Positions 1-64,000 of a DNA stretch of 64,000 nucleotides are shown one piece after another. The notes beneath the pieces were generated by a model. That model ran no database searches, had not been told where the DNA came from, and was given only the letters and a program-made list of their open reading frames with translations. This DNA comes from an uncultured SAR86 cluster bacterium (GTDB taxonomy: Bacteria; Pseudomonadota; Gammaproteobacteria; Magnimaribacterales; AG-339-G14), in assembly GCA_902570035.1 (NCBI GenBank), contig CACFWO010000005.1:1-64000 (forward strand). Direction: 5' to 3'. Made by a program: the position numbers and the translations under genes. Numbering within the stretch: position 1 is the stretch's first letter; each line of letters opens with the position of its first letter.

Positions 1-932
1 AACTTCACTCCTTTTGACTCGGCTGAAAGTAAAATTCCGTTATCTTGTTTTAAGTCAGTTAATATATTTGGTAAACCTGTTCCGCTTTGGGCAATGGCTT
101 TATGAAACAATCCCTCTGAAAGAGGGCTAATCATTAAAGATGTTACCGCCTGTCCACCAGCTGATTCGCCAAATATAGTTACATTGTTTGGATCACCGCC
201 AAACTCAGATATGTTCTCTTTTACCCACCTTAAGGCAGCTATTTGATCTAAAGTACCATAATTACCAGAAACGTTATTTTCAGATTCTTTTGATAGTTCT
301 GGATGAGCCAACCAAGCAAATACTCCCAATCGATAGTTTATGCTTACTACAATAACGTCTCCCTCGGTAGGTATATAATGACTGGTATAATTGCTTTCAT
401 GCCCCGAACCCCATCGGGAAGCTCCACCATGTATCCAGAACATCACTGGTTTATTTTGAGAGCCTCCTTTAGGAACAACAACATTAAGAAATAAGCAATC
501 TTCAGACATGTCCTTGTAAGTAAAACGATTGAAGCCTGCATTGGCTTCTGAATCTTGAGATGAAATATCTAAACCAGAAGTTTCTATAATAAGATCATAA
601 AAGCCATTGTTTCCCATTGATTTACCATCAGGAGTTAACAATTCAAGTGGCTGCATGCATGCCTTTCCATGAGAATCAGCTAAAAATGTTCCTTTCCAAC
701 CTTGATGAGGCAAAGGTTTCTTCCAACGAAGATTGCCCAGAGGGGGTTCAGCATATGGGATACCAAAATATTTTATCGTACCGTCATTTTGATCAATACC
801 TTTAAGCTTACCCTGTTGGATAGTCACTATTAATGGATCTTGATAAAAGGAACAAGCCAAGGTTAAACAAAAAACCCCGATAATAATCAGGGTTTTCTGT
901 AAGTATTTTTGAAAATTAGAAATTGTAACCAA
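1..932 (-). CDS. Carboxylesterase type B, probable lipoprotein (3' end runs off the window)
   Basis: Minus-strand translation gives LQKTLIIIGVFCLTLACSFYQDPLIVTIQQGKLKGIDQNDGTIKYFGIPYAEPPLGNLRWKKP and, near the window edge, GESAGGQAVTSLMISPLS (nucleophile elbow). No ATG near the start; TTG at 932 is a guess. Confidence 0.85.
   Translation of the reverse strand, partial: MVTISNFQKYLQKTLIIIGVFCLTLACSFYQDPLIVTIQQGKLKGIDQNDGTIKYFGIPYAEPPLGNLRWKKPLPHQGWKGTFLADSHGKACMQPLELLTPDGKSMGNNGFYDLIIETSGLDISSQDSEANAGFNRFTYKDMSEDCLFLNVVVPKGGSQNKPVMFWIHGGASRWGSGHESNYTSHYIPTEGDVIVVSINYRLGVFAWLAHPELSKESENNVSGNYGTLDQIAALRWVKENISEFGGDPNNVTIFGESAGGQAVTSLMISPLSEGLFHKAIAQSGTGLPNILTDLKQDNGILLSAESKGVK
866..898 (-). terminator. 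Hairpin AAAACCCTGATTATTATCGGGGTTTTTTG, terminator-like
   Basis: Inverted repeat AAAACCC/GGGGTTTT followed by a T-run on the minus strand, just after the TBDR stop but inside the esterase signal-peptide codons. Confidence 0.4.
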
Positions 933-3900
933 CCCTAAATCCAAACACTTGCGGATCTCTAACGGTAACACCTCTAGTTTGTCCTACTGAAGCATCACCA
1001 AGTCCAATACCAGTTACGTTAAGTTCATCAGTAATGTTTTGACCATAGAACTGAACATACCAACTGTCTTCGTTAGTTGGTGTAACGGTAATTTGTAAAT
1101 TTGATTCTAACCAAGAATCAATTCTATCTTCAGGAAGATTGAATATACGAACATATCTTGGACCTTGATATGCAACATCAATTCTTGTGGTGATATTCAC
1201 GCTACCAGCTTGAGCGGTATATGCAATACCAACGTTTGCTGAAGCATCAGGATGAACCAATGAGTTACCAGATATGTCAGTTTCTAGACCTTCAGACACA
1301 ACTTCTGCAGGATCAAAACCCAACAATTGAGCCATGGTTCGCATTCCAGCCTGAACACCAAGAGATGGTAAATGTCCATCAGCTGGAGTTAAACCTAATT
1401 CGGGCACCAAATAACTAACTGGTGTAGGTTGACCGTAAGTCCTATCTCCGTGAAATTCTGCAGGTATTAATGCAGCCATCAGATCAGCAGTAGAAGTTGT
1501 GCCACCTGATAAAGCTACAATTTGGTCCAGACCAGTTTGAGCAGCTCCGCCGGTAACGGTTTCTTGTAACCAAGCTCCGTAAACTGCAGCCAGTGCATCT
1601 TTTCTCATAATAAACATAGTAGAAAGTTCATCTTTCATCAAATGCCAATTACTACTGTCAGGATGGCCTGAAAAAGCTCCATCAGGTTGAACTGGGTCTA
1701 ATGCAGAAACACCATCAGCAATTGTTGATTGAGTCATAGCTACTGATGCGTTAAGAGCTAAACCAGGAACAGAAGGAGGTGCATAAAGTAATTCCAATTC
1801 AAGTCCCATAATATCAACATCAATTCCTTCGTTAATTGAAGTCTTATTCATAATTTTTGTAATGTGATAATTCTCCGCATCGTATGCATATAGTGCACCG
1901 TTCAAACGAACACCTTGATCAGGAAACTCTGTTTTGAATCCAAATTCAAGTGATATGAGATCGGAAGCTGGAAAAATTTGCGGTGTATTAGGAAAGATCA
2001 ATGGATCTAAAGCAGGGTTAAAACCACCCCCTTTAAATCCTTTAGATAGATTTGCATAAATCATTGTATTTTCATCAACAAAATAATCCACAACGAATCT
2101 TCCAGTCAAGGCGCTAAATTCCATGAAAGGATCTAAACCAGTTGTTGCTATATAAGCCTCACCGTAATCCGGCACACTTCCTGCTAGTGGACAAAAACCT
2201 TGATCAACACCTGCACAAGAAATAGCTTCAAAGGCTGCTGCAGTTGGAATTGCACCTACTGAAAGAGCATTGACTGCGAAATCTGTAGCTCGACCTTTTT
2301 CGAAACCTAAAACGTTTACAAAAGCGATTCTACTTAAACTAGTTTTTTCATCCTCGTTATACCTTAATCCAAAAGTAAGTTTTAAGTCCTCTTGGGGCTC
2401 AAAATACAACTCACCAAAAACAGCATGCGACTCCGTAGTACTTAATGCGTTAGTTCTATAGAGACTTGGGTATAACTGAGCACCTAAAGCTGCAGAGGGC
2501 GCTCCCACTAATAAAGCTGGAGGAGATTGCCCTAAAACATCTAAACCACTGGCATAGACGTCATATAGAGTCATGGATTTATTATCAAAATAAGTATACC
2601 CAGCTAAGAAATTAAGATTACCAATAAAGTTTGAACTTACCTTCATTTCTAATGACTTCGTATCTTCATCTGATTCTGGTCTATCTCCTCCAGTTGCATA
2701 ATTCAAAGTATCCATAATACAACCACCATAAACACCTAAAGTTCCTGCATCTAAATTACATCCTGGACCGTATCCAGACATATTTATTAAACCACCTGGA
2801 GTAGCTGCAGTATCTTTAAATCTTATAGATTGCATTTCTGGTGATGAGTAAACACTCATTCTCATGAATTTTCTATCTTTGGAATGAGCTCCAATGGAGA
2901 TATCAATATCGTCAATACTGTGCTCGATCAATAACTGTGTAGTATATTGATCGACTTCGTAATAAGGGTTACCTCGGGTATTTTGCTGTCTGTAGCCTTG
3001 AGGTGCGCCTGACATATCACTTGTCGTTACAAAATCTAAAACTCCCATGGCAACCATTAAGTTATCTACATATGTTCCCATAGGGTGAGTTAATTCAAAT
3101 GCCCTTTCAGAGGTTCTGGTACACCCAGTTACAAAGGAAGTATCTCTTTTACAATAAACGTTACCACCTAAAGTTCTGGTGGAATCTTCAATTTCAACAT
3201 TGTGAATTAAGTGAATTGTGGTGTTATCAGAGGGCTCGAAAGATAAAGTGGCTCTGTAAGCTAATTGATTTCTTCCATCAACATCTTGATCTTTTAGTTC
3301 AGAGTAAATATTTTCCATATAACCGTCTCTATTTACGGTTGAAGTAGCTAACCTCAAGGCAACCTTGTCATCGAGTGGAATATTAAAAGTTGAAGTAGTT
3401 TTAAGTCCATTGTAATCAGCGATATCAATGCTTGCATTTCCATAAAAACCTGTGGTGTCTGCTTTTGCAGAAATCATATTAATAGCTCCACCAACTGAAT
3501 TTCTTCCAAATAATGTTCCAGCAGGTCCTCTTATGACCTCTATTCTTGCCATATCAAAGAAGGTTCCATCCTGAAGAGTTGTTGCTCCTAATGCCAAATC
3601 ATTCATATGAATAGCAACACCTGCATCAGCTGTTGCACTTACGGCTAAATTTGTAATACCACGAATATCAAACCCCCCGCCTCCAGAGAATGCACTAGGC
3701 GTAAAAGTTAATCCCGGCACAACAAGCTGAAGGTCAGAAGCTTCTTCGATTTGTTGCTCAAGTAAATCATCTGCACTGAAAGCTGTAACTGATAAAGGTA
3801 CATCTTGCAGACTTTGTTCTTGTCTTTGTGCTGTAACAGTTACTTCTTCAAGGCCGCTGTCTTGCGCAAATAAAAATCCAGTAAAAATTAATGCCAGAAA

Positions 3901-3933
3901 TAGAATTGGCGATATTAGTTTTTTTGTACTCAT
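916..3933 (-). CDS. TonB-dependent receptor
   Basis: Signal peptide, EEVTVTAQRQEQSLQDVPLSVTAFSADDL plug start, RIEVIRGPAGTLFGRNSVGGAINMI, C-terminal FRVGYNF. Confidence 0.95.
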   Translation of the reverse strand: MSTKKLISPILFLALIFTGFLFAQDSGLEEVTVTAQRQEQSLQDVPLSVTAFSADDLLEQQIEEASDLQLVVPGLTFTPSAFSGGGGFDIRGITNLAVSATADAGVAIHMNDLALGATTLQDGTFFDMARIEVIRGPAGTLFGRNSVGGAINMISAKADTTGFYGNASIDIADYNGLKTTSTFNIPLDDKVALRLATSTVNRDGYMENIYSELKDQDVDGRNQLAYRATLSFEPSDNTTIHLIHNVEIEDSTRTLGGNVYCKRDTSFVTGCTRTSERAFELTHPMGTYVDNLMVAMGVLDFVTTSDMSGAPQGYRQQNTRGNPYYEVDQYTTQLLIEHSIDDIDISIGAHSKDRKFMRMSVYSSPEMQSIRFKDTAATPGGLINMSGYGPGCNLDAGTLGVYGGCIMDTLNYATGGDRPESDEDTKSLEMKVSSNFIGNLNFLAGYTYFDNKSMTLYDVYASGLDVLGQSPPALLVGAPSAALGAQLYPSLYRTNALSTTESHAVFGELYFEPQEDLKLTFGLRYNEDEKTSLSRIAFVNVLGFEKGRATDFAVNALSVGAIPTAAAFEAISCAGVDQGFCPLAGSVPDYGEAYIATTGLDPFMEFSALTGRFVVDYFVDENTMIYANLSKGFKGGGFNPALDPLIFPNTPQIFPASDLISLEFGFKTEFPDQGVRLNGALYAYDAENYHITKIMNKTSINEGIDVDIMGLELELLYAPPSVPGLALNASVAMTQSTIADGVSALDPVQPDGAFSGHPDSSNWHLMKDELSTMFIMRKDALAAVYGAWLQETVTGGAAQTGLDQIVALSGGTTSTADLMAALIPAEFHGDRTYGQPTPVSYLVPELGLTPADGHLPSLGVQAGMRTMAQLLGFDPAEVVSEGLETDISGNSLVHPDASANVGIAYTAQAGSVNITTRIDVAYQGPRYVRIFNLPEDRIDSWLESNLQITVTPTNEDSWYVQFYGQNITDELNVTGIGLGDASVGQTRGVTVRDPQVFGFRVGYNF

Positions 3934-4059
3934 AACACTCCCCTTTTTTTGTTTTGAGTTTGTAAATCAATCTAGTTTTAAGTATCCCAACTTATAACTA
4001 CTAACCTTAATGTATAGGAAAATAAAATAAAATTAAACGTTTTTATTGCTTTTTTTTTA

Positions 4060-4105
4060 GAGAAAAAAGTCAGCCTCTTTATAATCTTTAATAAAGAGGC
4101 TTTTA
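4060..4105 (-). terminator. Rho-independent terminator downstream of the second TBDR
   Basis: Minus strand AAAAGCCTCTTTATTAAAGATTATAAAGAGGCTGACTTTTTT: 9-bp stem GCCTCTTTA/TAAAGAGGC plus T-run. Confidence 0.75.
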
Positions 4106-4117
4106 GATGATTAAAAT

Positions 4118-7100
4118 TTAAAATCTATATCGGTACTCTATTCCAGTTACCCTTGGATCTCTTAAGAAGTAGCTTTGGAAATTACCGGTAACATCAGTAG
4201 AGTTGTATTTCCAAGTAATGTTATCTTCATCGAGCGCATTTCTTGAGAAAAATCTGAAATACCATTGGCTTTCAATATCTCCTACAGTTAAACCAATATT
4301 AAGTTCATCCCAAGCATCAACTTTTCCGTAAAGATCATTATTGAACTCATTTACATACATGTCGCTTTGATAGTAGTAATAAATATTTGGAACAACAGAA
4401 ATACCGTTGCCTACCTCAAAATTATAAGAAAGACCTAGAGAGGTAGTTAATTCAGGAGTATTGGGTAATCTGTTGCCATCAATGCTCTGTTTCACGCCCG
4501 TCGAAGTAGGTATACCAAGAGCTGATAATGCTACCCTAGACATATAAATAGGATGACCGTCTGCTTGAGTTGTTCCGGGAACCGGCAACCAAGCATCCAA
4601 ACTAACTAGAACAGCCTGAGCTGCGTTTACAAGATCTTTATCTGCAATAAATGTGTTTGCAACACAACCTTCCCCTTCGTAGAACAAATCGATACATTTG
4701 TAGACTGTATTTTTGGCGTCAAAATATTTGGTGCCTTCAGCAGCGATATTAAATGGATCGATCGTTAACGCATCATCCATGATCTTAGTTTTAATGTATG
4801 CAAACATAAAATCTAATCTTAAATTCGGAGCTGCTGCTGGAACGTAATCCATTTCAATTTCAGCACCGTAGTTTTCTGAATCGATATTAAAGTTAAAAGT
4901 TGTGGTGGCTAGAATCCTTGATATCTGCATGTCGGTGTATTTGTTATAGAAAAGTGAAGTGTTAAGTCTCATTTGACCACCAAGCAAAATGGACTTGATA
5001 CCAATTTCGTATGAGTCAACTTTTTCTTCAACTGTGTTAGCAGGAATCAAACCTTTTTCATATATCCTTGGATTAATTGGAGGATTGATACCAGCTGGTT
5101 TAGTACCTCTTGAATAAGATGCATACAGAAGAGAATCATCACCGAATGAGTAATCAACGATCAATCTTCCTGCGGTAGTTGTGTAATCAAGTTTATTTTT
5201 TTGATACGACTCCCATCCAGGCTTATTGTAATCTTCACTTCTATCATAGAGCGCTGGAACTAAGTCTTTTACTGACATGAAATAAGTTGCATAAGCTGTT
5301 CCAGTAGCAAGAGCTTGTTGTTGAGGATCAGTAATTTGGCCAGCAGCAGCTATCCCGCCAGCTAATGCTGCCGAAGCAGCATTTACTTGCGCAGATACTC
5401 CATATAGATCCACAGTTTCCTGCTCGCCTACTCCACAACCGTTACTTGCTTGACCGGTTAATATTTGACCGATGACTGATTGATCAGGGGCTTGTCCAAA
5501 TGCTCCAGCAATGCCTTCAAAACAGTTATACAAATCGCCGTCCACCAATAACCAAGGAACGCCTGCAAATGCGCCAACATTTCTTGCTTGTCCGTAATTA
5601 GTGGTAACGATGTCATTGATTTTCTTTTCTTCTCCGTAACGTAAACCAAGAGTAATTCTTAAGTTATCTTGAACGTCAAAATAAAGCTCTCCAAATAAAC
5701 CGCTTGCTTCTAATGCGTACTCGTTGATATTTCCAAATGTGGTTGGGACAAAGAATTGAGCTTCCCCTAACAATGTTAGAGGTGAAGAAGTGGTTAAGTA
5801 ACTATCGTCTTCGTAGTGCCCATAATGATTTACACCCACGATGTAGTTAAAAATTCCATCTAGATCAGAACTGTATTTAAGCTCCAAATACTCGGTAAGT
5901 TGTTCGTTACTAGATCCATCAATGAAAGAGTTTCTGTTAGTAGTTTGTAAAACGTATTTACCGGATTCACCGCTTAATCTTTCTGCTTGAGTAGGTCCTT
6001 TTATTCCACACTGATCTGCTACACAATGGTCTAAAATATCTACGCTTATCAGGCCTCCGACGTAAGCAAGAGGATTATCAGATACCTTCACTCCAAGTAA
6101 AGGTTCTACAGCCAGAGTTGTATCCATTCTTGTATATTCAGAAGACTCTCTATTCATCATATTTAGAGACACCCTCCCTTTATCAAGGTCGTGAGAAATA
6201 GTTAATTGATGAGTTCCTGATTGGCGATCAAAGATTGGAACAAAATCGCTATGCGTCTGTCGCAAAGTCATATTGTCAGGTCTAGGAGCATCATTTAAAC
6301 CAAAAGCTGTATAAGCAGCCATATTGGCACCTAAAGGAGCAGACTCTAAAAAGACCGCAGCTAGAATTCCGTTGTAAGTAGCAGCAGGATTGGCTATTCC
6401 AATACCCTCTCCATCTAAAGTGCAACCCCTAGCTATGTTAGTGCTTGGCGTACAAACATAGTTAGTTCTCAAAGTTCTGGTACTTTCCTCTTCGTGTTCT
6501 TGATACATATAGTCGATCACAGTGTTTCCTGTGTCGTATCGTAAAGAAATTCTCCCCACATAATGTTCTCTTCCATCGAAGGTGCCGCCTACAGGAGCGT
6601 ATAAATTTTCGGTAAATCCATCCCTCTCAGTTTGGGTATAAGCAGCTCTAACAGCAAAATTATCATCTAAAGGAATATTTACAGCGCCTTCAAAAACCTG
6701 AAGATCGTACTCTCCAGCCGTAAAACCTGCATAGCCTTCAACGCCAGAATCTACAGAAGGTCTTTTGGTAACTAGATTAACTAATCCTGCAGTAGTTCCT
6801 CTTCCAAATAATGTTCCTTGAGGTCCTCTAAGCACTTCCACTCTATCCATATCGAACATCGTCGCAACATTTGTATTCTCTCCCCAAGGAGATTCATTAA
6901 TATGAGTCGTTACCGATTGGTCAAAGGAAATACCCGTAGCAAGTCTTCCTATACCTCTGATAGACACGGAGCTGCCACCGAAGTTAGTCTCTGAATAACT
7001 GAGGTTAGGAACGTTAAGTTGCAAATCAGTAAATCTTACCGCTTGTCTTAATGCTAAATCATCAGCTGATAAAGCTGAAACAGCAATAGGAACGTCTTGA

Positions 7101-7228
7101 AGAGATTTTTCTGTTTTTTGCGCGGTTACAATTATCTCCTCGAGCGTATAATCTTCATTGTCAGATTGAGCGAAAAAGTTTGAGGAAAATAAAAATAATA
7201 CAATTAAGAGGTGATGGAAAAATTTCAT
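4118..7228 (-). CDS. TonB-dependent receptor, paralogous to 916..3933
   Basis: EEIIVTAQKTEKSLQDVPIAVSALSADDLALRQ, RVEVLRGPQGTLFGRGTTAGLVNLVTKRP, aromatic C-terminus. Confidence 0.95.
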   Translation of the reverse strand: MKFFHHLLIVLFLFSSNFFAQSDNEDYTLEEIIVTAQKTEKSLQDVPIAVSALSADDLALRQAVRFTDLQLNVPNLSYSETNFGGSSVSIRGIGRLATGISFDQSVTTHINESPWGENTNVATMFDMDRVEVLRGPQGTLFGRGTTAGLVNLVTKRPSVDSGVEGYAGFTAGEYDLQVFEGAVNIPLDDNFAVRAAYTQTERDGFTENLYAPVGGTFDGREHYVGRISLRYDTGNTVIDYMYQEHEEESTRTLRTNYVCTPSTNIARGCTLDGEGIGIANPAATYNGILAAVFLESAPLGANMAAYTAFGLNDAPRPDNMTLRQTHSDFVPIFDRQSGTHQLTISHDLDKGRVSLNMMNRESSEYTRMDTTLAVEPLLGVKVSDNPLAYVGGLISVDILDHCVADQCGIKGPTQAERLSGESGKYVLQTTNRNSFIDGSSNEQLTEYLELKYSSDLDGIFNYIVGVNHYGHYEDDSYLTTSSPLTLLGEAQFFVPTTFGNINEYALEASGLFGELYFDVQDNLRITLGLRYGEEKKINDIVTTNYGQARNVGAFAGVPWLLVDGDLYNCFEGIAGAFGQAPDQSVIGQILTGQASNGCGVGEQETVDLYGVSAQVNAASAALAGGIAAAGQITDPQQQALATGTAYATYFMSVKDLVPALYDRSEDYNKPGWESYQKNKLDYTTTAGRLIVDYSFGDDSLLYASYSRGTKPAGINPPINPRIYEKGLIPANTVEEKVDSYEIGIKSILLGGQMRLNTSLFYNKYTDMQISRILATTTFNFNIDSENYGAEIEMDYVPAAAPNLRLDFMFAYIKTKIMDDALTIDPFNIAAEGTKYFDAKNTVYKCIDLFYEGEGCVANTFIADKDLVNAAQAVLVSLDAWLPVPGTTQADGHPIYMSRVALSALGIPTSTGVKQSIDGNRLPNTPELTTSLGLSYNFEVGNGISVVPNIYYYYQSDMYVNEFNNDLYGKVDAWDELNIGLTVGDIESQWYFRFFSRNALDEDNITWKYNSTDVTGNFQSYFLRDPRVTGIEYRYRF

Positions 7229-7240
7229 ATAGAGCTCCTT

Positions 7241-7272
7241 AGAAAGTGAAAGTTTTAGAAAGTGAAAGTTTT
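7241..7272. repeat. Two perfect tandem copies of 16-mer AGAAAGTGAAAGTTTT
   Basis: Read directly: 7241-7256 and 7257-7272, in the leader of the TBDR at 4118..7228. Confidence 0.9.
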
Positions 7273-7336
7273 TAAAAATATCATTCTTAATGGTTGCGGA
7301 TTATAAAGATCAAAGAACAAAAAACAATTAAATATT

Positions 7337-9376
7337 ATGAAGGCATTACCTAAAGCTAAAAAAGTCAAGAAGGTTTTAAAAAAACATAACGACTCAAGAA
7401 TTGATAACTATTATTGGCTCAGAGATGACACTAGAAAAAGTAAGGCAGTTCTCGACTATTTAAAAACCGAACGCGCTTACCATGATGATTGGATCAAAAC
7501 CCAATCAAGTATTTCTAAAAATTACTTCAAAAAACTAAATGGTTACATTCCTGCTAAAGATGAGTCTTTAAAGATTGAGAGAGACGGATTTTTCTATTTT
7601 TCGGAATCTCTAAAAGAAAACGAGTATAGAAAATACTATCGATCGAAGAAAAAAAATTCAAAGAAAGAGTTAATTTTAGATATTAATAAATTAGCTAAAA
7701 ATAAAAAATTCTTTCAAGTTTCAGGTGTCTCACCATCCATTGATAATCAAATGTTGGCATACGCTGAAGATATCAATGGGCGAAGAGAATACACAATCAA
7801 AGTTAAAGATATAAAAACCGGGGAAAACTTGTCAGATAAAATTTCCGGCACAGACGGACAATTTATTTGGTCTAAAAACTCAAAAAATATAATTTATATC
7901 AAAAGAGATGAAACAACATTAACGAGCAATCAAGTCTTTCTTCATACAATCGGAACCCCTCAAAAAAATGACATACTTTTATTTGAAGAAACTGACCCAC
8001 AATTTCATTGCAGTTTAGGAATTTCAAGAGATAAAGAATATGGGTTTATTTACTCCAGCCAGACTAATATAAATGAAGTTCGATTCTTCTCATTAGATTA
8101 TCCAACCAAGTTGAAATTAATTCTTAAGAGAAAGAAAAAACATAAATACTACGTAGATATTTTTAATAATACTTTTTATGTCATGACAAACATGGGTGGT
8201 CAGGACAACTTTTCACTCAAATATTCTGAATTATCCGTCTGTCATCAATTTAAAAAATGGAAAATCATCCTCAAAGAAAATAAAAAAAGATATCTATTGG
8301 ATTTCGAAATATTCAAAAATCATATTCTTATTGATGTTAGAGAAAACGGTCTTCCTCAAATATTAAAAATTAATTTCAAAAACGGAGCTCATGAATATAT
8401 TAAATTTAATGAACCTTGTTATGACGTTTCTCTAGCAGGCAATTATGATCCAAAAGCTAATTATTTTTGTTTTGCTTATTCATCGCTCAATAAACCAGAG
8501 ACTGTTTATAAGGAGTCTTTAATTACTGGTAGAAGATCCGTTATTTGGAAATCAAAAATAAAGTGCGAGACAAAAGGCTTAAAAGTCGAAAGACTTTCAT
8601 TGAAATCTAGAGATAATACAAAAGTTCCAGCATCTCTTGTTTACAAGGATAACGGTTCCCCTTTACATAAAAAACCCATACTCTTTTACGGATATGGTTC
8701 TTACGGCCATATTATTGATGCTAATTTCCGTTCCAGTATTGTGCCCTTATTAGAAGAAAACTTTATTTTTGTTTTGGCTCATATTCGTGGCGGATCAGAA
8801 ATGGGTAAACATTGGTATGAGAACGGACGTATGCATAAAAAGAAAAATACCTTTTATGACTTTATCGATGTAACTCAAGGATGTTTGAAAAAGGGTTTTG
8901 GAGATAAAGATAATGCTTTCGCTATGGGAGGAAGTGCCGGCGGATTATTAATGGGTGCTATAGCAAACGAAGCTCCGGAGTTATACAAAGGCATTTTAGC
9001 TGCGGTCCCTTTCATGGATGTTGTGACAACTATGCTTGATGAATCTATTCCATTAACAACTTTCGAATACGATGAATGGGGCAATCCAAATGATAAAAAA
9101 GATTACAACTATATGAAGAGTTATTCACCCTACGATAATTTATCCAATCTTCCATATCCAAACATTTTGGTGACTTCTTCTCTGTTCGATTCACAAGTTC
9201 AATACTATGAGCCTGCGAAATACGTTGCTAAATTAAGAGATCTTTCAACTTCAAAGAATAAAATTCTCTTTAGAATAAACTTAATTGGCGGCCACGGAGG
9301 CCTTAGCGGAAAGACTGCGGTATTGAAGGAGACTTCGGAAGACTTTACCTTTTTTATTAGTTTAGTGGATTCCTAA
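7337..9376 (+). CDS. ptrB: Oligopeptidase B / S9A prolyl oligopeptidase family
   Basis: AMGGSAGGLLMGAIANEAPELYKGILAAVPFMDVVTTMLDESIPLTTFEYDEWGNP and GGHGGLSGK. Confidence 0.93.
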   Translation: MKALPKAKKVKKVLKKHNDSRIDNYYWLRDDTRKSKAVLDYLKTERAYHDDWIKTQSSISKNYFKKLNGYIPAKDESLKIERDGFFYFSESLKENEYRKYYRSKKKNSKKELILDINKLAKNKKFFQVSGVSPSIDNQMLAYAEDINGRREYTIKVKDIKTGENLSDKISGTDGQFIWSKNSKNIIYIKRDETTLTSNQVFLHTIGTPQKNDILLFEETDPQFHCSLGISRDKEYGFIYSSQTNINEVRFFSLDYPTKLKLILKRKKKHKYYVDIFNNTFYVMTNMGGQDNFSLKYSELSVCHQFKKWKIILKENKKRYLLDFEIFKNHILIDVRENGLPQILKINFKNGAHEYIKFNEPCYDVSLAGNYDPKANYFCFAYSSLNKPETVYKESLITGRRSVIWKSKIKCETKGLKVERLSLKSRDNTKVPASLVYKDNGSPLHKKPILFYGYGSYGHIIDANFRSSIVPLLEENFIFVLAHIRGGSEMGKHWYENGRMHKKKNTFYDFIDVTQGCLKKGFGDKDNAFAMGGSAGGLLMGAIANEAPELYKGILAAVPFMDVVTTMLDESIPLTTFEYDEWGNPNDKKDYNYMKSYSPYDNLSNLPYPNILVTSSLFDSQVQYYEPAKYVAKLRDLSTSKNKILFRINLIGGHGGLSGKTAVLKETSEDFTFFISLVDS

Positions 9377-10453
9377 TTTTCTAATTACCTCAGCAGCGAT
9401 TGCAAGAGAGCTAGTCAAACCAGGACTATCGATACCTTGTAAATGAATTAAATTTTCAAGTCCGTGGTCACTTGCATCAAGTATTTCAAAATCCTGACTG
9501 CCCTCACCTTCAGCCACTATCTTTGATCGGATTCCTGTGTAGTCTGGTGATAAATAAGAGGGATCAAAATTTACCCAATAAGATTTAATTGAATTACAAA
9601 ACTCATCCAAAGTATTGTCATCAAAAGAATACTCAATGGAATCCACCCATTTTGCATTTGGGCCAAAGCGAAGATTATTTTCAATATCCATTCCCGCATG
9701 GATACCGTGTCCATTTGAATTAGGAAGCGGATAGATTAGGTGATTAAAAGGATTCTTCTTTTTATAAAGATAGTAATGACCTTTTGCATACATCACTGTT
9801 TTAATTTTTGGTAAGTTTATTTCTTTGATTCTTTTAGCGACGTCTTCGGTATGAAGACCTGAGGCATTAATTAAATATTTGCATTGAATTTTATCGCTTG
9901 AATTAAGTGTTAATTCGAAATGTCCATTATTTTTTTTAGCTTGCTTTAACTCAGAAGCTAAAACTACATAACCGGTTTTTTTTATGTCCTCCTCTAAGGC
10001 ACTCAAATATTCTGGCACACTTATTATTCCAGACTCGCTTGAAAAAATTGCTCTTTCACATGTTATCTCTTCTTCAAGAACTTTAACCTTTTCTTTTGAG
10101 AGCATTTTTAATGGAACTCCGTTGGAGTTTCCATTTTCATATAATGACTCAAGCTGATCTAGCTGGTTTTTTTCAGTCGCGACTATAAGCTTCCCAGTTT
10201 TTTTAAATGGAATATTTTTTGTAGCCACATATTGATAAAGCTTTTGTCTCCCGTCGCAACATACTTTTGCTTTAAGAGATTTTGGTGAGTAATACAGACC
10301 AGCATGGATAACTCCAGAATTTCTTGTACTAGCACCCTCACCTATTCTATTTTCTTTCTCAATAACAGCTATTTCGATGCCTTTATCGGCTAAGGATTTT
10401 CCAACAGCTAAACCAACTACTCCAGCACCGATAACAACAGCCTCTATTTTCAT
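9362..10453 (-). CDS. FAD-dependent oxidoreductase, L-2-hydroxyglutarate oxidase (LhgO)-like
   Basis: N-terminal VVIGAGVVGLAVGKSLADKG dinucleotide-binding motif; GEGASTRNSGVIHAGLYYSPKSLKAKVC typical of LhgO/LhgD-like DAO family. Confidence 0.85.
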   Translation of the reverse strand: MKIEAVVIGAGVVGLAVGKSLADKGIEIAVIEKENRIGEGASTRNSGVIHAGLYYSPKSLKAKVCCDGRQKLYQYVATKNIPFKKTGKLIVATEKNQLDQLESLYENGNSNGVPLKMLSKEKVKVLEEEITCERAIFSSESGIISVPEYLSALEEDIKKTGYVVLASELKQAKKNNGHFELTLNSSDKIQCKYLINASGLHTEDVAKRIKEINLPKIKTVMYAKGHYYLYKKKNPFNHLIYPLPNSNGHGIHAGMDIENNLRFGPNAKWVDSIEYSFDDNTLDEFCNSIKSYWVNFDPSYLSPDYTGIRSKIVAEGEGSQDFEILDASDHGLENLIHLQGIDSPGLTSSLAIAAEVIRKLGIH

Positions 10454-10454
10454 C

Positions 10455-12098
10455 TCAACTCTCCCTTTCTTGAGTGTAATTATCTTGAAGATTTCTCATT
10501 TCCTTAGAAAGAAGAAAAATGGCAATTAGATTTGGTAATGCAGCCGCAGCAACAGTAATCAGTGCAAAATTCCATATGATTTCTGTATCAATCCAACCTG
10601 TGCCAACAATAAAAAAAGCTGACATATAGACGATCCTATATAGAAAAACGTATTTTTTACCGAACAAATAAATTGTGCATCGATCTCCGTAGTAAGACCA
10701 TGACACCACTGTGCTGAAAGCAAACAACAAGAGACCTAAGGTGACAATGTATTCTCCATAATCGCCAAAGAAACCTTTGTTGAATGCTTTACTGGTCAGT
10801 ACAGCAGATTTAACTAAAGATTTTCCAACGATATCTACATCAGATGAAACTAGGCCATCTTTTAAGATAATTTCACCGTTAAATAGATTTTCATTTTCAT
10901 AGATAAGGATATCTTCTGCGAATGATCTATTATTTATAAATGTATAATTTCCCTCAACTCTTCCAGACTTAATGTTTATTTCTCCGGAATAAAGGTTGAT
11001 GGAATTATTATTTCCTTGAAAGAAATCGATTAGTTCTTCCGAGTCAGTTTCATCAATTCTTCCCTCTAGAATAAAAAAAGTTGTTCTTTCAAATTTGTTT
11101 TCATATTTCTCTATCCAGGCGCCTGAAGAAAGGATAACCAGACCGGTGAGGGTACAGATTACAATGGTGTCAATAAAAGGCTCGAGTATAGAGACAAAAC
11201 CTTCCTCGATAGATTCTTTCGTTTTTGAAGTAGCATGTGCAATAGGCGCTGAACCTTGCCCCGCCTCGTTTGAATATAACCCTCTCGCAACTCCATAATT
11301 GAAAGCCGTCGCTATGCTTGCACCTAAAAATCCACCGACTACCGACGTTCCCGTAAAGATATCGCTGAATATCATTTGAAAAGTAGGAAGGATATTTTCA
11401 TAGTTATAAAAAATAACACTTAGTGCGCCAATAAAATAAATTGTAGCCATTGTTGGCACAATGGAAGCGGCAACCGAAGCTATTCTTTTTAGTCCCCCAA
11501 TTATCACTAGTCCAACTAGGATAGTCATAACGATAGACGTTGTAAGATTAGGGATAGAAAAACTGGAAAATAACGTACTGCTAATATTATCTATTTGGGG
11601 CATCATCCCTGAGCCAAATGTAGTGACTAATAAACAAAACGCAAAGATAATTCCCAACCATTTAGACTTTAAGCCATTTTGCATATAATACATTGGACCA
11701 CCGGCAATAGATCCATCTTTCAACGTGATCCTATATTTATGGGCTAAAGATACCTCAACATATTTAGTAGTCATTCCTAAGAATGCAGTAATCCACATCC
11801 AAAAAAGTGCAGCGGGTCCACCAATGAAGATTGCCATTGCCACTCCTCCAATGTTTCCGGTTCCAACTGTTCCTGATAAAGCAGTGCTTAAGGCTTGAAA
11901 AGGTGTGGTTTCTCCTTTGTTATCTTTATATTTATTTCCAGAAAAAAGAATTTTCCAAGCTCTGTTAAAAAAAATGATTTGTGGGAATTTAAGATAGAAA
12001 GTAAAAAAAATACCTGTTCCCAAAAGTAAAGCTGGAAACCACGGAGAGCTACCAAAGTAACTATCTATCAGCAGAATTGCTGAATTTATCGAATCCAC
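10455..12098 (-). CDS. Sodium:alanine symporter family (AGCS) transporter with ~95-aa soluble insertion
   Basis: GTVGTGNIGGVAMAIFIGGPAALFWMW, SNEAGQGSAPIAHA, GEYIVTLGLLLFAFSTVVSWSYYGDRC are AGCS signatures. Confidence 0.92.
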   Translation of the reverse strand: MDSINSAILLIDSYFGSSPWFPALLLGTGIFFTFYLKFPQIIFFNRAWKILFSGNKYKDNKGETTPFQALSTALSGTVGTGNIGGVAMAIFIGGPAALFWMWITAFLGMTTKYVEVSLAHKYRITLKDGSIAGGPMYYMQNGLKSKWLGIIFAFCLLVTTFGSGMMPQIDNISSTLFSSFSIPNLTTSIVMTILVGLVIIGGLKRIASVAASIVPTMATIYFIGALSVIFYNYENILPTFQMIFSDIFTGTSVVGGFLGASIATAFNYGVARGLYSNEAGQGSAPIAHATSKTKESIEEGFVSILEPFIDTIVICTLTGLVILSSGAWIEKYENKFERTTFFILEGRIDETDSEELIDFFQGNNNSINLYSGEINIKSGRVEGNYTFINNRSFAEDILIYENENLFNGEIILKDGLVSSDVDIVGKSLVKSAVLTSKAFNKGFFGDYGEYIVTLGLLLFAFSTVVSWSYYGDRCTIYLFGKKYVFLYRIVYMSAFFIVGTGWIDTEIIWNFALITVAAAALPNLIAIFLLSKEMRNLQDNYTQERES

Positions 12099-12100
12099 TG

Positions 12101-12331
12101 CTAAATAGCTTTAGTCTGAACGTATTGATTAAATTCTTGATAGCCACCAACTAACTCTCCATCAACAATAATTTGAGGAAAAGTTCTGGCATTTGGAAAT
12201 TTTTCTGTGAATTCTTCTCGATTGAAATCTTCATCAAGCATATATTTTTTAAATTCTAAATCCTTTGTTTCGCATATTTGAACGGCTGCATCGCAGAATG
12301 GGCATTGTGGTTTTGACCAAATTTCTATCAT
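12101..12331 (-). CDS. Glutaredoxin (GrxC-like dithiol)
   Basis: IWSKPQCPFCDAAV active site CPFC, TFPQIIVDGELVGGYQEF. Confidence 0.88.
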   Translation of the reverse strand: MIEIWSKPQCPFCDAAVQICETKDLEFKKYMLDEDFNREEFTEKFPNARTFPQIIVDGELVGGYQEFNQYVQTKAI

Positions 12332-12355
12332 AATGTCTCCTACATTTATTATTCT

Positions 12356-13042
12356 ATGATTCTAAACGCTATCACATCAGGCTTCACATTATATTTTAAT
12401 AATTTTTTAACTTTTTCTAAGATATTTTTAATTCCAATCCTGTTTATTGGTCTGCTTTCTACTGCTGCAGATTATTTATTCTCTTTAGGAGAGGATTACT
12501 TTGTTGTTGCTGCATTGATTCTAATTTTTCAAGTTATTTTCTTGACTCCTCTGTATACCGGCATGGCAATCTTAATAGGTAGAGATTTAAGAAATGGATC
12601 TCTAAATAAACTCATCGGCTATGTGATAGTTGCAGCCCAACTAGCTTTAAAGATTTTCATTCTTCAAGTAATCATTGGAATTATGACAATCATAGGTTTA
12701 GTTTTATTTATTATTCCTGGTCTTTATATCCAATTTAGATTTACTTACTCAGTCTATTACTTAGTCTTGGAAGGAAATTCTATCTTAGGTTCTTTAGACA
12801 ATTTATGGAATGAATCTAGAGAAGTTCACTGGTCTTTATTCAACGCAGGAGTTTTATTGACTCTTATAACGATTTCTTTTGTTTTGATTCTTTATGCAAT
12901 TTTAGGAATATCGTCTCAAGATGAAATGTCAGTAGTTTTAAGCTTTATTGGTAATTGCATTACTATCTACTTACAAATGATTCTAGTAGCTTTCCCTGTG
13001 TATTCAATTTACCAATTAATTCTTAAAAAAATCAGTAGCTAA
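12356..13042 (+). CDS. Multispanning membrane protein, possibly YciC/UPF0259-like
   Basis: Multiple hydrophobic helices; weak family assignment. Confidence 0.6.
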   Translation: MILNAITSGFTLYFNNFLTFSKIFLIPILFIGLLSTAADYLFSLGEDYFVVAALILIFQVIFLTPLYTGMAILIGRDLRNGSLNKLIGYVIVAAQLALKIFILQVIIGIMTIIGLVLFIIPGLYIQFRFTYSVYYLVLEGNSILGSLDNLWNESREVHWSLFNAGVLLTLITISFVLILYAILGISSQDEMSVVLSFIGNCITIYLQMILVAFPVYSIYQLILKKISS

Positions 13043-13919
13043 TTGCAGCAGTTTGAAAATCATAGTTAAGATTTTCATTTGTCTGCAAGGAATTTATCAC
13101 GGGTAAAATTTCATCATAAAGACATATCAATGTGTGTGTATCTAAAGTATTTTTAATCTCTTTGGAAAGTTGAGCAAATGGAGTATCGCTTAAAGTTTCT
13201 GTGAAATGAATGAGAATGCTTTCTTCAATTATTTTTGATAACCAATTAAGCTTTATCAGCAGGTTATCCTTGTCTTTATCTTTGATTAAGTAGTTGATTA
13301 TCTCCCTCCCCTTTAATGAGACCAAATTATCAAACAATCTCATGACTTCTTCTTTGTTCCAGCATTCTTCTGGGTAATCATTTTCATTGATGTCGATAAA
13401 TCCATCATTATTTGAATCACGATTCAGTCTATGCATTTCAGGATTAAGTTTGTAGTGTGTCAATCTACTTAAAACTGTTGGCTTAAGTCTGTAAGGTAAA
13501 GAAGTAGTTAAAATAAACTTTAAATTTTCCGGCGGCTCTTCCAATGACTTCAATAAAGTATCTTGTGCAAAAAAATTTAACTTATCAGCTCTAAGGATTA
13601 ATACAATTTTTTTATTGGCAATTAATGGGGTCGAATATATAAAATCTGATGCTTCTCTGATCTGTTTAATTTGAATTTGTGTCCTGTCTTTAGAACGCTC
13701 AATTACTTTGATGTCGGGATGAGAATTAGCAGAAAATAAATTACATGAATGACAATTATTACAAAACAAATTATTTTTTTTGGTATCTTTACACAAAAAA
13801 GATTGAGCAACGTGCAATGCAATTTTTTCTGGTTGTGATATTGAATTTCCAGACAGAAGGAATGAAGAAGCGCTGCTCATAAAAATTAAATTAATCAGAT
13901 TTTCTAAGTCCTTAGTCAT
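13032..13919 (-). CDS. holB: DNA polymerase III subunit delta'
   Basis: CKDTKKNNLFCNNCHSCNLF zinc module, NSHPDIKVIE, DTLLKSLEEPPENLKFILTTS; directly downstream of tmk. Confidence 0.9.
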   Translation of the reverse strand: MTKDLENLINLIFMSSASSFLLSGNSISQPEKIALHVAQSFLCKDTKKNNLFCNNCHSCNLFSANSHPDIKVIERSKDRTQIQIKQIREASDFIYSTPLIANKKIVLILRADKLNFFAQDTLLKSLEEPPENLKFILTTSLPYRLKPTVLSRLTHYKLNPEMHRLNRDSNNDGFIDINENDYPEECWNKEEVMRLFDNLVSLKGREIINYLIKDKDKDNLLIKLNWLSKIIEESILIHFTETLSDTPFAQLSKEIKNTLDTHTLICLYDEILPVINSLQTNENLNYDFQTAAISY

Positions 13920-13920
13920 T

Positions 13921-14514
13921 TCAAAAAAGTTTATTGATAACTGATTGAAGAATTTTGTCAGGCTCTTGTTCAGCGTCTACGGTAATGAACCTATCAGGAT
14001 TATCGCCTGCAGCATCTAAGAAACTTTTCCTTACCCTTTTATGGAACTCTGTATTCTCTGATTCAAATCTATCAAGTTCATTTCTTGTGGAAGCTCTTTT
14101 CAAACCTTCTTCCGGACTAATATCTAACAGAATAGTTCTGTCAGGTAACATTATTTCTGTTTGACTGACTAAATTATCAATGATCTTTTTGGGGATACCT
14201 CTGCCAGCCCCTTGGTAGGCATAAGTTGAATCAATATATCGATCTGTAATGACAATTTTTCCTGCTTCTAGAGATGGCTTTATTACTTTATCTAGATGAT
14301 CCAATCTATCAGAGAACATCAATAAAAGTTCTGTTAATGGACTAATTTGTTGCTTTTTGTCTAAAAGAATTGAGCGAAGGATTTTCCCTATTGAGGTACT
14401 GCCTGGCTCCTTAGTGATTACGTAATCAATATTTCTTTCTTGAAGGTGCTGATCTAGACCATTTACTAGAGTTGATTTTCCACATCCTTCAATACCTTCT
14501 ACGCTAATAAACAT
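13921..14514 (-). CDS. tmk: Thymidylate kinase
   Basis: FISVEGIEGCGKSTLV P-loop, TKEPGST, ITDRYIDSTYAYQGAGRG. Confidence 0.96.
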   Translation of the reverse strand: MFISVEGIEGCGKSTLVNGLDQHLQERNIDYVITKEPGSTSIGKILRSILLDKKQQISPLTELLLMFSDRLDHLDKVIKPSLEAGKIVITDRYIDSTYAYQGAGRGIPKKIIDNLVSQTEIMLPDRTILLDISPEEGLKRASTRNELDRFESENTEFHKRVRKSFLDAAGDNPDRFITVDAEQEPDKILQSVINKLF

Positions 14515-14545
14515 TCAGTGAAGTTTATCAAACTAAAAGATTATT

Positions 14546-15475
14546 CTATTGATATTTTTTTATAGCTTCTTTGTGCTCATCGTATGTTTCAGAAAAATGA
14601 TGAGCACATCTATCTTTCGCAACAAAGTATAGAAAGCTATGTATATCGGGGTTTGATGCTGCCCTTATAGCTGATTCAGATGGATTTGATATAGGCATGG
14701 GAGGTAATCCTTTATTTGTATATGTATTGAAAGGAGTATCTTTCCTTAAATGATGCTTTTTAATATCTCCATCAAAATCCTCAATGCCATAAATTACCGA
14801 AGAATCAATTTGCAGAGGCATATTTAAACGTAGCCTGTTATAAATAACGCCTGCTACTTTCTTATGCTCATTAGGACACGCCTCTTTTTCTAATAAGGAT
14901 GCTAGAACTAAAAGTTCTTGGGGTTCTTGCAAAGAAACATAAGGAGTTCTTGAATTCCAGTATTTTTCTAAAAGACCGTCTTGAGTAAGGATTGCTTCTA
15001 AAAAGACATCTTCACTATCTTCAACGCTTGAGTAGTAGTAGGTATTTGGATGGAATCTCCCTTCAAGGGCATGGATGTTTGTTTTATCAAATTTAATTCC
15101 ATTGATTTTTAAAGAAACTGGTACGTTCGATCCATCTAGTATTGAGCTAATAGTGGAACCTTCAGGGATTCTATATTTTCGAAAATGGGTATCTGATGAA
15201 ATTATTTTTGTTAAAACAGAGAAAAGATTCTCATGTTTTCTAATCAAATAATCTCCGTAAGTGATATTTTTGTCTAAAGATGTGTATTGAAGGATAACCG
15301 TAACAAATGAGGGAACGGTTACATCTATGTTTTCTAGGTTATCAATGATCTTTAAATAAGAATCTCCTTTTTTAATTTCAAAAATTAAATCTTCTTTGAT
15401 TTCAGATGGTTTTATAAATAAAAATATGCTGAATAAAATATTTATAAAAGAAACTGTAAGTAAAAGTCTTATCAC
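14546..15475 (-). CDS. mltG: Endolytic murein transglycosylase MltG (YceG)
   Basis: LEGRFHPNTYYY, LLVLASLLEKEA, VAGVIYNRLRLNMPLQIDSSVIYG. Confidence 0.94.
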   Translation of the reverse strand: MIRLLLTVSFINILFSIFLFIKPSEIKEDLIFEIKKGDSYLKIIDNLENIDVTVPSFVTVILQYTSLDKNITYGDYLIRKHENLFSVLTKIISSDTHFRKYRIPEGSTISSILDGSNVPVSLKINGIKFDKTNIHALEGRFHPNTYYYSSVEDSEDVFLEAILTQDGLLEKYWNSRTPYVSLQEPQELLVLASLLEKEACPNEHKKVAGVIYNRLRLNMPLQIDSSVIYGIEDFDGDIKKHHLRKDTPFNTYTNKGLPPMPISNPSESAIRAASNPDIHSFLYFVAKDRCAHHFSETYDEHKEAIKKYQ

Positions 15476-16720
15476 CTATATTTTTGAGAACACTAAAGAT
15501 GCGTTCGTTCCACCAAAACCAAATGAATTATTCAGAACATAGCTAATTTCTTTTTCTTGAGATTCATTAGCAACATAGTTAAGTTTTGGAGCATCTGCGT
15601 CAAGATTATCAAGATTTATAGTTGGAGGGAGACGATTATCTCTGAGACTTAGAATAGAAAAAATAGATTCAATTGCACCCGCTGCACCTAAAAGATGACC
15701 CGACATGGACTTTGTAGATGAGACAGCAATTTGTTCTTTAGAAGTAGAAAAAATATCAGCTATCGCGTTTGCTTCAATGATATCTCCTAAAGGTGTAGAT
15801 GTTCCATGAGCATTTATATAGTCAATTTTAGAGCTATCTAAATCTGCATCCTTTAATGCTGAAATCATTGCCTGTTTCGCACCTTTCCCGTCTTCAGCAG
15901 GAGCTGTCATATGAAAAGCATCAGAACTCATTCCAAATCCTGATACTTCTGCATAGATATTTGCAGATCTTGCTTTAGCATGCTCGTATTCTTCCAATAC
16001 TAAAACACCTGCACCATCGCCTAAAACAAAACCATCTCTATCTTTATCCCACGGTCTGCTGGCTTTTGTAGGATTTGCGTTATTTGTAGATAAAGCTGTT
16101 AATGCCGAAAACCCTCCCAAACCAAGCGGAGTGATAGCCATCTCTGATCCGCCGGTGATCATGACATCGCAATCACCATGTGAAATCGACCTAGCGGAAA
16201 ATCCAATGCTGTGATTTCCGCTGGAACAAGCTGTAACAATAGACAAATTAGGGCCGTGCAATCCAAATTCTATGGAGACCAAGCCAGAAACCATATTTAC
16301 GATAGCTCCTGGAACAAAAAATGGTGAAATCTTTCTAGGACCTCTCTTATCTAAAGTAAGAGCATTTTTTTCAATGGTATCTAAACCACCGATGCCGGAT
16401 CCTATCGAGACTCCTATTCTCGAAGAATCGATGGAATTTAGCTCCAAGCCAGAATTTTCAATTGCATGTTTGGAAGCAACTAATCCATATTGAACAAATT
16501 CATCAACTCTTCGCTTAGTCTTTACATCCAAATGATTTACATCATCAAAGTTTTCTACTGGAGCAGCAAATTTGGTTGGGTAATCTGTTACATCGAATTT
16601 AGTTACGGTCTTAGCGCCGCTTTTACCGGCTAAAATATTTTGCCATGTTGTTTCTAGTTCATTACCCAGTGGGGAAATGATACCCATGCCTGTAACTACA
16701 ACTCTACGAGATGCGGACAT
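15476..16720 (-). CDS. fabF: Beta-ketoacyl-ACP synthase II
   Basis: RRVVVTGMGIISPLGN, VTACSSGNHSIG, NAHGTSTPLGD, STKSMSGHLLGAAGA. Confidence 0.96.
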   Translation of the reverse strand: MSASRRVVVTGMGIISPLGNELETTWQNILAGKSGAKTVTKFDVTDYPTKFAAPVENFDDVNHLDVKTKRRVDEFVQYGLVASKHAIENSGLELNSIDSSRIGVSIGSGIGGLDTIEKNALTLDKRGPRKISPFFVPGAIVNMVSGLVSIEFGLHGPNLSIVTACSSGNHSIGFSARSISHGDCDVMITGGSEMAITPLGLGGFSALTALSTNNANPTKASRPWDKDRDGFVLGDGAGVLVLEEYEHAKARSANIYAEVSGFGMSSDAFHMTAPAEDGKGAKQAMISALKDADLDSSKIDYINAHGTSTPLGDIIEANAIADIFSTSKEQIAVSSTKSMSGHLLGAAGAIESIFSILSLRDNRLPPTINLDNLDADAPKLNYVANESQEKEISYVLNNSFGFGGTNASLVFSKI

Positions 16721-16738
16721 GAGAGAAATTGAATGGAA

Positions 16739-16972
16739 TTAAGATGCAGATTCTATGTAACTGATAGCATCTTGAACAGTTGCTATTTTCTCAGCTTCTT
16801 CATCAGGAATTTCAATTTCAAATTCCTCTTCAAAAGCCATTACAAGTTCAACAGTATCAAGTGAATCTGCTCCTAAATCGTCTATAAAAGAAGCTGTTGT
16901 AGTAACTTCTTCTTCACTTACGCCTAATTGTTCGCAAACAATTCTCTGTACTCTTTCTTGTGTGCTGCTCAT
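16739..16972 (-). CDS. acpP: Acyl carrier protein
   Basis: [33 protein letters not shown]. Confidence 0.97.
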
Positions 16973-17049
16973 AAATACCTCTTTAAGGTTTGAAAGTTTT
17001 CGAATTATATACCTAGAAGATAAGTTTTTTAATTTTTTTTATGCATAAC

Positions 17050-17784
17050 CTACATATAAAGTCCACCATTTATATGAATGGTCTGACCAGTAATGTAATT
17101 TGCTTCATCAGAAGATAGAAAATAAATTAAATCAGCTACATCTTCGGTAGAACCTAGCCTTCCTAGAGGAATTTGGTCTGACATAAACTTTAAAGTATCT
17201 TCATCCATACCTTTGATCATATCTGTCTCTATGAAACCTGGAGCAACGCAATTAACAGTTATATTCCTCGGCGCCAATTCCCTGGCTAAAGACCTTGAAA
17301 ATGCTTCTAAACCTGATTTTGCAGCTGCGTAATTAGCTTGCCCCTTATTTCCAATTGCTGCTGAAGTAGAAGAAATATTAATAATTCTTCCAGATTTATT
17401 TTTCACCATTTTTTTTGAAAAAAATTTCAGTAAAGAAAAAACAGAGCTTAGATGAACCTGAATTACCTCATCCCACTCTATATCTTTCATCCTCAGAAAA
17501 ATATTATCTCTTGTTATACCGGCATTATTGACGACAATCTCTGGATTGATACCTTTATTCTTCAACGTATCAAATAAATTTTCAATTGATTGCTTATCAG
17601 AAAGATCAAGTTGTATTCCAAAGCCTCCTCCAGATGATTCGGATAAGATTCCATTTATAACATTAACGCCTTCCTCAGAAGTAGCCGTTCCGATCACAGG
17701 AAACCCTTTAGAAGAAAATAACTTCAGTATGCTTTGACCAATGCCTCTCGAAGCACCGGACACAAAAACATGTTGAGAATTCAA
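17050..17784 (-). CDS. fabG: 3-oxoacyl-ACP reductase
   Basis: GASRGIGQSI, NNAGITRDNIFLRM, YAAAKSG, ITGQTIHINGGLYM. Confidence 0.95.
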   Translation of the reverse strand: MNSQHVFVSGASRGIGQSILKLFSSKGFPVIGTATSEEGVNVINGILSESSGGGFGIQLDLSDKQSIENLFDTLKNKGINPEIVVNNAGITRDNIFLRMKDIEWDEVIQVHLSSVFSLLKFFSKKMVKNKSGRIINISSTSAAIGNKGQANYAAAKSGLEAFSRSLARELAPRNITVNCVAPGFIETDMIKGMDEDTLKFMSDQIPLGRLGSTEDVADLIYFLSSDEANYITGQTIHINGGLYM

Positions 17785-17791
17785 AACTTAA

Positions 17792-18001
17792 CTATTCAGG
17801 AGTATTTTGTTCTTCAGTGTCTTCTTTGATTTTTACTTCCATTACCTTCTTGCCTTTATAAAAACCATCTGAAGTCATGACATGACGCTGATGACGTTCT
17901 CCTGAAACCTGATCGGTAGATAAGGTTGTATTTTTTAGAGCATTGTGGGACCTACGTGCTCCTCTTCTTGCTCTAGATACTTTACTTTTTTGTACTGCCA
18001 T
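17792..18001 (-). CDS. rpmF: 50S ribosomal protein L32
   Basis: [22 protein letters not shown]. Confidence 0.95.
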
Positions 18002-18040
18002 AATTAAAGAATGGGATTCTAGATGAAATTTCGTTTCCCA

Positions 18041-18952
18041 TCAAACTTCAAAAGGATGAAAAAAAGAATTTGGTACTTTGCTGGTGATTTTCAGATCCTT
18101 CTCTAAAATCTCTAAGCTTGAACAATGTAGATACATTCTTTTCTCCATTTCGCTATTTAAGGTCATTGAGGAATATTTTAAATCTCCTACTATCGGAAAA
18201 CCACTGGCACTGGTATGCACTCTGATTTGATGAGTTCTACCTGTCTCTAAGCTGCATTCTAGTAAAGAAAAGTATTCATTAAATTTAATCAGTTTAAAGT
18301 TTGTTGCTGAATATTTTCCATCTTCAGAAACGATTGTCTTTTTTAAATTTTCGTTCTTATTAACTTTCAATGGCAGTCTAATGTTATTGAGTTTCTTTGG
18401 CCATGAGCCATGAATCAAGCAATGATATTTTTTAGTTATTTGATTTGATCTAATAAACGAATTGTAAAGACGAGTGCTTTGTTTATTCTTTGCTACTATG
18501 ATGCAACCTGATGTTGCTTTATCTAACCTGTGAACAAGTTGAGCGTCTCTATAATCCTTTCCAAAGTTTCTGACAATTTCAATTAATCCGATACTTACTC
18601 TTGAGCCTCCGTGAACGGCTAATTTATGCTTTTTATTAATAACTAATATTTCTCCATCTTCATAAATTACTTGTCCCTTAATTTCCTCTATGAGTCCTTT
18701 TTCTGGAGAACTTAAATTAGATTTTTTAGTCAAGAATAAGGGGGGAATCCTTATTTTATCGCCTATGGAAAGTTTAAAATGAGGTTTTACTCTGGAGCCG
18801 TTTATTCTCACTTCTCCTTTTCTGATAATGGAATAAATTTTTGATTTGGGTAAATCTTTGAATTTTCCTAATAAAAAATTATCTACTCTTTGATTTAAAG
18901 AATTTGCACCTATTTCTTCTAAGGAAACCTTTGTAAAGCTATCTTCTGTCAA
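18041..18952 (-). CDS. rluC: Ribosomal large subunit pseudouridine synthase C family
   Basis: S4-like N-terminus, LVHRLDKATSGCIIVAKN, LETGRTHQIRVH; divergent from rne as in E. coli. Confidence 0.92.
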   Translation of the reverse strand: MTEDSFTKVSLEEIGANSLNQRVDNFLLGKFKDLPKSKIYSIIRKGEVRINGSRVKPHFKLSIGDKIRIPPLFLTKKSNLSSPEKGLIEEIKGQVIYEDGEILVINKKHKLAVHGGSRVSIGLIEIVRNFGKDYRDAQLVHRLDKATSGCIIVAKNKQSTRLYNSFIRSNQITKKYHCLIHGSWPKKLNNIRLPLKVNKNENLKKTIVSEDGKYSATNFKLIKFNEYFSLLECSLETGRTHQIRVHTSASGFPIVGDLKYSSMTLNSEMEKRMYLHCSSLEILEKDLKITSKVPNSFFHPFEV

Positions 18953-19007
18953 TTTCTTAAGCGGAATTATTTTTAAATATCCTATTAATGTGGTAGTTTA
19001 GCTTCTT

Positions 19008-19197
19008 TTTTAGGAGATAAAACATAGCAATGTTGTTCTTTATCTTTATTTTTAATCTCCTAAATACATATATTTTTCAAGGATAAAGAATTTTTTGCAT
19101 GTTAAACAAAAGAGTTTTATAAGAACAATTAATATTTTTTCAGGTCAGTAGACGTAAATCCTGAAAATCTCACATTTTTGAAGTCATTGCTGACTTT
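19008..19197 (+). promoter_or_regulatory. Structured 5' leader of rne: three inverted repeats
   Basis: TTTAGGAGAT...ATCTCCTAAA (19010-19064), TTTTCAGG...CCTGAAAA (19137-19167), AAGTCATTGCTGACTT (19181-19196). Confidence 0.5.
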
Positions 19198-19231
19198 TAA
19201 TTACTTATAAAACATTTTTTTCGAGGTACAT

Positions 19232-21289
19232 ATGAAAAGAATGTTAATTAATGCTACTCAACCAGAAGAGCTTCGCGTTGCCATGACAAGAGGAGATTCC
19301 CTTTATGATTTGGATATTGAAAATATTAATGAGGTTAGAAGGAAGGGAAACATCTACAAAGGCATTGTTACTAGAGTGGAACCAAGTTTAGGGGCTGCTT
19401 TTATAAATTTTGGTGCAGATAGACACGGTTTTCTGCCCTTCAAGGAAGTTGCACCGCAATTTTATCCAAAAGATAAAAAAGGAAGATTATCTATCACCGA
19501 TTGTCTATCAAAAAATCAAGAAATTATTGTTCAAGTTGAAAAAGAAGAACGAGGAAACAAAGGTGCAGCTCTCACTACTTTTGTCAGTTTAGCTGGAAGA
19601 TTTTTGGTTTTAATGCCGAACAACCCAAAAGCTCAGGGCATCTCTAGAAGGTTGAACCCTTCTGAAAGAGACACTTTGAAGCAAAAAGTTTCTGCTCTAA
19701 ATATTCCTGAAGAAATGGGGATAATTGTTAGAACAGCTGGGGAAGGAAAGGAATTAACCGAATTAGAATGGGATTTAGATTATTTACTTAAAGTTTGGGA
19801 TGCAATTTTGGAAGCAAATCTTCAAAAAAATGGCCCTTTCTTAATTTACAAAGAAAGTGATGTGATCATTAGATCTCTCCGGGATTATGTCAGAGAAGAC
19901 GTTGATGAAGTTTGGATAGATACACAGGAAGCGTATGACCAAGCCATAGAGTTTGTAGATAGAGTCATGCCAGAACAATCAAACATCATAAAAAGATATG
20001 AAAACAGTCTGCCTCTTTTCACTCGATATCAAATTGAATCTCAAATAGAGACTGCTTATCAAAGAGAAGTAAAACTTGAGTCAGGTGGATCAATAGTAAT
20101 TGACGATGCAGAAGCCTTAGTTGCAATAGATATAAATTCATCAAAAGCAACTTCAGGCAAAGATATTGAAGAAACTGCAACGCATACTAACCTTGAAGCA
20201 GCGAGAGAAATATCCAGGCAGTTGAGACTCAGAGATATTGGCGGTCTGGTAGTTATTGATTTTATTGACATGATGAATCTCGAAAATAAAAGAAAAGTGG
20301 AGGATGAAATGCGAAATTCTCTCTCAGCGGATAGAGCGAGAGTGCAAATTGGCAGAATTTCAAGATTCGGTCTTCTTGAACTTTCTAGACAAAGACTAAG
20401 ATCTTCTTTGAAAGAAAGATGGACACAAGATATCAATACCCTCTCAACTGCTGTACTAAGATTAATCGAAGAAGAAAGTAGTAAAGATAATACAGGAGAA
20501 GTCAGAGCAATCGTATCGCCATCAATGTCTGCTCTTTTATTGAATGAAAGAAGAATAAGACTTAACGATATCGAAGCAAGAGCTAACTTAAAAGTTACTG
20601 TTATAGCTGATCCCATTCGTCCAGATACGAGATTTGAAGTTGTAAGATTAAAAGATGGGGAAATAATTGAAGAGGAAACAAGTTCTCACATACAAGAACA
20701 ATTAGAGAAAGATTCAATAAGTTCTCCTGTTGCAAGGAAGGAGGAAAAAGCTGCTGTTAATCTGATGCCATCCTCTAGACCTAAAACAGGTTTGATATCT
20801 AAATTGATGAACATCTTTAAAAGTAACAAACCTAAAGGAAAGAAAAAACCAAAAAATGTAAGAAAAAGAAATCCTAGAAAAACTCAAAATAAAAAGCATC
20901 AGCCTAAGCAAGATGCTAGAAGAAATTCTAATCAAAAGAGAAAGCCTTCTAACCAAAAGAAGGACCAGGTTAAATCTAAGGCAACGACGAAGAAAGATTC
21001 AGCAAATGAAGCACCAAGGAGAAAAATATCAAAACCAAAAAAAGATAATACACCTGCTGCAAAAAAAGACTCTGAAGCAAAACTTCAATCTGGTGTAGCA
21101 ATAGGTAAAGTTAAAGAAACTAAAAAAGAATCAAAATCTAAAGTTACTAAGAAAGTTGCTAAACCAGTGAAATTATCTAGACCTAAGAAAGTTGAAGAAT
21201 CCAAAAAGGTTGAAAAAGAAGAATCGGTTGTAGATCAGACGCTACATGCGGGCGATATTAGAGCCTCAAACGATCCAAGAAATAAATAA
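19232..21289 (+). CDS. rne: Ribonuclease E, zinc-link motif absent
   Basis: MKRMLINATQPEELRVA, S1 domain, IVRTAGEGKE, ALVAIDINSSKAT, GGLVVIDFIDM, RFGLLELSRQR; Lys/Arg-rich C-terminal tail. Confidence 0.96.
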   Translation: MKRMLINATQPEELRVAMTRGDSLYDLDIENINEVRRKGNIYKGIVTRVEPSLGAAFINFGADRHGFLPFKEVAPQFYPKDKKGRLSITDCLSKNQEIIVQVEKEERGNKGAALTTFVSLAGRFLVLMPNNPKAQGISRRLNPSERDTLKQKVSALNIPEEMGIIVRTAGEGKELTELEWDLDYLLKVWDAILEANLQKNGPFLIYKESDVIIRSLRDYVREDVDEVWIDTQEAYDQAIEFVDRVMPEQSNIIKRYENSLPLFTRYQIESQIETAYQREVKLESGGSIVIDDAEALVAIDINSSKATSGKDIEETATHTNLEAAREISRQLRLRDIGGLVVIDFIDMMNLENKRKVEDEMRNSLSADRARVQIGRISRFGLLELSRQRLRSSLKERWTQDINTLSTAVLRLIEEESSKDNTGEVRAIVSPSMSALLLNERRIRLNDIEARANLKVTVIADPIRPDTRFEVVRLKDGEIIEEETSSHIQEQLEKDSISSPVARKEEKAAVNLMPSSRPKTGLISKLMNIFKSNKPKGKKKPKNVRKRNPRKTQNKKHQPKQDARRNSNQKRKPSNQKKDQVKSKATTKKDSANEAPRRKISKPKKDNTPAAKKDSEAKLQSGVAIGKVKETKKESKSKVTKKVAKPVKLSRPKKVEESKKVEKEESVVDQTLHAGDIRASNDPRNK

Positions 21290-21290
21290 T

Positions 21291-22112
21291 CTATTTAAGA
21301 CTATTTAGGTAATGTTGAATTAAATCTCCTGAAATAGATACGCCTGGTGGAGGAGTATTAGGTAAATTATCAACTTCAAACCATTGAGCATCATCTATCT
21401 CATCATTATCTGGAGTTATCTCTCCAGATTTGTATTCAGCAAAATATCCAAGCATTAATTGACCCGGGAAAGGCCAAGACTGACTTTGAAAATATTTAAT
21501 ATTGTGAACCTCAATTCCAACTTCTTCTTTGACTTCTCTTTTTAAGCAGGCTTCGGCACTTTCTCCAGCCTCAATAAAGCCAGCAATAGTGCTGTAGAGA
21601 TTTACTGGAAAATTTTTGTTATGTGCCAATAAAATACTTTTATCTTTATGAATTAAGGTAATAATACATGGAGAAATTTTTGGATATACCAACGGTGAGT
21701 CACAATTTGGGCACTTCAATGCCCTTTCTTTTTTATCAAGTTGTAATTCTGATCCACAAAAACCGCAATATTTATTTGAGTCTGACCAATTAACTATCTG
21801 AAATGCTCTAGAGATGGCTTCGAATAGCTGCATATTCATCACAGAAAATAAAGCTCTTAAATCGGTAAAGGTTGTATCTGGAATCATTGTTTGTTCGTTT
21901 GAGACAGACACAGCATAAAGGGGTGCGTCATCTAAATATCCAATGAAGTGTCTACTTTTTTCTTCTAGACCTGACCATTTCATTTCATCCTCAGTAGCCG
22001 GGCGGACTGAAGATTCTTTTAAAAAGTGTAATAACTTTGAATTAAATACAGGAAAGTACTTTGACTCTTTGGACGTATCATCTATAAAATTAGCCGGCGT
22101 AAAAATATTCAT
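21291..22112 (-). CDS. nudC: NAD(H) pyrophosphatase / RNA NAD-decapping Nudix hydrolase
   Basis: CGFCG...CPNC zinc ribbon, Nudix box [23 protein letters not shown], NudC motif [14 protein letters not shown]. Confidence 0.93.
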
Positions 22113-22123
22113 ACAAAAAAACT

Positions 22124-23632
22124 ATGTCCTCAGCAATTTTTAGGAACTTTCTTGGTCATGCTCCTAGTTGGTATAAGCAGACCATTCTAGCCTTTTTAGT
22201 TATAAATCCAATTCTTTACTTTATTTGTATTGCTATGTCCTTACCTGCCGGAACCATTCTAGGCTGGGTTATTCTTGCGGAGTTTATTTTTACACTTGCG
22301 ATGACTTTTAAATGTCACCCCCTTCCTCCAGGAGGGCTGATAGCTCTGCAGGCTGTTATTTTAGGACTCACTACAACCAGTCAGGTTTATTACGAAATTT
22401 CTCTAAACCTTAAAGTAATTCTATTGCTTATGTTCATGGTTGCTGGAATATTTTTCATGAAGGACTTGCTTCTTTTTATTTTTACTAAGCTTTTATTGAA
22501 AGTAAAAAACAAGACAACCGTATCTCTTCTCTTTGTCTTCGCTGCAGCTTTTTTATCAGCTTTTCTTGATGCCCTAACCGTAACAGCTGTTTTGATATCC
22601 GTCGCTGTTGGCTTTTATACTGTCTACCACCAGGCGGCATCAGGAAAAGATTATTTGGATGAGCATGATTTAAACGATGATTCTCATCTAGATGATAATG
22701 AATCGATCAATTTAGAAAAATTTAAACTGTTTCTTTGTAACCTGCTAATGCATGGAGCCGTGGGAACAGCTCTTGGTGGCGTTTGTACTATTGTAGGAGA
22801 GCCACAAAATCTTCTTATTGCATCCATTGCCGAATGGGATTTTATAGAATTTTTTATCAGAATGGCTCCGATTTCAATTCCTGTTTTAATCGCTGGCCTG
22901 TTCACTACATTGTTTTTAGAAAGATTTAAGGTTTTTGGATACGGCGCTCAACTTCCTGAGAGAGTCAGGGATATTCTTCAAGCATTTGATGATGATCAAA
23001 CAGCTAACCTAACGGATCAAGTTAAAGCCAAACTTCTCGTTCAATTAATCGTTGGATTAATCCTCATGTTCTCGCTGGCATTTAGTATTGCTGCTGTTGG
23101 TCTAATAGGTTTAATGATCATCATACTTTTGACTTCATTTACAGGAATCATTGAAGAGAAAGAATTAGGAAAGGCCTTCGAGGAAGCTCTACCTTTCACT
23201 GCCCTACTTGTTGTTTTTTTTGCTGTGGTTGCAGTTATACACGATCAACATTTATTTAAGCCTGTTATTGATTATGTATTTCTTCAAGCCGTGGAACTTC
23301 AGGCACCTCTGTTTTTCATAGTAAATGGAATTTTATCCATGATCAGTGACAATGTTTTTGTTGCTACTATTTATATCAACGAAATTAAAGCTGCCTTAGA
23401 TTCTGGAGAAATTAGCAGAGATCAATTTGATGCGTTAGCTGTTGCAATAAATACCGGTACAAACTTACCAAGTGTTGCTACTCCAAACGGACAAGCAGCC
23501 TTTCTCTTCCTGCTAACATCATCAGTAGCTCCTCTAATTGGTCTCTCTTATTTAAGAATGGTAAAGCTGGCACTACCTTATACAATCGTTTTGAGTACTG
23601 TTGGATTAACAGCAATTTTTTATTACTTTTAA
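22124..23632 (+). CDS. nhaB: Na+/H+ antiporter NhaB
   Basis: [74 protein letters not shown]. Confidence 0.94.
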
Positions 23633-24591
23633 TGGATAGAACCTTTTGTGTCGCCCCAATGATGGGAAGAACTGATACGCATTTTAGAAATTTATGTCGG
23701 TTTGCTTCAAAACATGCTGTTTTATTCACAGAGATGGTGCATTCCAATGCCCTTGTGAAAAACAAACGAATAGATAAATACATTCTAAAAACTGATATAG
23801 AAAATCCAGTTGTCTTCCAGCTTGGAGGATGTGAACCAAAGGATCTTGCAGAAGCAACTAAAATAATTAATGAAAACAAATACGATGAAATTAATTTGAA
23901 TGTTGGTTGTCCTAGTCCAAGAGTGAAATCAGGAGGTTTTGGAGCATTTCTCATGTACGAACCAACTAAAGTAAAAGATTGTCTTACTGCTATGACTGCA
24001 TCCTCTGATATTCCAATAACTGCAAAAATTAGATTAGGAGTAGATAATCAAGATATTGAAGAAACTTTAGATTATTTCATTGAAATAATTTTGCAATCTG
24101 GAATAAAAACTATTTATGTACATGCCAGAAAAGGAATGCTTGATGGATTAAATCCAAAAGAAAATAGAAATATTCCACCTCTTAACTACGAAAGAGTCTA
24201 TCGATTAAAAGAAGATTTTCCAGATATTGAAATAATACTTAACGGAGGTTTATCTAACTTTCAAAGAGATAAAGATAGATTAAAAATGGTTGATGGTTTG
24301 ATGTACGGAAGGTATATCTGCGAAAAACCTTATGAATTAACAAAAGTAGATAAAATTTTTTATCAATCAACTAATGAAACTGAAATTGAAACTCTTGTAA
24401 TGATGATGGAAAAATATTTGATAAAAAATCAAGATTTAGGATTTTCAGGCTACTTAGTCAAAAGGCATATGGTGAATTTTTTTAAAGGTTTTAGTTATTC
24501 AAAAAAAATAAGACAAATAATTATGTCGGATAACCTGAACATAGATGAGATAATAAATATACTGAAGAAAAAAGATTTATTGGTTGCATGA
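23632..24591 (+). CDS. dusA: tRNA-dihydrouridine synthase A
   Basis: FCVAPMMGRTDTHFRNLCR, LNVGCPSPRVKSGGFGAFLM, VHARKGMLDGLNPKENRNIPPLNY. Confidence 0.95.
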   Translation: MDRTFCVAPMMGRTDTHFRNLCRFASKHAVLFTEMVHSNALVKNKRIDKYILKTDIENPVVFQLGGCEPKDLAEATKIINENKYDEINLNVGCPSPRVKSGGFGAFLMYEPTKVKDCLTAMTASSDIPITAKIRLGVDNQDIEETLDYFIEIILQSGIKTIYVHARKGMLDGLNPKENRNIPPLNYERVYRLKEDFPDIEIILNGGLSNFQRDKDRLKMVDGLMYGRYICEKPYELTKVDKIFYQSTNETEIETLVMMMEKYLIKNQDLGFSGYLVKRHMVNFFKGFSYSKKIRQIIMSDNLNIDEIINILKKKDLLVA

Positions 24592-25025
24592 AATTTTTCA
24601 AAAATTTATTTAAAACAGAAGATTCTGAAGCAGAGAGCAAAGATAACAGTATTCAAAAATCAATTTGCTCTTTAATGATAGAAGTTGCTTATGCTGATAA
24701 TCAACTAGATGAATCTGAATTGAAAGCTATGGCAAATTCTCTGAGTAAATTAGATATCCAACAGGAAGAGATACGAGAAATTGTTGACGAAACTCTTGCA
24801 AAATCTAAGGAATCTATTTCCTTCTATGAACACACAAGAATACTTAACGATCAACTTGATTACGATCAAAAAAAAGACGTTTTAAATTCTGTTTGGTCTA
24901 TAGCTTTCGCAGATGGTCAAATGAATAAACATGAGGAACATCTAATCAGAAGAATTGCTGATCTTTTGTATCTTAATCATAAAGATTTCATAAACTCAAA
25001 ATTGGATCATAAAAATAATGAATAA
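24588..25025 (+). CDS. TerB-like (tellurite-resistance-like) domain protein
   Basis: Paired helical repeats MIEVAYADNQLDESELKAM / WSIAFADGQMNKHEEHLIRRIADLL. Confidence 0.75.
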   Translation: MKFFKNLFKTEDSEAESKDNSIQKSICSLMIEVAYADNQLDESELKAMANSLSKLDIQQEEIREIVDETLAKSKESISFYEHTRILNDQLDYDQKKDVLNSVWSIAFADGQMNKHEEHLIRRIADLLYLNHKDFINSKLDHKNNE

Positions 25026-26268
25026 AATAAAATCAGAAAGAGTAGGATTAGATTCAAATAAATTGAAATCAATGGATTTATTCTTTAAAGATAAATACCT
25101 CAATACCGGTAAATTAGCAGGCATTCAAACTCTTATATCAAGAAAGGGAAAAATAGTTCACTTTAATTCGATTGGCAAAAGTGACGTTGAAAAATCTAAA
25201 AATATCAAATCAGATACTATTTTTCGTATTTATTCTATGACGAAGCCAATAACTAGTGTTGCTTTGATGCAACTTCATGAGCAAGGATTATTTCAATTAG
25301 CGGATCCAGTAGGTAAGTTCTTACCTGAATTTAAAAATTCTAAAGTTTTTTTGCAAGGATCATTTCCAAATTTTTTAACTACACCAGCAAAAAGAGATAT
25401 GACTGTACGAGACCTTTTATCTCATACATCTGGTCTAACATATGGATTTCATTATCAAACTAATATAGATCATGCTTACCGAAAAGTTTGGGCGGGCTCT
25501 AAAGAAGAAGAATCTGACTTTAATATGCCACCTATGGATTTAAAGACTTTTTCAGAAACCATAGCAAAAATTCCTCTTGAGTTTAGTCCAGGAGATAGAT
25601 GGAATTACAGTGTATCAACTGATATATGTGGGAGACTGATAGAAGTGTTAAGTGGATTGTCTCTTCAAGAATATTTTAAAAAATATATCTTTAAACCTCT
25701 TGAAATGATTGATACAGACTTTTATGTTCCTGCAAATAAACTTAGTAGGTTTGCTGCGTGCTATGAAAGAACACCGAAAACATATCTAAAATTAAATGAC
25801 TCATCTGATAAAAGTAGTAGTTATTCAAAAATGCCTTTATTTCAATCGGGCGGCGGTGGTCTAGTTTCTACATCTAGTGATTATCATAATTTTTGCTTTA
25901 TGCTTTTAAACGGAGGAAAGTTTAAAAATAATAGAATTCTATCTAGAAAAACAATTGAACTTATGACGCTAAATCACTTACCAGAGAACAAAGATATGAT
26001 TTCATTTGGATCAGAAGGTAGTTTTAGTGAAGTGAGATATAAAGGTGTAGGATTTGGATTAGGTTTTGGAGTCAATATAGACGTTCCAGAGACTCAAAAC
26101 TCTGGATCTATAGGAAGCTTTAATTGGGGAGGCGCAGCTAGTACTTTTTTTTGGATTGATCCAAAAGAAGATTTGATTTGCATAATGATGACTCAATTAA
26201 TGCCCTCTGGCTATTATCCAATCCGTGTACAGATGCAATCAATGGTTTACGGTTCATTTATTGATTAG
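25018..26268 (+). CDS. Class C beta-lactamase-family serine hydrolase
   Basis: SMTKPITSVALMQLHEQG (SxxK), RDLLSHTSGLTYG, YSVSTDICGRLIE. Confidence 0.92.
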   Translation: MNKIKSERVGLDSNKLKSMDLFFKDKYLNTGKLAGIQTLISRKGKIVHFNSIGKSDVEKSKNIKSDTIFRIYSMTKPITSVALMQLHEQGLFQLADPVGKFLPEFKNSKVFLQGSFPNFLTTPAKRDMTVRDLLSHTSGLTYGFHYQTNIDHAYRKVWAGSKEEESDFNMPPMDLKTFSETIAKIPLEFSPGDRWNYSVSTDICGRLIEVLSGLSLQEYFKKYIFKPLEMIDTDFYVPANKLSRFAACYERTPKTYLKLNDSSDKSSSYSKMPLFQSGGGGLVSTSSDYHNFCFMLLNGGKFKNNRILSRKTIELMTLNHLPENKDMISFGSEGSFSEVRYKGVGFGLGFGVNIDVPETQNSGSIGSFNWGGAASTFFWIDPKEDLICIMMTQLMPSGYYPIRVQMQSMVYGSFID

Positions 26269-26990
26269 AAATCTTCGAACTCATCATCAAGGTCATCAAA
26301 GTTTATTTCGCCATCTGATATTTCATATTTTCTTCTTTGTAGAAATGCATCTCGATAAAAAATATATTTATCCCCGCTAACGAAATCATCTAAATCCAAA
26401 AGGACAGTAGTTTGATTTAAAATATTGAGACCTGTTAATAAACCAGAATAAGTAGGATGATCTTCTGCAACCGCCAATGGAGATATAACTGAATCTACTC
26501 CTCTAGATAAAGCATCTCTGAGATTAGTGGGACCTAAAAAAGGTAAAACTATGTATGGTCCTGATTCAACGCCCCATTTTCCAAGAGTCTGTCCAAAATC
26601 TTCATTGTTCTTATCAAAACCCATTGGTGTAGCTACATCAAAGAGGCCAAAAATGCCAAACGTAGTATTGAATATAAACCTTCCAAAATCATTTATCGAT
26701 TTAATAAAATTATTCTGCAATATGTTGTTAATACCAGACCTAACATCATCTATGTTTTCAAAAAAATTTGTTACTCGATCTCTTATAAAAGGAGGAGTAG
26801 CTTCAACATAAGCCCCTGTTACTGGCTCTATAAAGTTTTCTATGACCTTCTCATTGAATTCATGAATTTTTCTATTTTGTTCTTCATACGGATCTATAGA
26901 ATCTCTCAACTCAGGAGAAATAGCACATCCTATAAACATTAAGAAAAATGCTAAAATGACACTTAATCTTTTTATATACAGAATTATCAT
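26265..26990 (-). CDS. mlaA: MlaA/VacJ lipid-asymmetry lipoprotein
   Basis: FLMFIGCA lipobox, DPYEEQNRKIHEFNEKV, FGIFGLFDVATPMG, FGQTLGKWGVESGPYIVLPFLGPTNLRDA. Confidence 0.93.
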   Translation of the reverse strand: MIILYIKRLSVILAFFLMFIGCAISPELRDSIDPYEEQNRKIHEFNEKVIENFIEPVTGAYVEATPPFIRDRVTNFFENIDDVRSGINNILQNNFIKSINDFGRFIFNTTFGIFGLFDVATPMGFDKNNEDFGQTLGKWGVESGPYIVLPFLGPTNLRDALSRGVDSVISPLAVAEDHPTYSGLLTGLNILNQTTVLLDLDDFVSGDKYIFYRDAFLQRRKYEISDGEINFDDLDDEFEDF

Positions 26991-27001
26991 TTCGTAAGCA
27001 T

Positions 27002-28654
27002 ATGCCTCTCCCTAAAAAAAACAACCGTGTAATTGTTACTTCTGCCTTACCTTATGCAAATGGTCATTTACACATAGGGCACCTTTTAGAGCATGTACAA
27101 ACTGATATATGGGTAAGGTTGCTTAGAGCGAATAATATTGCTTGTCATTATGTATGTGCCAGCGATGCTCATGGCACTCCAATCATGCTAAGAGCAAAAG
27201 AATTAAAGACTGAACCTGAAAAAATGGTTGAAGAATTTAGATCATCGCATATCAAAGACTTAGAATCATTCAATATTTCTCACGATAATTTTTATACGAC
27301 TCATAGTGAAGAAAATAAGTACTATAGTGAATTGATTTATATCAAAGCGAAAGAATCTGGATTTATTGAAAGTAAGGAGATCGAACAATTATTTGATGAA
27401 AGTGCAGGCTTATTTCTTTCTGATAGATACGTAAAAGGTACTTGTCCAAAATGTTCAGCCGAAGACCAGTATGGTGATAATTGTGAAGTTTGCGGTGCAA
27501 AATATGAAGCCGCTGAATTAATCAATCCAGTGTCAACAATTAGTGGTCAAAAACCCGTAATTAAAACTAGTGAACACGTTTTCTTTAAATTATCAAAGTT
27601 AGACACTAATGTGGCAAATTGGATGAAAGCTACACCTCTACAAGAAGCAGTTAAAAATAAACTTGAAGAATGGTTCCAGCAAGGTTTAAAAGATTGGGAT
27701 ATCAGTAGAGATTCCCCATATTTTGGATTTGAAATTCCCGATATGCCAGGTAAGTACTTTTATGTATGGCTTGATGCTCCTATTGGATACATAGCTAGTC
27801 TTGAAAATTATTTAAAATCAAATAATAAAGAGTCTGCAGAAGAAATTTGGTCGGAGACTGCCGATACAGAAATTTATCATTTTATTGGAAAAGATATCAT
27901 GAACTTTCATGCTCTGTTTTGGCCAGCTTTACTAGAAACATCGAAATTTAAAAAACCAACAAATGTTTTTGTTCATGGTTTCCTAGGTTTGAACGGAGCA
28001 AAAATGTCTAAGTCAAAAGGTAATTTTTTAAGTATGAGAGACTACTTAGATATTCTTGATGCTGACTATATAAGATATTATCTGGCTTCAAAGTTATCGC
28101 CCTCCATTGATGATATTGATCTCAACTATGATGATTTCCAAAAAAAAGTTAATTCTGATCTTGTTGGAAAGTTTGTGAATATTGCTAGCAGATCAGCTGG
28201 ATTTTTAAAAAAGAATAATAATCTGATAGGCAATATCATCGATAGTGAATTTTATGAAAATTTTATTTCATCAAAAGATGAAATCACTAATCTATTTGCA
28301 GATCTTGAGTACTCGAAAGCAATTAAAGAAATCATGAAATTAGCCGATTTGGCAAATGCTTATGTGGATGACAAAAAACCTTGGATTTTAGCTAAAGATG
28401 AAAAAAATAAGGAAGAAGTTATTAAAATTGCAAGTACAACAATAAACTTATTTAGAGTTATTAATACTTATCTCAAAATAGTGATTCCAGCTACTTGTTC
28501 TAAGGGAGAAAGCTTTCTAAAAGAGAAAACCAGCTCGATCGATGATATTGATGCCCCTTTAACAAATCATAAATTAGATACATTTTCGCCTATTCTAAAT
28601 AGGTTGGAAGATGAAAAATTAGAAGCACTTATTCAAAGAGGTTCAAATGGATGA
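27002..28654 (+). CDS. metG: Methionyl-tRNA synthetase, catalytic + anticodon region only
   Basis: [17 protein letters not shown] (HIGH), CPKC...CEVC zinc knuckle, [11 protein letters not shown] (KMSKS). Confidence 0.96.
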
Positions 28655-28979
28655 AATTTCTATCGAAGATTTTATAAAAATAGATCTGAGAGTTGCTGAG
28701 ATCAAACATGCTGAGAATGTGGAAGAAGCAGACAAACTCTTAAAAATAAATTTAGACCTAGGAGAATTAGGTGAAAGAACAGTATTTGCAGGCATAAAAA
28801 AATACTATGATCCAGAAAAATTAATAGGTCTAAAAATTATATGTGTAGCTAATTTAAAGCCCAGGAAGATGCGATTTGGGGTATCAGAGGGTATGATTCT
28901 TGCTGCAACCAACGACGAAGAAGGAGTATTTATCCTGCATCCCGATCAAGGAGCAAAACCAGGAATGAGAGTGAGTTAA
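28647..28979 (+). CDS. Detached MetRS C-terminal tRNA-binding (EMAP/Trbp111-like) domain
   Basis: [62 protein letters not shown] 5 nt before ATG; overlaps metG by 8 nt. Confidence 0.9.
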
Positions 28980-30013
28980 TGACTAAAAGCATAGAAACAG
29001 ATATTTTAATTATTGGAGCTGGTCCCGTAGGTCTATTTACAGTGTTTGAGGCGGGATTACTGGGTCTCAAGTGTCATCTTGTAGACAACCTAGATAAAAT
29101 AGGCGGACAATGCATTGAACTTTATCCAGAAAAACCTATTTATGACATACCCGGTGTACCAAATCAAACTGGTAAAGAACACATAGATTCACTTTTAAAA
29201 CAAATTGAGCCATTTGATTACGAAGTTCATCTAAATCAAAGAGTAGATAAAATTGAACAGTCAGGAGATCATTGGATTGCCGAAACTTCTGATGGAATAT
29301 CTTTTAAAACACTTAATATTTTTATAGCGGCCGGCGCTGGATCTTTTGAACCTAGAAAACCGCCTGTTGAATCTCCGGATAAATTTTTAGGCAAAGGAAT
29401 AGATTATGCAGTCAGAAGTGTTGATAAATACAAAGATAAAGATATTGTTATTTTTGGCGGAGGAGATAGCGCATTAGATTGGTCAGTAGAATTAGCAACT
29501 AAGGCGAAATCAATAAAACTTGTTCACAGAAGAGATAATTTTAGAGGAGCGGAACATACCGAGAACAAAATGCGAAATTTTGTTTCAAGCGGTGAAATAG
29601 AGTTAAAAATTCCTTTTGTCATAAAATCTATTGTTGGTAATAAGTCTTTTGAAGGAGTAGAAATAATGAATTTTGAAACTAAAGAGACAGAGGTCATTGA
29701 TTGCGATGAGGCTTTATTTTTCTTTGGTTTGAGTAAGCAGCTCGGTCCGATAAATGATTGGGAAATTGATTTAAACGAAAGAAAAGTCCAAGTTGATACA
29801 GAAAAATTTGAAACGAATCAAAAAGGCATCTTTGCTGTTGGCGATATCAATACATATCCGGGAAAATTAGACTTAATACTTTGTGGGTTTCATGAAACTA
29901 CCCTAGCTGTGCAAGAAGCCTTTAAAAGAATAAATCCCGGTGAGAGAGTTCCTTTCGGTTACACAACCTCCAATAAAGGTTTGCAAGAAAAACTTAAAGT
30001 TTCTGGATCATGA
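28979..30013 (+). CDS. Ferredoxin/flavodoxin-NADP+ reductase, thioredoxin-reductase-like
   Basis: IIGAGPVGLFTVFEAGLLGLKCHLVDNLDKIGGQCIELYPEKPIYDIPG, GGGDSALDW, AVGDINTYPGKLDLILCGFHE. Confidence 0.9.
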   Translation: MTKSIETDILIIGAGPVGLFTVFEAGLLGLKCHLVDNLDKIGGQCIELYPEKPIYDIPGVPNQTGKEHIDSLLKQIEPFDYEVHLNQRVDKIEQSGDHWIAETSDGISFKTLNIFIAAGAGSFEPRKPPVESPDKFLGKGIDYAVRSVDKYKDKDIVIFGGGDSALDWSVELATKAKSIKLVHRRDNFRGAEHTENKMRNFVSSGEIELKIPFVIKSIVGNKSFEGVEIMNFETKETEVIDCDEALFFFGLSKQLGPINDWEIDLNERKVQVDTEKFETNQKGIFAVGDINTYPGKLDLILCGFHETTLAVQEAFKRINPGERVPFGYTTSNKGLQEKLKVSGS

Positions 30014-30906
30014 ATGCAATTTTGTTCCCTGGTCAGGGAGTTCAAACTGTAGGTATGATGGATAGCCTGTTCAGTTCAAGCGAACAAGCAAAAGATTTAT
30101 TCATCAAAGCTTCTGATGCTATTGATATTGATCTTATTGAGTTAGTTACAGATGATTCAAATAATTTGATTGATTTAACAGAATATTCTCAACCAATTAT
30201 TTTAGCGTCAAGCATTGCCCTTGCTAAACACTTCACAGATGAAGCTAATTACAATTTTTGTGCAGGTCTTTCTCTTGGTGAATATTCTGCTCTAGTTTAT
30301 TCAGGATGCTTAGATTTTTTGGATGCAATGAAGTTAGTTCATATTAGAGGAAAGCTCATGCAGAGTTCAGTTGCACCCGGTGAAGCTAAAATGCTGGTTA
30401 TCATGGGAATGAATCACAATAATATTCATTCGTTAATAAAAGAACTTTCTGAAGATGGATGCACAGTAAATTTATCCACTGATACTGCTGATGGAATGAG
30501 CGTTCTTGCGGGTGAAACTGAAAATATTGAAAAGTGTAAAACTTTGCTTGAAAGCAAAGAATTAAGAAGAGTTAAAACGCAATACGTAAATATGTCTGTA
30601 CCATCACATTGTTATTTACTAAAAGATGCTCAAGAAAAATTAGCCTTTGAACTAGAAAAAATAGAATTCAGGGAGCCAAGAGTTCCAGTAATATCTAATT
30701 TTTCTGCGCTCCCGACTTCCGATATAAAAGAAATTAAAGATAATTTAATCAATCAACTATGTGAAACTGTAAGGTGGAGAGAAACTTTAGATTTTCTCAA
30801 TGAAAGCAAAGTTTTAAGCATTACGGATTCTGGTCCTGGAAAAACAATAATAGGAATGGCCAGGAAGTTTAAAGAAATGGAGAAACTAGCCTTAATTGAT
30901 TATTAA
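30010..30906 (+). CDS. fabD: Malonyl-CoA:ACP transacylase
   Basis: ILFPGQGVQTVGM, CAGLSLGEYSALVYSG, VHIRGKLMQ, VPSHCYLL; GxSxG active site. Confidence 0.93.
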   Translation: MNAILFPGQGVQTVGMMDSLFSSSEQAKDLFIKASDAIDIDLIELVTDDSNNLIDLTEYSQPIILASSIALAKHFTDEANYNFCAGLSLGEYSALVYSGCLDFLDAMKLVHIRGKLMQSSVAPGEAKMLVIMGMNHNNIHSLIKELSEDGCTVNLSTDTADGMSVLAGETENIEKCKTLLESKELRRVKTQYVNMSVPSHCYLLKDAQEKLAFELEKIEFREPRVPVISNFSALPTSDIKEIKDNLINQLCETVRWRETLDFLNESKVLSITDSGPGKTIIGMARKFKEMEKLALIDY

Positions 30907-32090
30907 CTGTCTCTATTTTTTAATCTTAACGATTTGATCTTAATATAACCTTCTGCATCTTTCTGATCAAAGTCACCTTTCTCATCAAAACTCGCTAGAT
31001 CTGCTTTATATAAAGATTTATCACTTCGTCTGCTTAAAATAATTACATTGCCTTTCTTGGCTAAAATTTTTATTTGTCCTTGAACATTTTCTGAAAAATT
31101 ATCGATAAGACTTTGTATTGCAAATCTTTCAGGTGCCCACCACAAACCATCATAAATTAAACCGGAATATTTACTTATAAGCTCGTCTTTGGTTTTTATA
31201 GAATCTCCGTCCATGCAGATTGATTCTATTGCTCTTCTTGCTTTGAGTAAGATCGAGCCACCAGGAGTCTCATAGCAACCTCTTGACTTCATTCCTGTAG
31301 ATCTTGATTCAACAATATCAAGTCTGCCTATGCCGTTTCTTGAACCAATGTCATTTAACTTTATTAATAATTCTGCAGGAGAAAGTTTTTTATCATTAAC
31401 TGCAATAGGATCTCCGTTTTCAAACTCTATGGAAAATTCTTCCCCTGAATCAGGCGCATCATCAATTGATTTAGTGTTGCGCCACATACTTTCTGGTGGT
31501 GCAGAGGTTATATCTTCTAATATCCCACCTTCATAAGAAATATGTAATAAATTTTCATCTGTTGAAAAAGGAGGTTCGTTTTGGCTACCCTCTTCAACTG
31601 GTAATTGATTATCGTTGCAGTATTTAACTAGGTCTTTCCTCGATACTAGATCCCACTCGCGCCAAGGACTTATAATTTTTAAATCAGGAGCTAGTCCATA
31701 AACTCCCAGTTCAAATCTAATCTGATCGTTTCCCTTACCTGTAGCCCCATGAGATATGAATTGAGCTCTTTCCTCTCTTGCAATTTCAACGAGTCTTTTG
31801 GCAATTAAGGGTCTTGCAATTGATGTACCTAAAAGATATTCACCTTCGTAAATAGCATTCCCTCTAAACATAGGAAAAACGTAATTTTTTACAAAATCAT
31901 CTTTAAGATCTTCAACTATTGAGTGAGATGCACCAGCTTGTGAAGCTCTATCCTCCACATCATCTCTTAAGTCGTTTTGCCCTAAATCTGCGGTATAGGT
32001 AATGACTTCAGCATCATAGTTTTCTTGCAGCCATTTAAGGATAACAGTTGTATCTAGTCCGCCTGAGTAAGCTAGAATTATCTTATTCAT
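30903..32090 (-). CDS. argG: Argininosuccinate synthase
   Basis: KIILAYSGGLDTTVILKWLQENY, HGATGKGNDQIRFELG, RSTGMKSRGCYETPGG. Confidence 0.97.
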   Translation of the reverse strand: MNKIILAYSGGLDTTVILKWLQENYDAEVITYTADLGQNDLRDDVEDRASQAGASHSIVEDLKDDFVKNYVFPMFRGNAIYEGEYLLGTSIARPLIAKRLVEIAREERAQFISHGATGKGNDQIRFELGVYGLAPDLKIISPWREWDLVSRKDLVKYCNDNQLPVEEGSQNEPPFSTDENLLHISYEGGILEDITSAPPESMWRNTKSIDDAPDSGEEFSIEFENGDPIAVNDKKLSPAELLIKLNDIGSRNGIGRLDIVESRSTGMKSRGCYETPGGSILLKARRAIESICMDGDSIKTKDELISKYSGLIYDGLWWAPERFAIQSLIDNFSENVQGQIKILAKKGNVIILSRRSDKSLYKADLASFDEKGDFDQKDAEGYIKIKSLRLKNRDS

Positions 32091-32199
32091 TTAAAAAATT
32101 TTTGAGGATTATATCTTTAAACATCTTGCCTATGTAAATCAATATGAAAAACATTCAATATCCAGTATTTCTTTCTAATTGTTAATTTAAATTCTTAAT

Positions 32200-32218
32200 A
32201 AAAATGATTATCAATTCC
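32200..32218. promoter_or_regulatory. Candidate Fur box
   Basis: Contains AATGATTATCA, identical to an 11-nt core of GATAATGATTATCATTATC-type Fur sites; about 70 nt upstream of a ferritin-like gene. Confidence 0.3.
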
Positions 32219-32287
32219 CATCTATTTCTCATCAAGAATTTTCAATGAATTAACTGTTATAGTTTTCTTAAATTAGAGGTGATAAAA

Positions 32288-32728
32288 ATGGAAAACGAAA
32301 ATTTTAATACAAGCGAAGTATGTGGAATATTAAATGAAATCATGGAGTATGAACTATCAGGTGTCGTGAGATATACACATTCGTCTTTAATGGTTACTGG
32401 TCCTCATAGGTTACCGATAGTGGACTTTTTAAAAGAACAGGCAAGTGAGTCATTACAACATGCTCAACAAGCTGGTGAATTATTAACAGGTTTAGATGGC
32501 CATCCAAGTCAGAGAATAGCTAATATCGTCGAGACGAATAATCACTCAATTAAAGATATTTTAGAAGAAAGTCTAGAGCATGAAATGCATGCATTGAATC
32601 TCTACAAAAAACTTCTCACTAAAGTTGAAGGTGAATCGGTCTATCTTGAAGAATATACGAGAGATTTAATTGGGCAGGAAGAACAGCATCAGCTCGAACT
32701 TCGAAAGATGCTAAAAGACTTTAGTTAA
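32288..32728 (+). CDS. Ferritin-like / bacterioferritin-like protein
   Basis: EYELSGVVRYTHSSLMV, EQASESLQHAQQAGELLTGLDGHPSQ, EYTRDLIGQEEQHQLEL. Track starts at GTG 32279, but AGAGG spacing favours ATG at 32288. Confidence 0.82.
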   Translation: MENENFNTSEVCGILNEIMEYELSGVVRYTHSSLMVTGPHRLPIVDFLKEQASESLQHAQQAGELLTGLDGHPSQRIANIVETNNHSIKDILEESLEHEMHALNLYKKLLTKVEGESVYLEEYTRDLIGQEEQHQLELRKMLKDFS

Positions 32729-32749
32729 TCGCTTATCCCTGTCTAGTAA

Positions 32750-33133
32750 ATGATTTTTATAGAAATTCTTTCTGGAGTGATTTCCGGAATGATTCTTTTT
32801 CAAACTGCTATTGTTGCTCCTGTAGTTTTTACTACACTAGATGCAGAAAATGCCTCAAAGTTTCTAAGAAAAATATTTCCTAGATTTTTTATGGTAATTT
32901 TTATCTTAGGTATTAGCGCTTTAATCGTTTCATCAGCAATTTTGAGCATCCAAGGAATCATAATCGCAGCAATTACTGCGATTTCAATGTTTATTTCTTA
33001 CCTAGTAGTGCCTGCAACTAATAAAGCTCGAGATGAAGAAAGGTCTACAGCTTTTAGAAGATTACATACCCTAACTGTAGTTTTAACCTTGTTTACCTTA
33101 TTAGCTAACTTAAGTTGGATTCTTCCAATTTAG
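32750..33133 (+). CDS. DUF4149-like membrane protein
   Basis: Small integral membrane protein with FQTAIVAPVVFTTLD, VVPATNKARDE, FRRLHTLTVVLT. Confidence 0.7.
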   Translation: MIFIEILSGVISGMILFQTAIVAPVVFTTLDAENASKFLRKIFPRFFMVIFILGISALIVSSAILSIQGIIIAAITAISMFISYLVVPATNKARDEERSTAFRRLHTLTVVLTLFTLLANLSWILPI

Positions 33134-33444
33134 ATTTCAACTGAATCTATCAATTCTTTGAGTTCGCCGTTTTGGTACATTTCCATCATGATGTCGCTAC
33201 CACCGACTAGTTCGCCGTTGATAAATAATTGAGGAAAAGTTGGCCATTCCGAAACAGAAGGAAGTTCCTGTCTGATTTCTGGATTACTTAAAATATCTAC
33301 AAAAGAAAATTCCTTTCCACATGCCATTAGTATTTGTGATGCACGTTGTGAAAAACCGCATTCAGGCTTATCAGGAGATCCTTTCATGTATAAAAGAATT
33401 TTGTTGTCAGCAATTTGATTATTAATCTTTTCAATAATGTCCAT
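33130..33444 (-). CDS. grxD: Monothiol glutaredoxin, Grx4 family
   Basis: ILLYMKGSPDKPECGFSQRASQIL (CGFS), SEWPTFPQLFINGELVGGSDIMMEMYQNGEL. Confidence 0.95.
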   Translation of the reverse strand: MDIIEKINNQIADNKILLYMKGSPDKPECGFSQRASQILMACGKEFSFVDILSNPEIRQELPSVSEWPTFPQLFINGELVGGSDIMMEMYQNGELKELIDSVEI

Positions 33445-33448
33445 AATT

Positions 33449-34180
33449 TTATTTTAACACTTCAAGATATTTCTTAGTGGTTTCTTTGATTCCATAGATC
33501 AAACAATCAGAAACATATGCCTGTCCAATAGAAACTTCTTTTATCTCACCACAATCCATTAGAAAAGGAAGATTCTTGAGATTTAAATCATGACCGGCAT
33601 TGAGATCCAAATTTATCTCATTAGCAAATTCAATAACAAAACGATAAGTATCTTTAGTTGTTTGGCTATTGTAGAGAGCTGCGTAAGGTCCTGTGTAGAG
33701 TTCAACCCTGTCCACTCCTAAATCTTTAGCACGTTTTAACTGTTCAATATCTGGATCGATAAAAATGCTTGATCTTATATTGAAAGATTTTAATGTTTTA
33801 AGTATTTTTTCTAATTCCAGATTTGGTTTACTTAAATCGAATCCATGATCAGAAGTTTTTTGCATCGAATCGTCTGGGACTAAAGTTGCCTGATCAGGCT
33901 GATAGAAGTTAATCAATTCCATATAACCAGGATATTCATCGTTTCGCTGTTCAAATGGATTTCCTTCAATATTAAATTCTATATTTCTTGGTATGATCTT
34001 TTTTATTTCTGCAACGTCTTTTGGAGTTATGTGTCTTAAATCAGGTCTTGGATGAACTGTTATTCCGTGACAACCCGAATCTATAATGTTCATAGTCATA
34101 TCAACCAAGTTAGGAATATCTCCATCTCTTGCATTCCTTAACCAAGCTATCTTATTAATATTGATACTTAAATTTGTCAT
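33449..34180 (-). CDS. pdxJ: Pyridoxine 5'-phosphate synthase
   Basis: LSININKIAWLRNARDG, GITVHPRPDLRHITPKDV, FNIEGNP, LNAGHDLNLKNL. Confidence 0.94.
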   Translation of the reverse strand: MTNLSININKIAWLRNARDGDIPNLVDMTMNIIDSGCHGITVHPRPDLRHITPKDVAEIKKIIPRNIEFNIEGNPFEQRNDEYPGYMELINFYQPDQATLVPDDSMQKTSDHGFDLSKPNLELEKILKTLKSFNIRSSIFIDPDIEQLKRAKDLGVDRVELYTGPYAALYNSQTTKDTYRFVIEFANEINLDLNAGHDLNLKNLPFLMDCGEIKEVSIGQAYVSDCLIYGIKETTKKYLEVLK

Positions 34181-34941
34181 AAAAAAAGCCTTATGGATCC
34201 ATCATAAAACAGTTTGCAGCCAGCAAGTAAAGTACAAAAGTATCCAATTTTATAAAACCAATCTTGTCCTATTTTATCAACAAGATAAGCTCCAAAATAA
34301 ACACCAAGAGGAGCCAAAGGAAGTAATAAGAGAGAAGTATATATATTTTCAAAATTCATTTCGCCTAAATAAGCATAGGGAAAAATTTTGAATAAATTTA
34401 TTAATAAATAAAAAAGACCGGCGGTTGCGACGTACATAGTTCTATCTAGCCTCATCGGAAGAAGATAAAAACTCAATGGCAATCCGCCAGCATGAATTGA
34501 AAAACTGGTAAAACCTGAAAGACTTGGCCAAAAGTATGAGGCAAATTTAGATGGCTTCTTAGGTTTATCTGAATCTTTACGAAAGTAATAATCCAAACAA
34601 AAAATAATAGCTATTAGTCCAATGATGATTCTTGTATGGTCATTGGTCAGATAGCTAAATGTAAAAGTCCCAACTAATACTCCGATAAAAGCAAGGGGAA
34701 TTATAAATTTGATAATTTCAATGTTCCATTTATACCTGTATCGCCAAACGGTGACACAGTCCATGAAGATTAAAGGTATGAGAAGGATTGCTACAGCCTG
34801 AAAAGGTGGAACAAAAAAAGACATAACGGGAATTGCCAAAAGGGAGCCAAAGGATCCTGCTCCAATGAATCCTCCTTTTCCCATTCCATGAAGGAAAACA
34901 GAAATGATTGCTACCACATAAAACAATGGATCCAGAATCAT
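34177..34941 (-). CDS. TauE/SafE family sulfite-exporter-like permease
   Basis: GMGKGGFIGAGSFGSLLAIPVMSFFVPPFQAVAILLIPLIFMD, GFTSFSIHAGGLPLSFYLLP. Confidence 0.88.
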   Translation of the reverse strand: MILDPLFYVVAIISVFLHGMGKGGFIGAGSFGSLLAIPVMSFFVPPFQAVAILLIPLIFMDCVTVWRYRYKWNIEIIKFIIPLAFIGVLVGTFTFSYLTNDHTRIIIGLIAIIFCLDYYFRKDSDKPKKPSKFASYFWPSLSGFTSFSIHAGGLPLSFYLLPMRLDRTMYVATAGLFYLLINLFKIFPYAYLGEMNFENIYTSLLLLPLAPLGVYFGAYLVDKIGQDWFYKIGYFCTLLAGCKLFYDGSIRLFL

Positions 34942-34947
34942 TTTCTT

Positions 34948-36150
34948 TTAAATTAATTTATAGAGAATATCGGATAATTCGTTAGAGGATTGGTAAAGCT
35001 TCAAACCCTTGTGAATTTTGTTATTGATGTAAGAAAAACCAATTTTTTTATCTGTATCGCCGTATGCGCAGGCTCCGCCAATGCCTGCATGGCCAAAAGC
35101 ACTTTCAGATCTACCGATCGGAGAAAGCTGTGTATTGAGCAAATATCCTAGTCCAAATTTAATATCTCCAAAAAAAAGAACTGTATCCGGTCCAAAAGTA
35201 TGCGGAGTCAAAGCCTGATTGATCGATTCCTTTGACATGATTGTCGCGCCATCTCTTGATCCCCCGTTAGATAAGATGCCATAAAACTTTGCTAAAGCAT
35301 TTGAATTACCGTGTCCGTTTGCAGCTGGAATTTCTGCCATTCTCCAGTCTGTCGAATTCATATAATTCTGATCGTCGTTGGCTGCAGTGCTGTCAAAAGC
35401 AACCTTAAAATCCCCCTTTCTAAACCATCTTTTAATATTTTTCAGTGGTTGAGGAAGAAATAACTCTGGAATCAAAGATATAAAAATCTGGAATCCTTGT
35501 GAGGGTCCCATAGCATCAGAAATAGAAATTGTATCTGCACAATTTGGTAAATCCTCTTCATCTAAACCAATCTTAAAATTTAGGTCAAATGGATCAGCAA
35601 TATGTTCTTTAAAATAAGATCCTATAGTTTGGCCTGTAACCCTTCTAAAGAGTTCGCCATTAAGAAAACCATAAGTCAATGCATGGTAACCTTGGCTTGT
35701 ACCAGGCTCATGAAATGGTTTTTGGGTTTCAAGAGCTTTGATAAATGAAGACCAATCTTGCCATCTTGGATTTTCTAGTCTTTCTCTGAAACCAAACATT
35801 CCCGCTCTATGCGTTAAAAAATGTTTGATTAAGGTATTTTCTTTGCCATTAGTTCCGTATTCTGGCCAATATTTACTTACCTTGTCATCCAATGATATTT
35901 TTCCTTGTTCAACTAAGTGCATCATGCAAGGGACAATAATTCCTTTTGTGACAGAGAAGACATTACAAATGGTATCTTTATCCCAAGGAATAGTTTTTTC
36001 CTTATCCTTAAATCCACCCCATAAATCCACTATCATTTCACCATCTTTTTCCACAGCAAATGACGCACCAGTTTCATAACCAGAATCCATTAAAGAACGG
36101 AAGTGATTCTCTAACTCTTTAAAATCTGGGTGGCAATATCCGTCAATCAT
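34948..36150 (-). CDS. Beta-lactamase-family serine hydrolase / EstB-like esterase
   Basis: NVFSVTKGIIVPCMMHLVEQGKISLDDKVSKYWPEYG, KHFLTHRAG, FGHAGIGGACAYGDTDKKIGFSYI. Confidence 0.92.
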   Translation of the reverse strand: MIDGYCHPDFKELENHFRSLMDSGYETGASFAVEKDGEMIVDLWGGFKDKEKTIPWDKDTICNVFSVTKGIIVPCMMHLVEQGKISLDDKVSKYWPEYGTNGKENTLIKHFLTHRAGMFGFRERLENPRWQDWSSFIKALETQKPFHEPGTSQGYHALTYGFLNGELFRRVTGQTIGSYFKEHIADPFDLNFKIGLDEEDLPNCADTISISDAMGPSQGFQIFISLIPELFLPQPLKNIKRWFRKGDFKVAFDSTAANDDQNYMNSTDWRMAEIPAANGHGNSNALAKFYGILSNGGSRDGATIMSKESINQALTPHTFGPDTVLFFGDIKFGLGYLLNTQLSPIGRSESAFGHAGIGGACAYGDTDKKIGFSYINNKIHKGLKLYQSSNELSDILYKLI

Positions 36151-37028
36151 GATGCAAGAACTTGTTTTAATGAATCGACAAATTCTTTTGGTTTATCTAA
36201 GAATAAATGATGCATTGCCCCAGGAATCATGTGTAGCCTATCATCAGATAAACCACTTACGTACTTGAAATAATCTAAAGTTTCTTGGGTCATGAGTTGA
36301 CTAAGCTGACCATAAATTAAAGAAAGTTTGCAATTAAGGTTGGTTAAATTCTCATGTTGATCTAAATACGAATAAGTTTTCATAATTGTCGGGTCTGATT
36401 TCAATTTCCACCCTTCCTCAGTTTCTCTATAAGAAGTTTCTGCAACATATTTCAAGACAAAATCCAGTTCACAAGGTTGAGGAGGCATGAGCCTAAATCT
36501 TTCAATTGCATCCTCTTTAGTAGGAGATGCAACTCCTAATCTAACACTTGGCCGACGAGACGACATTTCTTTTGCTTTTTCAGGCGGAAGAACAATGGTT
36601 GAGTCTACAAGGATTATTTCATCGCAAAGGTCTTTATATTTATTGCCAAAGATCATGGAAACATGACCTCCCATACTGTGAGCAACTATGATCGGTTGAT
36701 CTAGTTTTAAACCTTCTATAACGTCTTTTACTTCATCGGCGTATGTTTCTTGCGAATAAGCTTCTCTGTGTTCACTATCACCCATACCGCTAAAATCCAT
36801 GGCAACAACAAAATAATCATTCGCAAATTCTGGAATGACATGATCCCACCAATGCGTATGTGCATTAAAGCCATGTAAAAACAGAAGGCACTTTTTTTTA
36901 CTTGAACCCCAGGTCCTTACATTAATTTTTACCCCAGATGAATCTATCGATAATTGTTCTGAAGGATATTCAATATTATTTATGAACCATTCTGGAGCTA
37001 GACCCAGAGGATTTTTTCCAATTAACAT
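36147..37028 (-). CDS. Alpha/beta hydrolase
   Basis: LLFLHGFNAHTHWWDHVIPEFAN, DFSGMGDS, IVAHSMGGHVSM. Confidence 0.9.
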   Translation of the reverse strand: MLIGKNPLGLAPEWFINNIEYPSEQLSIDSSGVKINVRTWGSSKKKCLLFLHGFNAHTHWWDHVIPEFANDYFVVAMDFSGMGDSEHREAYSQETYADEVKDVIEGLKLDQPIIVAHSMGGHVSMIFGNKYKDLCDEIILVDSTIVLPPEKAKEMSSRRPSVRLGVASPTKEDAIERFRLMPPQPCELDFVLKYVAETSYRETEEGWKLKSDPTIMKTYSYLDQHENLTNLNCKLSLIYGQLSQLMTQETLDYFKYVSGLSDDRLHMIPGAMHHLFLDKPKEFVDSLKQVLAS

Positions 37029-37051
37029 GGCGAGATTATACGGAATATTAG

Positions 37052-37765
37052 TTATCTAAGTAAGGAATGAATATTTCCTTGAAACTCTATGGACGGATTG
37101 ACATTAACACCTGCGGTAAGAGATTGCTCTAATACTTTTTCCAACATTTTAGAGGAGCCGAATATTTCATAATTTAATTCATTATCTATAACTATATTGC
37201 CTGATAAGAGATCAGCGTTAGGAAAAGTTATAAAATTAGCGATTAATTTATTATTTTCGCAATTTATATTTGCTTCAACCGAAGTTTCGTAAACTTCACC
37301 AAACAATTCAAGATCATTTACCATTGCGTTAATTCTTCCCGAAGAAGAAATACATCTATCTTTATCAAAACCTAACTTTAAGTTATCTGATGAAAGAAGG
37401 ATTTTCATAGGCAATTTTGAGCCAAACTTGTCACTATCAAATGTAAATTTTATGGAGCTAAGACTAATTACTTCATTCATGATTAGCTCTGCTATTGAAA
37501 TATCTCCTGTTAGATCAAGCCTCCCACGATCAATTTTTATATGAAGTTTATTAATACCAACAGAGGTATTAAGGTTCCCAATCAGAGTATCACCATAAAA
37601 AACTTCCTCAAATGTACCGCTCCAAATTGTTCCATTGATGTCTCTGTAAGAGATTTCCGGAAAAAGATCATCAACAGTGGAATAAGCAATCCTTAAGGGT
37701 AAAAATAAAAAAAGAAGTATAAAGAAGAGAGAAACTACCGAGATAAAAAAGTATCTAAGACTCAT
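37052..37765 (-). CDS. gspN: Type II secretion system protein N
   Basis: Position at end of gsp cluster; N-terminal TM, LPLRIAYSTVDDLFPEISYRDINGTIWSGTFEEVFYG. Confidence 0.8.
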   Translation of the reverse strand: MSLRYFFISVVSLFFILLFLFLPLRIAYSTVDDLFPEISYRDINGTIWSGTFEEVFYGDTLIGNLNTSVGINKLHIKIDRGRLDLTGDISIAELIMNEVISLSSIKFTFDSDKFGSKLPMKILLSSDNLKLGFDKDRCISSSGRINAMVNDLELFGEVYETSVEANINCENNKLIANFITFPNADLLSGNIVIDNELNYEIFGSSKMLEKVLEQSLTAGVNVNPSIEFQGNIHSLLR

Positions 37766-38211
37766 TAGTTTTTGGATAAGTTTAATTGGGCAGATACTCT
37801 CCCGCCTGAAGACTTAGTAAGGCTAGTTTTATCTAAGGAAACTCGATCTTGAATTGAGAAAAGCCAGTCATAAAGTCTCATAAAATCAGCATCGTTTACC
37901 CAGATAATTATTGACTCTTCGTCTATGACCTGAGTTCTATCGATGTTAATTTTAAAATCACCAGAAGTATTGGAAATTAAGGAAGATATAGAAACATTAT
38001 CTTGGTTGACAAATCCTGGGAAAAAATTAATTTTATTTATTAATCTTTCTTCTGTGAGTATTTTATTTCTTTCAATTTCAAGATTGTTTGCTGTCTTTTG
38101 AATAAAATTTAAAAAGAAACTAAGAACTAATAGAACAAGTAAAGACAACGTCAAAATAAATATCATTTGTTGTTGTCGAGTTATGGAATTTAAATAACTA
38201 AAAACTTTCAA
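37765..38211 (-). CDS. gspM: Type II secretion system protein M
   Basis: Single N-terminal TM, position after gspL, C-terminal WLFSIQDRVSLDKTSLTKS. Confidence 0.75.
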   Translation of the reverse strand: MKVFSYLNSITRQQQMIFILTLSLLVLLVLSFFLNFIQKTANNLEIERNKILTEERLINKINFFPGFVNQDNVSISSLISNTSGDFKINIDRTQVIDEESIIIWVNDADFMRLYDWLFSIQDRVSLDKTSLTKSSGGRVSAQLNLSKN

Positions 38212-39319
38212 TTATGATTTCTCCTATAATGAAATTATTACTTCTATTGGATGTGCCTATTTGAGCGTAAATACCCTCTCCTTCCAATTTAGCTATTATT
38301 CTTTCTAAATCGGCAAATGAATTTGCCTCGACTTCGAAAGCAGTTCTTTGTTGTGACAACACAAATGAATTTAAATTGGTTGAACTTAGAGAAGTAATAG
38401 CATTACTGACTGCAGAGATTAATTTTAATTGATCTTGATCGTTATTCTGTCTCATCAAGCGGTATTTAACTTCTTTAAAATCTGTCTCGTAATTCAGACT
38501 TGGGAATTTTTGGTTAAAAACTTGCTTTGACTTTTCTAGCGAATTATCAATTTGAAAGGAATAGGAAATAATTTCAATCAAGCTCAAACTAATAAAAAAT
38601 AAATAAATTGAAGCTAAAGCAATTAAAGGTTTTTTACTTTGCTTGAATAACTTATGTATATCTAGACGTTTTTCATACCTTCCCTGCATGAGATTGAAAT
38701 ATGAAAAGTCTATTGATTTAAATGAATGGATCATGAGATCTTCATATGAATCAAACAATTTTGATTGAATTTTTAAATCCTTATCGAAGGATATTTCTTC
38801 AACACTAAAAACTTCGAACGGATCAGCTTTAAATTGATTAATAATATTTTCTTTACTTAATTTGAAGGTCTCCAAAGACATCATCAATCTTATTTTGTTT
38901 CTCTTAGAGTGAACGTAAACAAAATGTTCGAAGAAAATTAAAGTATTTACTTCGGAATCAAAACCATGAAATGGTATTAAAAAATCAAGATTTTCTTGAA
39001 AGGCTAAATCTCTGACTGAATTAAGATATTCACTTGATGCAGCAAGAATATCTTTTGAGTCTTTTGATTGTATCCATTCATCTTCAGAATCACCTTCTAT
39101 AAGCTCATCTTTTATCATGAAAGGAATAGCTTTCTTAAGCTTTGCATCTGATACATCGGGAAGATTAAGATCAATATTGTGGAACTCGTTAGTCAGCAAT
39201 ATTCTTCCTGAAACTATATGATTTTTGGAGTCAAATTTTACTGATTTGAAAGTACTATTATCTTGAAGAAAATAACGACTTTTATCTTGTTCAATAAGCT
39301 CTATTACTTTTTGTATCAT
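38198..39319 (-). CDS. gspL: Type II secretion system protein L
   Basis: Position between gspK and gspM; cytoplasmic domain + TM + FEVEANSFADLERIIAKLEGEG periplasmic part. Confidence 0.8.
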   Translation of the reverse strand: MIQKVIELIEQDKSRYFLQDNSTFKSVKFDSKNHIVSGRILLTNEFHNIDLNLPDVSDAKLKKAIPFMIKDELIEGDSEDEWIQSKDSKDILAASSEYLNSVRDLAFQENLDFLIPFHGFDSEVNTLIFFEHFVYVHSKRNKIRLMMSLETFKLSKENIINQFKADPFEVFSVEEISFDKDLKIQSKLFDSYEDLMIHSFKSIDFSYFNLMQGRYEKRLDIHKLFKQSKKPLIALASIYLFFISLSLIEIISYSFQIDNSLEKSKQVFNQKFPSLNYETDFKEVKYRLMRQNNDQDQLKLISAVSNAITSLSSTNLNSFVLSQQRTAFEVEANSFADLERIIAKLEGEGIYAQIGTSNRSNNFIIGEIIIESF

Positions 39320-40299
39320 AGATATTTTCCAATCTTTCGCATGTAAACCTTTGGTCCTGTTGAGGTTATTTCGATTTTTGAAATTAAATCGTAAGTGTTC
39401 GATCCATTAGTAATTTCTACATCTATTTCATAATAATTACTTTGAGTTGATAACGACTCTCTAATAGATCCTGATAAAGCCAATCCATCAAATTCTGGCA
39501 TATCAAAGAATTCCTTAGTTGATTTGTAGCCTCCATAAGGTTTTGATAACAGCACATTTTGAGCCGAATAAAAATCTAATTGATTTTCGGTAATGGCAAT
39601 TATTAGATGAGGATATTTTGGAGATAAAGCATTAATATTGATGTTCAACTCCCTCGAAGGATGAACACATAGATAAGGTTTTAGTTGTTTGTAAATCTCA
39701 TCATTCATGCCATTAATGTTTCTAATCTCAGGCAAGTCAGCAATCAATTGATTAGTTGGAAGGTAAGGATTCTTTTTGGCTGTGTAGTTAACATCTTCTG
39801 CGCCAAGAGTATCCTGTGGAGTGGAATTGATATCAATCCAATCAATTAAAGAAGACACAATTATATCCATGTCATATTCAGGAATTTCTAGACTCATTCC
39901 AAGGTTTTTCAATAACTGTGAATTGATTCTACTAACTCTATCTTGAGAATTATTGATTTTTGAAACCAAAGAATTAACATTAAAACAATTATTCCTGTCA
40001 TAAAAATTACCGAAAACTCGACCGTTCTCAGTTTCAAAACTCAATGAGTTTTCAATGGACTCTGATGAGCTGGCTAAAGCAATTTGCAGTCTATTTTGTT
40101 CGGGTTTTAAATATTCTTTTCCAATTACTTCGAGACTTAAAAGATCAAGATATGCTTGAGAGAAAAAATTTTCGTAAATATGAAACTTAACCTTTTGCTG
40201 TGTCTCATTGCTCATCATTACACCGATCGATGAAACGATCGTTATAACAAATAAGGATAATATGAGCGCTATTCCAGGCAGACTCTCTCTCTTATCCAT
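39316..40299 (-). CDS. gspK: Type II secretion minor pseudopilin K
   Basis: GIALILSLFVITIVSSIGV N-terminus, DSLIDWIDINSTPQDTLGAEDVNYTAKKNPYLPTNQLIADLPEIRNINGM-type region. Confidence 0.88.
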   Translation of the reverse strand: MDKRESLPGIALILSLFVITIVSSIGVMMSNETQQKVKFHIYENFFSQAYLDLLSLEVIGKEYLKPEQNRLQIALASSSESIENSLSFETENGRVFGNFYDRNNCFNVNSLVSKINNSQDRVSRINSQLLKNLGMSLEIPEYDMDIIVSSLIDWIDINSTPQDTLGAEDVNYTAKKNPYLPTNQLIADLPEIRNINGMNDEIYKQLKPYLCVHPSRELNININALSPKYPHLIIAITENQLDFYSAQNVLLSKPYGGYKSTKEFFDMPEFDGLALSGSIRESLSTQSNYYEIDVEITNGSNTYDLISKIEITSTGPKVYMRKIGKYL

Positions 40300-40882
40300 A
40301 ATTCACCAATAAAATCTTATTGAATATTGAAAGGTCATAAAATACTATTTTGACTTCAACAGCCTCTGGAAGACTGCTATCAAAAAATATTTCTTCTGAT
40401 ATAGGCCATGCTTCATAAGAGACATTTTCAAAAAATATTTCAAGATCTACATAATCCACATCATCAAGAAGGATTTCACTTTGAAAGGGATCCTCGTTAT
40501 CCATGTATCTGTAGGATTCTCTAATCAGTTCTCCGTTATCTAATTTATAAATTATCTTTCTTAGAGCGCCGGTATCTTCCAATCCATCTGTATCCGAGAG
40601 TTTTATTAACCTTAGTAAGATTTCGTCAGAATCTGAGGAGTTTAATTCCATGGTTGATAATTCATAAGCGCCCATTTGGTCTCTTGGGATTGTATTTACG
40701 GATTGCGTAAAATCTTGTCTTAAATATTTATTCAAAAGAACCAATTTATCTAACCTATCATTTTTTTCTTGAATGGAAAGATTCGAAGAAACAGATATAT
40801 TTAATAAAGATGAGCCTAATAATGCCAAAAGAGCAAACAAAGATATTGCAATGAGCATTTCTATTAAAGATAAGCCTTTCAT
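40292..40882 (-). CDS. gspJ: Type II secretion minor pseudopilin J
   Basis: MKGLSLIEMLIAISLFALLALLG prepilin N-terminus; length and order. Confidence 0.85.
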   Translation of the reverse strand: MKGLSLIEMLIAISLFALLALLGSSLLNISVSSNLSIQEKNDRLDKLVLLNKYLRQDFTQSVNTIPRDQMGAYELSTMELNSSDSDEILLRLIKLSDTDGLEDTGALRKIIYKLDNGELIRESYRYMDNEDPFQSEILLDDVDYVDLEIFFENVSYEAWPISEEIFFDSSLPEAVEVKIVFYDLSIFNKILLVNYG

Positions 40883-41295
40883 TGGGCGAAAACCTCTTTA
40901 AAAACTTTTGATTTTCCTAATAAATCACCATTTTCAGAAAAAACTTTTATTTCAATTTCAATTCTATTTCTCTCAACTGAAGTTGCTAACTCTCTTTCCC
41001 AAATGAACGGCATGCCTAAAAATGTTTCCTCTCCTTCGTCATATTGCGAAGAAGTAAGATAATCGTCCTTGACTAAGTTTTTCAAAGCTAAGTTTTCTGC
41101 AATATTATTTGCCAGGAATCTTTCTTCGATTAAGTTAATGGATCTTGAAGAATCGGTGATTAAAGAAGAGAAAGCCAGTGCAGCAATAGCAAGAATAAAG
41201 AAAGCAACTAAGATTTCTATTATTGTGAAACCAGATAATGTTTTATTCCCAATTTCCAATATCTTTATCCGATCCTTCTCCACCTTCCTCACCAT
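40879..41295 (-). CDS. gspI: Type II secretion minor pseudopilin I
   Basis: SGFTIIEILVAFFILAIAALAFSSLITDSSRSI, FLANNIAENLA. True start may be TTG at 41259. Confidence 0.85.
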   Translation of the reverse strand: MVRKVEKDRIKILEIGNKTLSGFTIIEILVAFFILAIAALAFSSLITDSSRSINLIEERFLANNIAENLALKNLVKDDYLTSSQYDEGEETFLGMPFIWERELATSVERNRIEIEIKVFSENGDLLGKSKVFKEVFAQ

Positions 41296-41674
41296 CAGCT
41301 CCTAGAGAATATAAATCAAAAGTTCCAAATCTTCCGGGTCTTCTATATTTGTACTCATTACCCCAGGGATCTTTTTCTAATCTTCTTACATATCCTCCTG
41401 ATCTGTATCTTTCTTTAAATCTGTGATTTTCAGGAACTATCACAAGAGCTTGAAGACCCTCTCTGGAATTTGGGTAAGAGATCATATCAAGACGATAGAG
41501 CTCAAGTGCTTGTTCTAAAAGTCTAATGTCGGCTTTAGCTTTATCTTCTCTAGCCCTTTCCTGGCTCGGTAAAACATTGATTGCAATAACGGCAGTCAAT
41601 AAGCCTAAAATCATTAAAACAACTAAGATTTCAATAAGTGTAAAGCCTTTTAATTTTATTTTTTTCATAATCAT
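41243..41674 (-). CDS. gspG: Type II secretion major pseudopilin G
   Basis: KLKGFTLIEILVVLMILGLLTAVIAINVL, DPWGNEYKYRRPGRFGTFDLYSLGADGEEGGEGSDKDIGNW. Confidence 0.95.
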   Translation of the reverse strand: MIMKKIKLKGFTLIEILVVLMILGLLTAVIAINVLPSQERAREDKAKADIRLLEQALELYRLDMISYPNSREGLQALVIVPENHRFKERYRSGGYVRRLEKDPWGNEYKYRRPGRFGTFDLYSLGADGEEGGEGSDKDIGNWE

Positions 41675-41687
41675 ATTTTACTCCTCG

Positions 41688-42896
41688 TTATAGGCTAAAT
41701 GTATTTAACTGAATCAACGGTAATAAAATTGCCAAAACAATCAAAGAAACAAATCCACCCATAAAAATAATAACCGCAGGTTCCAAGAGATTTAAAGTTA
41801 TCTTAGTAGAATGATTAAATCTATCCTGAAGGTATTTTGAAACCTTGATTAACATATTTTCTAACTCTCCACTTGCTTCACCGCTTGATATCATTTCAAT
41901 GATCAATGAAGGTATGTATTGTGATTTACTCAATGATCTTGCAAGAGAATTTCCCTCAGAAACTTCTACGGATGCAAAATTAATATCTTTTTTTAAAATT
42001 CTGTTGCTAACAGTATTTGCAGAAATATCCAGTGACCTAATTATAGGGACATTGCTTGATCTGAGAATGGATAGAGAATTAGTGAATCTTGATAAGTTTG
42101 AATCAATGATAAATTTATTAATTATCGGAAGTTTTAATAGGACTTTATCAACATAGAGAAAAAACTTATTAATGCCAATGAGTCTGATTCCAATAAAAGC
42201 AATTAAAGCTAAAAAAACAATAAGCAATCCAAACCAAAGGCTTGTAAAAAAATTTGAAATTCCTAACATTGCCATTGTTAAGAATGGTAATTGCTGATTA
42301 GAGTTAGCAAATTGAGAGACAACATTTGGAACAACAAAGATTAGCAGTAAACTTATTATCACTAGCGAAGTTGCAAATAGAACCATTGGATATATTGTTG
42401 CACCAAGAATCTCTTGATTAAGAGTTGCTCTTTTTTCTAGGTAATCAGCTGTCTCCTCCATAACATTTCCCAATTCTCCAGATGATTCCCCTGCTTCGAT
42501 TAGTGATACATATAAACTATCGAAAGATTCTGGAAATTCCTTTAAAGCTTCAGAGAACTTATACCCCTCTTTAACCCGCATGGATATTTCCTTAAGTTTG
42601 TTGGCACTAGATTTATCTGAAAGCTGTTCAGCTACTGAATCTAGTGACCTATCAACAGGTATACCTGCATTAATAAGAGTGGACATTTGACGAGTTATCA
42701 ATGCTAAATCACTCGATTTAATCTTATGAGACAGAAAACTTAAAAAGGATACTGAAGCTTTTTTTTCTTTTATATCTATAGGAATTAGACTCCTATTTTT
42801 TAATTCTTGAGAAGCTAAATTAATATCATCTGCAATTAAGCTGCCTTTTATTTTTTTTCCATCTGAAGATAATGCTTCGTAATTAAATGCAGGCAT
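41688..42896 (-). CDS. gspF: Type II secretion inner-membrane protein F
   Basis: MPAFNYEALSSDGKKIKGSL, ITRQMSTLINAGIPVDRSLDSVAEQ, SLYVSLIEAGESSGELG. Confidence 0.94.
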   Translation of the reverse strand: MPAFNYEALSSDGKKIKGSLIADDINLASQELKNRSLIPIDIKEKKASVSFLSFLSHKIKSSDLALITRQMSTLINAGIPVDRSLDSVAEQLSDKSSANKLKEISMRVKEGYKFSEALKEFPESFDSLYVSLIEAGESSGELGNVMEETADYLEKRATLNQEILGATIYPMVLFATSLVIISLLLIFVVPNVVSQFANSNQQLPFLTMAMLGISNFFTSLWFGLLIVFLALIAFIGIRLIGINKFFLYVDKVLLKLPIINKFIIDSNLSRFTNSLSILRSSNVPIIRSLDISANTVSNRILKKDINFASVEVSEGNSLARSLSKSQYIPSLIIEMISSGEASGELENMLIKVSKYLQDRFNHSTKITLNLLEPAVIIFMGGFVSLIVLAILLPLIQLNTFSL

Positions 42897-44278
42897 CAGG
42901 CCTCCATAAGGACTCTTCTAACTTCTTCAAGAGTTGTAACACCTTCCTGAATAAGTTTTTGACCTGATTCTTCTAGAAAATCATGTTGAGGATCGATAAT
43001 ATCCCTTACTTTCTGTTCAGAAAAATCATCATTAATGAGTTCTTTGACATTCTGATCTATTTCTAAAATTTCAAAAATACCTTGTCTGCCAGAAAAAGTT
43101 TCTCCATCTGATGAGATTTTTCTTACTAGTCGTTGTGAAATTATTGTTCTTAAAGAAGAGGCCAATAGATAGGGCTCAATGCCCATGTCTATTAACCTAG
43201 TAATAGCCCCTAGAGTATCATTCGTGTGAATCGTTGATAAAACTAAGTGACCAGTTAGAGATGCTTGAATTGCAATCTCTGCTGTTTCTTTATCTCTTAT
43301 TTCACCTACCATTACCACGTCTGGATCCTGTCTTAAAATTGCTCGCAGTCCTGCGGCAAAAGTCATTCCAACTTTGTTGTTAACTTGTGTTTGTCCAATA
43401 CCGTCTACGGCATATTCAATAGGATCCTCGACTGTTAATATATTTCTACTTTGATCGTTCAATAAATTAAGTCCAGCATACAAAGTTGTGGTTTTACCTG
43501 AGCCAGTTGGTCCTGTTACTAATATGATTCCGTTATTTTGAGAAAGAGACTTAGTGAATACTTCTTTTTGCTCTGAAGGCATACCAAGATCGTTCAAATT
43601 AAATTTTGCTTCAGATTTATCCAGAAGTCTAAGTACAATTCTCTCGCCATAATTTGAGGGTAAAGTTGATACTCTTAAATCTACCCATTTTTCCCCAAGT
43701 TTTAATGAGATTCTGCCATCTTGAGGGACTCTTTTTTCTGCAATATCAAGATTAGCCATGACTTTTATTCTTGCATTTAAAAGAGAGGCTATTCTACTGC
43801 TGGGAGATAATATTTCTTTCAATATTCCGTCAACTCTAAACCTTATAGAAAGATTTTTTTCATAAGGCTCTATGTGTATATCAGATGCATTTGATTTTAT
43901 TGCTTCCGATAAAACAGCATTAATCAACCTAATTACAGGAGCTTCGGTTGAGTCATCAAGAAGATCTTCGGTTTTTGGTAAATCGGAGGCTAATTGTTCC
44001 AAATTAATATGATCTCCAAGACCATCTGCAATATCTTCAGATTTATCGCTATTTTCTGAATAAAAAGATGAGATATGTTTAAAAAAATCTGTTCCGGATA
44101 ACGATTTAATCACTAACGGCTTTTTGAACTTAGCTTCTAATTGAGATAATTTATTTAACTTAAAATCTTCAGAAATTAAAACTTCAAGGTTGCTTTCATT
44201 TATATCTGAAATAAAAATTCCATTTTCTCGAGCAAATTTGTAGCTCAATTGAAAATCTTGTAAATTTTTATTTTCCAT
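42896..44278 (-). CDS. gspE: Type II secretion ATPase E, tetracysteine subdomain absent
   Basis: SNASDIHIEPYEKNLSIRFRVDG, LVTGPTGSGKTTTLYAGL, RAILRQDPDVVMVGEIRDKETAEIAIQASLTGHLVLSTIHTND. Confidence 0.95.
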   Translation of the reverse strand: MENKNLQDFQLSYKFARENGIFISDINESNLEVLISEDFKLNKLSQLEAKFKKPLVIKSLSGTDFFKHISSFYSENSDKSEDIADGLGDHINLEQLASDLPKTEDLLDDSTEAPVIRLINAVLSEAIKSNASDIHIEPYEKNLSIRFRVDGILKEILSPSSRIASLLNARIKVMANLDIAEKRVPQDGRISLKLGEKWVDLRVSTLPSNYGERIVLRLLDKSEAKFNLNDLGMPSEQKEVFTKSLSQNNGIILVTGPTGSGKTTTLYAGLNLLNDQSRNILTVEDPIEYAVDGIGQTQVNNKVGMTFAAGLRAILRQDPDVVMVGEIRDKETAEIAIQASLTGHLVLSTIHTNDTLGAITRLIDMGIEPYLLASSLRTIISQRLVRKISSDGETFSGRQGIFEILEIDQNVKELINDDFSEQKVRDIIDPQHDFLEESGQKLIQEGVTTLEEVRRVLMEA

Positions 44279-44281
44279 AAT

Positions 44282-46186
44282 TTATTGATTATCCAAAAAC
44301 GTCTCGATGAGGCTTAGATCAACGACCGGTTTACCTCTTTTTTCCAATAACATTTGTTCGGCTTTCAAATAGTTATATTTTTCTGTACTTATTGTTTGCA
44401 TATCAGCTGCATTTTTAATAATTGTTGGTTTAAGGAACACAACAAGATTTCTTTTCACCTTAGATTTTGATGTAGATTTAAAGAGGTTTCCAAATACTGG
44501 AATATCTCCAAGTCCTGGAACCTTCCTTTCAACCTCTTGAATATCTTCATCGATCAATCCCCCAAGTACAACAGTTTGTCTATCCTCAACCATGACTTTA
44601 GTTTGAATCTCTCTTTTGTTTGTAATTATCTCTGACGCACTTTCTGTAATCGGTCCAAATAAACTTGAAACTTCTTGTTCGATATCAAGTCTAATTGAAT
44701 CTCCATCATTTATTTGAGGAGTTACCAAAAGCTTTATTCCTATTTCTTGACGATTGATGGTTCTGAAAGGATTGGCATTGTTTGCGCCTAGAGATTCTCC
44801 GGTGGTGATAGGAATTTCTTGTCCTACTAAAATAGAAGAGGTTTCATTGTCCATGGTTAAGATGGAAGGTGTAGATAGGACATTTGAATCAGAGTCTTTT
44901 GCAATGGCATTCAAAATAGATGCAAAGCTACTTTGACCAGCGACAATTTTACCAATCCCTAGTGCTATACCCTCAATACCAAGCAATGAAGAAGCTGCAA
45001 CAGACTTAACTGTTCCAGCTAAACCCTCTTCTGCCAGCAAGCTTGAACTAGAGGCTGCAAAAGCAGTTAAATCAGGGTTAGGGCTTCCAAACCTTGTTCC
45101 GAAAGCCGGTTGTTCGACTCCATCGCCTTGAAAAAGAATTTGCACTCCAAGATCTTTTGTGAGTTGTTCTGAAATTTCTACGATAATTGCTTCGACCAAG
45201 ACCTGAGCTCTTCTGATATCTATCTTATCTATGACATCCTCTAGTTGGCCTAGGATATCAGGATCAGCATTTATGATTAAAGAGTTAGTCTCTTTATGGG
45301 CTGATATAGATGTCTTGATTTTCCCACCAGAGCTCCCTTGAGGGCCCTTATCAATATTTTCTGCAACATTAGTCAAAATATCCTTTATCTCCTCAGCTGA
45401 TGCGTATTTTAAGTATCTAACTTTTAAACTTTTTGACTCGCTGACCTCGCTATCTAAATCAAATGCTATGGATTTCATTTTTGATGTAATTTCTTGATTT
45501 CCAACCAACAAGACAGCATTAATACGATCAATTCCAAAAGCATTAAATTCTGCAGTTGTTCTGTTAGAAGAACTCTTCAAATGAAGGTCGTTAAGAATCT
45601 TGGCCATATCCTTAGAAGAGGAATTTTTCAGAGAAATTAATTCAACCAAATCTTGATCAAGTCTATCTAACTCATTTGCAATATTCATAATTTTAGTGAT
45701 GTTCGATGCCTTATCTGCAATTAAAACTGCATTTGCATCAACAAAAGCTTCAAGATGACCCGATCTGTTGGTTATCGGTTTCAATAAGGCAACTAACGGC
45801 TTTGCAGAAATATTTTTTGGTCTAAAAACATTAATGGCTAATCCATCGGACATACTATTTTCAGAGTAATTAGTCTGGAATTCGGTTCTGCCTACGACTT
45901 CAGGAACTATCTTGGCAAGATTCCCATAATCTACCACTGAATAGGCATGGGCAGCCATGACAGATTTAAATACCTCATAAGCCTCATCGATGCTTAAATT
46001 AATCTCGGAGGCGACCGTCACGGATCCTTTCACTCTTGGATCGACCACAAAGGTTTTATTGGTTACGCTGGCCATATCTGAAATGAAAACCTTGATATCA
46101 GCATCCCGTAAGTTTATTTTTGCAGACGCCAATGAAAAAGATGCACAGGCGAGCGCAAGGAGTAAAATCCCTCTCGTAAAAATCAT
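44282..46186 (-). CDS. gspD: Type II secretion secretin D
   Basis: INLRDADIKVFISDMASVTNKTFVVDPRVKGSVTV, RRAQVLVEAIIVEIS, GGLIDEDIQEVERKVPGLGDIPVFGNLFKS. Confidence 0.95.
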   Translation of the reverse strand: MIFTRGILLLALACASFSLASAKINLRDADIKVFISDMASVTNKTFVVDPRVKGSVTVASEINLSIDEAYEVFKSVMAAHAYSVVDYGNLAKIVPEVVGRTEFQTNYSENSMSDGLAINVFRPKNISAKPLVALLKPITNRSGHLEAFVDANAVLIADKASNITKIMNIANELDRLDQDLVELISLKNSSSKDMAKILNDLHLKSSSNRTTAEFNAFGIDRINAVLLVGNQEITSKMKSIAFDLDSEVSESKSLKVRYLKYASAEEIKDILTNVAENIDKGPQGSSGGKIKTSISAHKETNSLIINADPDILGQLEDVIDKIDIRRAQVLVEAIIVEISEQLTKDLGVQILFQGDGVEQPAFGTRFGSPNPDLTAFAASSSSLLAEEGLAGTVKSVAASSLLGIEGIALGIGKIVAGQSSFASILNAIAKDSDSNVLSTPSILTMDNETSSILVGQEIPITTGESLGANNANPFRTINRQEIGIKLLVTPQINDGDSIRLDIEQEVSSLFGPITESASEIITNKREIQTKVMVEDRQTVVLGGLIDEDIQEVERKVPGLGDIPVFGNLFKSTSKSKVKRNLVVFLKPTIIKNAADMQTISTEKYNYLKAEQMLLEKRGKPVVDLSLIETFLDNQ

Positions 46187-46189
46187 ATT

Positions 46190-47008
46190 TTAATTTAGGT
46201 TAATTGTAAGGGTAATTGGGCTACCGTCTCTGATAAGACCAACTTCTATATTTCTAACTTTTTGATTAAGTTCACGTTCTAAATCAACTGTCGTAACTTT
46301 TTGACCGTTGAATGATGTAAGAATATCTCCGGGCTCTAGATTGTCATCTTGAAAAAATGGTGAAGATTTCACCGGATTAACTCTTATTCCTAAAACTTCC
46401 CCATCTCTAATAACGGGATTGAATGAAATTAACTCTTTGATTTCAAGATTTTCTAACCAGTCTTGTGATGCCATTATGGTTGGATCTATAGATTGTTTGA
46501 AACCTTTATTTTTTATAACTTCAGCAAAAGATAAGCTTTCAAGTATCCCGTTTCTTCTCAGATTAATAAACGTGTCATCTATAGACTCCACAACAAGATT
46601 ACCTGAAATTTTATCTCCAATTTTATAACTTCTCTGTTTTTCATTTGGAAGACCAATAATGGCAACATTCTCTTCTTTGGATTTCACAATCCCATATAAT
46701 TTGATGTTTAAGTCAGTTTCAGGGCCTTTTTTATTACTATCTGTTAACTTTTCAATCGACTGGTTGAGATCGTTAACTTTTACTTTAGAAAAAGGATCGG
46801 AATTCAACGCTATGTATTGCTGAGCTGTGTTAACAATGGTTGAGCTTTTAAAATCAATATTAGGAAATAAAATAGAATTAGCCGTAGAAAAGAGTTGAAA
46901 TGAAAAATAAAAAGCAAGCAGCAGAACGAAGACCAATTGAAATTTGACTCCGAAGTACAAAGTTTTATCAAGATAAAACTGAATCTCTTTTTTTACTCCA
47001 TCCAACAT
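46190..47008 (-). CDS. gspC: Type II secretion protein C
   Basis: N-terminal TM, LYGIVKSKEENVAIIGLPNEKQRSYKIGDKISGNLVVESI HR domain, PDZ-like EPGDILTSFNGQKV. Confidence 0.88.
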   Translation of the reverse strand: MLDGVKKEIQFYLDKTLYFGVKFQLVFVLLLAFYFSFQLFSTANSILFPNIDFKSSTIVNTAQQYIALNSDPFSKVKVNDLNQSIEKLTDSNKKGPETDLNIKLYGIVKSKEENVAIIGLPNEKQRSYKIGDKISGNLVVESIDDTFINLRRNGILESLSFAEVIKNKGFKQSIDPTIMASQDWLENLEIKELISFNPVIRDGEVLGIRVNPVKSSPFFQDDNLEPGDILTSFNGQKVTTVDLERELNQKVRNIEVGLIRDGSPITLTINLN

Positions 47009-47048
47009 GCTAATAATTATATATCGTAACTAGAAATACTAGAAATAC

Positions 47049-49553
47049 TTAAAAGTTAACTTTCACTCCAAAAGAGTAAGTTGTTGGGAGATCGTATTTT
47101 TCTTGTATTCTTGCCAATTGCAAGACTTCATAATCTTCACCTGTTACATTTCCAATTGTAAAACCTATTTCAATCTCGTTATCTGAATTTTCGGGTGTGA
47201 GATAAGCGGTATAGTTAAAGTCTAAAATCCCAGAACCTTGTTCCATATATACAGGGGCGCCTTCGACAGCTCCAAGCTCAGAAATTCTTTCCCCAGTATA
47301 GTTGTATGCTAATACGACTTTGTGATCGCCAGAATCATAACCAAAAGTGATATTTCCTAAGAAATCCGATTGTCCTTGCAAGCTTCTTGTGCCTTTCACA
47401 AATTCTGAAGGCAGATCCACCTCTGAATTCATGAAAGTTAAGTTACTTCTTAAGTAAAAAGGAAAGAAATCATAATAGACTTCAAATTCAACACCGGTCA
47501 TTGTCCCATCATCAACGTTTCGAAATTTTCTATAGAAAGTACCGCTCTCGATAACAGTTTCAATAGGATTTTTAAGTTGCTTATAGAAAAAACCCGCTGA
47601 AAAATATTGTCCCCCATCGCCAAAATAATTTTCATATCTAAAATCAAAATTATCGATTTCGGTAATTTGTAAATCGGAATTTCCTACATATGCTCTATTA
47701 TTTTGAGGATTGAAAAACACAGAGAGGGCTAACTCTCGAAAGTTAGGTCTAACTACAGTTTGACTTAGACCCATTCTAATTTGTTGGTTATCCTCTAATG
47801 TTTCAGTCCAAGTTAAAGCTGGCATAGCTTTACCTAAATCTAAATCACTAGATCCGTATTCTGTATTGTTATACCTATCGTAATTAGAGACATCTATATC
47901 TGAATCTTCGTATCTAACACCAAGCGCTAATCTGGATGTATCGGATATTTCCATATCAAAACCAAAGTAAGCAGCACCGATAGTGGACTCTGCAATATAA
48001 AAATCTGCTGGAGTGGTGATTTCATTAAGCTCCCATCCTGAAGGAGAGATGTTCTCTTGGGCAAAGATCAAACTTGGAGTTTGGGCCAAGAAATCTGTTG
48101 TAAAAAAACCAGAGGCAGCAGTTGGAGATGGATTGAATTCATATCGTAGAATTTTATTATCTCGTTCTTTATCGTAGTAACTGAATCCAGCTTTGATATC
48201 AAAATTTACAGTATCAGTGGCTATGAAGTATAAGATATCTGCTCCGATTTCTACAATTTCATCCGTTAGATCAAAAAACGACATTCTCCACTTATCCGAT
48301 CTATTAATAGGAAGGACTCGTCTACCATCATTATATATTTCATATTGATAATCCAAGGAATAAGGAGCATCCCTAGTACCTTCAGAATAAGAGGCACGCC
48401 AATTAAACTGTAAATCCCCAAAAAAATGTTCACCGGAGGCTTGATTAGTCCATACTTGTCTTTCTACCCATTCTATTCTCCATCTATCGATAGGAAAATT
48501 TGATAAGGCTAGGTCGCTGTAATTCAATGATGTTTTGTCGGATGATTTTCTTGTCAAAAAGGAGGTTAGTTTGACGGTATTATCATCATCAATTTCAAAA
48601 CCAAGCCCAAACAAAGAAGACAACCTTATTGTGTTCATGGAGTCAAAAAATTCTTCGCTGTCTCGAAGACTAAGAACTAGATTCGGATCTGTTTCTTCAG
48701 GCTGCCAAGCATACTTATATCTTTCACTTTCAGTAGATTCCCATTTATTGGAAAAATTTAAAGCGAATATTATCCCCATATTACTTTGTCTAATGTCATA
48801 AGAATTACCCGCTGAAACAGAAACAGAAAAATTAGGATCTATGGAATTTAATGAATATTTACTTGGTATTTCCAAGGATTTACCAACGACAGCCAATTGG
48901 TCAGGAGTAAGACCGTCGCTGTAAAATTGATTAGCTCTTCTAAGTTTTTTTCCTGAGTTTATAACTGATCTAAGTTCAGCAGGTAATTCTCTATTATTTA
49001 ATCCAAAACCAAAAAAATCACTTGAATGGCCTTCTGTAGTATAAAAATCATTGCCAGTAGTTAGGGAATCACCAGATAGAGAAAAAGAAAAATCTACAAA
49101 TTCTTCATCGGGAACGGCAATCGTTCTTAAATTTATTACCCCACCCCCAAAATTTCCTGGAAATTCAGGAGAAAAGGTTTTTTGTACCAATACGCTTTCT
49201 AAAATACTTGTTGGAAATAAATCCAGAGGGACAACTCTGCTTAACGGTTCTGGAGAAGCAATGGAGGATCCGTCCAGTAATGCCGTTGAATATCTATCTC
49301 CCAAACCTCTGACGTAAACATATTTACCTTTAAATAAACTTAGTCCAGTGACCCTTTTTAACGAGTCAGCAATGTTACTATCGCCGGCTTCTGACATTTG
49401 AGTTGTGTCGAGAATATTTGAGATTTCTGAAGTTGATCTTTTTTCATCGGGTATAAATATTCCAGAAACAACCAACTCTTCGACATCGCTACCTTCTTGT
49501 GAAACGATAAAGTAAGACATAAATAAAGCCATGAGTATTAACAAATATTTCAT
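47049..49553 (-). CDS. TonB-dependent receptor, partner of the beta-helix lipoprotein
   Basis: VEELVVSGIF, YVYVRGLGDRYSTALLDGSSIASPEPLSRVVPLDLFPTSILESVLVQKTFSPEFPGNFGGGVINLRT; C-terminal YSFGVKVNF. Confidence 0.93.
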   Translation of the reverse strand: MKYLLILMALFMSYFIVSQEGSDVEELVVSGIFIPDEKRSTSEISNILDTTQMSEAGDSNIADSLKRVTGLSLFKGKYVYVRGLGDRYSTALLDGSSIASPEPLSRVVPLDLFPTSILESVLVQKTFSPEFPGNFGGGVINLRTIAVPDEEFVDFSFSLSGDSLTTGNDFYTTEGHSSDFFGFGLNNRELPAELRSVINSGKKLRRANQFYSDGLTPDQLAVVGKSLEIPSKYSLNSIDPNFSVSVSAGNSYDIRQSNMGIIFALNFSNKWESTESERYKYAWQPEETDPNLVLSLRDSEEFFDSMNTIRLSSLFGLGFEIDDDNTVKLTSFLTRKSSDKTSLNYSDLALSNFPIDRWRIEWVERQVWTNQASGEHFFGDLQFNWRASYSEGTRDAPYSLDYQYEIYNDGRRVLPINRSDKWRMSFFDLTDEIVEIGADILYFIATDTVNFDIKAGFSYYDKERDNKILRYEFNPSPTAASGFFTTDFLAQTPSLIFAQENISPSGWELNEITTPADFYIAESTIGAAYFGFDMEISDTSRLALGVRYEDSDIDVSNYDRYNNTEYGSSDLDLGKAMPALTWTETLEDNQQIRMGLSQTVVRPNFRELALSVFFNPQNNRAYVGNSDLQITEIDNFDFRYENYFGDGGQYFSAGFFYKQLKNPIETVIESGTFYRKFRNVDDGTMTGVEFEVYYDFFPFYLRSNLTFMNSEVDLPSEFVKGTRSLQGQSDFLGNITFGYDSGDHKVVLAYNYTGERISELGAVEGAPVYMEQGSGILDFNYTAYLTPENSDNEIEIGFTIGNVTGEDYEVLQLARIQEKYDLPTTYSFGVKVNF

Positions 49554-49565
49554 TAGGATTCTCCA

Positions 49566-49604
49566 AAAAAAAGGGCCACCATTATATAAAGGTGGCCCAT
49601 TTTT
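49566..49604 (-). terminator. Strong intrinsic terminator between lipoprotein gene and TBDR
   Basis: Minus strand GGGCCACCTTTATATAATGGTGGCCCTTTTTTTT: perfect 8-bp GC-rich stem plus T8. Confidence 0.85.
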
Positions 49605-49626
49605 ACAATTTATTCAAAAAATAAAC

Positions 49627-51069
49627 TTACAGATCAGACCAACCAGCTGTCCAATCAGTACCTCCAGATGGAATAGCTCCAATTTCAGTAGGAGTGTCCC
49701 AGAAAGCACCAACCAATACACTAGTGTTGACCGTAACGGCAGATTCATTTGCACCGTTAACGTACCCTGTTAGAGAACTAGTTATGTCAGTAATGCTGTT
49801 AGTTGAAGCAGCAGCCCAAGTAGAAGTCATAGTATCACTGGAGCCGTACTTATTGGTACCGCAAGCCATTGCAACAGATGCAGCTACTAATTTTCCATAA
49901 GCATTTGTTCCATCACTCGCAGCAGTAACAGTGGCATCATTATCAACTTCCCAGCAAGGACCTAAGTTAGAAGCATCTACAATGATACCGTTTGCTAAAG
50001 TAGCGTTTGTACCTTCACGCGTGTGAACCAACTCTCCGTGAGCAACAGTATTTCCAAGAATTAAGAAATTGGAAATAGTAGGGTTTGATCTTGGGAGAGC
50101 GTTGTTAGCATCACCGTTATTGTCAAACTCCATTCCATTATCAGGCCTGTTAGAAGTAGCTGTAGCAGGATCAGGAGTGTTTTGGTCAATGATCACCCAC
50201 TGAGCATTTCCTCTCCAACCGTTAGTGTAATCAAAAGAGTCATCTTGGTTACCGGTTAAGTAAGCGTACTTGAAGCTTACCGTTCCGCCAAAGAACTCAA
50301 TACCATCGTCAGCGTTATTGTGCACTCTGATGTAGCTAACGCTAGTGGAATTACCTACAGCATAAAAGGCAATACCGTTAAGCTCGTTTGTAGGGGTAAT
50401 TTGGTTACCCGCGTATTTTACGACGACATAAGAAAGTGTACCCGATGAATCCAAGTCATTAGTTCCACCGTAAGGGACTGTTATACCGGAAGAGTAGCCT
50501 TCAGCAGCTCTTTCACATACACCAGCAGAATTTTTTTCTGCATCTGTGCAATTTAGAGTAGCTCGACCCATTAATTGGAGCCCACCCCATTGTCCTTGAG
50601 CATCTGCAGCTAGCGTACCATCGTCAGACGTTGACGTCATGATAATGGGCGCAGCAGCTGTACCAGCAGCAATAATTTTTGCACCTCTAAGGATATTAAG
50701 AGAATCAGGTCCTGACTCTCCTCTGATAGTCGTTCCAGCTTCAACAGTTAAAATTGGGGTTGCAGTATCATCACCAATGTTGACTGGACCACTGAGAACA
50801 TGCGTGGCTTCGCTTGCCATGGTAAAACTGTCAGTGTAAGTACCAGTGTAAGTACAAGTGTCTCCGCCTGCTGCATCCGTTCCTTGAACGACTGCTGTTC
50901 CGGCTGAGTTCGTGACGCTTGGGCACTCAAAAGAAGCAGCTACAGGTGCAGGTGCTGCCGGTGCAGGAGGCGCCACTGGAGTAGTATCGTTATCGCTACC
51001 ACCACAGCTTACAAAAATACCTAAAACTACAGGAATTACCAATAATTTTAAAAATCTAGATTTAAACAT
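49627..51069 (-). CDS. Surface/periplasmic lipoprotein with predicted right-handed beta-helix
   Basis: VLGIFVSCGGSDNDTTP lipobox + Pro/Ala linker; TVEAGTTIRGESG, NILRGAKIIAAGTAAAPIIMTS, WGGLQLMGRA, NNADDGIEFFGGTVSFKYAYLTGNQDDSFDYTNGWRGNAQ; terminal DWTAGWSDL. Confidence 0.85.
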   Translation of the reverse strand: MFKSRFLKLLVIPVVLGIFVSCGGSDNDTTPVAPPAPAAPAPVAASFECPSVTNSAGTAVVQGTDAAGGDTCTYTGTYTDSFTMASEATHVLSGPVNIGDDTATPILTVEAGTTIRGESGPDSLNILRGAKIIAAGTAAAPIIMTSTSDDGTLAADAQGQWGGLQLMGRATLNCTDAEKNSAGVCERAAEGYSSGITVPYGGTNDLDSSGTLSYVVVKYAGNQITPTNELNGIAFYAVGNSTSVSYIRVHNNADDGIEFFGGTVSFKYAYLTGNQDDSFDYTNGWRGNAQWVIIDQNTPDPATATSNRPDNGMEFDNNGDANNALPRSNPTISNFLILGNTVAHGELVHTREGTNATLANGIIVDASNLGPCWEVDNDATVTAASDGTNAYGKLVAASVAMACGTNKYGSSDTMTSTWAAASTNSITDITSSLTGYVNGANESAVTVNTSVLVGAFWDTPTEIGAIPSGGTDWTAGWSDL

Positions 51070-51189
51070 TTAAGTCTCCTATAAAGTTATTTGGAAACTA
51101 TACTCAAGGAGTGTGGCAAATAACTTCGCTAAAAAAGATTAAAGTGACTTATTTGTGTCAAATATGAAAAATAATCGCTTCAAAACCCT

Positions 51190-52173
51190 TCAAATTTGAG
51201 TCTCTAGAATGATTGAGTTGATAAAGTTTTCTTTATTTGAAATTGCGTTATCAGAGAAAGTTTTCAGGTAATTGGTGACGGAAATATCGTTCAAGATATC
51301 GGTGACACTCTTATTTTTATCCACTAGCTCTTGAACAGTTTGATAGAGTTCTTTTAAACTTTTGAGGTAGTCCGCCAATTCACTTTTAGTAGACGCTGTT
51401 CCAATGCCGGGTATCACAATAGTTTTATCGTCAATGAGTTGTAGTGACTCATCGAGACTCTTAATTATTCCTTTGACGGATCCTCCATTCACAGTATTTA
51501 CGTAAGGCAAAGCATTGGAAAAATATAAATCACCTAAAAATAAAACGTTTCTACCTTGGAAGAAAATTATCGTATCACCCGTGGAGGATGCCGATCCGAA
51601 ATGATAAAGATAAATATCTTCTTTATTGAAATGAAGCTTCATTTCATCATCAAAAGTAACTCGTGCCCCTGCGTTATCGGTATGTCTAACTTGGTAATAA
51701 TCTTGAATGATATTTAAATTACTTAATGTACTTGTAGATAATAAAGATTGCCTGGCATTTTCTTGCGAAATCATAAAATGCATTTGACCGCCAAAGAGGC
51801 TATTCCCGTCAGCGTTCCAAAAATGATGATTAGAAGAGATGATTATCCTTGGCATATCAATGCCAACGTTTCTTCTCATCACTGATTTTATCCATGGGTG
51901 CATCTTTGCCAGCATCGTATTAACCATGACTGCGCCTCTCGGACCTGAGATTAACAAAATATTGCCACAGACAGATGCACAAGAAAGAATATCAATCCCT
52001 TGTGCTATTTTGGTATGAATGATGGTCGGTTGTGCAAGTCTTTCTCCAAAAGTTTCTGTGACGATTGGATCCAAACGATCATCTAGTTTTCCGATGATTT
52101 CTGAAGAATTAATCTGAGAAATAATTAATAAACTTAGGAGAAGTATTTTCATCAAAAGCATTGTGGATTGCAA
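51190..52173 (-). CDS. Exported metallo-beta-lactamase-fold protein lacking metal ligands
   Basis: ISSNHHFWNADGN at the HxHxDH site, FGSASSTGDTIIFFQGRNVLFLGDLYFSNALPYVN, IPGIGTASTKSEL. Start may be a later Met (MKILLLSLL). Confidence 0.82.
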   Translation of the reverse strand: MQSTMLLMKILLLSLLIISQINSSEIIGKLDDRLDPIVTETFGERLAQPTIIHTKIAQGIDILSCASVCGNILLISGPRGAVMVNTMLAKMHPWIKSVMRRNVGIDMPRIIISSNHHFWNADGNSLFGGQMHFMISQENARQSLLSTSTLSNLNIIQDYYQVRHTDNAGARVTFDDEMKLHFNKEDIYLYHFGSASSTGDTIIFFQGRNVLFLGDLYFSNALPYVNTVNGGSVKGIIKSLDESLQLIDDKTIVIPGIGTASTKSELADYLKSLKELYQTVQELVDKNKSVTDILNDISVTNYLKTFSDNAISNKENFINSIILETQI

Positions 52174-52241
52174 TTGTTACAATAATGTGAAGATTGTAAA
52201 AATCACTGATCGATTTTTTTATTTGTATTAAGGTTATCTGT

Positions 52242-52886
52242 ATGACTCGAAAATTAACATCTGAATTTATAGGTACCTTTTTTCTTCTGCTTATCGTAGT
52301 TGGATCAGGAATAATGGGTCAAAATTTATCACAAGACGTTGGTGTTACTCTTTTGGCAAACAGTCTTGCAACTGCATTCGGTCTCATTGTGTTGATATGG
52401 ATTTTCTCTCAGCATTCAGGGGCTCACTTTAATCCAGCAGTCTCTTTGATAATGTATCTTCAAGATGAGATATCTCGAAGAGATTTATTCCTCTTTATCC
52501 CTGTTCAAACAGCAGGTGGCATCTTAGGTGTCCTATCTGCCAACTATATTTACGGTTTAGAAGTAATACAACTTTCAGAAAAAGATAGGTTTTCTCAAGA
52601 GATATTTGTTTCTGAAATAATTGCTACTTTTGGCCTTTTATTAACAATTTTATCAATCGGAAAACACAAAAAAGATTTTGTCGCATTATCGGTTGGGTTG
52701 TACATTGGAGCTGCCTATTGGTTTACCGCTTCGACATCTTTCGCTAATCCTGCAGTATCTGTAGCTAGAATTTTTACGAACACATTTACAGGAATAGCAT
52801 ACCAGGATGTTGTTTTCTTCATCATTGCTCAGTTTATAGGTGCCATTCTTGCTTGGGCAGTTTGTAAATTTATATTCGATAAATAA
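52242..52886 (+). CDS. MIP-family aquaporin/aquaglyceroporin (AqpS-like)
   Basis: EFIGTFFLLLIVVGSGIM, AHFNPAVSL and SFANPAVSVAR (two NPA boxes); abuts arsC. Confidence 0.92.
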   Translation: MTRKLTSEFIGTFFLLLIVVGSGIMGQNLSQDVGVTLLANSLATAFGLIVLIWIFSQHSGAHFNPAVSLIMYLQDEISRRDLFLFIPVQTAGGILGVLSANYIYGLEVIQLSEKDRFSQEIFVSEIIATFGLLLTILSIGKHKKDFVALSVGLYIGAAYWFTASTSFANPAVSVARIFTNTFTGIAYQDVVFFIIAQFIGAILAWAVCKFIFDK

Positions 52887-52888
52887 CC

Positions 52889-53266
52889 GTGAAAAGTGTC
52901 TTATTTGTTTGTATAGAAAATGCTTGCAGGAGTCAGCTGGCTGAGGCTATTTGCAACAATAATGATGAACTGGATTTGGTGGCGTATTCTGCTGGTTCGA
53001 ATCCTGGGCTTGAAATAAATCCCAAAGCAATTGCATCTCTCCAAAGAATAGGCATTGATCACAGAGGCGAACCAAAAGGATTAAGTTTTTATCAAGATAA
53101 AACTTTTGATTTTGTTGTTGGAATGGGGTGCGGAGATAAATGTCCCTATATACCCGGTGCCAAAATTATTGAATGGGACATCCCCGATCCGAAGCTGATG
53201 AATCAAGAAGATTTTGATTCCGTTAGAGATCTTATTAAATTAAAAATATCCTCTGATTTAATTTAA
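52889..53266 (+). CDS. arsC: Arsenate reductase, thioredoxin-dependent LMW-phosphatase type
   Basis: LFVCIENACRSQLAEA P-loop (CX5R), GMGCGDKCPYIPGAKIIEWDIPDP relay cysteines. GTG start. Confidence 0.88.
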   Translation: MKSVLFVCIENACRSQLAEAICNNNDELDLVAYSAGSNPGLEINPKAIASLQRIGIDHRGEPKGLSFYQDKTFDFVVGMGCGDKCPYIPGAKIIEWDIPDPKLMNQEDFDSVRDLIKLKISSDLI

Positions 53267-53986
53267 GTGATAGTCTCATTATTGTTTATAGCTGGAACGT
53301 GCATAGGAAGTTTCATAACTTCTTTGAATGAGAAACTAGCAAGCGAATCAAATTTCTTTGGCTTGAGTTTTTTTACTGCTAGGTCAAGTTGTAATCATTG
53401 TCACAGACAATTATTTTTTTTTGATCTTATCCCCATTGTTAGTTATTTGTATTTAAGAGGTAAGACGAGGTGTTGCCATAAAACAATTCCTCATCATTAT
53501 TTTATAAATGAAATTATTTATGGATTATTGATTGTATTTGCTTATCTGGAAGCAAATACCTTTATTTTTTTTCTAATATCCTCAATTTTTTATTCAGCCT
53601 TAATAGCTATCGCTCTGTTTGATCGAGATTTTTTAATCATTCCTAAAACCTATCTTCTAATTATCCTGTTTCTAGGCTTGTTCAATATTTATTTAACAGA
53701 CAGTTATAATTTTTTGATTTCGGCAACGTTTATGACTGTTGCTGTTTACCTGATTAAGTTTATTTTTGATAACTTATTTGCAAAAAATACTTTCGGAATG
53801 GGAGATGTATTATTAATTTTTAATTTAGGTCTTTTTGTGGATTTCTTTTCTTTGAGCTTAATTTTATTTTTATCAAGCTTAATTGGAATTGTTCATGGAC
53901 TTTCTAAAAAAGACATACTAAAAACTCCATTACCGTTTGCAATGCATTTGGTAATGGGGAGTCTAGTTTTTTTCTCTTTGTATTAG
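53267..53986 (+). CDS. Prepilin peptidase (A24), candidate GspO/PilD
   Basis: GTCIGSFITSLNEKL, SSCNHCHRQLFFFDLIPIVSYLYLRGKTRCC, ALFDRDFLIIPK and FGMGDVLL aspartates. GTG start. Confidence 0.88.
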   Translation: MIVSLLFIAGTCIGSFITSLNEKLASESNFFGLSFFTARSSCNHCHRQLFFFDLIPIVSYLYLRGKTRCCHKTIPHHYFINEIIYGLLIVFAYLEANTFIFFLISSIFYSALIAIALFDRDFLIIPKTYLLIILFLGLFNIYLTDSYNFLISATFMTVAVYLIKFIFDNLFAKNTFGMGDVLLIFNLGLFVDFFSLSLILFLSSLIGIVHGLSKKDILKTPLPFAMHLVMGSLVFFSLY

Positions 53987-53989
53987 GTA

Positions 53990-56800
53990 TTAGTTACCAG
54001 TAAAGGTGTATCGAAGACCAATTGAATATCTAGGACCGAATTCATCGTATTGCATCAAACGAGTATCTGCCCCGAAGTAGTAATATTCAGGAGCATCATT
54101 GATGTTTACTGCGTCAAAAGTGATTTGCAATTCATCTGTTATGTCGCCTTTTATAGATAAATCAACTTGCGTATGTTCGCCATTGATATCCTCGTTTACG
54201 GGACTGGATCCTAATTCTCTGATGTATGCGCCTCTGTATGATGCGATTATTTTAGCCTCAATAAAGTCGTTAGCGTAGCCTATATTGAAATTACCTGTAC
54301 TCTCAGCGGTTTTTTGTAATGCCACTTCTCTGCCGTCAGGAAGTGTTGACTCACTATCCACAAAGGTATAATTGAATCCCACCAACCAGCCTGGCATTGT
54401 TCCAGCTAACGCACCAATATCGGTTTGCACGTTAAACTCGAGACCAAGAACCGTAGCGCTATCTGCGTTCAGAAAGCTAGAAAACTCCGTCCATGACGTA
54501 GATCCGGTGGCAACATCTTCTAGTTCATAACCAAAAATGGGGTCCTCAAGGTTTTTATAAAATACTCCAGCTCCTATCCAAGTCACATCTCCTGGAAAGT
54601 AATCCACACCAAAATCAAGCGATGTTGTGATAGTTGGATCTAGACCAGGATTACCTTGCTCGATTTCTCTATCCTCACTTTCAATGACTGCATAAGATGA
54701 AGCATCCTGAAATTTTGGCCTAGCAAGAGATCCGTATAAGGCTGCTCTTATTTGTAAATCATCGTCTATAAGGTGTTTTACGTTAATGCTCGGAGCGACA
54801 ATCAGATAGTCGTGTCGATCAGTGTCGTAATAATAATTTTCAGTTGCGGTATCCAATCTTCCGGATAAAGTAACTACGTTGGTATCCTCTGCTCTCGCAC
54901 CTACAACGATAGTTGTTTCAGGCAGATCAAAGGTAAACATCGCATATCCAGCAGTTATGTTTTCATCGGCGAAAAAATCTCCAGGAACAGATTCCTCAAG
55001 AGTATCGCCTCGTTCGTATTCAAAAAAACTATCGCCAGCCATGGTGAAACAACCGAACTCATCCTGAGCACCTGTAAACCGTTGAAAAATAGCTCGAGCT
55101 TTTTCCTTATCGATGATCAAACCTGCCGATGACCTTAAACGCCAGTCTGAAGTAAGTTCATCGGTTAAACCTTGGTCACCGTATGGCCAATAATCTTCTC
55201 CACTCCAATCGTAAGCACATACATTTGCGTTAACATTTTTTTCTCTTTGTTTAATTTTTATTCCAGACTTAAAACTACCGGGATTACCTTGAAACACGAA
55301 GTCCTGTCTCACGTCAAATTTAAAAGTTAATTCTTGGTCATCTCTGTCATTGCTTTCATATTCAAATTTGTCCGCTTCATAAGCGTAGGGATTTAAAAAT
55401 CCAGCGCTTGCAAAATCAACGTAAGGCTCTTCTGGATTAGACCAATCAATGTAGTGATTGGCATCAATTTCAGCATTGAACACTGCATTCTGTCTATCAG
55501 TATCTTGTTCTGTCGCTGATGAATAGGATATTTCATATTGGATTTCTAGCCCATCGTCCAAAGACGTGATCCCACCAAAAGAGTATTTTTCAATGGTTCT
55601 TTCTTCAATCCTAGGCCTGGATTCATTTTCTACTTCTAACTCACCGGCGTAAATAGCTCCTGTTTGAGAAACTGTATACATACCGTCATCGACGATGTCG
55701 TCAATACCTTTAAGTTCAAATTTATTTCTTTGCTCTGCGTCTTCGTATTGATTGTAAAAAGTTTTGATGTATAAATCTGTGTTATCTAATCTGAAATCAA
55801 GATTAACTGACAAGCCTAATCTTTCTCTCGTTAGGTTGTAATATCTCATTTCATAATCATCGTTCATAAGATAAAAACCAGTCGCGTCATCAACTCCCCA
55901 TCCTCCTGATTCATTATTGTGAGAGGTAATTTCTCTATTTTCAGCATTGGCAGATATAGCAAGACCAAAGTTGTCGTTGAAAACATTTGAGTAAGCTATG
56001 GATGTTTTATAATTTTCATCGTTTTCAGTTAATTCGTTGTAAGAAGTCTCAGCTCTAACTCTCACGTAGTTTTTCGGTCTGTCGAAAGCTGTCAAGGTTT
56101 TGAGATTAATTTTTCCTCCGATCGCATCTAAATCTTGATCAGGGGTAAAAGATTTAAAAACCTCGATTGATTCAAGCATATCGGAAGGCAGACCATCGAG
56201 AATAACATTTCTGTTATCTTCCGGAGCTACTACAGCAATACCATCAATCGTTACTTGGTTTAGATTGCCACCAAGACCTCTCAAAATAGCATATCGACCT
56301 TCGCCTTGATCGTTTTCAACTGTTACACCAGAGAGCCTTCTCACTGACTCTGCCACGGTGGTATCAGGAAAGGATCCCAGCGCATCCGAATCAACAACGC
56401 TTAAAAATTGATCCGAAGCTCTTTGTCGAGCTATCGCATTGTAAGTGCTTGCTGCTTGCCCAACGACCAAAAGGTTCTCAATCAAATCAACGTTGGATCC
56501 AAGAATAAAATTTTCTTCATTTTCACCGGAAGAAATGGTTATATTTTTGGAAATAGGAGATGCTCCCAAATAGGTAACGATAATGTTATACCTTCCTGGT
56601 TCTATACCTGTAATTGAAAAAATTCCTTCTCTATCGGTAGAGGTTCTAAAATTGGTTCCATCAACGGTAACAATTGCCCCTTCGAAAGAGGATTTACCGG
56701 AGAAATCAGTGACTGATCCTTTCAAATTAGCAGCGCTAATAGTGATTGAGAATAGTAATGAAACTAAAAGTAAGAAAATCTTTTGCATGCTTATCTCCAA
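53990..56800 (-). CDS. TonB-dependent receptor with N-terminal carboxypeptidase-regulatory-like domain
   Basis: NLKGSVTDFSGKSSFEGAIVTVDGTNFRTSTDREGIFSITGIEPGRYNIIVTYLG, then plug PDTTVAESVRRLSGVTVENDQGEGRYAILRGLGGNLNQVTIDG; C-terminal YSIGLRYTFTGN. Confidence 0.94.
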   Translation of the reverse strand: MEISMQKIFLLLVSLLFSITISAANLKGSVTDFSGKSSFEGAIVTVDGTNFRTSTDREGIFSITGIEPGRYNIIVTYLGASPISKNITISSGENEENFILGSNVDLIENLLVVGQAASTYNAIARQRASDQFLSVVDSDALGSFPDTTVAESVRRLSGVTVENDQGEGRYAILRGLGGNLNQVTIDGIAVVAPEDNRNVILDGLPSDMLESIEVFKSFTPDQDLDAIGGKINLKTLTAFDRPKNYVRVRAETSYNELTENDENYKTSIAYSNVFNDNFGLAISANAENREITSHNNESGGWGVDDATGFYLMNDDYEMRYYNLTRERLGLSVNLDFRLDNTDLYIKTFYNQYEDAEQRNKFELKGIDDIVDDGMYTVSQTGAIYAGELEVENESRPRIEERTIEKYSFGGITSLDDGLEIQYEISYSSATEQDTDRQNAVFNAEIDANHYIDWSNPEEPYVDFASAGFLNPYAYEADKFEYESNDRDDQELTFKFDVRQDFVFQGNPGSFKSGIKIKQREKNVNANVCAYDWSGEDYWPYGDQGLTDELTSDWRLRSSAGLIIDKEKARAIFQRFTGAQDEFGCFTMAGDSFFEYERGDTLEESVPGDFFADENITAGYAMFTFDLPETTIVVGARAEDTNVVTLSGRLDTATENYYYDTDRHDYLIVAPSINVKHLIDDDLQIRAALYGSLARPKFQDASSYAVIESEDREIEQGNPGLDPTITTSLDFGVDYFPGDVTWIGAGVFYKNLEDPIFGYELEDVATGSTSWTEFSSFLNADSATVLGLEFNVQTDIGALAGTMPGWLVGFNYTFVDSESTLPDGREVALQKTAESTGNFNIGYANDFIEAKIIASYRGAYIRELGSSPVNEDINGEHTQVDLSIKGDITDELQITFDAVNINDAPEYYYFGADTRLMQYDEFGPRYSIGLRYTFTGN

Positions 56801-56885
56801 AGTTATTGAATTTTAAACAAGTAGATTTTTGATTATGTTACAGCGCAGTTTCCTTTTGTGTCACTAAAGTGAACTTTAGAAACCC

Positions 56886-57947
56886 TTATTTTTTAAGTTT
56901 GAGATTATTTATTACATCCTGGAAAGAGACGTACTTAAAATTTTGATTACCTTGTTTAGTATCTTCATCATTGTAACCGTCCTGAACCACTAACAACCCT
57001 CTTGGATAATCTTTACCTAATCTTTTTGAGATAACTTCAATTCCATCGGTATCCGATGCTCCATCAATACCTTTTTTGTTAAATGTAACTCTAAAGCTGC
57101 CTTGATATTCAAAAGGATGGTTACGGTCGTAAAGGTTAACGGTTCCATCGCCTTGCGAAGAGAGTAAAATGTAACCTTCTGAAGCAGAAGTTGCATAAAT
57201 TGCTATACCTTCCGGGTCATCATCAATAAACCCTTCTCTGTCGTCAATCCTTTTGATAAGTGATAAGTCTTCAGCACTGAAAGCTTTTAAAATTCCATCG
57301 CTACCTTCCCTAGATATGAAAATAATCTCATTCTGATCATCAACTACGCATCCTTCAGATTCATTTCCTTCTGCAGAAGGATTAATTTCATCTTCAATTA
57401 TATCGATTTCTTTTAAAAGTCTTTGCTTTAGCAAATCCCATAATTGAACTCTACTTCCATCATGCTCTGTCACTATGGCTATTAAATTATTGTCAATGAT
57501 GCCCATACAAATTCCATAAACATCAAATTCAATTTTAATTGCTCTAAGTTTTGATTTTTCGGTGAATGGAGAAGGTCTACTAAAAAACTTAAAAAGGTTT
57601 TCGTTATTAAATGACCATAAATCTATTGTATTCAAAGACCTATTTGAAGATACAACGTAAAGGCTCCCATTGAAATCTCTTAGATCAATGTTGTTCATCT
57701 TTCCAATTTTGGAAAAACTAAGCTCTTGACCGTTTAAGTCATAAACATGAATTCCTGCTTGCTTGTCGGTCCCAAAGATTAAAGATTCATAAGAGTTTTT
57801 AGAATTAACCCAAACGGCTGGATCATCTGCAGCATCTCCCATCGAATACACACTTTTAGTTTCTACTGTAGGTTTCACAAGAAAAACATCTTTTTCAGAT
57901 AATGTCTCAAAACATATTAAAAGAGAGATTAAGTAAAAAAAACGCAT
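56886..57947 (-). CDS. Beta-propeller phytase (3-phytase family)
   Basis: DAADDPAVWVNSKNSYESLIFGTDKQAGIHVYDLNGQEL, MNNIDLRDF, NESEGCVVDD, DDPEGIAIY, GIDGASDTDGIEV, YPRGLLVVQDGYND. Track starts at 58028, but MRFFYLISLL signal peptide at 57947 follows the PiT stop. Confidence 0.95.
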   Translation of the reverse strand: MRFFYLISLLICFETLSEKDVFLVKPTVETKSVYSMGDAADDPAVWVNSKNSYESLIFGTDKQAGIHVYDLNGQELSFSKIGKMNNIDLRDFNGSLYVVSSNRSLNTIDLWSFNNENLFKFFSRPSPFTEKSKLRAIKIEFDVYGICMGIIDNNLIAIVTEHDGSRVQLWDLLKQRLLKEIDIIEDEINPSAEGNESEGCVVDDQNEIIFISREGSDGILKAFSAEDLSLIKRIDDREGFIDDDPEGIAIYATSASEGYILLSSQGDGTVNLYDRNHPFEYQGSFRVTFNKKGIDGASDTDGIEVISKRLGKDYPRGLLVVQDGYNDEDTKQGNQNFKYVSFQDVINNLKLKK

Positions 57948-57949
57948 TG

Positions 57950-59200
57950 TTAAAATGAATAAATTGACTTGAATATGTAAAAAATAAGAATGGACAAAAT
58001 TCCTCCTACAGGAATTGTCACAATCCAACCAGAGAAAATTTGAACCACATTACTCCAATCCAAATTTCTAGAGGAGTTAACAAGCCCTATCCCGATAATT
58101 GCTCCTACCAAAGTATGGGTTGTTGATACTGGAAATCCATAACTTGAACTTAAAACCACGATGGTTGCTGCAGAAAGTTCTGCTGCGAAACCTGAGGATG
58201 GGGTAATTTTTGTAATTCCTTTTCCGACAGTTCCTATTACTCTGAAACCATAAGTTAAAAGACCAATTACTATGGCGATTGATCCTAATAATAGGATCCA
58301 ACTTGTTACGGCTATTTCATTATTCAAAGAATCATTCTGAGATACAGTATTTACAACTGCTGCAAGAGGTCCCACCGCATTAGCGACATCGTTTGAACCG
58401 TGCGCAAAAGCCATAGCGCATGCAGTAAAAATGACTAAGATGGCAAAGAATGATTCAATACTTGCATCCTTTTGCTTGCTAATATTGCTAGTCTTGAGAA
58501 GCAATAAGCCAATGATAGTTATTCCGATAGCAAACAGAAATGAAAAGAAAGCTGCTTCAGCAAAATCTAAATCTATTCCCACATGTTTTAATCCTTTTAA
58601 AAAGGTCAGCATGGAAATTACAAAACCAACAAATAAAAGATAGATCGGACTGAATTTCAGGGTGTTACTAAAAGGATTTTCTGTATCCAGTATTAAAAAT
58701 TTGATGCTCTTAAATACAAAGAAAGCAAGGACTCCAGATAAAATAGGAGATAAAACCCAAGTAGTTGCGATGCTGGAAACTGCTTCCCAATTGACTGCAT
58801 TAAAAGATAATCCGATTATCGAAAAACCTACAATGCCTCCAATTATCGAATGAGTAGTGGATACTGGCCATCCCAAAGTCGATGCCAGAAAAAGCCATAA
58901 TCCCGCTGCTAGTAAAGCTGACATCATTCCAAAAACCAAAACATCAGACTTACCAATAAATTGCTCACTATCAATTATTCCTTTTCTAATAGTGTCGGTT
59001 ACTTCACCGCCGGCAAGATAAGCTCCAGAAAATTCAAAGATACAAGCTATTAAAAGAGCAGTTCTCAATGTGATAGCGCCGGAACCCACAGAAGTTCCAA
59101 ATGCATTTGCTACATCATTTGCTCCTATGCCCCAAGCCATAATGAATCCAAAGACGCAAGCCAGTATTATAATTTCTGTTTCGATGCCAACAAATGCCAT
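57950..59200 (-). CDS. PiT-family phosphate permease
   Basis: WGIGANDVANAFGTSVGSGAITLRTALLIACIFEFSGAYLAGGEVTDTIRKGI, WPVSTTHSIIGG, AHGSNDVANAVGPLA, FPVSTTHTLVGAI. Confidence 0.96.
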   Translation of the reverse strand: MAFVGIETEIIILACVFGFIMAWGIGANDVANAFGTSVGSGAITLRTALLIACIFEFSGAYLAGGEVTDTIRKGIIDSEQFIGKSDVLVFGMMSALLAAGLWLFLASTLGWPVSTTHSIIGGIVGFSIIGLSFNAVNWEAVSSIATTWVLSPILSGVLAFFVFKSIKFLILDTENPFSNTLKFSPIYLLFVGFVISMLTFLKGLKHVGIDLDFAEAAFFSFLFAIGITIIGLLLLKTSNISKQKDASIESFFAILVIFTACAMAFAHGSNDVANAVGPLAAVVNTVSQNDSLNNEIAVTSWILLLGSIAIVIGLLTYGFRVIGTVGKGITKITPSSGFAAELSAATIVVLSSSYGFPVSTTHTLVGAIIGIGLVNSSRNLDWSNVVQIFSGWIVTIPVGGILSILIFYIFKSIYSF

Positions 59201-59304
59201 AATGAAGGTTTATTTAGGGCACAATATATGAAATTATTGCTTTAGTTAACCTTTTAGGACGATTAAATTTTAATTTCACCTAAAATTCATAATTACTTTT
59301 ATCG

Positions 59305-60135
59305 ATGTTTGAATATGACATAGCCGAATATTCTCTGATTAACCCAGATTTATACAGAAGAGAGCTCCGAAAACTTCAAGCTGAATTCTTAAAATTGCAA
59401 AAATGGGTAATCAATGAAAAGAAAAGACTAGCAATAGTTTTTGAAGGCAGAGATACAGCGGGAAAAACAGGCAGTATATCAGTTTTAAGTAAATACTTAA
59501 TTCCAGAACACGTAAGGTTAGTTAAGTTAGGGATTCCCTCAGAATATGAGTCGAGGCGATGGTTTTCTAGGTATGAAAAACATATGCCGAATACAGGAGA
59601 AATAGTATTTTTTGATAGGTCTTGGTATACCAGAGCTCTTACTGAAATAACTATGAAATATTGTACAGAAAGACAATATAAGTATTTCATGAAAAATGTT
59701 TTGAATTGGGAGGAGCGATTAATCAAAGATAAAATAGATATCGTAAAAATATATCTTTCGGTAAAAAAAGATACGCAAAAAAAAAGGTTCGAGAAAAGAA
59801 AAAATAGCCCTCTAATTTTCTGGAAATTCAGTGAAAACGATCTTAAAGTTGCAGATAAATGGGATGCTTTCACGTTCTATAAAAATCAGATGTTTTCCAC
59901 AACTTCTTCAACTGAGTCCCCATGGGTAATTATAAATGCTAATACTAAGATGGTCGCTTCCTTAAACTCTCTCAGATACATATTAGAAAAGTTTGATTAT
60001 CCAGAAAAGAAAATTCCTAAACCCAAAAAATGGTCTAGAGGAATGAATATTTACAATGTAACAATAAACGGGGTCAAATTCGAGAATCTAAGCTACGATC
60101 AATATAAAGTTCTAAATTCTTTCTCTGATGGTTAA
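59305..60135 (+). CDS. ppk2: Polyphosphate kinase 2 family
   Basis: IVFEGRDTAGKTGSISVLSKYL (Walker A), GEIVFFDRSWYTRALTEITMKYC (Walker B), SPLIFWKFSENDLKVADKWDAF. Confidence 0.92.
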   Translation: MFEYDIAEYSLINPDLYRRELRKLQAEFLKLQKWVINEKKRLAIVFEGRDTAGKTGSISVLSKYLIPEHVRLVKLGIPSEYESRRWFSRYEKHMPNTGEIVFFDRSWYTRALTEITMKYCTERQYKYFMKNVLNWEERLIKDKIDIVKIYLSVKKDTQKKRFEKRKNSPLIFWKFSENDLKVADKWDAFTFYKNQMFSTTSSTESPWVIINANTKMVASLNSLRYILEKFDYPEKKIPKPKKWSRGMNIYNVTINGVKFENLSYDQYKVLNSFSDG

Positions 60136-61045
60136 CAAAAATATTTACCGCGTAGGATGTTTAGACTTAGGCTCTAATGCAATCAAATATAAGCAATACA
60201 GAATCAAGCAAGATAATGAAAAATTTTACGAAGAACTTGAAGCCTACAAAAGGATACCAATAAGACTTGGAACTGACGCTTTTAAAAAAAGAAAGATAAA
60301 GAAAAAGACTGCTCAAAAATTAGTAGAAGAATTAGAAACTTTAGCACTACAGTTAAATCTAAAAAAAATTAATTTAATTGGAGGATATGCAACATCTGCA
60401 ATGAGAACAGCATCTAACGGAGAAGAAATTTGTCAATATATCAAGCAAAATCTAGATATTGAACTGACCATCCTCTCAGGAGAGGATGAAGCAAAACTCT
60501 TATCACATTTAACCAAAAAATATCCACAAAATGGTACTCACCTATTTGTTGATGTCGGAGGCGGAAGTACAGAAATATATTATGAAAATGGCGAATCAAA
60601 GCAAATTCAATCATTTAATTTAGGAGCAGTCAGGGTCTACCTAGAAGAGGAAAATTTGTCAGACTGGAAGGACTTAGAAGATTATCTCTCAAAATTAAAA
60701 GATTCTCCTGTAAGAAAAATTATTGGAGTGGGAGGCAACATAAGATCATTAATTTCTATAATTAATAAAAATCAAAATCTTTCGATCTCGATCGATCAGT
60801 TAGAAGCATGTATGAGTAAACTTGCAAAGTACGGCAAGAAGGAAAAAATGAAGATATATTCATTATCCAAGGACAGGGCAGATATTATTGAATCAGCAGC
60901 AAAGATCTTCATAAGAATCATGAGTCTTGTTCCTAACTCAACCCTTCAATCTGCTTCTTGGAGTATTTGTGATGCTTTAGTTAGAAACTTTATCAATGAA
61001 AATCATACGGGATTAAGCTCCGAACTTAATAAAACCTCTTCTTGA
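60128..61045 (+). CDS. ppx: Short Ppx/GppA-family exopolyphosphatase
   Basis: VGCLDLGSNAIKYKQYRI, GYATSAMRTASNGEEI, ILSGEDEAKLLS, FVDVGGGSTEIYY, NLGAVRVYL. Confidence 0.88.
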   Translation: MVNKNIYRVGCLDLGSNAIKYKQYRIKQDNEKFYEELEAYKRIPIRLGTDAFKKRKIKKKTAQKLVEELETLALQLNLKKINLIGGYATSAMRTASNGEEICQYIKQNLDIELTILSGEDEAKLLSHLTKKYPQNGTHLFVDVGGGSTEIYYENGESKQIQSFNLGAVRVYLEEENLSDWKDLEDYLSKLKDSPVRKIIGVGGNIRSLISIINKNQNLSISIDQLEACMSKLAKYGKKEKMKIYSLSKDRADIIESAAKIFIRIMSLVPNSTLQSASWSICDALVRNFINENHTGLSSELNKTSS

Positions 61046-62766
61046 CTCAAAATGTAATTCATCTCGATCCAAAACTTGCAGCCATTAGGTTTATTGGGCG
61101 TCATTCCTATCTCATAACCCATAAGTCTGGCTAAATGTTTTGAAATAGCTAACCCAAGACCGGTTCCGCCAGATTGCTTGGCTCTTCCTCTATCAACTCT
61201 AAAAAATCGCTCGAATACTCTGTCTCGATATTTTTTAGGAATTCCCTTTCCGGAATCAATTATGCTTAATCTAGAATTGTAATCGTCTGAAAGATCATTT
61301 TGTATAATCACAATAGATTTAGCTGGAGAGTGTTTCAAAGCATTTGAGATAAAATTGCCTAAAATAATTTCGAACGCAGAAACATCAATTAAAACTTCAA
61401 TGTCTTTCGATACTCTGATGTCAAAGTTTATTTGCTTAGGGTTTAATTGGTATTTGTGTTTGCTTAGAAATTTATAAATTAATGAATAAAGATTTTGTCT
61501 TTTCATATTCAAATCAAATTCTCCGGCTTCAATTGAACTTAATTTCAGTAACTCAGATACTGTGTTCGACATATTTTCCGATTGCGAAAGGATAGCTTCG
61601 GTGAATAACAAAGCTTTTGGATCATCCATGAAATTCCCATGTAAAATTGTCTCAGCATTTGCTCTAATAACAGATATTGGTGTCCGAAGTTCATGCGATA
61701 CATTTCCAATAAAATCCTCCCTCATTTGTTCAAGTCTTCTTAACTTGGAAATATCGTTAAATACGACGAGCATTTCATCATTAGTTGTATCTCTTCTTGC
61801 ACTGATTAAATAAGATGAATCTATAGATTTTGGACCGTTAATCTCCACAGCATGGTCATTTTTTTCCCAAGCTTTTTTGAGAAATTTTTTAAATGCTGGA
61901 TAACTAATACTTGAAAAAAATTTCATTCCAATTTCTAATTCAGGCCAAAAATCTTCTTCAATTGTTTTATTGTAAAACAGGACCTCATTAGACTTGTTTA
62001 GCAGTAAAACTCCTTGGCCCATTTTTTCCAAAACTGAACTAAATTGTTTTCTTTGTTTTGCAAGAACCTTTAGGTCTTTTTTTAAATTTTTCTGAACTAA
62101 TTCAACGCTATAATTTTGGTTCGATTGAATAGATATATCTTCATCATCATTAGAATCGATATCAGCCTCATTCGAAGCTTCTTTAAGTAATCTTAAAATA
62201 ACATTTGACGTGAAATAACTTACAAAAAGAGCGAAGACGAATCCAACTAAGACTGCTCCTAAAATAATATAACGGACTCTTGCTAACGCTTGATTGATTT
62301 GAGATAGAGGCGCAGCAACTCTAACAACGCCTACTTCATTTTCAATAGGTATGCCAACAGCAAGATATCTCATGTCAGTATTAATAGTATTTGAGAATCT
62401 TTGAGTTAAGCCGAAGCCTACATTAAAAGCTTGGATAACTTCAGGTCTTTCGGAATGATTTTCTACTGAACTAAGCTCAAGCAGTGGTATTTCTGAATCC
62501 CCTATTACTGATCCAGAACTAGATATCAATGTGACTCTTAATCCGGAAGCTTCTCCGAGATCATCTGCCAAATAATCTGCATTCTGATAATTCAGACCAG
62601 CATCGATAAAGAGTTTCTGAGCTATCTTTGCATGGTTTTCAAGATTTGAATTTATATCTTCTTCTAAATAATTTGCTAATTGGCCTTGAATGTAAAGCCC
62701 AGCTCCGAGTGAGGCTAAGGCTAATATACTAAAAGATATTAAAAATATTTTTGCTCTAACTGACAT
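61003..62766 (-). CDS. phoR: Phosphate-regulon sensor histidine kinase with extracytoplasmic domain and PAS
   Basis: FIGNVSHELRTPISVIRANAETIL, NFISNALKHSPAKS, IIDSGKGIPKKYRDRVFERFFRVDRGRAKQSGGTGLGLAISKHL. Confidence 0.9.
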   Translation of the reverse strand: MSVRAKIFLISFSILALASLGAGLYIQGQLANYLEEDINSNLENHAKIAQKLFIDAGLNYQNADYLADDLGEASGLRVTLISSSGSVIGDSEIPLLELSSVENHSERPEVIQAFNVGFGLTQRFSNTINTDMRYLAVGIPIENEVGVVRVAAPLSQINQALARVRYIILGAVLVGFVFALFVSYFTSNVILRLLKEASNEADIDSNDDEDISIQSNQNYSVELVQKNLKKDLKVLAKQRKQFSSVLEKMGQGVLLLNKSNEVLFYNKTIEEDFWPELEIGMKFFSSISYPAFKKFLKKAWEKNDHAVEINGPKSIDSSYLISARRDTTNDEMLVVFNDISKLRRLEQMREDFIGNVSHELRTPISVIRANAETILHGNFMDDPKALLFTEAILSQSENMSNTVSELLKLSSIEAGEFDLNMKRQNLYSLIYKFLSKHKYQLNPKQINFDIRVSKDIEVLIDVSAFEIILGNFISNALKHSPAKSIVIIQNDLSDDYNSRLSIIDSGKGIPKKYRDRVFERFFRVDRGRAKQSGGTGLGLAISKHLARLMGYEIGMTPNKPNGCKFWIEMNYILSQEEVLLSSELNPV

Positions 62767-62777
62767 ACTTAATTCAA

Positions 62778-63467
62778 CTAAGATGCTGAATTAAAACGAT
62801 ATCCTACTCCTCTTACAGTTTCAATATTATTTCCAATTTGGTCGAGTTTTGCTCTCAGGCGTTTAACATGAGTATCAACTGTTCTTGTAGTCACAGCGCA
62901 ATTATAGCCCCATACATCATCAAGAAGAGCATCGCGAGTTTGAACCCTTCCAATTCTCTCAACTAAGTAATGCAACAAAGAGAATTCTTTAGCAGTCAAA
63001 GAAATTTCTCTGTCTTTAAGTTTGACTCTATGCGCGGCAATATCAATTTCAAGGTCACCGAAAACAAGTTTATCTTCATCGCCAGTGTTTTTATCATTAG
63101 ACCTTTTTAACATGGCAGCAACTCTGAGCATAAATTCACGAATACTAAATGGCTTTACAATGTAATCATCTGCGCCAAGCTCAAAGCCAACAATTCTATC
63201 TATTTCCTCGCCTTTGGCAGTAACCATCATAATTGGGATATTCTTTGTTTTTTTTGCGGAGCGAAGAATTCTACATATTTCAAGGCCCGACATATCTGGA
63301 AGCATCAAATCAAGTAAAATTAAATCTGGTAATTTTACATCGATCGATTTAAGGGCATCTGTGCCGTTAAAAGTCGACTCTACTGAGTAGCCCTCTGAGT
63401 CTAAATTGAATGAAATAGTCTGATTTAAATCTGGCTCATCTTCTACCAGTAGAATATTTTTTTTCAT
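62778..63467 (-). CDS. phoB: Phosphate-regulon response regulator PhoB
   Basis: ILLVEDEPDLNQTISFNLDSEGYSV, DLILLDLMLPDMSGLEICR, winged helix SLLHYLVERIGRVQTRDALLDDVWGYNCAVTTRTVDTHVKRLRAKL, VRGVGYRF. Confidence 0.93.
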   Translation of the reverse strand: MKKNILLVEDEPDLNQTISFNLDSEGYSVESTFNGTDALKSIDVKLPDLILLDLMLPDMSGLEICRILRSAKKTKNIPIMMVTAKGEEIDRIVGFELGADDYIVKPFSIREFMLRVAAMLKRSNDKNTGDEDKLVFGDLEIDIAAHRVKLKDREISLTAKEFSLLHYLVERIGRVQTRDALLDDVWGYNCAVTTRTVDTHVKRLRAKLDQIGNNIETVRGVGYRFNSAS

Positions 63468-63529
63468 TAAGACATTATCCTATTTTTTGCAAAGAATTTG
63501 AAGAAAAGCAATACAAGTTTCCATTTTTG

Positions 63530-64000
63530 TTACATTCTTTCTAAAGTATCTAAAAACTGTTTTGCCACATTATCCCAGGAGTATTGATCTGCAAAATCAA
63601 AACAGGAAGTTCTATCTACAGAGCTAGCTTTTTCTATAGCATTTTTTAAGTCTTGGTCGTAATATCCATTTAAACCGCTTGATATCACATCAATAGGACC
63701 TGTGACAGGATATGCAGCTACCGGAGTTCCGCAAGCGTTAGCTTCCAACATAACTAATCCGAATGTATCTGTTAGTGAAGGAAATACCTTAACTCTTGCA
63801 TTGCTGTAAATTTCAGCGAGTTCATCTCCAAATTTATATCCTATGAAATTTACATCGGAAAATTTTTTCTTATACTCCTTCAATTGCGGGCCTTCGCCAA
63901 CGACAACTTTTGGTAAGTCTAAGTCAAGACGAAAGAATGCTTCTAAATTTTTTTCTTTTGAAACCCTGCCAACATAAAGATAGTAAGGATCTACCTCCTC
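63530..64000 (-). CDS. GT4-family glycosyltransferase (5' end beyond window)
   Basis: Minus-strand frame is open to 64000: EEVDPYYLYVGRVSKEKNLEAFFRLDLDLPKVVVGEGPQLKEY..., VFPSLTDTFGLVMLEANACGTPVAAYPVTGPIDVI. Confidence 0.9.
   Translation of the reverse strand, partial: EEVDPYYLYVGRVSKEKNLEAFFRLDLDLPKVVVGEGPQLKEYKKKFSDVNFIGYKFGDELAEIYSNARVKVFPSLTDTFGLVMLEANACGTPVAAYPVTGPIDVISSGLNGYYDQDLKNAIEKASSVDRTSCFDFADQYSWDNVAKQFLDTLERM

Follow-up and report, generated by a model that had tools for sequence, protein, structure and literature searches.

The DNA analysed here, called the window, is a stretch of 64,000 nucleotides from an uncultured SAR86 cluster bacterium, a gammaproteobacterium. It carries a gene for RNase E (rne), an open reading frame of 685 amino acids identified by profile matches and by matches to the sequences of solved structures (Table 1). 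The catalytic-domain profile PF10150 (RNase_E_G) scores 326 bits against a curated cut-off of 25.5, TIGR00757 scores 487 bits against a cut-off of 326, and the PF20833 and S1 profiles also match. In a phmmer comparison with E. coli RNase E of known structure (2vmk, 2bx2), residues 1-499 are aligned with an E-value of about 1e-161. The NCBIfam full-length RNase E equivalog cut-off is missed (642 bits against 908); its 1068-position model includes the long C-terminal half of the E. coli enzyme, which is absent from the SAR86 protein. This restricts the equivalog label and leaves membership of the Rne/Rng family intact. RNase G belongs to the same family and has the same catalytic site, but its profile scores much lower than that of RNase E, and the RNase G equivalog cut-off is missed as well (NF008689, 304 bits against 594). 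RNase W/FAU-1 shares an RNase E/G-like fold and gives a partial structural match, but it has another active site and domain set (PMC11602121) and is 16–21% identical. The window's genome (1.14 Mb, 87.5% complete) contains one RNase E/G match; neither a second RNase E, canonical or otherwise, nor an RNase G was found in it. The nearest public loci encode RNase E that is 97–100% identical.

The neighbourhood consists of a divergent rluC, followed by genes for L32, fabG, acpP, fabF, mltG, tmk and holB (names assigned from translations). The E. coli rne locus has the same divergent rluC, L32 and fab genes, and the SAR86 gene is syntenic with it. In the window, the L32 gene adjoins fabG, acpP and fabF without plsX, fabH and fabD, which in E. 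coli separate L32 from fabG. Convergent with rne is a gene for a NudC-like NADH pyrophosphatase, whose four-Cys zinc ribbon is intact. NudC takes NAD caps off RNA, and the NudC of the window would thereby yield 5′-monophosphate substrates for RNase E. Within the window, Rfam gave no match at the gathering threshold, and promoter and terminator scans gave no excess over chance.

Table 1. Features of the rne locus, with nucleotide positions in the window.
Feature	Position	Strand	Remarks
L32, fabG, acpP, fabF	15476-18001	-	adjoining genes
RNase E (rne)	19232..21289	+	685 aa
S1 domain	19337..19579	+	residues about 36-116; boundaries mapped from E. coli; contains the sole Cys (Cys91)
5′-sensor region	19580..19867	+	residues about 117-212; IVRTAG kept
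DNase I subdomain	20060..20404	+	residues about 277-391; catalytic Asp300 and Asp343 inside
Replacement linker KERWTQDINTL	20411..20443	+	residues 394-404; at the E. coli CPxCxGxG zinc-link site
Small domain	20432..20671	+	residues about 401-480; PF20833 on residues 400-471
Segment-A-like amphipathic helix KTGLISKLMNIFKSN	20783..20827	+	putative membrane anchor
NudC-like NADH pyrophosphatase	21291-22112	-	four-Cys zinc ribbon

The SAR86 protein resembles the E. coli RNase E catalytic domain (2BX2, 2VMK) in domain order, catalytic Asp pair, 5′-sensor, S1 domain, DNase I subdomain, small domain and gene neighbourhood. Asp300 and Asp343 correspond to E. coli D303 and D346, and the catalytic and 5′-sensor residues are invariant in the SAR86 sequences compared. 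Profile and alignment thus agree with an earlier, sequence-only reading of this DNA, which had found the catalytic aspartates, 5′-sensor and S1 domain kept. It is chiefly through the DNase I subdomain that E. coli RNase E forms its dimer interface (PMC2631609). The small domain is also kept and is not unusually divergent; relaxed evolution of this domain was considered and rejected, its divergence not exceeding the level of divergent zinc-link relatives. The C-terminal region is about 185 amino acids long, compared to over 500 in E. coli. It includes, after the segment-A-like helix, a Lys-rich tail that falls far short of the E. coli scaffold region in length. All four SAR86 families have such a segment-A-like amphipathic stretch behind the catalytic domain, which suggests that membrane attachment of RNase E is probably retained.

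In E. coli, one zinc is common to two protomers via their CPxCxGxG motifs, and mutation or deletion of the motif prevents tetramer formation and lowers activity (PMC2631609). The SAR86 protein differs from E. coli RNase E in having no such motif and a linker that is 12 residues shorter. The largest gap of the phmmer alignment is the E. coli zinc-link segment, and multiple alignment reveals one clean 12-residue deletion compared to gammaproteobacteria with a zinc link. The resulting junction is LRSSL-KERWTQDINTL-STAVLRL (residues 389-410 are LRSSLKERWTQDINTLSTAVLR, about nt 20396-20461). The earlier observations that KERWTQDINTL stands in place of the zinc link, and that the protein has a single Cys elsewhere, are thereby confirmed, the sole Cys being Cys91 in SITDCLSK of the S1 region. 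The linker of this type, common to SAR86 families f1 and f3 (see below), contains neither Cys nor His, so no alternative metal site is visible there. Judged by its sequence, the window protein is a member of the Rne/Rng family without the zinc link, as the CPxCxGxG motif is missing.

An AlphaFold2 monomer model (pLDDT 78, pTM 0.54) has 2bx2 as its best structural match, and the E. coli fold is kept in the model, with the DNase I subdomain lying 1.5 Å from that of V. cholerae. The linker is of low confidence (pLDDT below 50 at residues 395-398); as modelled, a short helix at residues 393-397 would run almost straight into the small-domain helix at 401-417. Superposition of the whole chain is poor, with an rmsd of about 16 Å, and domain placement in the model therefore carries little meaning.

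Loss of the zinc link extends throughout SAR86. Of 203 SAR86 genomes, 155 gave an RNase E match, among them every one of the 40 with a completeness of at least 90%; the other 48 are drafts of lower completeness. The linker was read in 90 genomes from all four families of the order (31 in f1, 26 in f2, 20 in f3 and 13 in f4), and none of the 90 contains CxxC there. The f1 and f3 linkers share an ERW-QD pattern. The f2 linker is mostly NE(S/T)YDI(E/Q)HVLVRGP (the YDxxH type), 6 residues shorter than the zinc form, and the f4 linker is NDLMGKT(I/V)W, 7 residues shorter. In 7 of the 20 f3 proteins, there is no Cys anywhere in the open frame. A sequencing or assembly error, or an oddity of one genome, was rejected because every other f1 genome read has the same linker and the ERW-QD pattern recurs in f3. 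The RNase E of one relative, L165 (G028:C1:403000-405800), is interrupted by in-frame stops, for which faulty sequencing or assembly is the probable cause.

Good conservation of the motif has been described for both alpha- and gammaproteobacteria (PMC12510024), and a survey of gammaproteobacterial RNase E in which SAR86 is not mentioned relied on it to recognise the zinc link (PMC4435900). In the present survey, gammaproteobacterial genomes were searched with a profile of 72 positions covering the zinc-link region, and 316 of 322 gave a match. The 27 low-scoring or non-matching genomes were re-fetched, while high-scoring genomes were judged by score alone. Among these 27, four gave no match and one had its main RNase E cut by a contig end; all readable linkers contained CxxC except that of L183, a 1.2 Mb genome. 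Within the 322 gammaproteobacterial genomes, the zinc link was thus found missing only in SAR86 and one other reduced genome. Among 241 alphaproteobacterial genomes, in which the linkers of low scorers were read, CxxC was kept except in SAR11, L209 (1.1 Mb), L221 and L224; the last two showed nothing but a divergent RNase E/G-like protein. L183 and L209, single genomes each, encode RNase E without CxxC at the zinc-link site. Genome reduction alone does not explain the loss, because many alpha- and gammaproteobacterial genomes of 0.6–1.6 Mb keep CxxC.

SAR11 (Pelagibacterales) has lost the zinc link as well. The zinc-link profile matched 113 of 118 of these genomes with E-values of about 1e-8 to 1e-11, but most matches stop at or before profile column 33, the first Cys, and the few that extend beyond it do so at low score. 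None of the 23 SAR11 sequences read contains CxxC at the site. As in SAR86, the SAR11 linker is shorter than the zinc form (by 11 residues) and has a Trp near the same place, but SAR11 RNase E is a separate lineage in the gene tree and its linker is less constrained. The Rickettsidae, including Pelagibacterales, have been noted for a short RNase E (PMC5436854). No published report of zinc-link loss in SAR86 or SAR11 was found in the open-access literature, to which this search was confined, subscription papers lying outside its scope. Caulobacter crescentus RNase E is comparable in that no binding of zinc was observed in vitro (PMC12510024); unlike the SAR86 protein, it still has CxxC (CEHC), which is important there for condensates and disulfides.

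The history of the loss was examined with a gene tree built without the linker columns. In the first tree, f1 with f3 (support 100) and f2 with f4 (support 97) each formed a group, and the two groups were not joined. After removal of nine long-branch rows, all SAR86 sequences formed one group with support 85. This removal was decided after the first tree had been seen, and a single SAR86 origin is therefore likely rather than established. The zinc-link state changes four times on the reduced tree, which fits separate losses in SAR86, SAR11, L209 and L183. Transfer between SAR11 and SAR86 was tested as a clade of SAR86 f1/f3 with SAR11 and was rejected (p-AU about 1e-15); by this tree test, the SAR11 loss is independent of that in f1/f3. 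The likeliest history on the sequences is that the SAR86 ancestor lost the link once and that its descendants then diverged to give three types of linker.

The new linkers do not have the appearance of decayed sequence. Among 48 distinct f1 and f3 sequences, the E, R, W, Q and D of ERW-QD are invariant or nearly so, and conservation averages 0.80 over the compared region. In f1 and f3, the nonsynonymous/synonymous ratio of codon differences is 0.36 in the linker compared to 0.76 elsewhere, as raw pairwise counts on related sequences rather than a formal selection test, and the linker ratio is lower in the same direction within each SAR86 family. Because the linker is under tighter constraint than the remainder of the catalytic domain, SAR86 linkers look like a working replacement. 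The SAR11 linker is less constrained than its surroundings (1.71 compared to 0.80), with one linker Trp kept in 95% of the sequences.

These data are best read as an RNase E with normal catalysis and a quaternary structure that would be independent of shared zinc. The ordinary, single RNase E of SAR86, in which the shared Cys4 zinc clamp has been deleted and a short, conserved, cysteine-free linker stands in its place, probably assembles without zinc. An altered assembly had been proposed in the sequence-only reading; what stands of this proposal is a quaternary arrangement that would do without shared zinc, because the known interprotomer ligands are lost. The E. coli enzyme pairs through hydrophobic contacts both at the DNase I subdomain and at the small domain, and neither pairing changes much from one state to another (PMC2631609). 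In SAR86, the large domains would still pair via the DNase I surface, and the small domains would still join dimers. Linker contacts around the invariant E-R-W and Q-D may fix the large domain relative to the small domain in place of zinc, and RNA cleavage would then proceed without structural zinc. Since motif loss in E. coli abolishes tetramers at a cost in activity, compensation in SAR86 is an assumption of this scheme.

The main rival explanation is a simple dimer joined through the DNase I subdomain, in which the tetramer has been lost, the loss is tolerated by slow-growing streamlined cells, and the linker is a mere spacer. The failure of E. coli motif mutants to form tetramers (PMC2631609) agrees with this, as does the weak constraint on the SAR11 linker, and the title of a paper cited in PMC6538622 describes a minimal RNase E peptide that lacks the tetramer domain and keeps core catalytic functions. 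SAR86 linkers, however, are more constrained than the remaining domain, and the small domain is kept without unusual divergence. A plain dimer is thus a tentative alternative, somewhat doubtful for SAR86. Replacement of zinc by another metal site, at least in f2, is suggested by an invariant Asp and His (DxxH) in the shortened linker, present in 26 of 26 f2 sequences (L132-L151, L166-L171) with the same spacing as CxxC. It is ambiguous, though, whether DxxH aligns with CxxC, and the linkers of f1/f3, including the window, and of f4 have no His or such pair, which makes this explanation unlikely.

Two further explanations concern the cause of the loss. SAR86 and SAR11 are both open-ocean lineages without the link, as would be expected if zinc were being saved in zinc-poor surface water. 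Yet G006, a SAR86 genome of the same family, keeps zinc-ribbon motifs in at least 10 proteins (ClpX, NudC, DnaJ, DksA, NrdR, MetRS, IleRS, TopA, Fpg and RecR) in a check that covered 1.15 of its 1.19 Mb. Pfam confirmed these protein families, with the zinc domain itself over the cut-off for ClpX, NudC, DnaJ, DksA and NrdR. The window's own NudC and HolB retain Cys clusters, and half of the SAR11 genomes are described as retaining high-affinity uptake of zinc (PMC4771312). General zinc economy is an improbable cause, because a genome of the same family keeps so many zinc-ribbon proteins. The small genome and short C-terminal region might also point to a decaying, non-functional RNase E, but the gene's presence in every near-complete SAR86 genome, the invariant catalytic residues and the constrained linker make this scarcely credible.

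For the zinc-free assembly preferred here, the clade-wide natural loss in SAR86 and SAR11 would mean that evolution found working alternatives to the zinc link. There is an even chance that the two abundant ocean lineages independently rebuilt the assembly of their only RNase E without shared zinc via cysteine-free linkers, three of them in SAR86 (the f2 DxxH being perhaps a new metal site), and that the zinc link is an exchangeable assembly device. These natural linkers are material for testing the purpose of the tetramer, and the finding touches RNA turnover in very numerous ocean cells.
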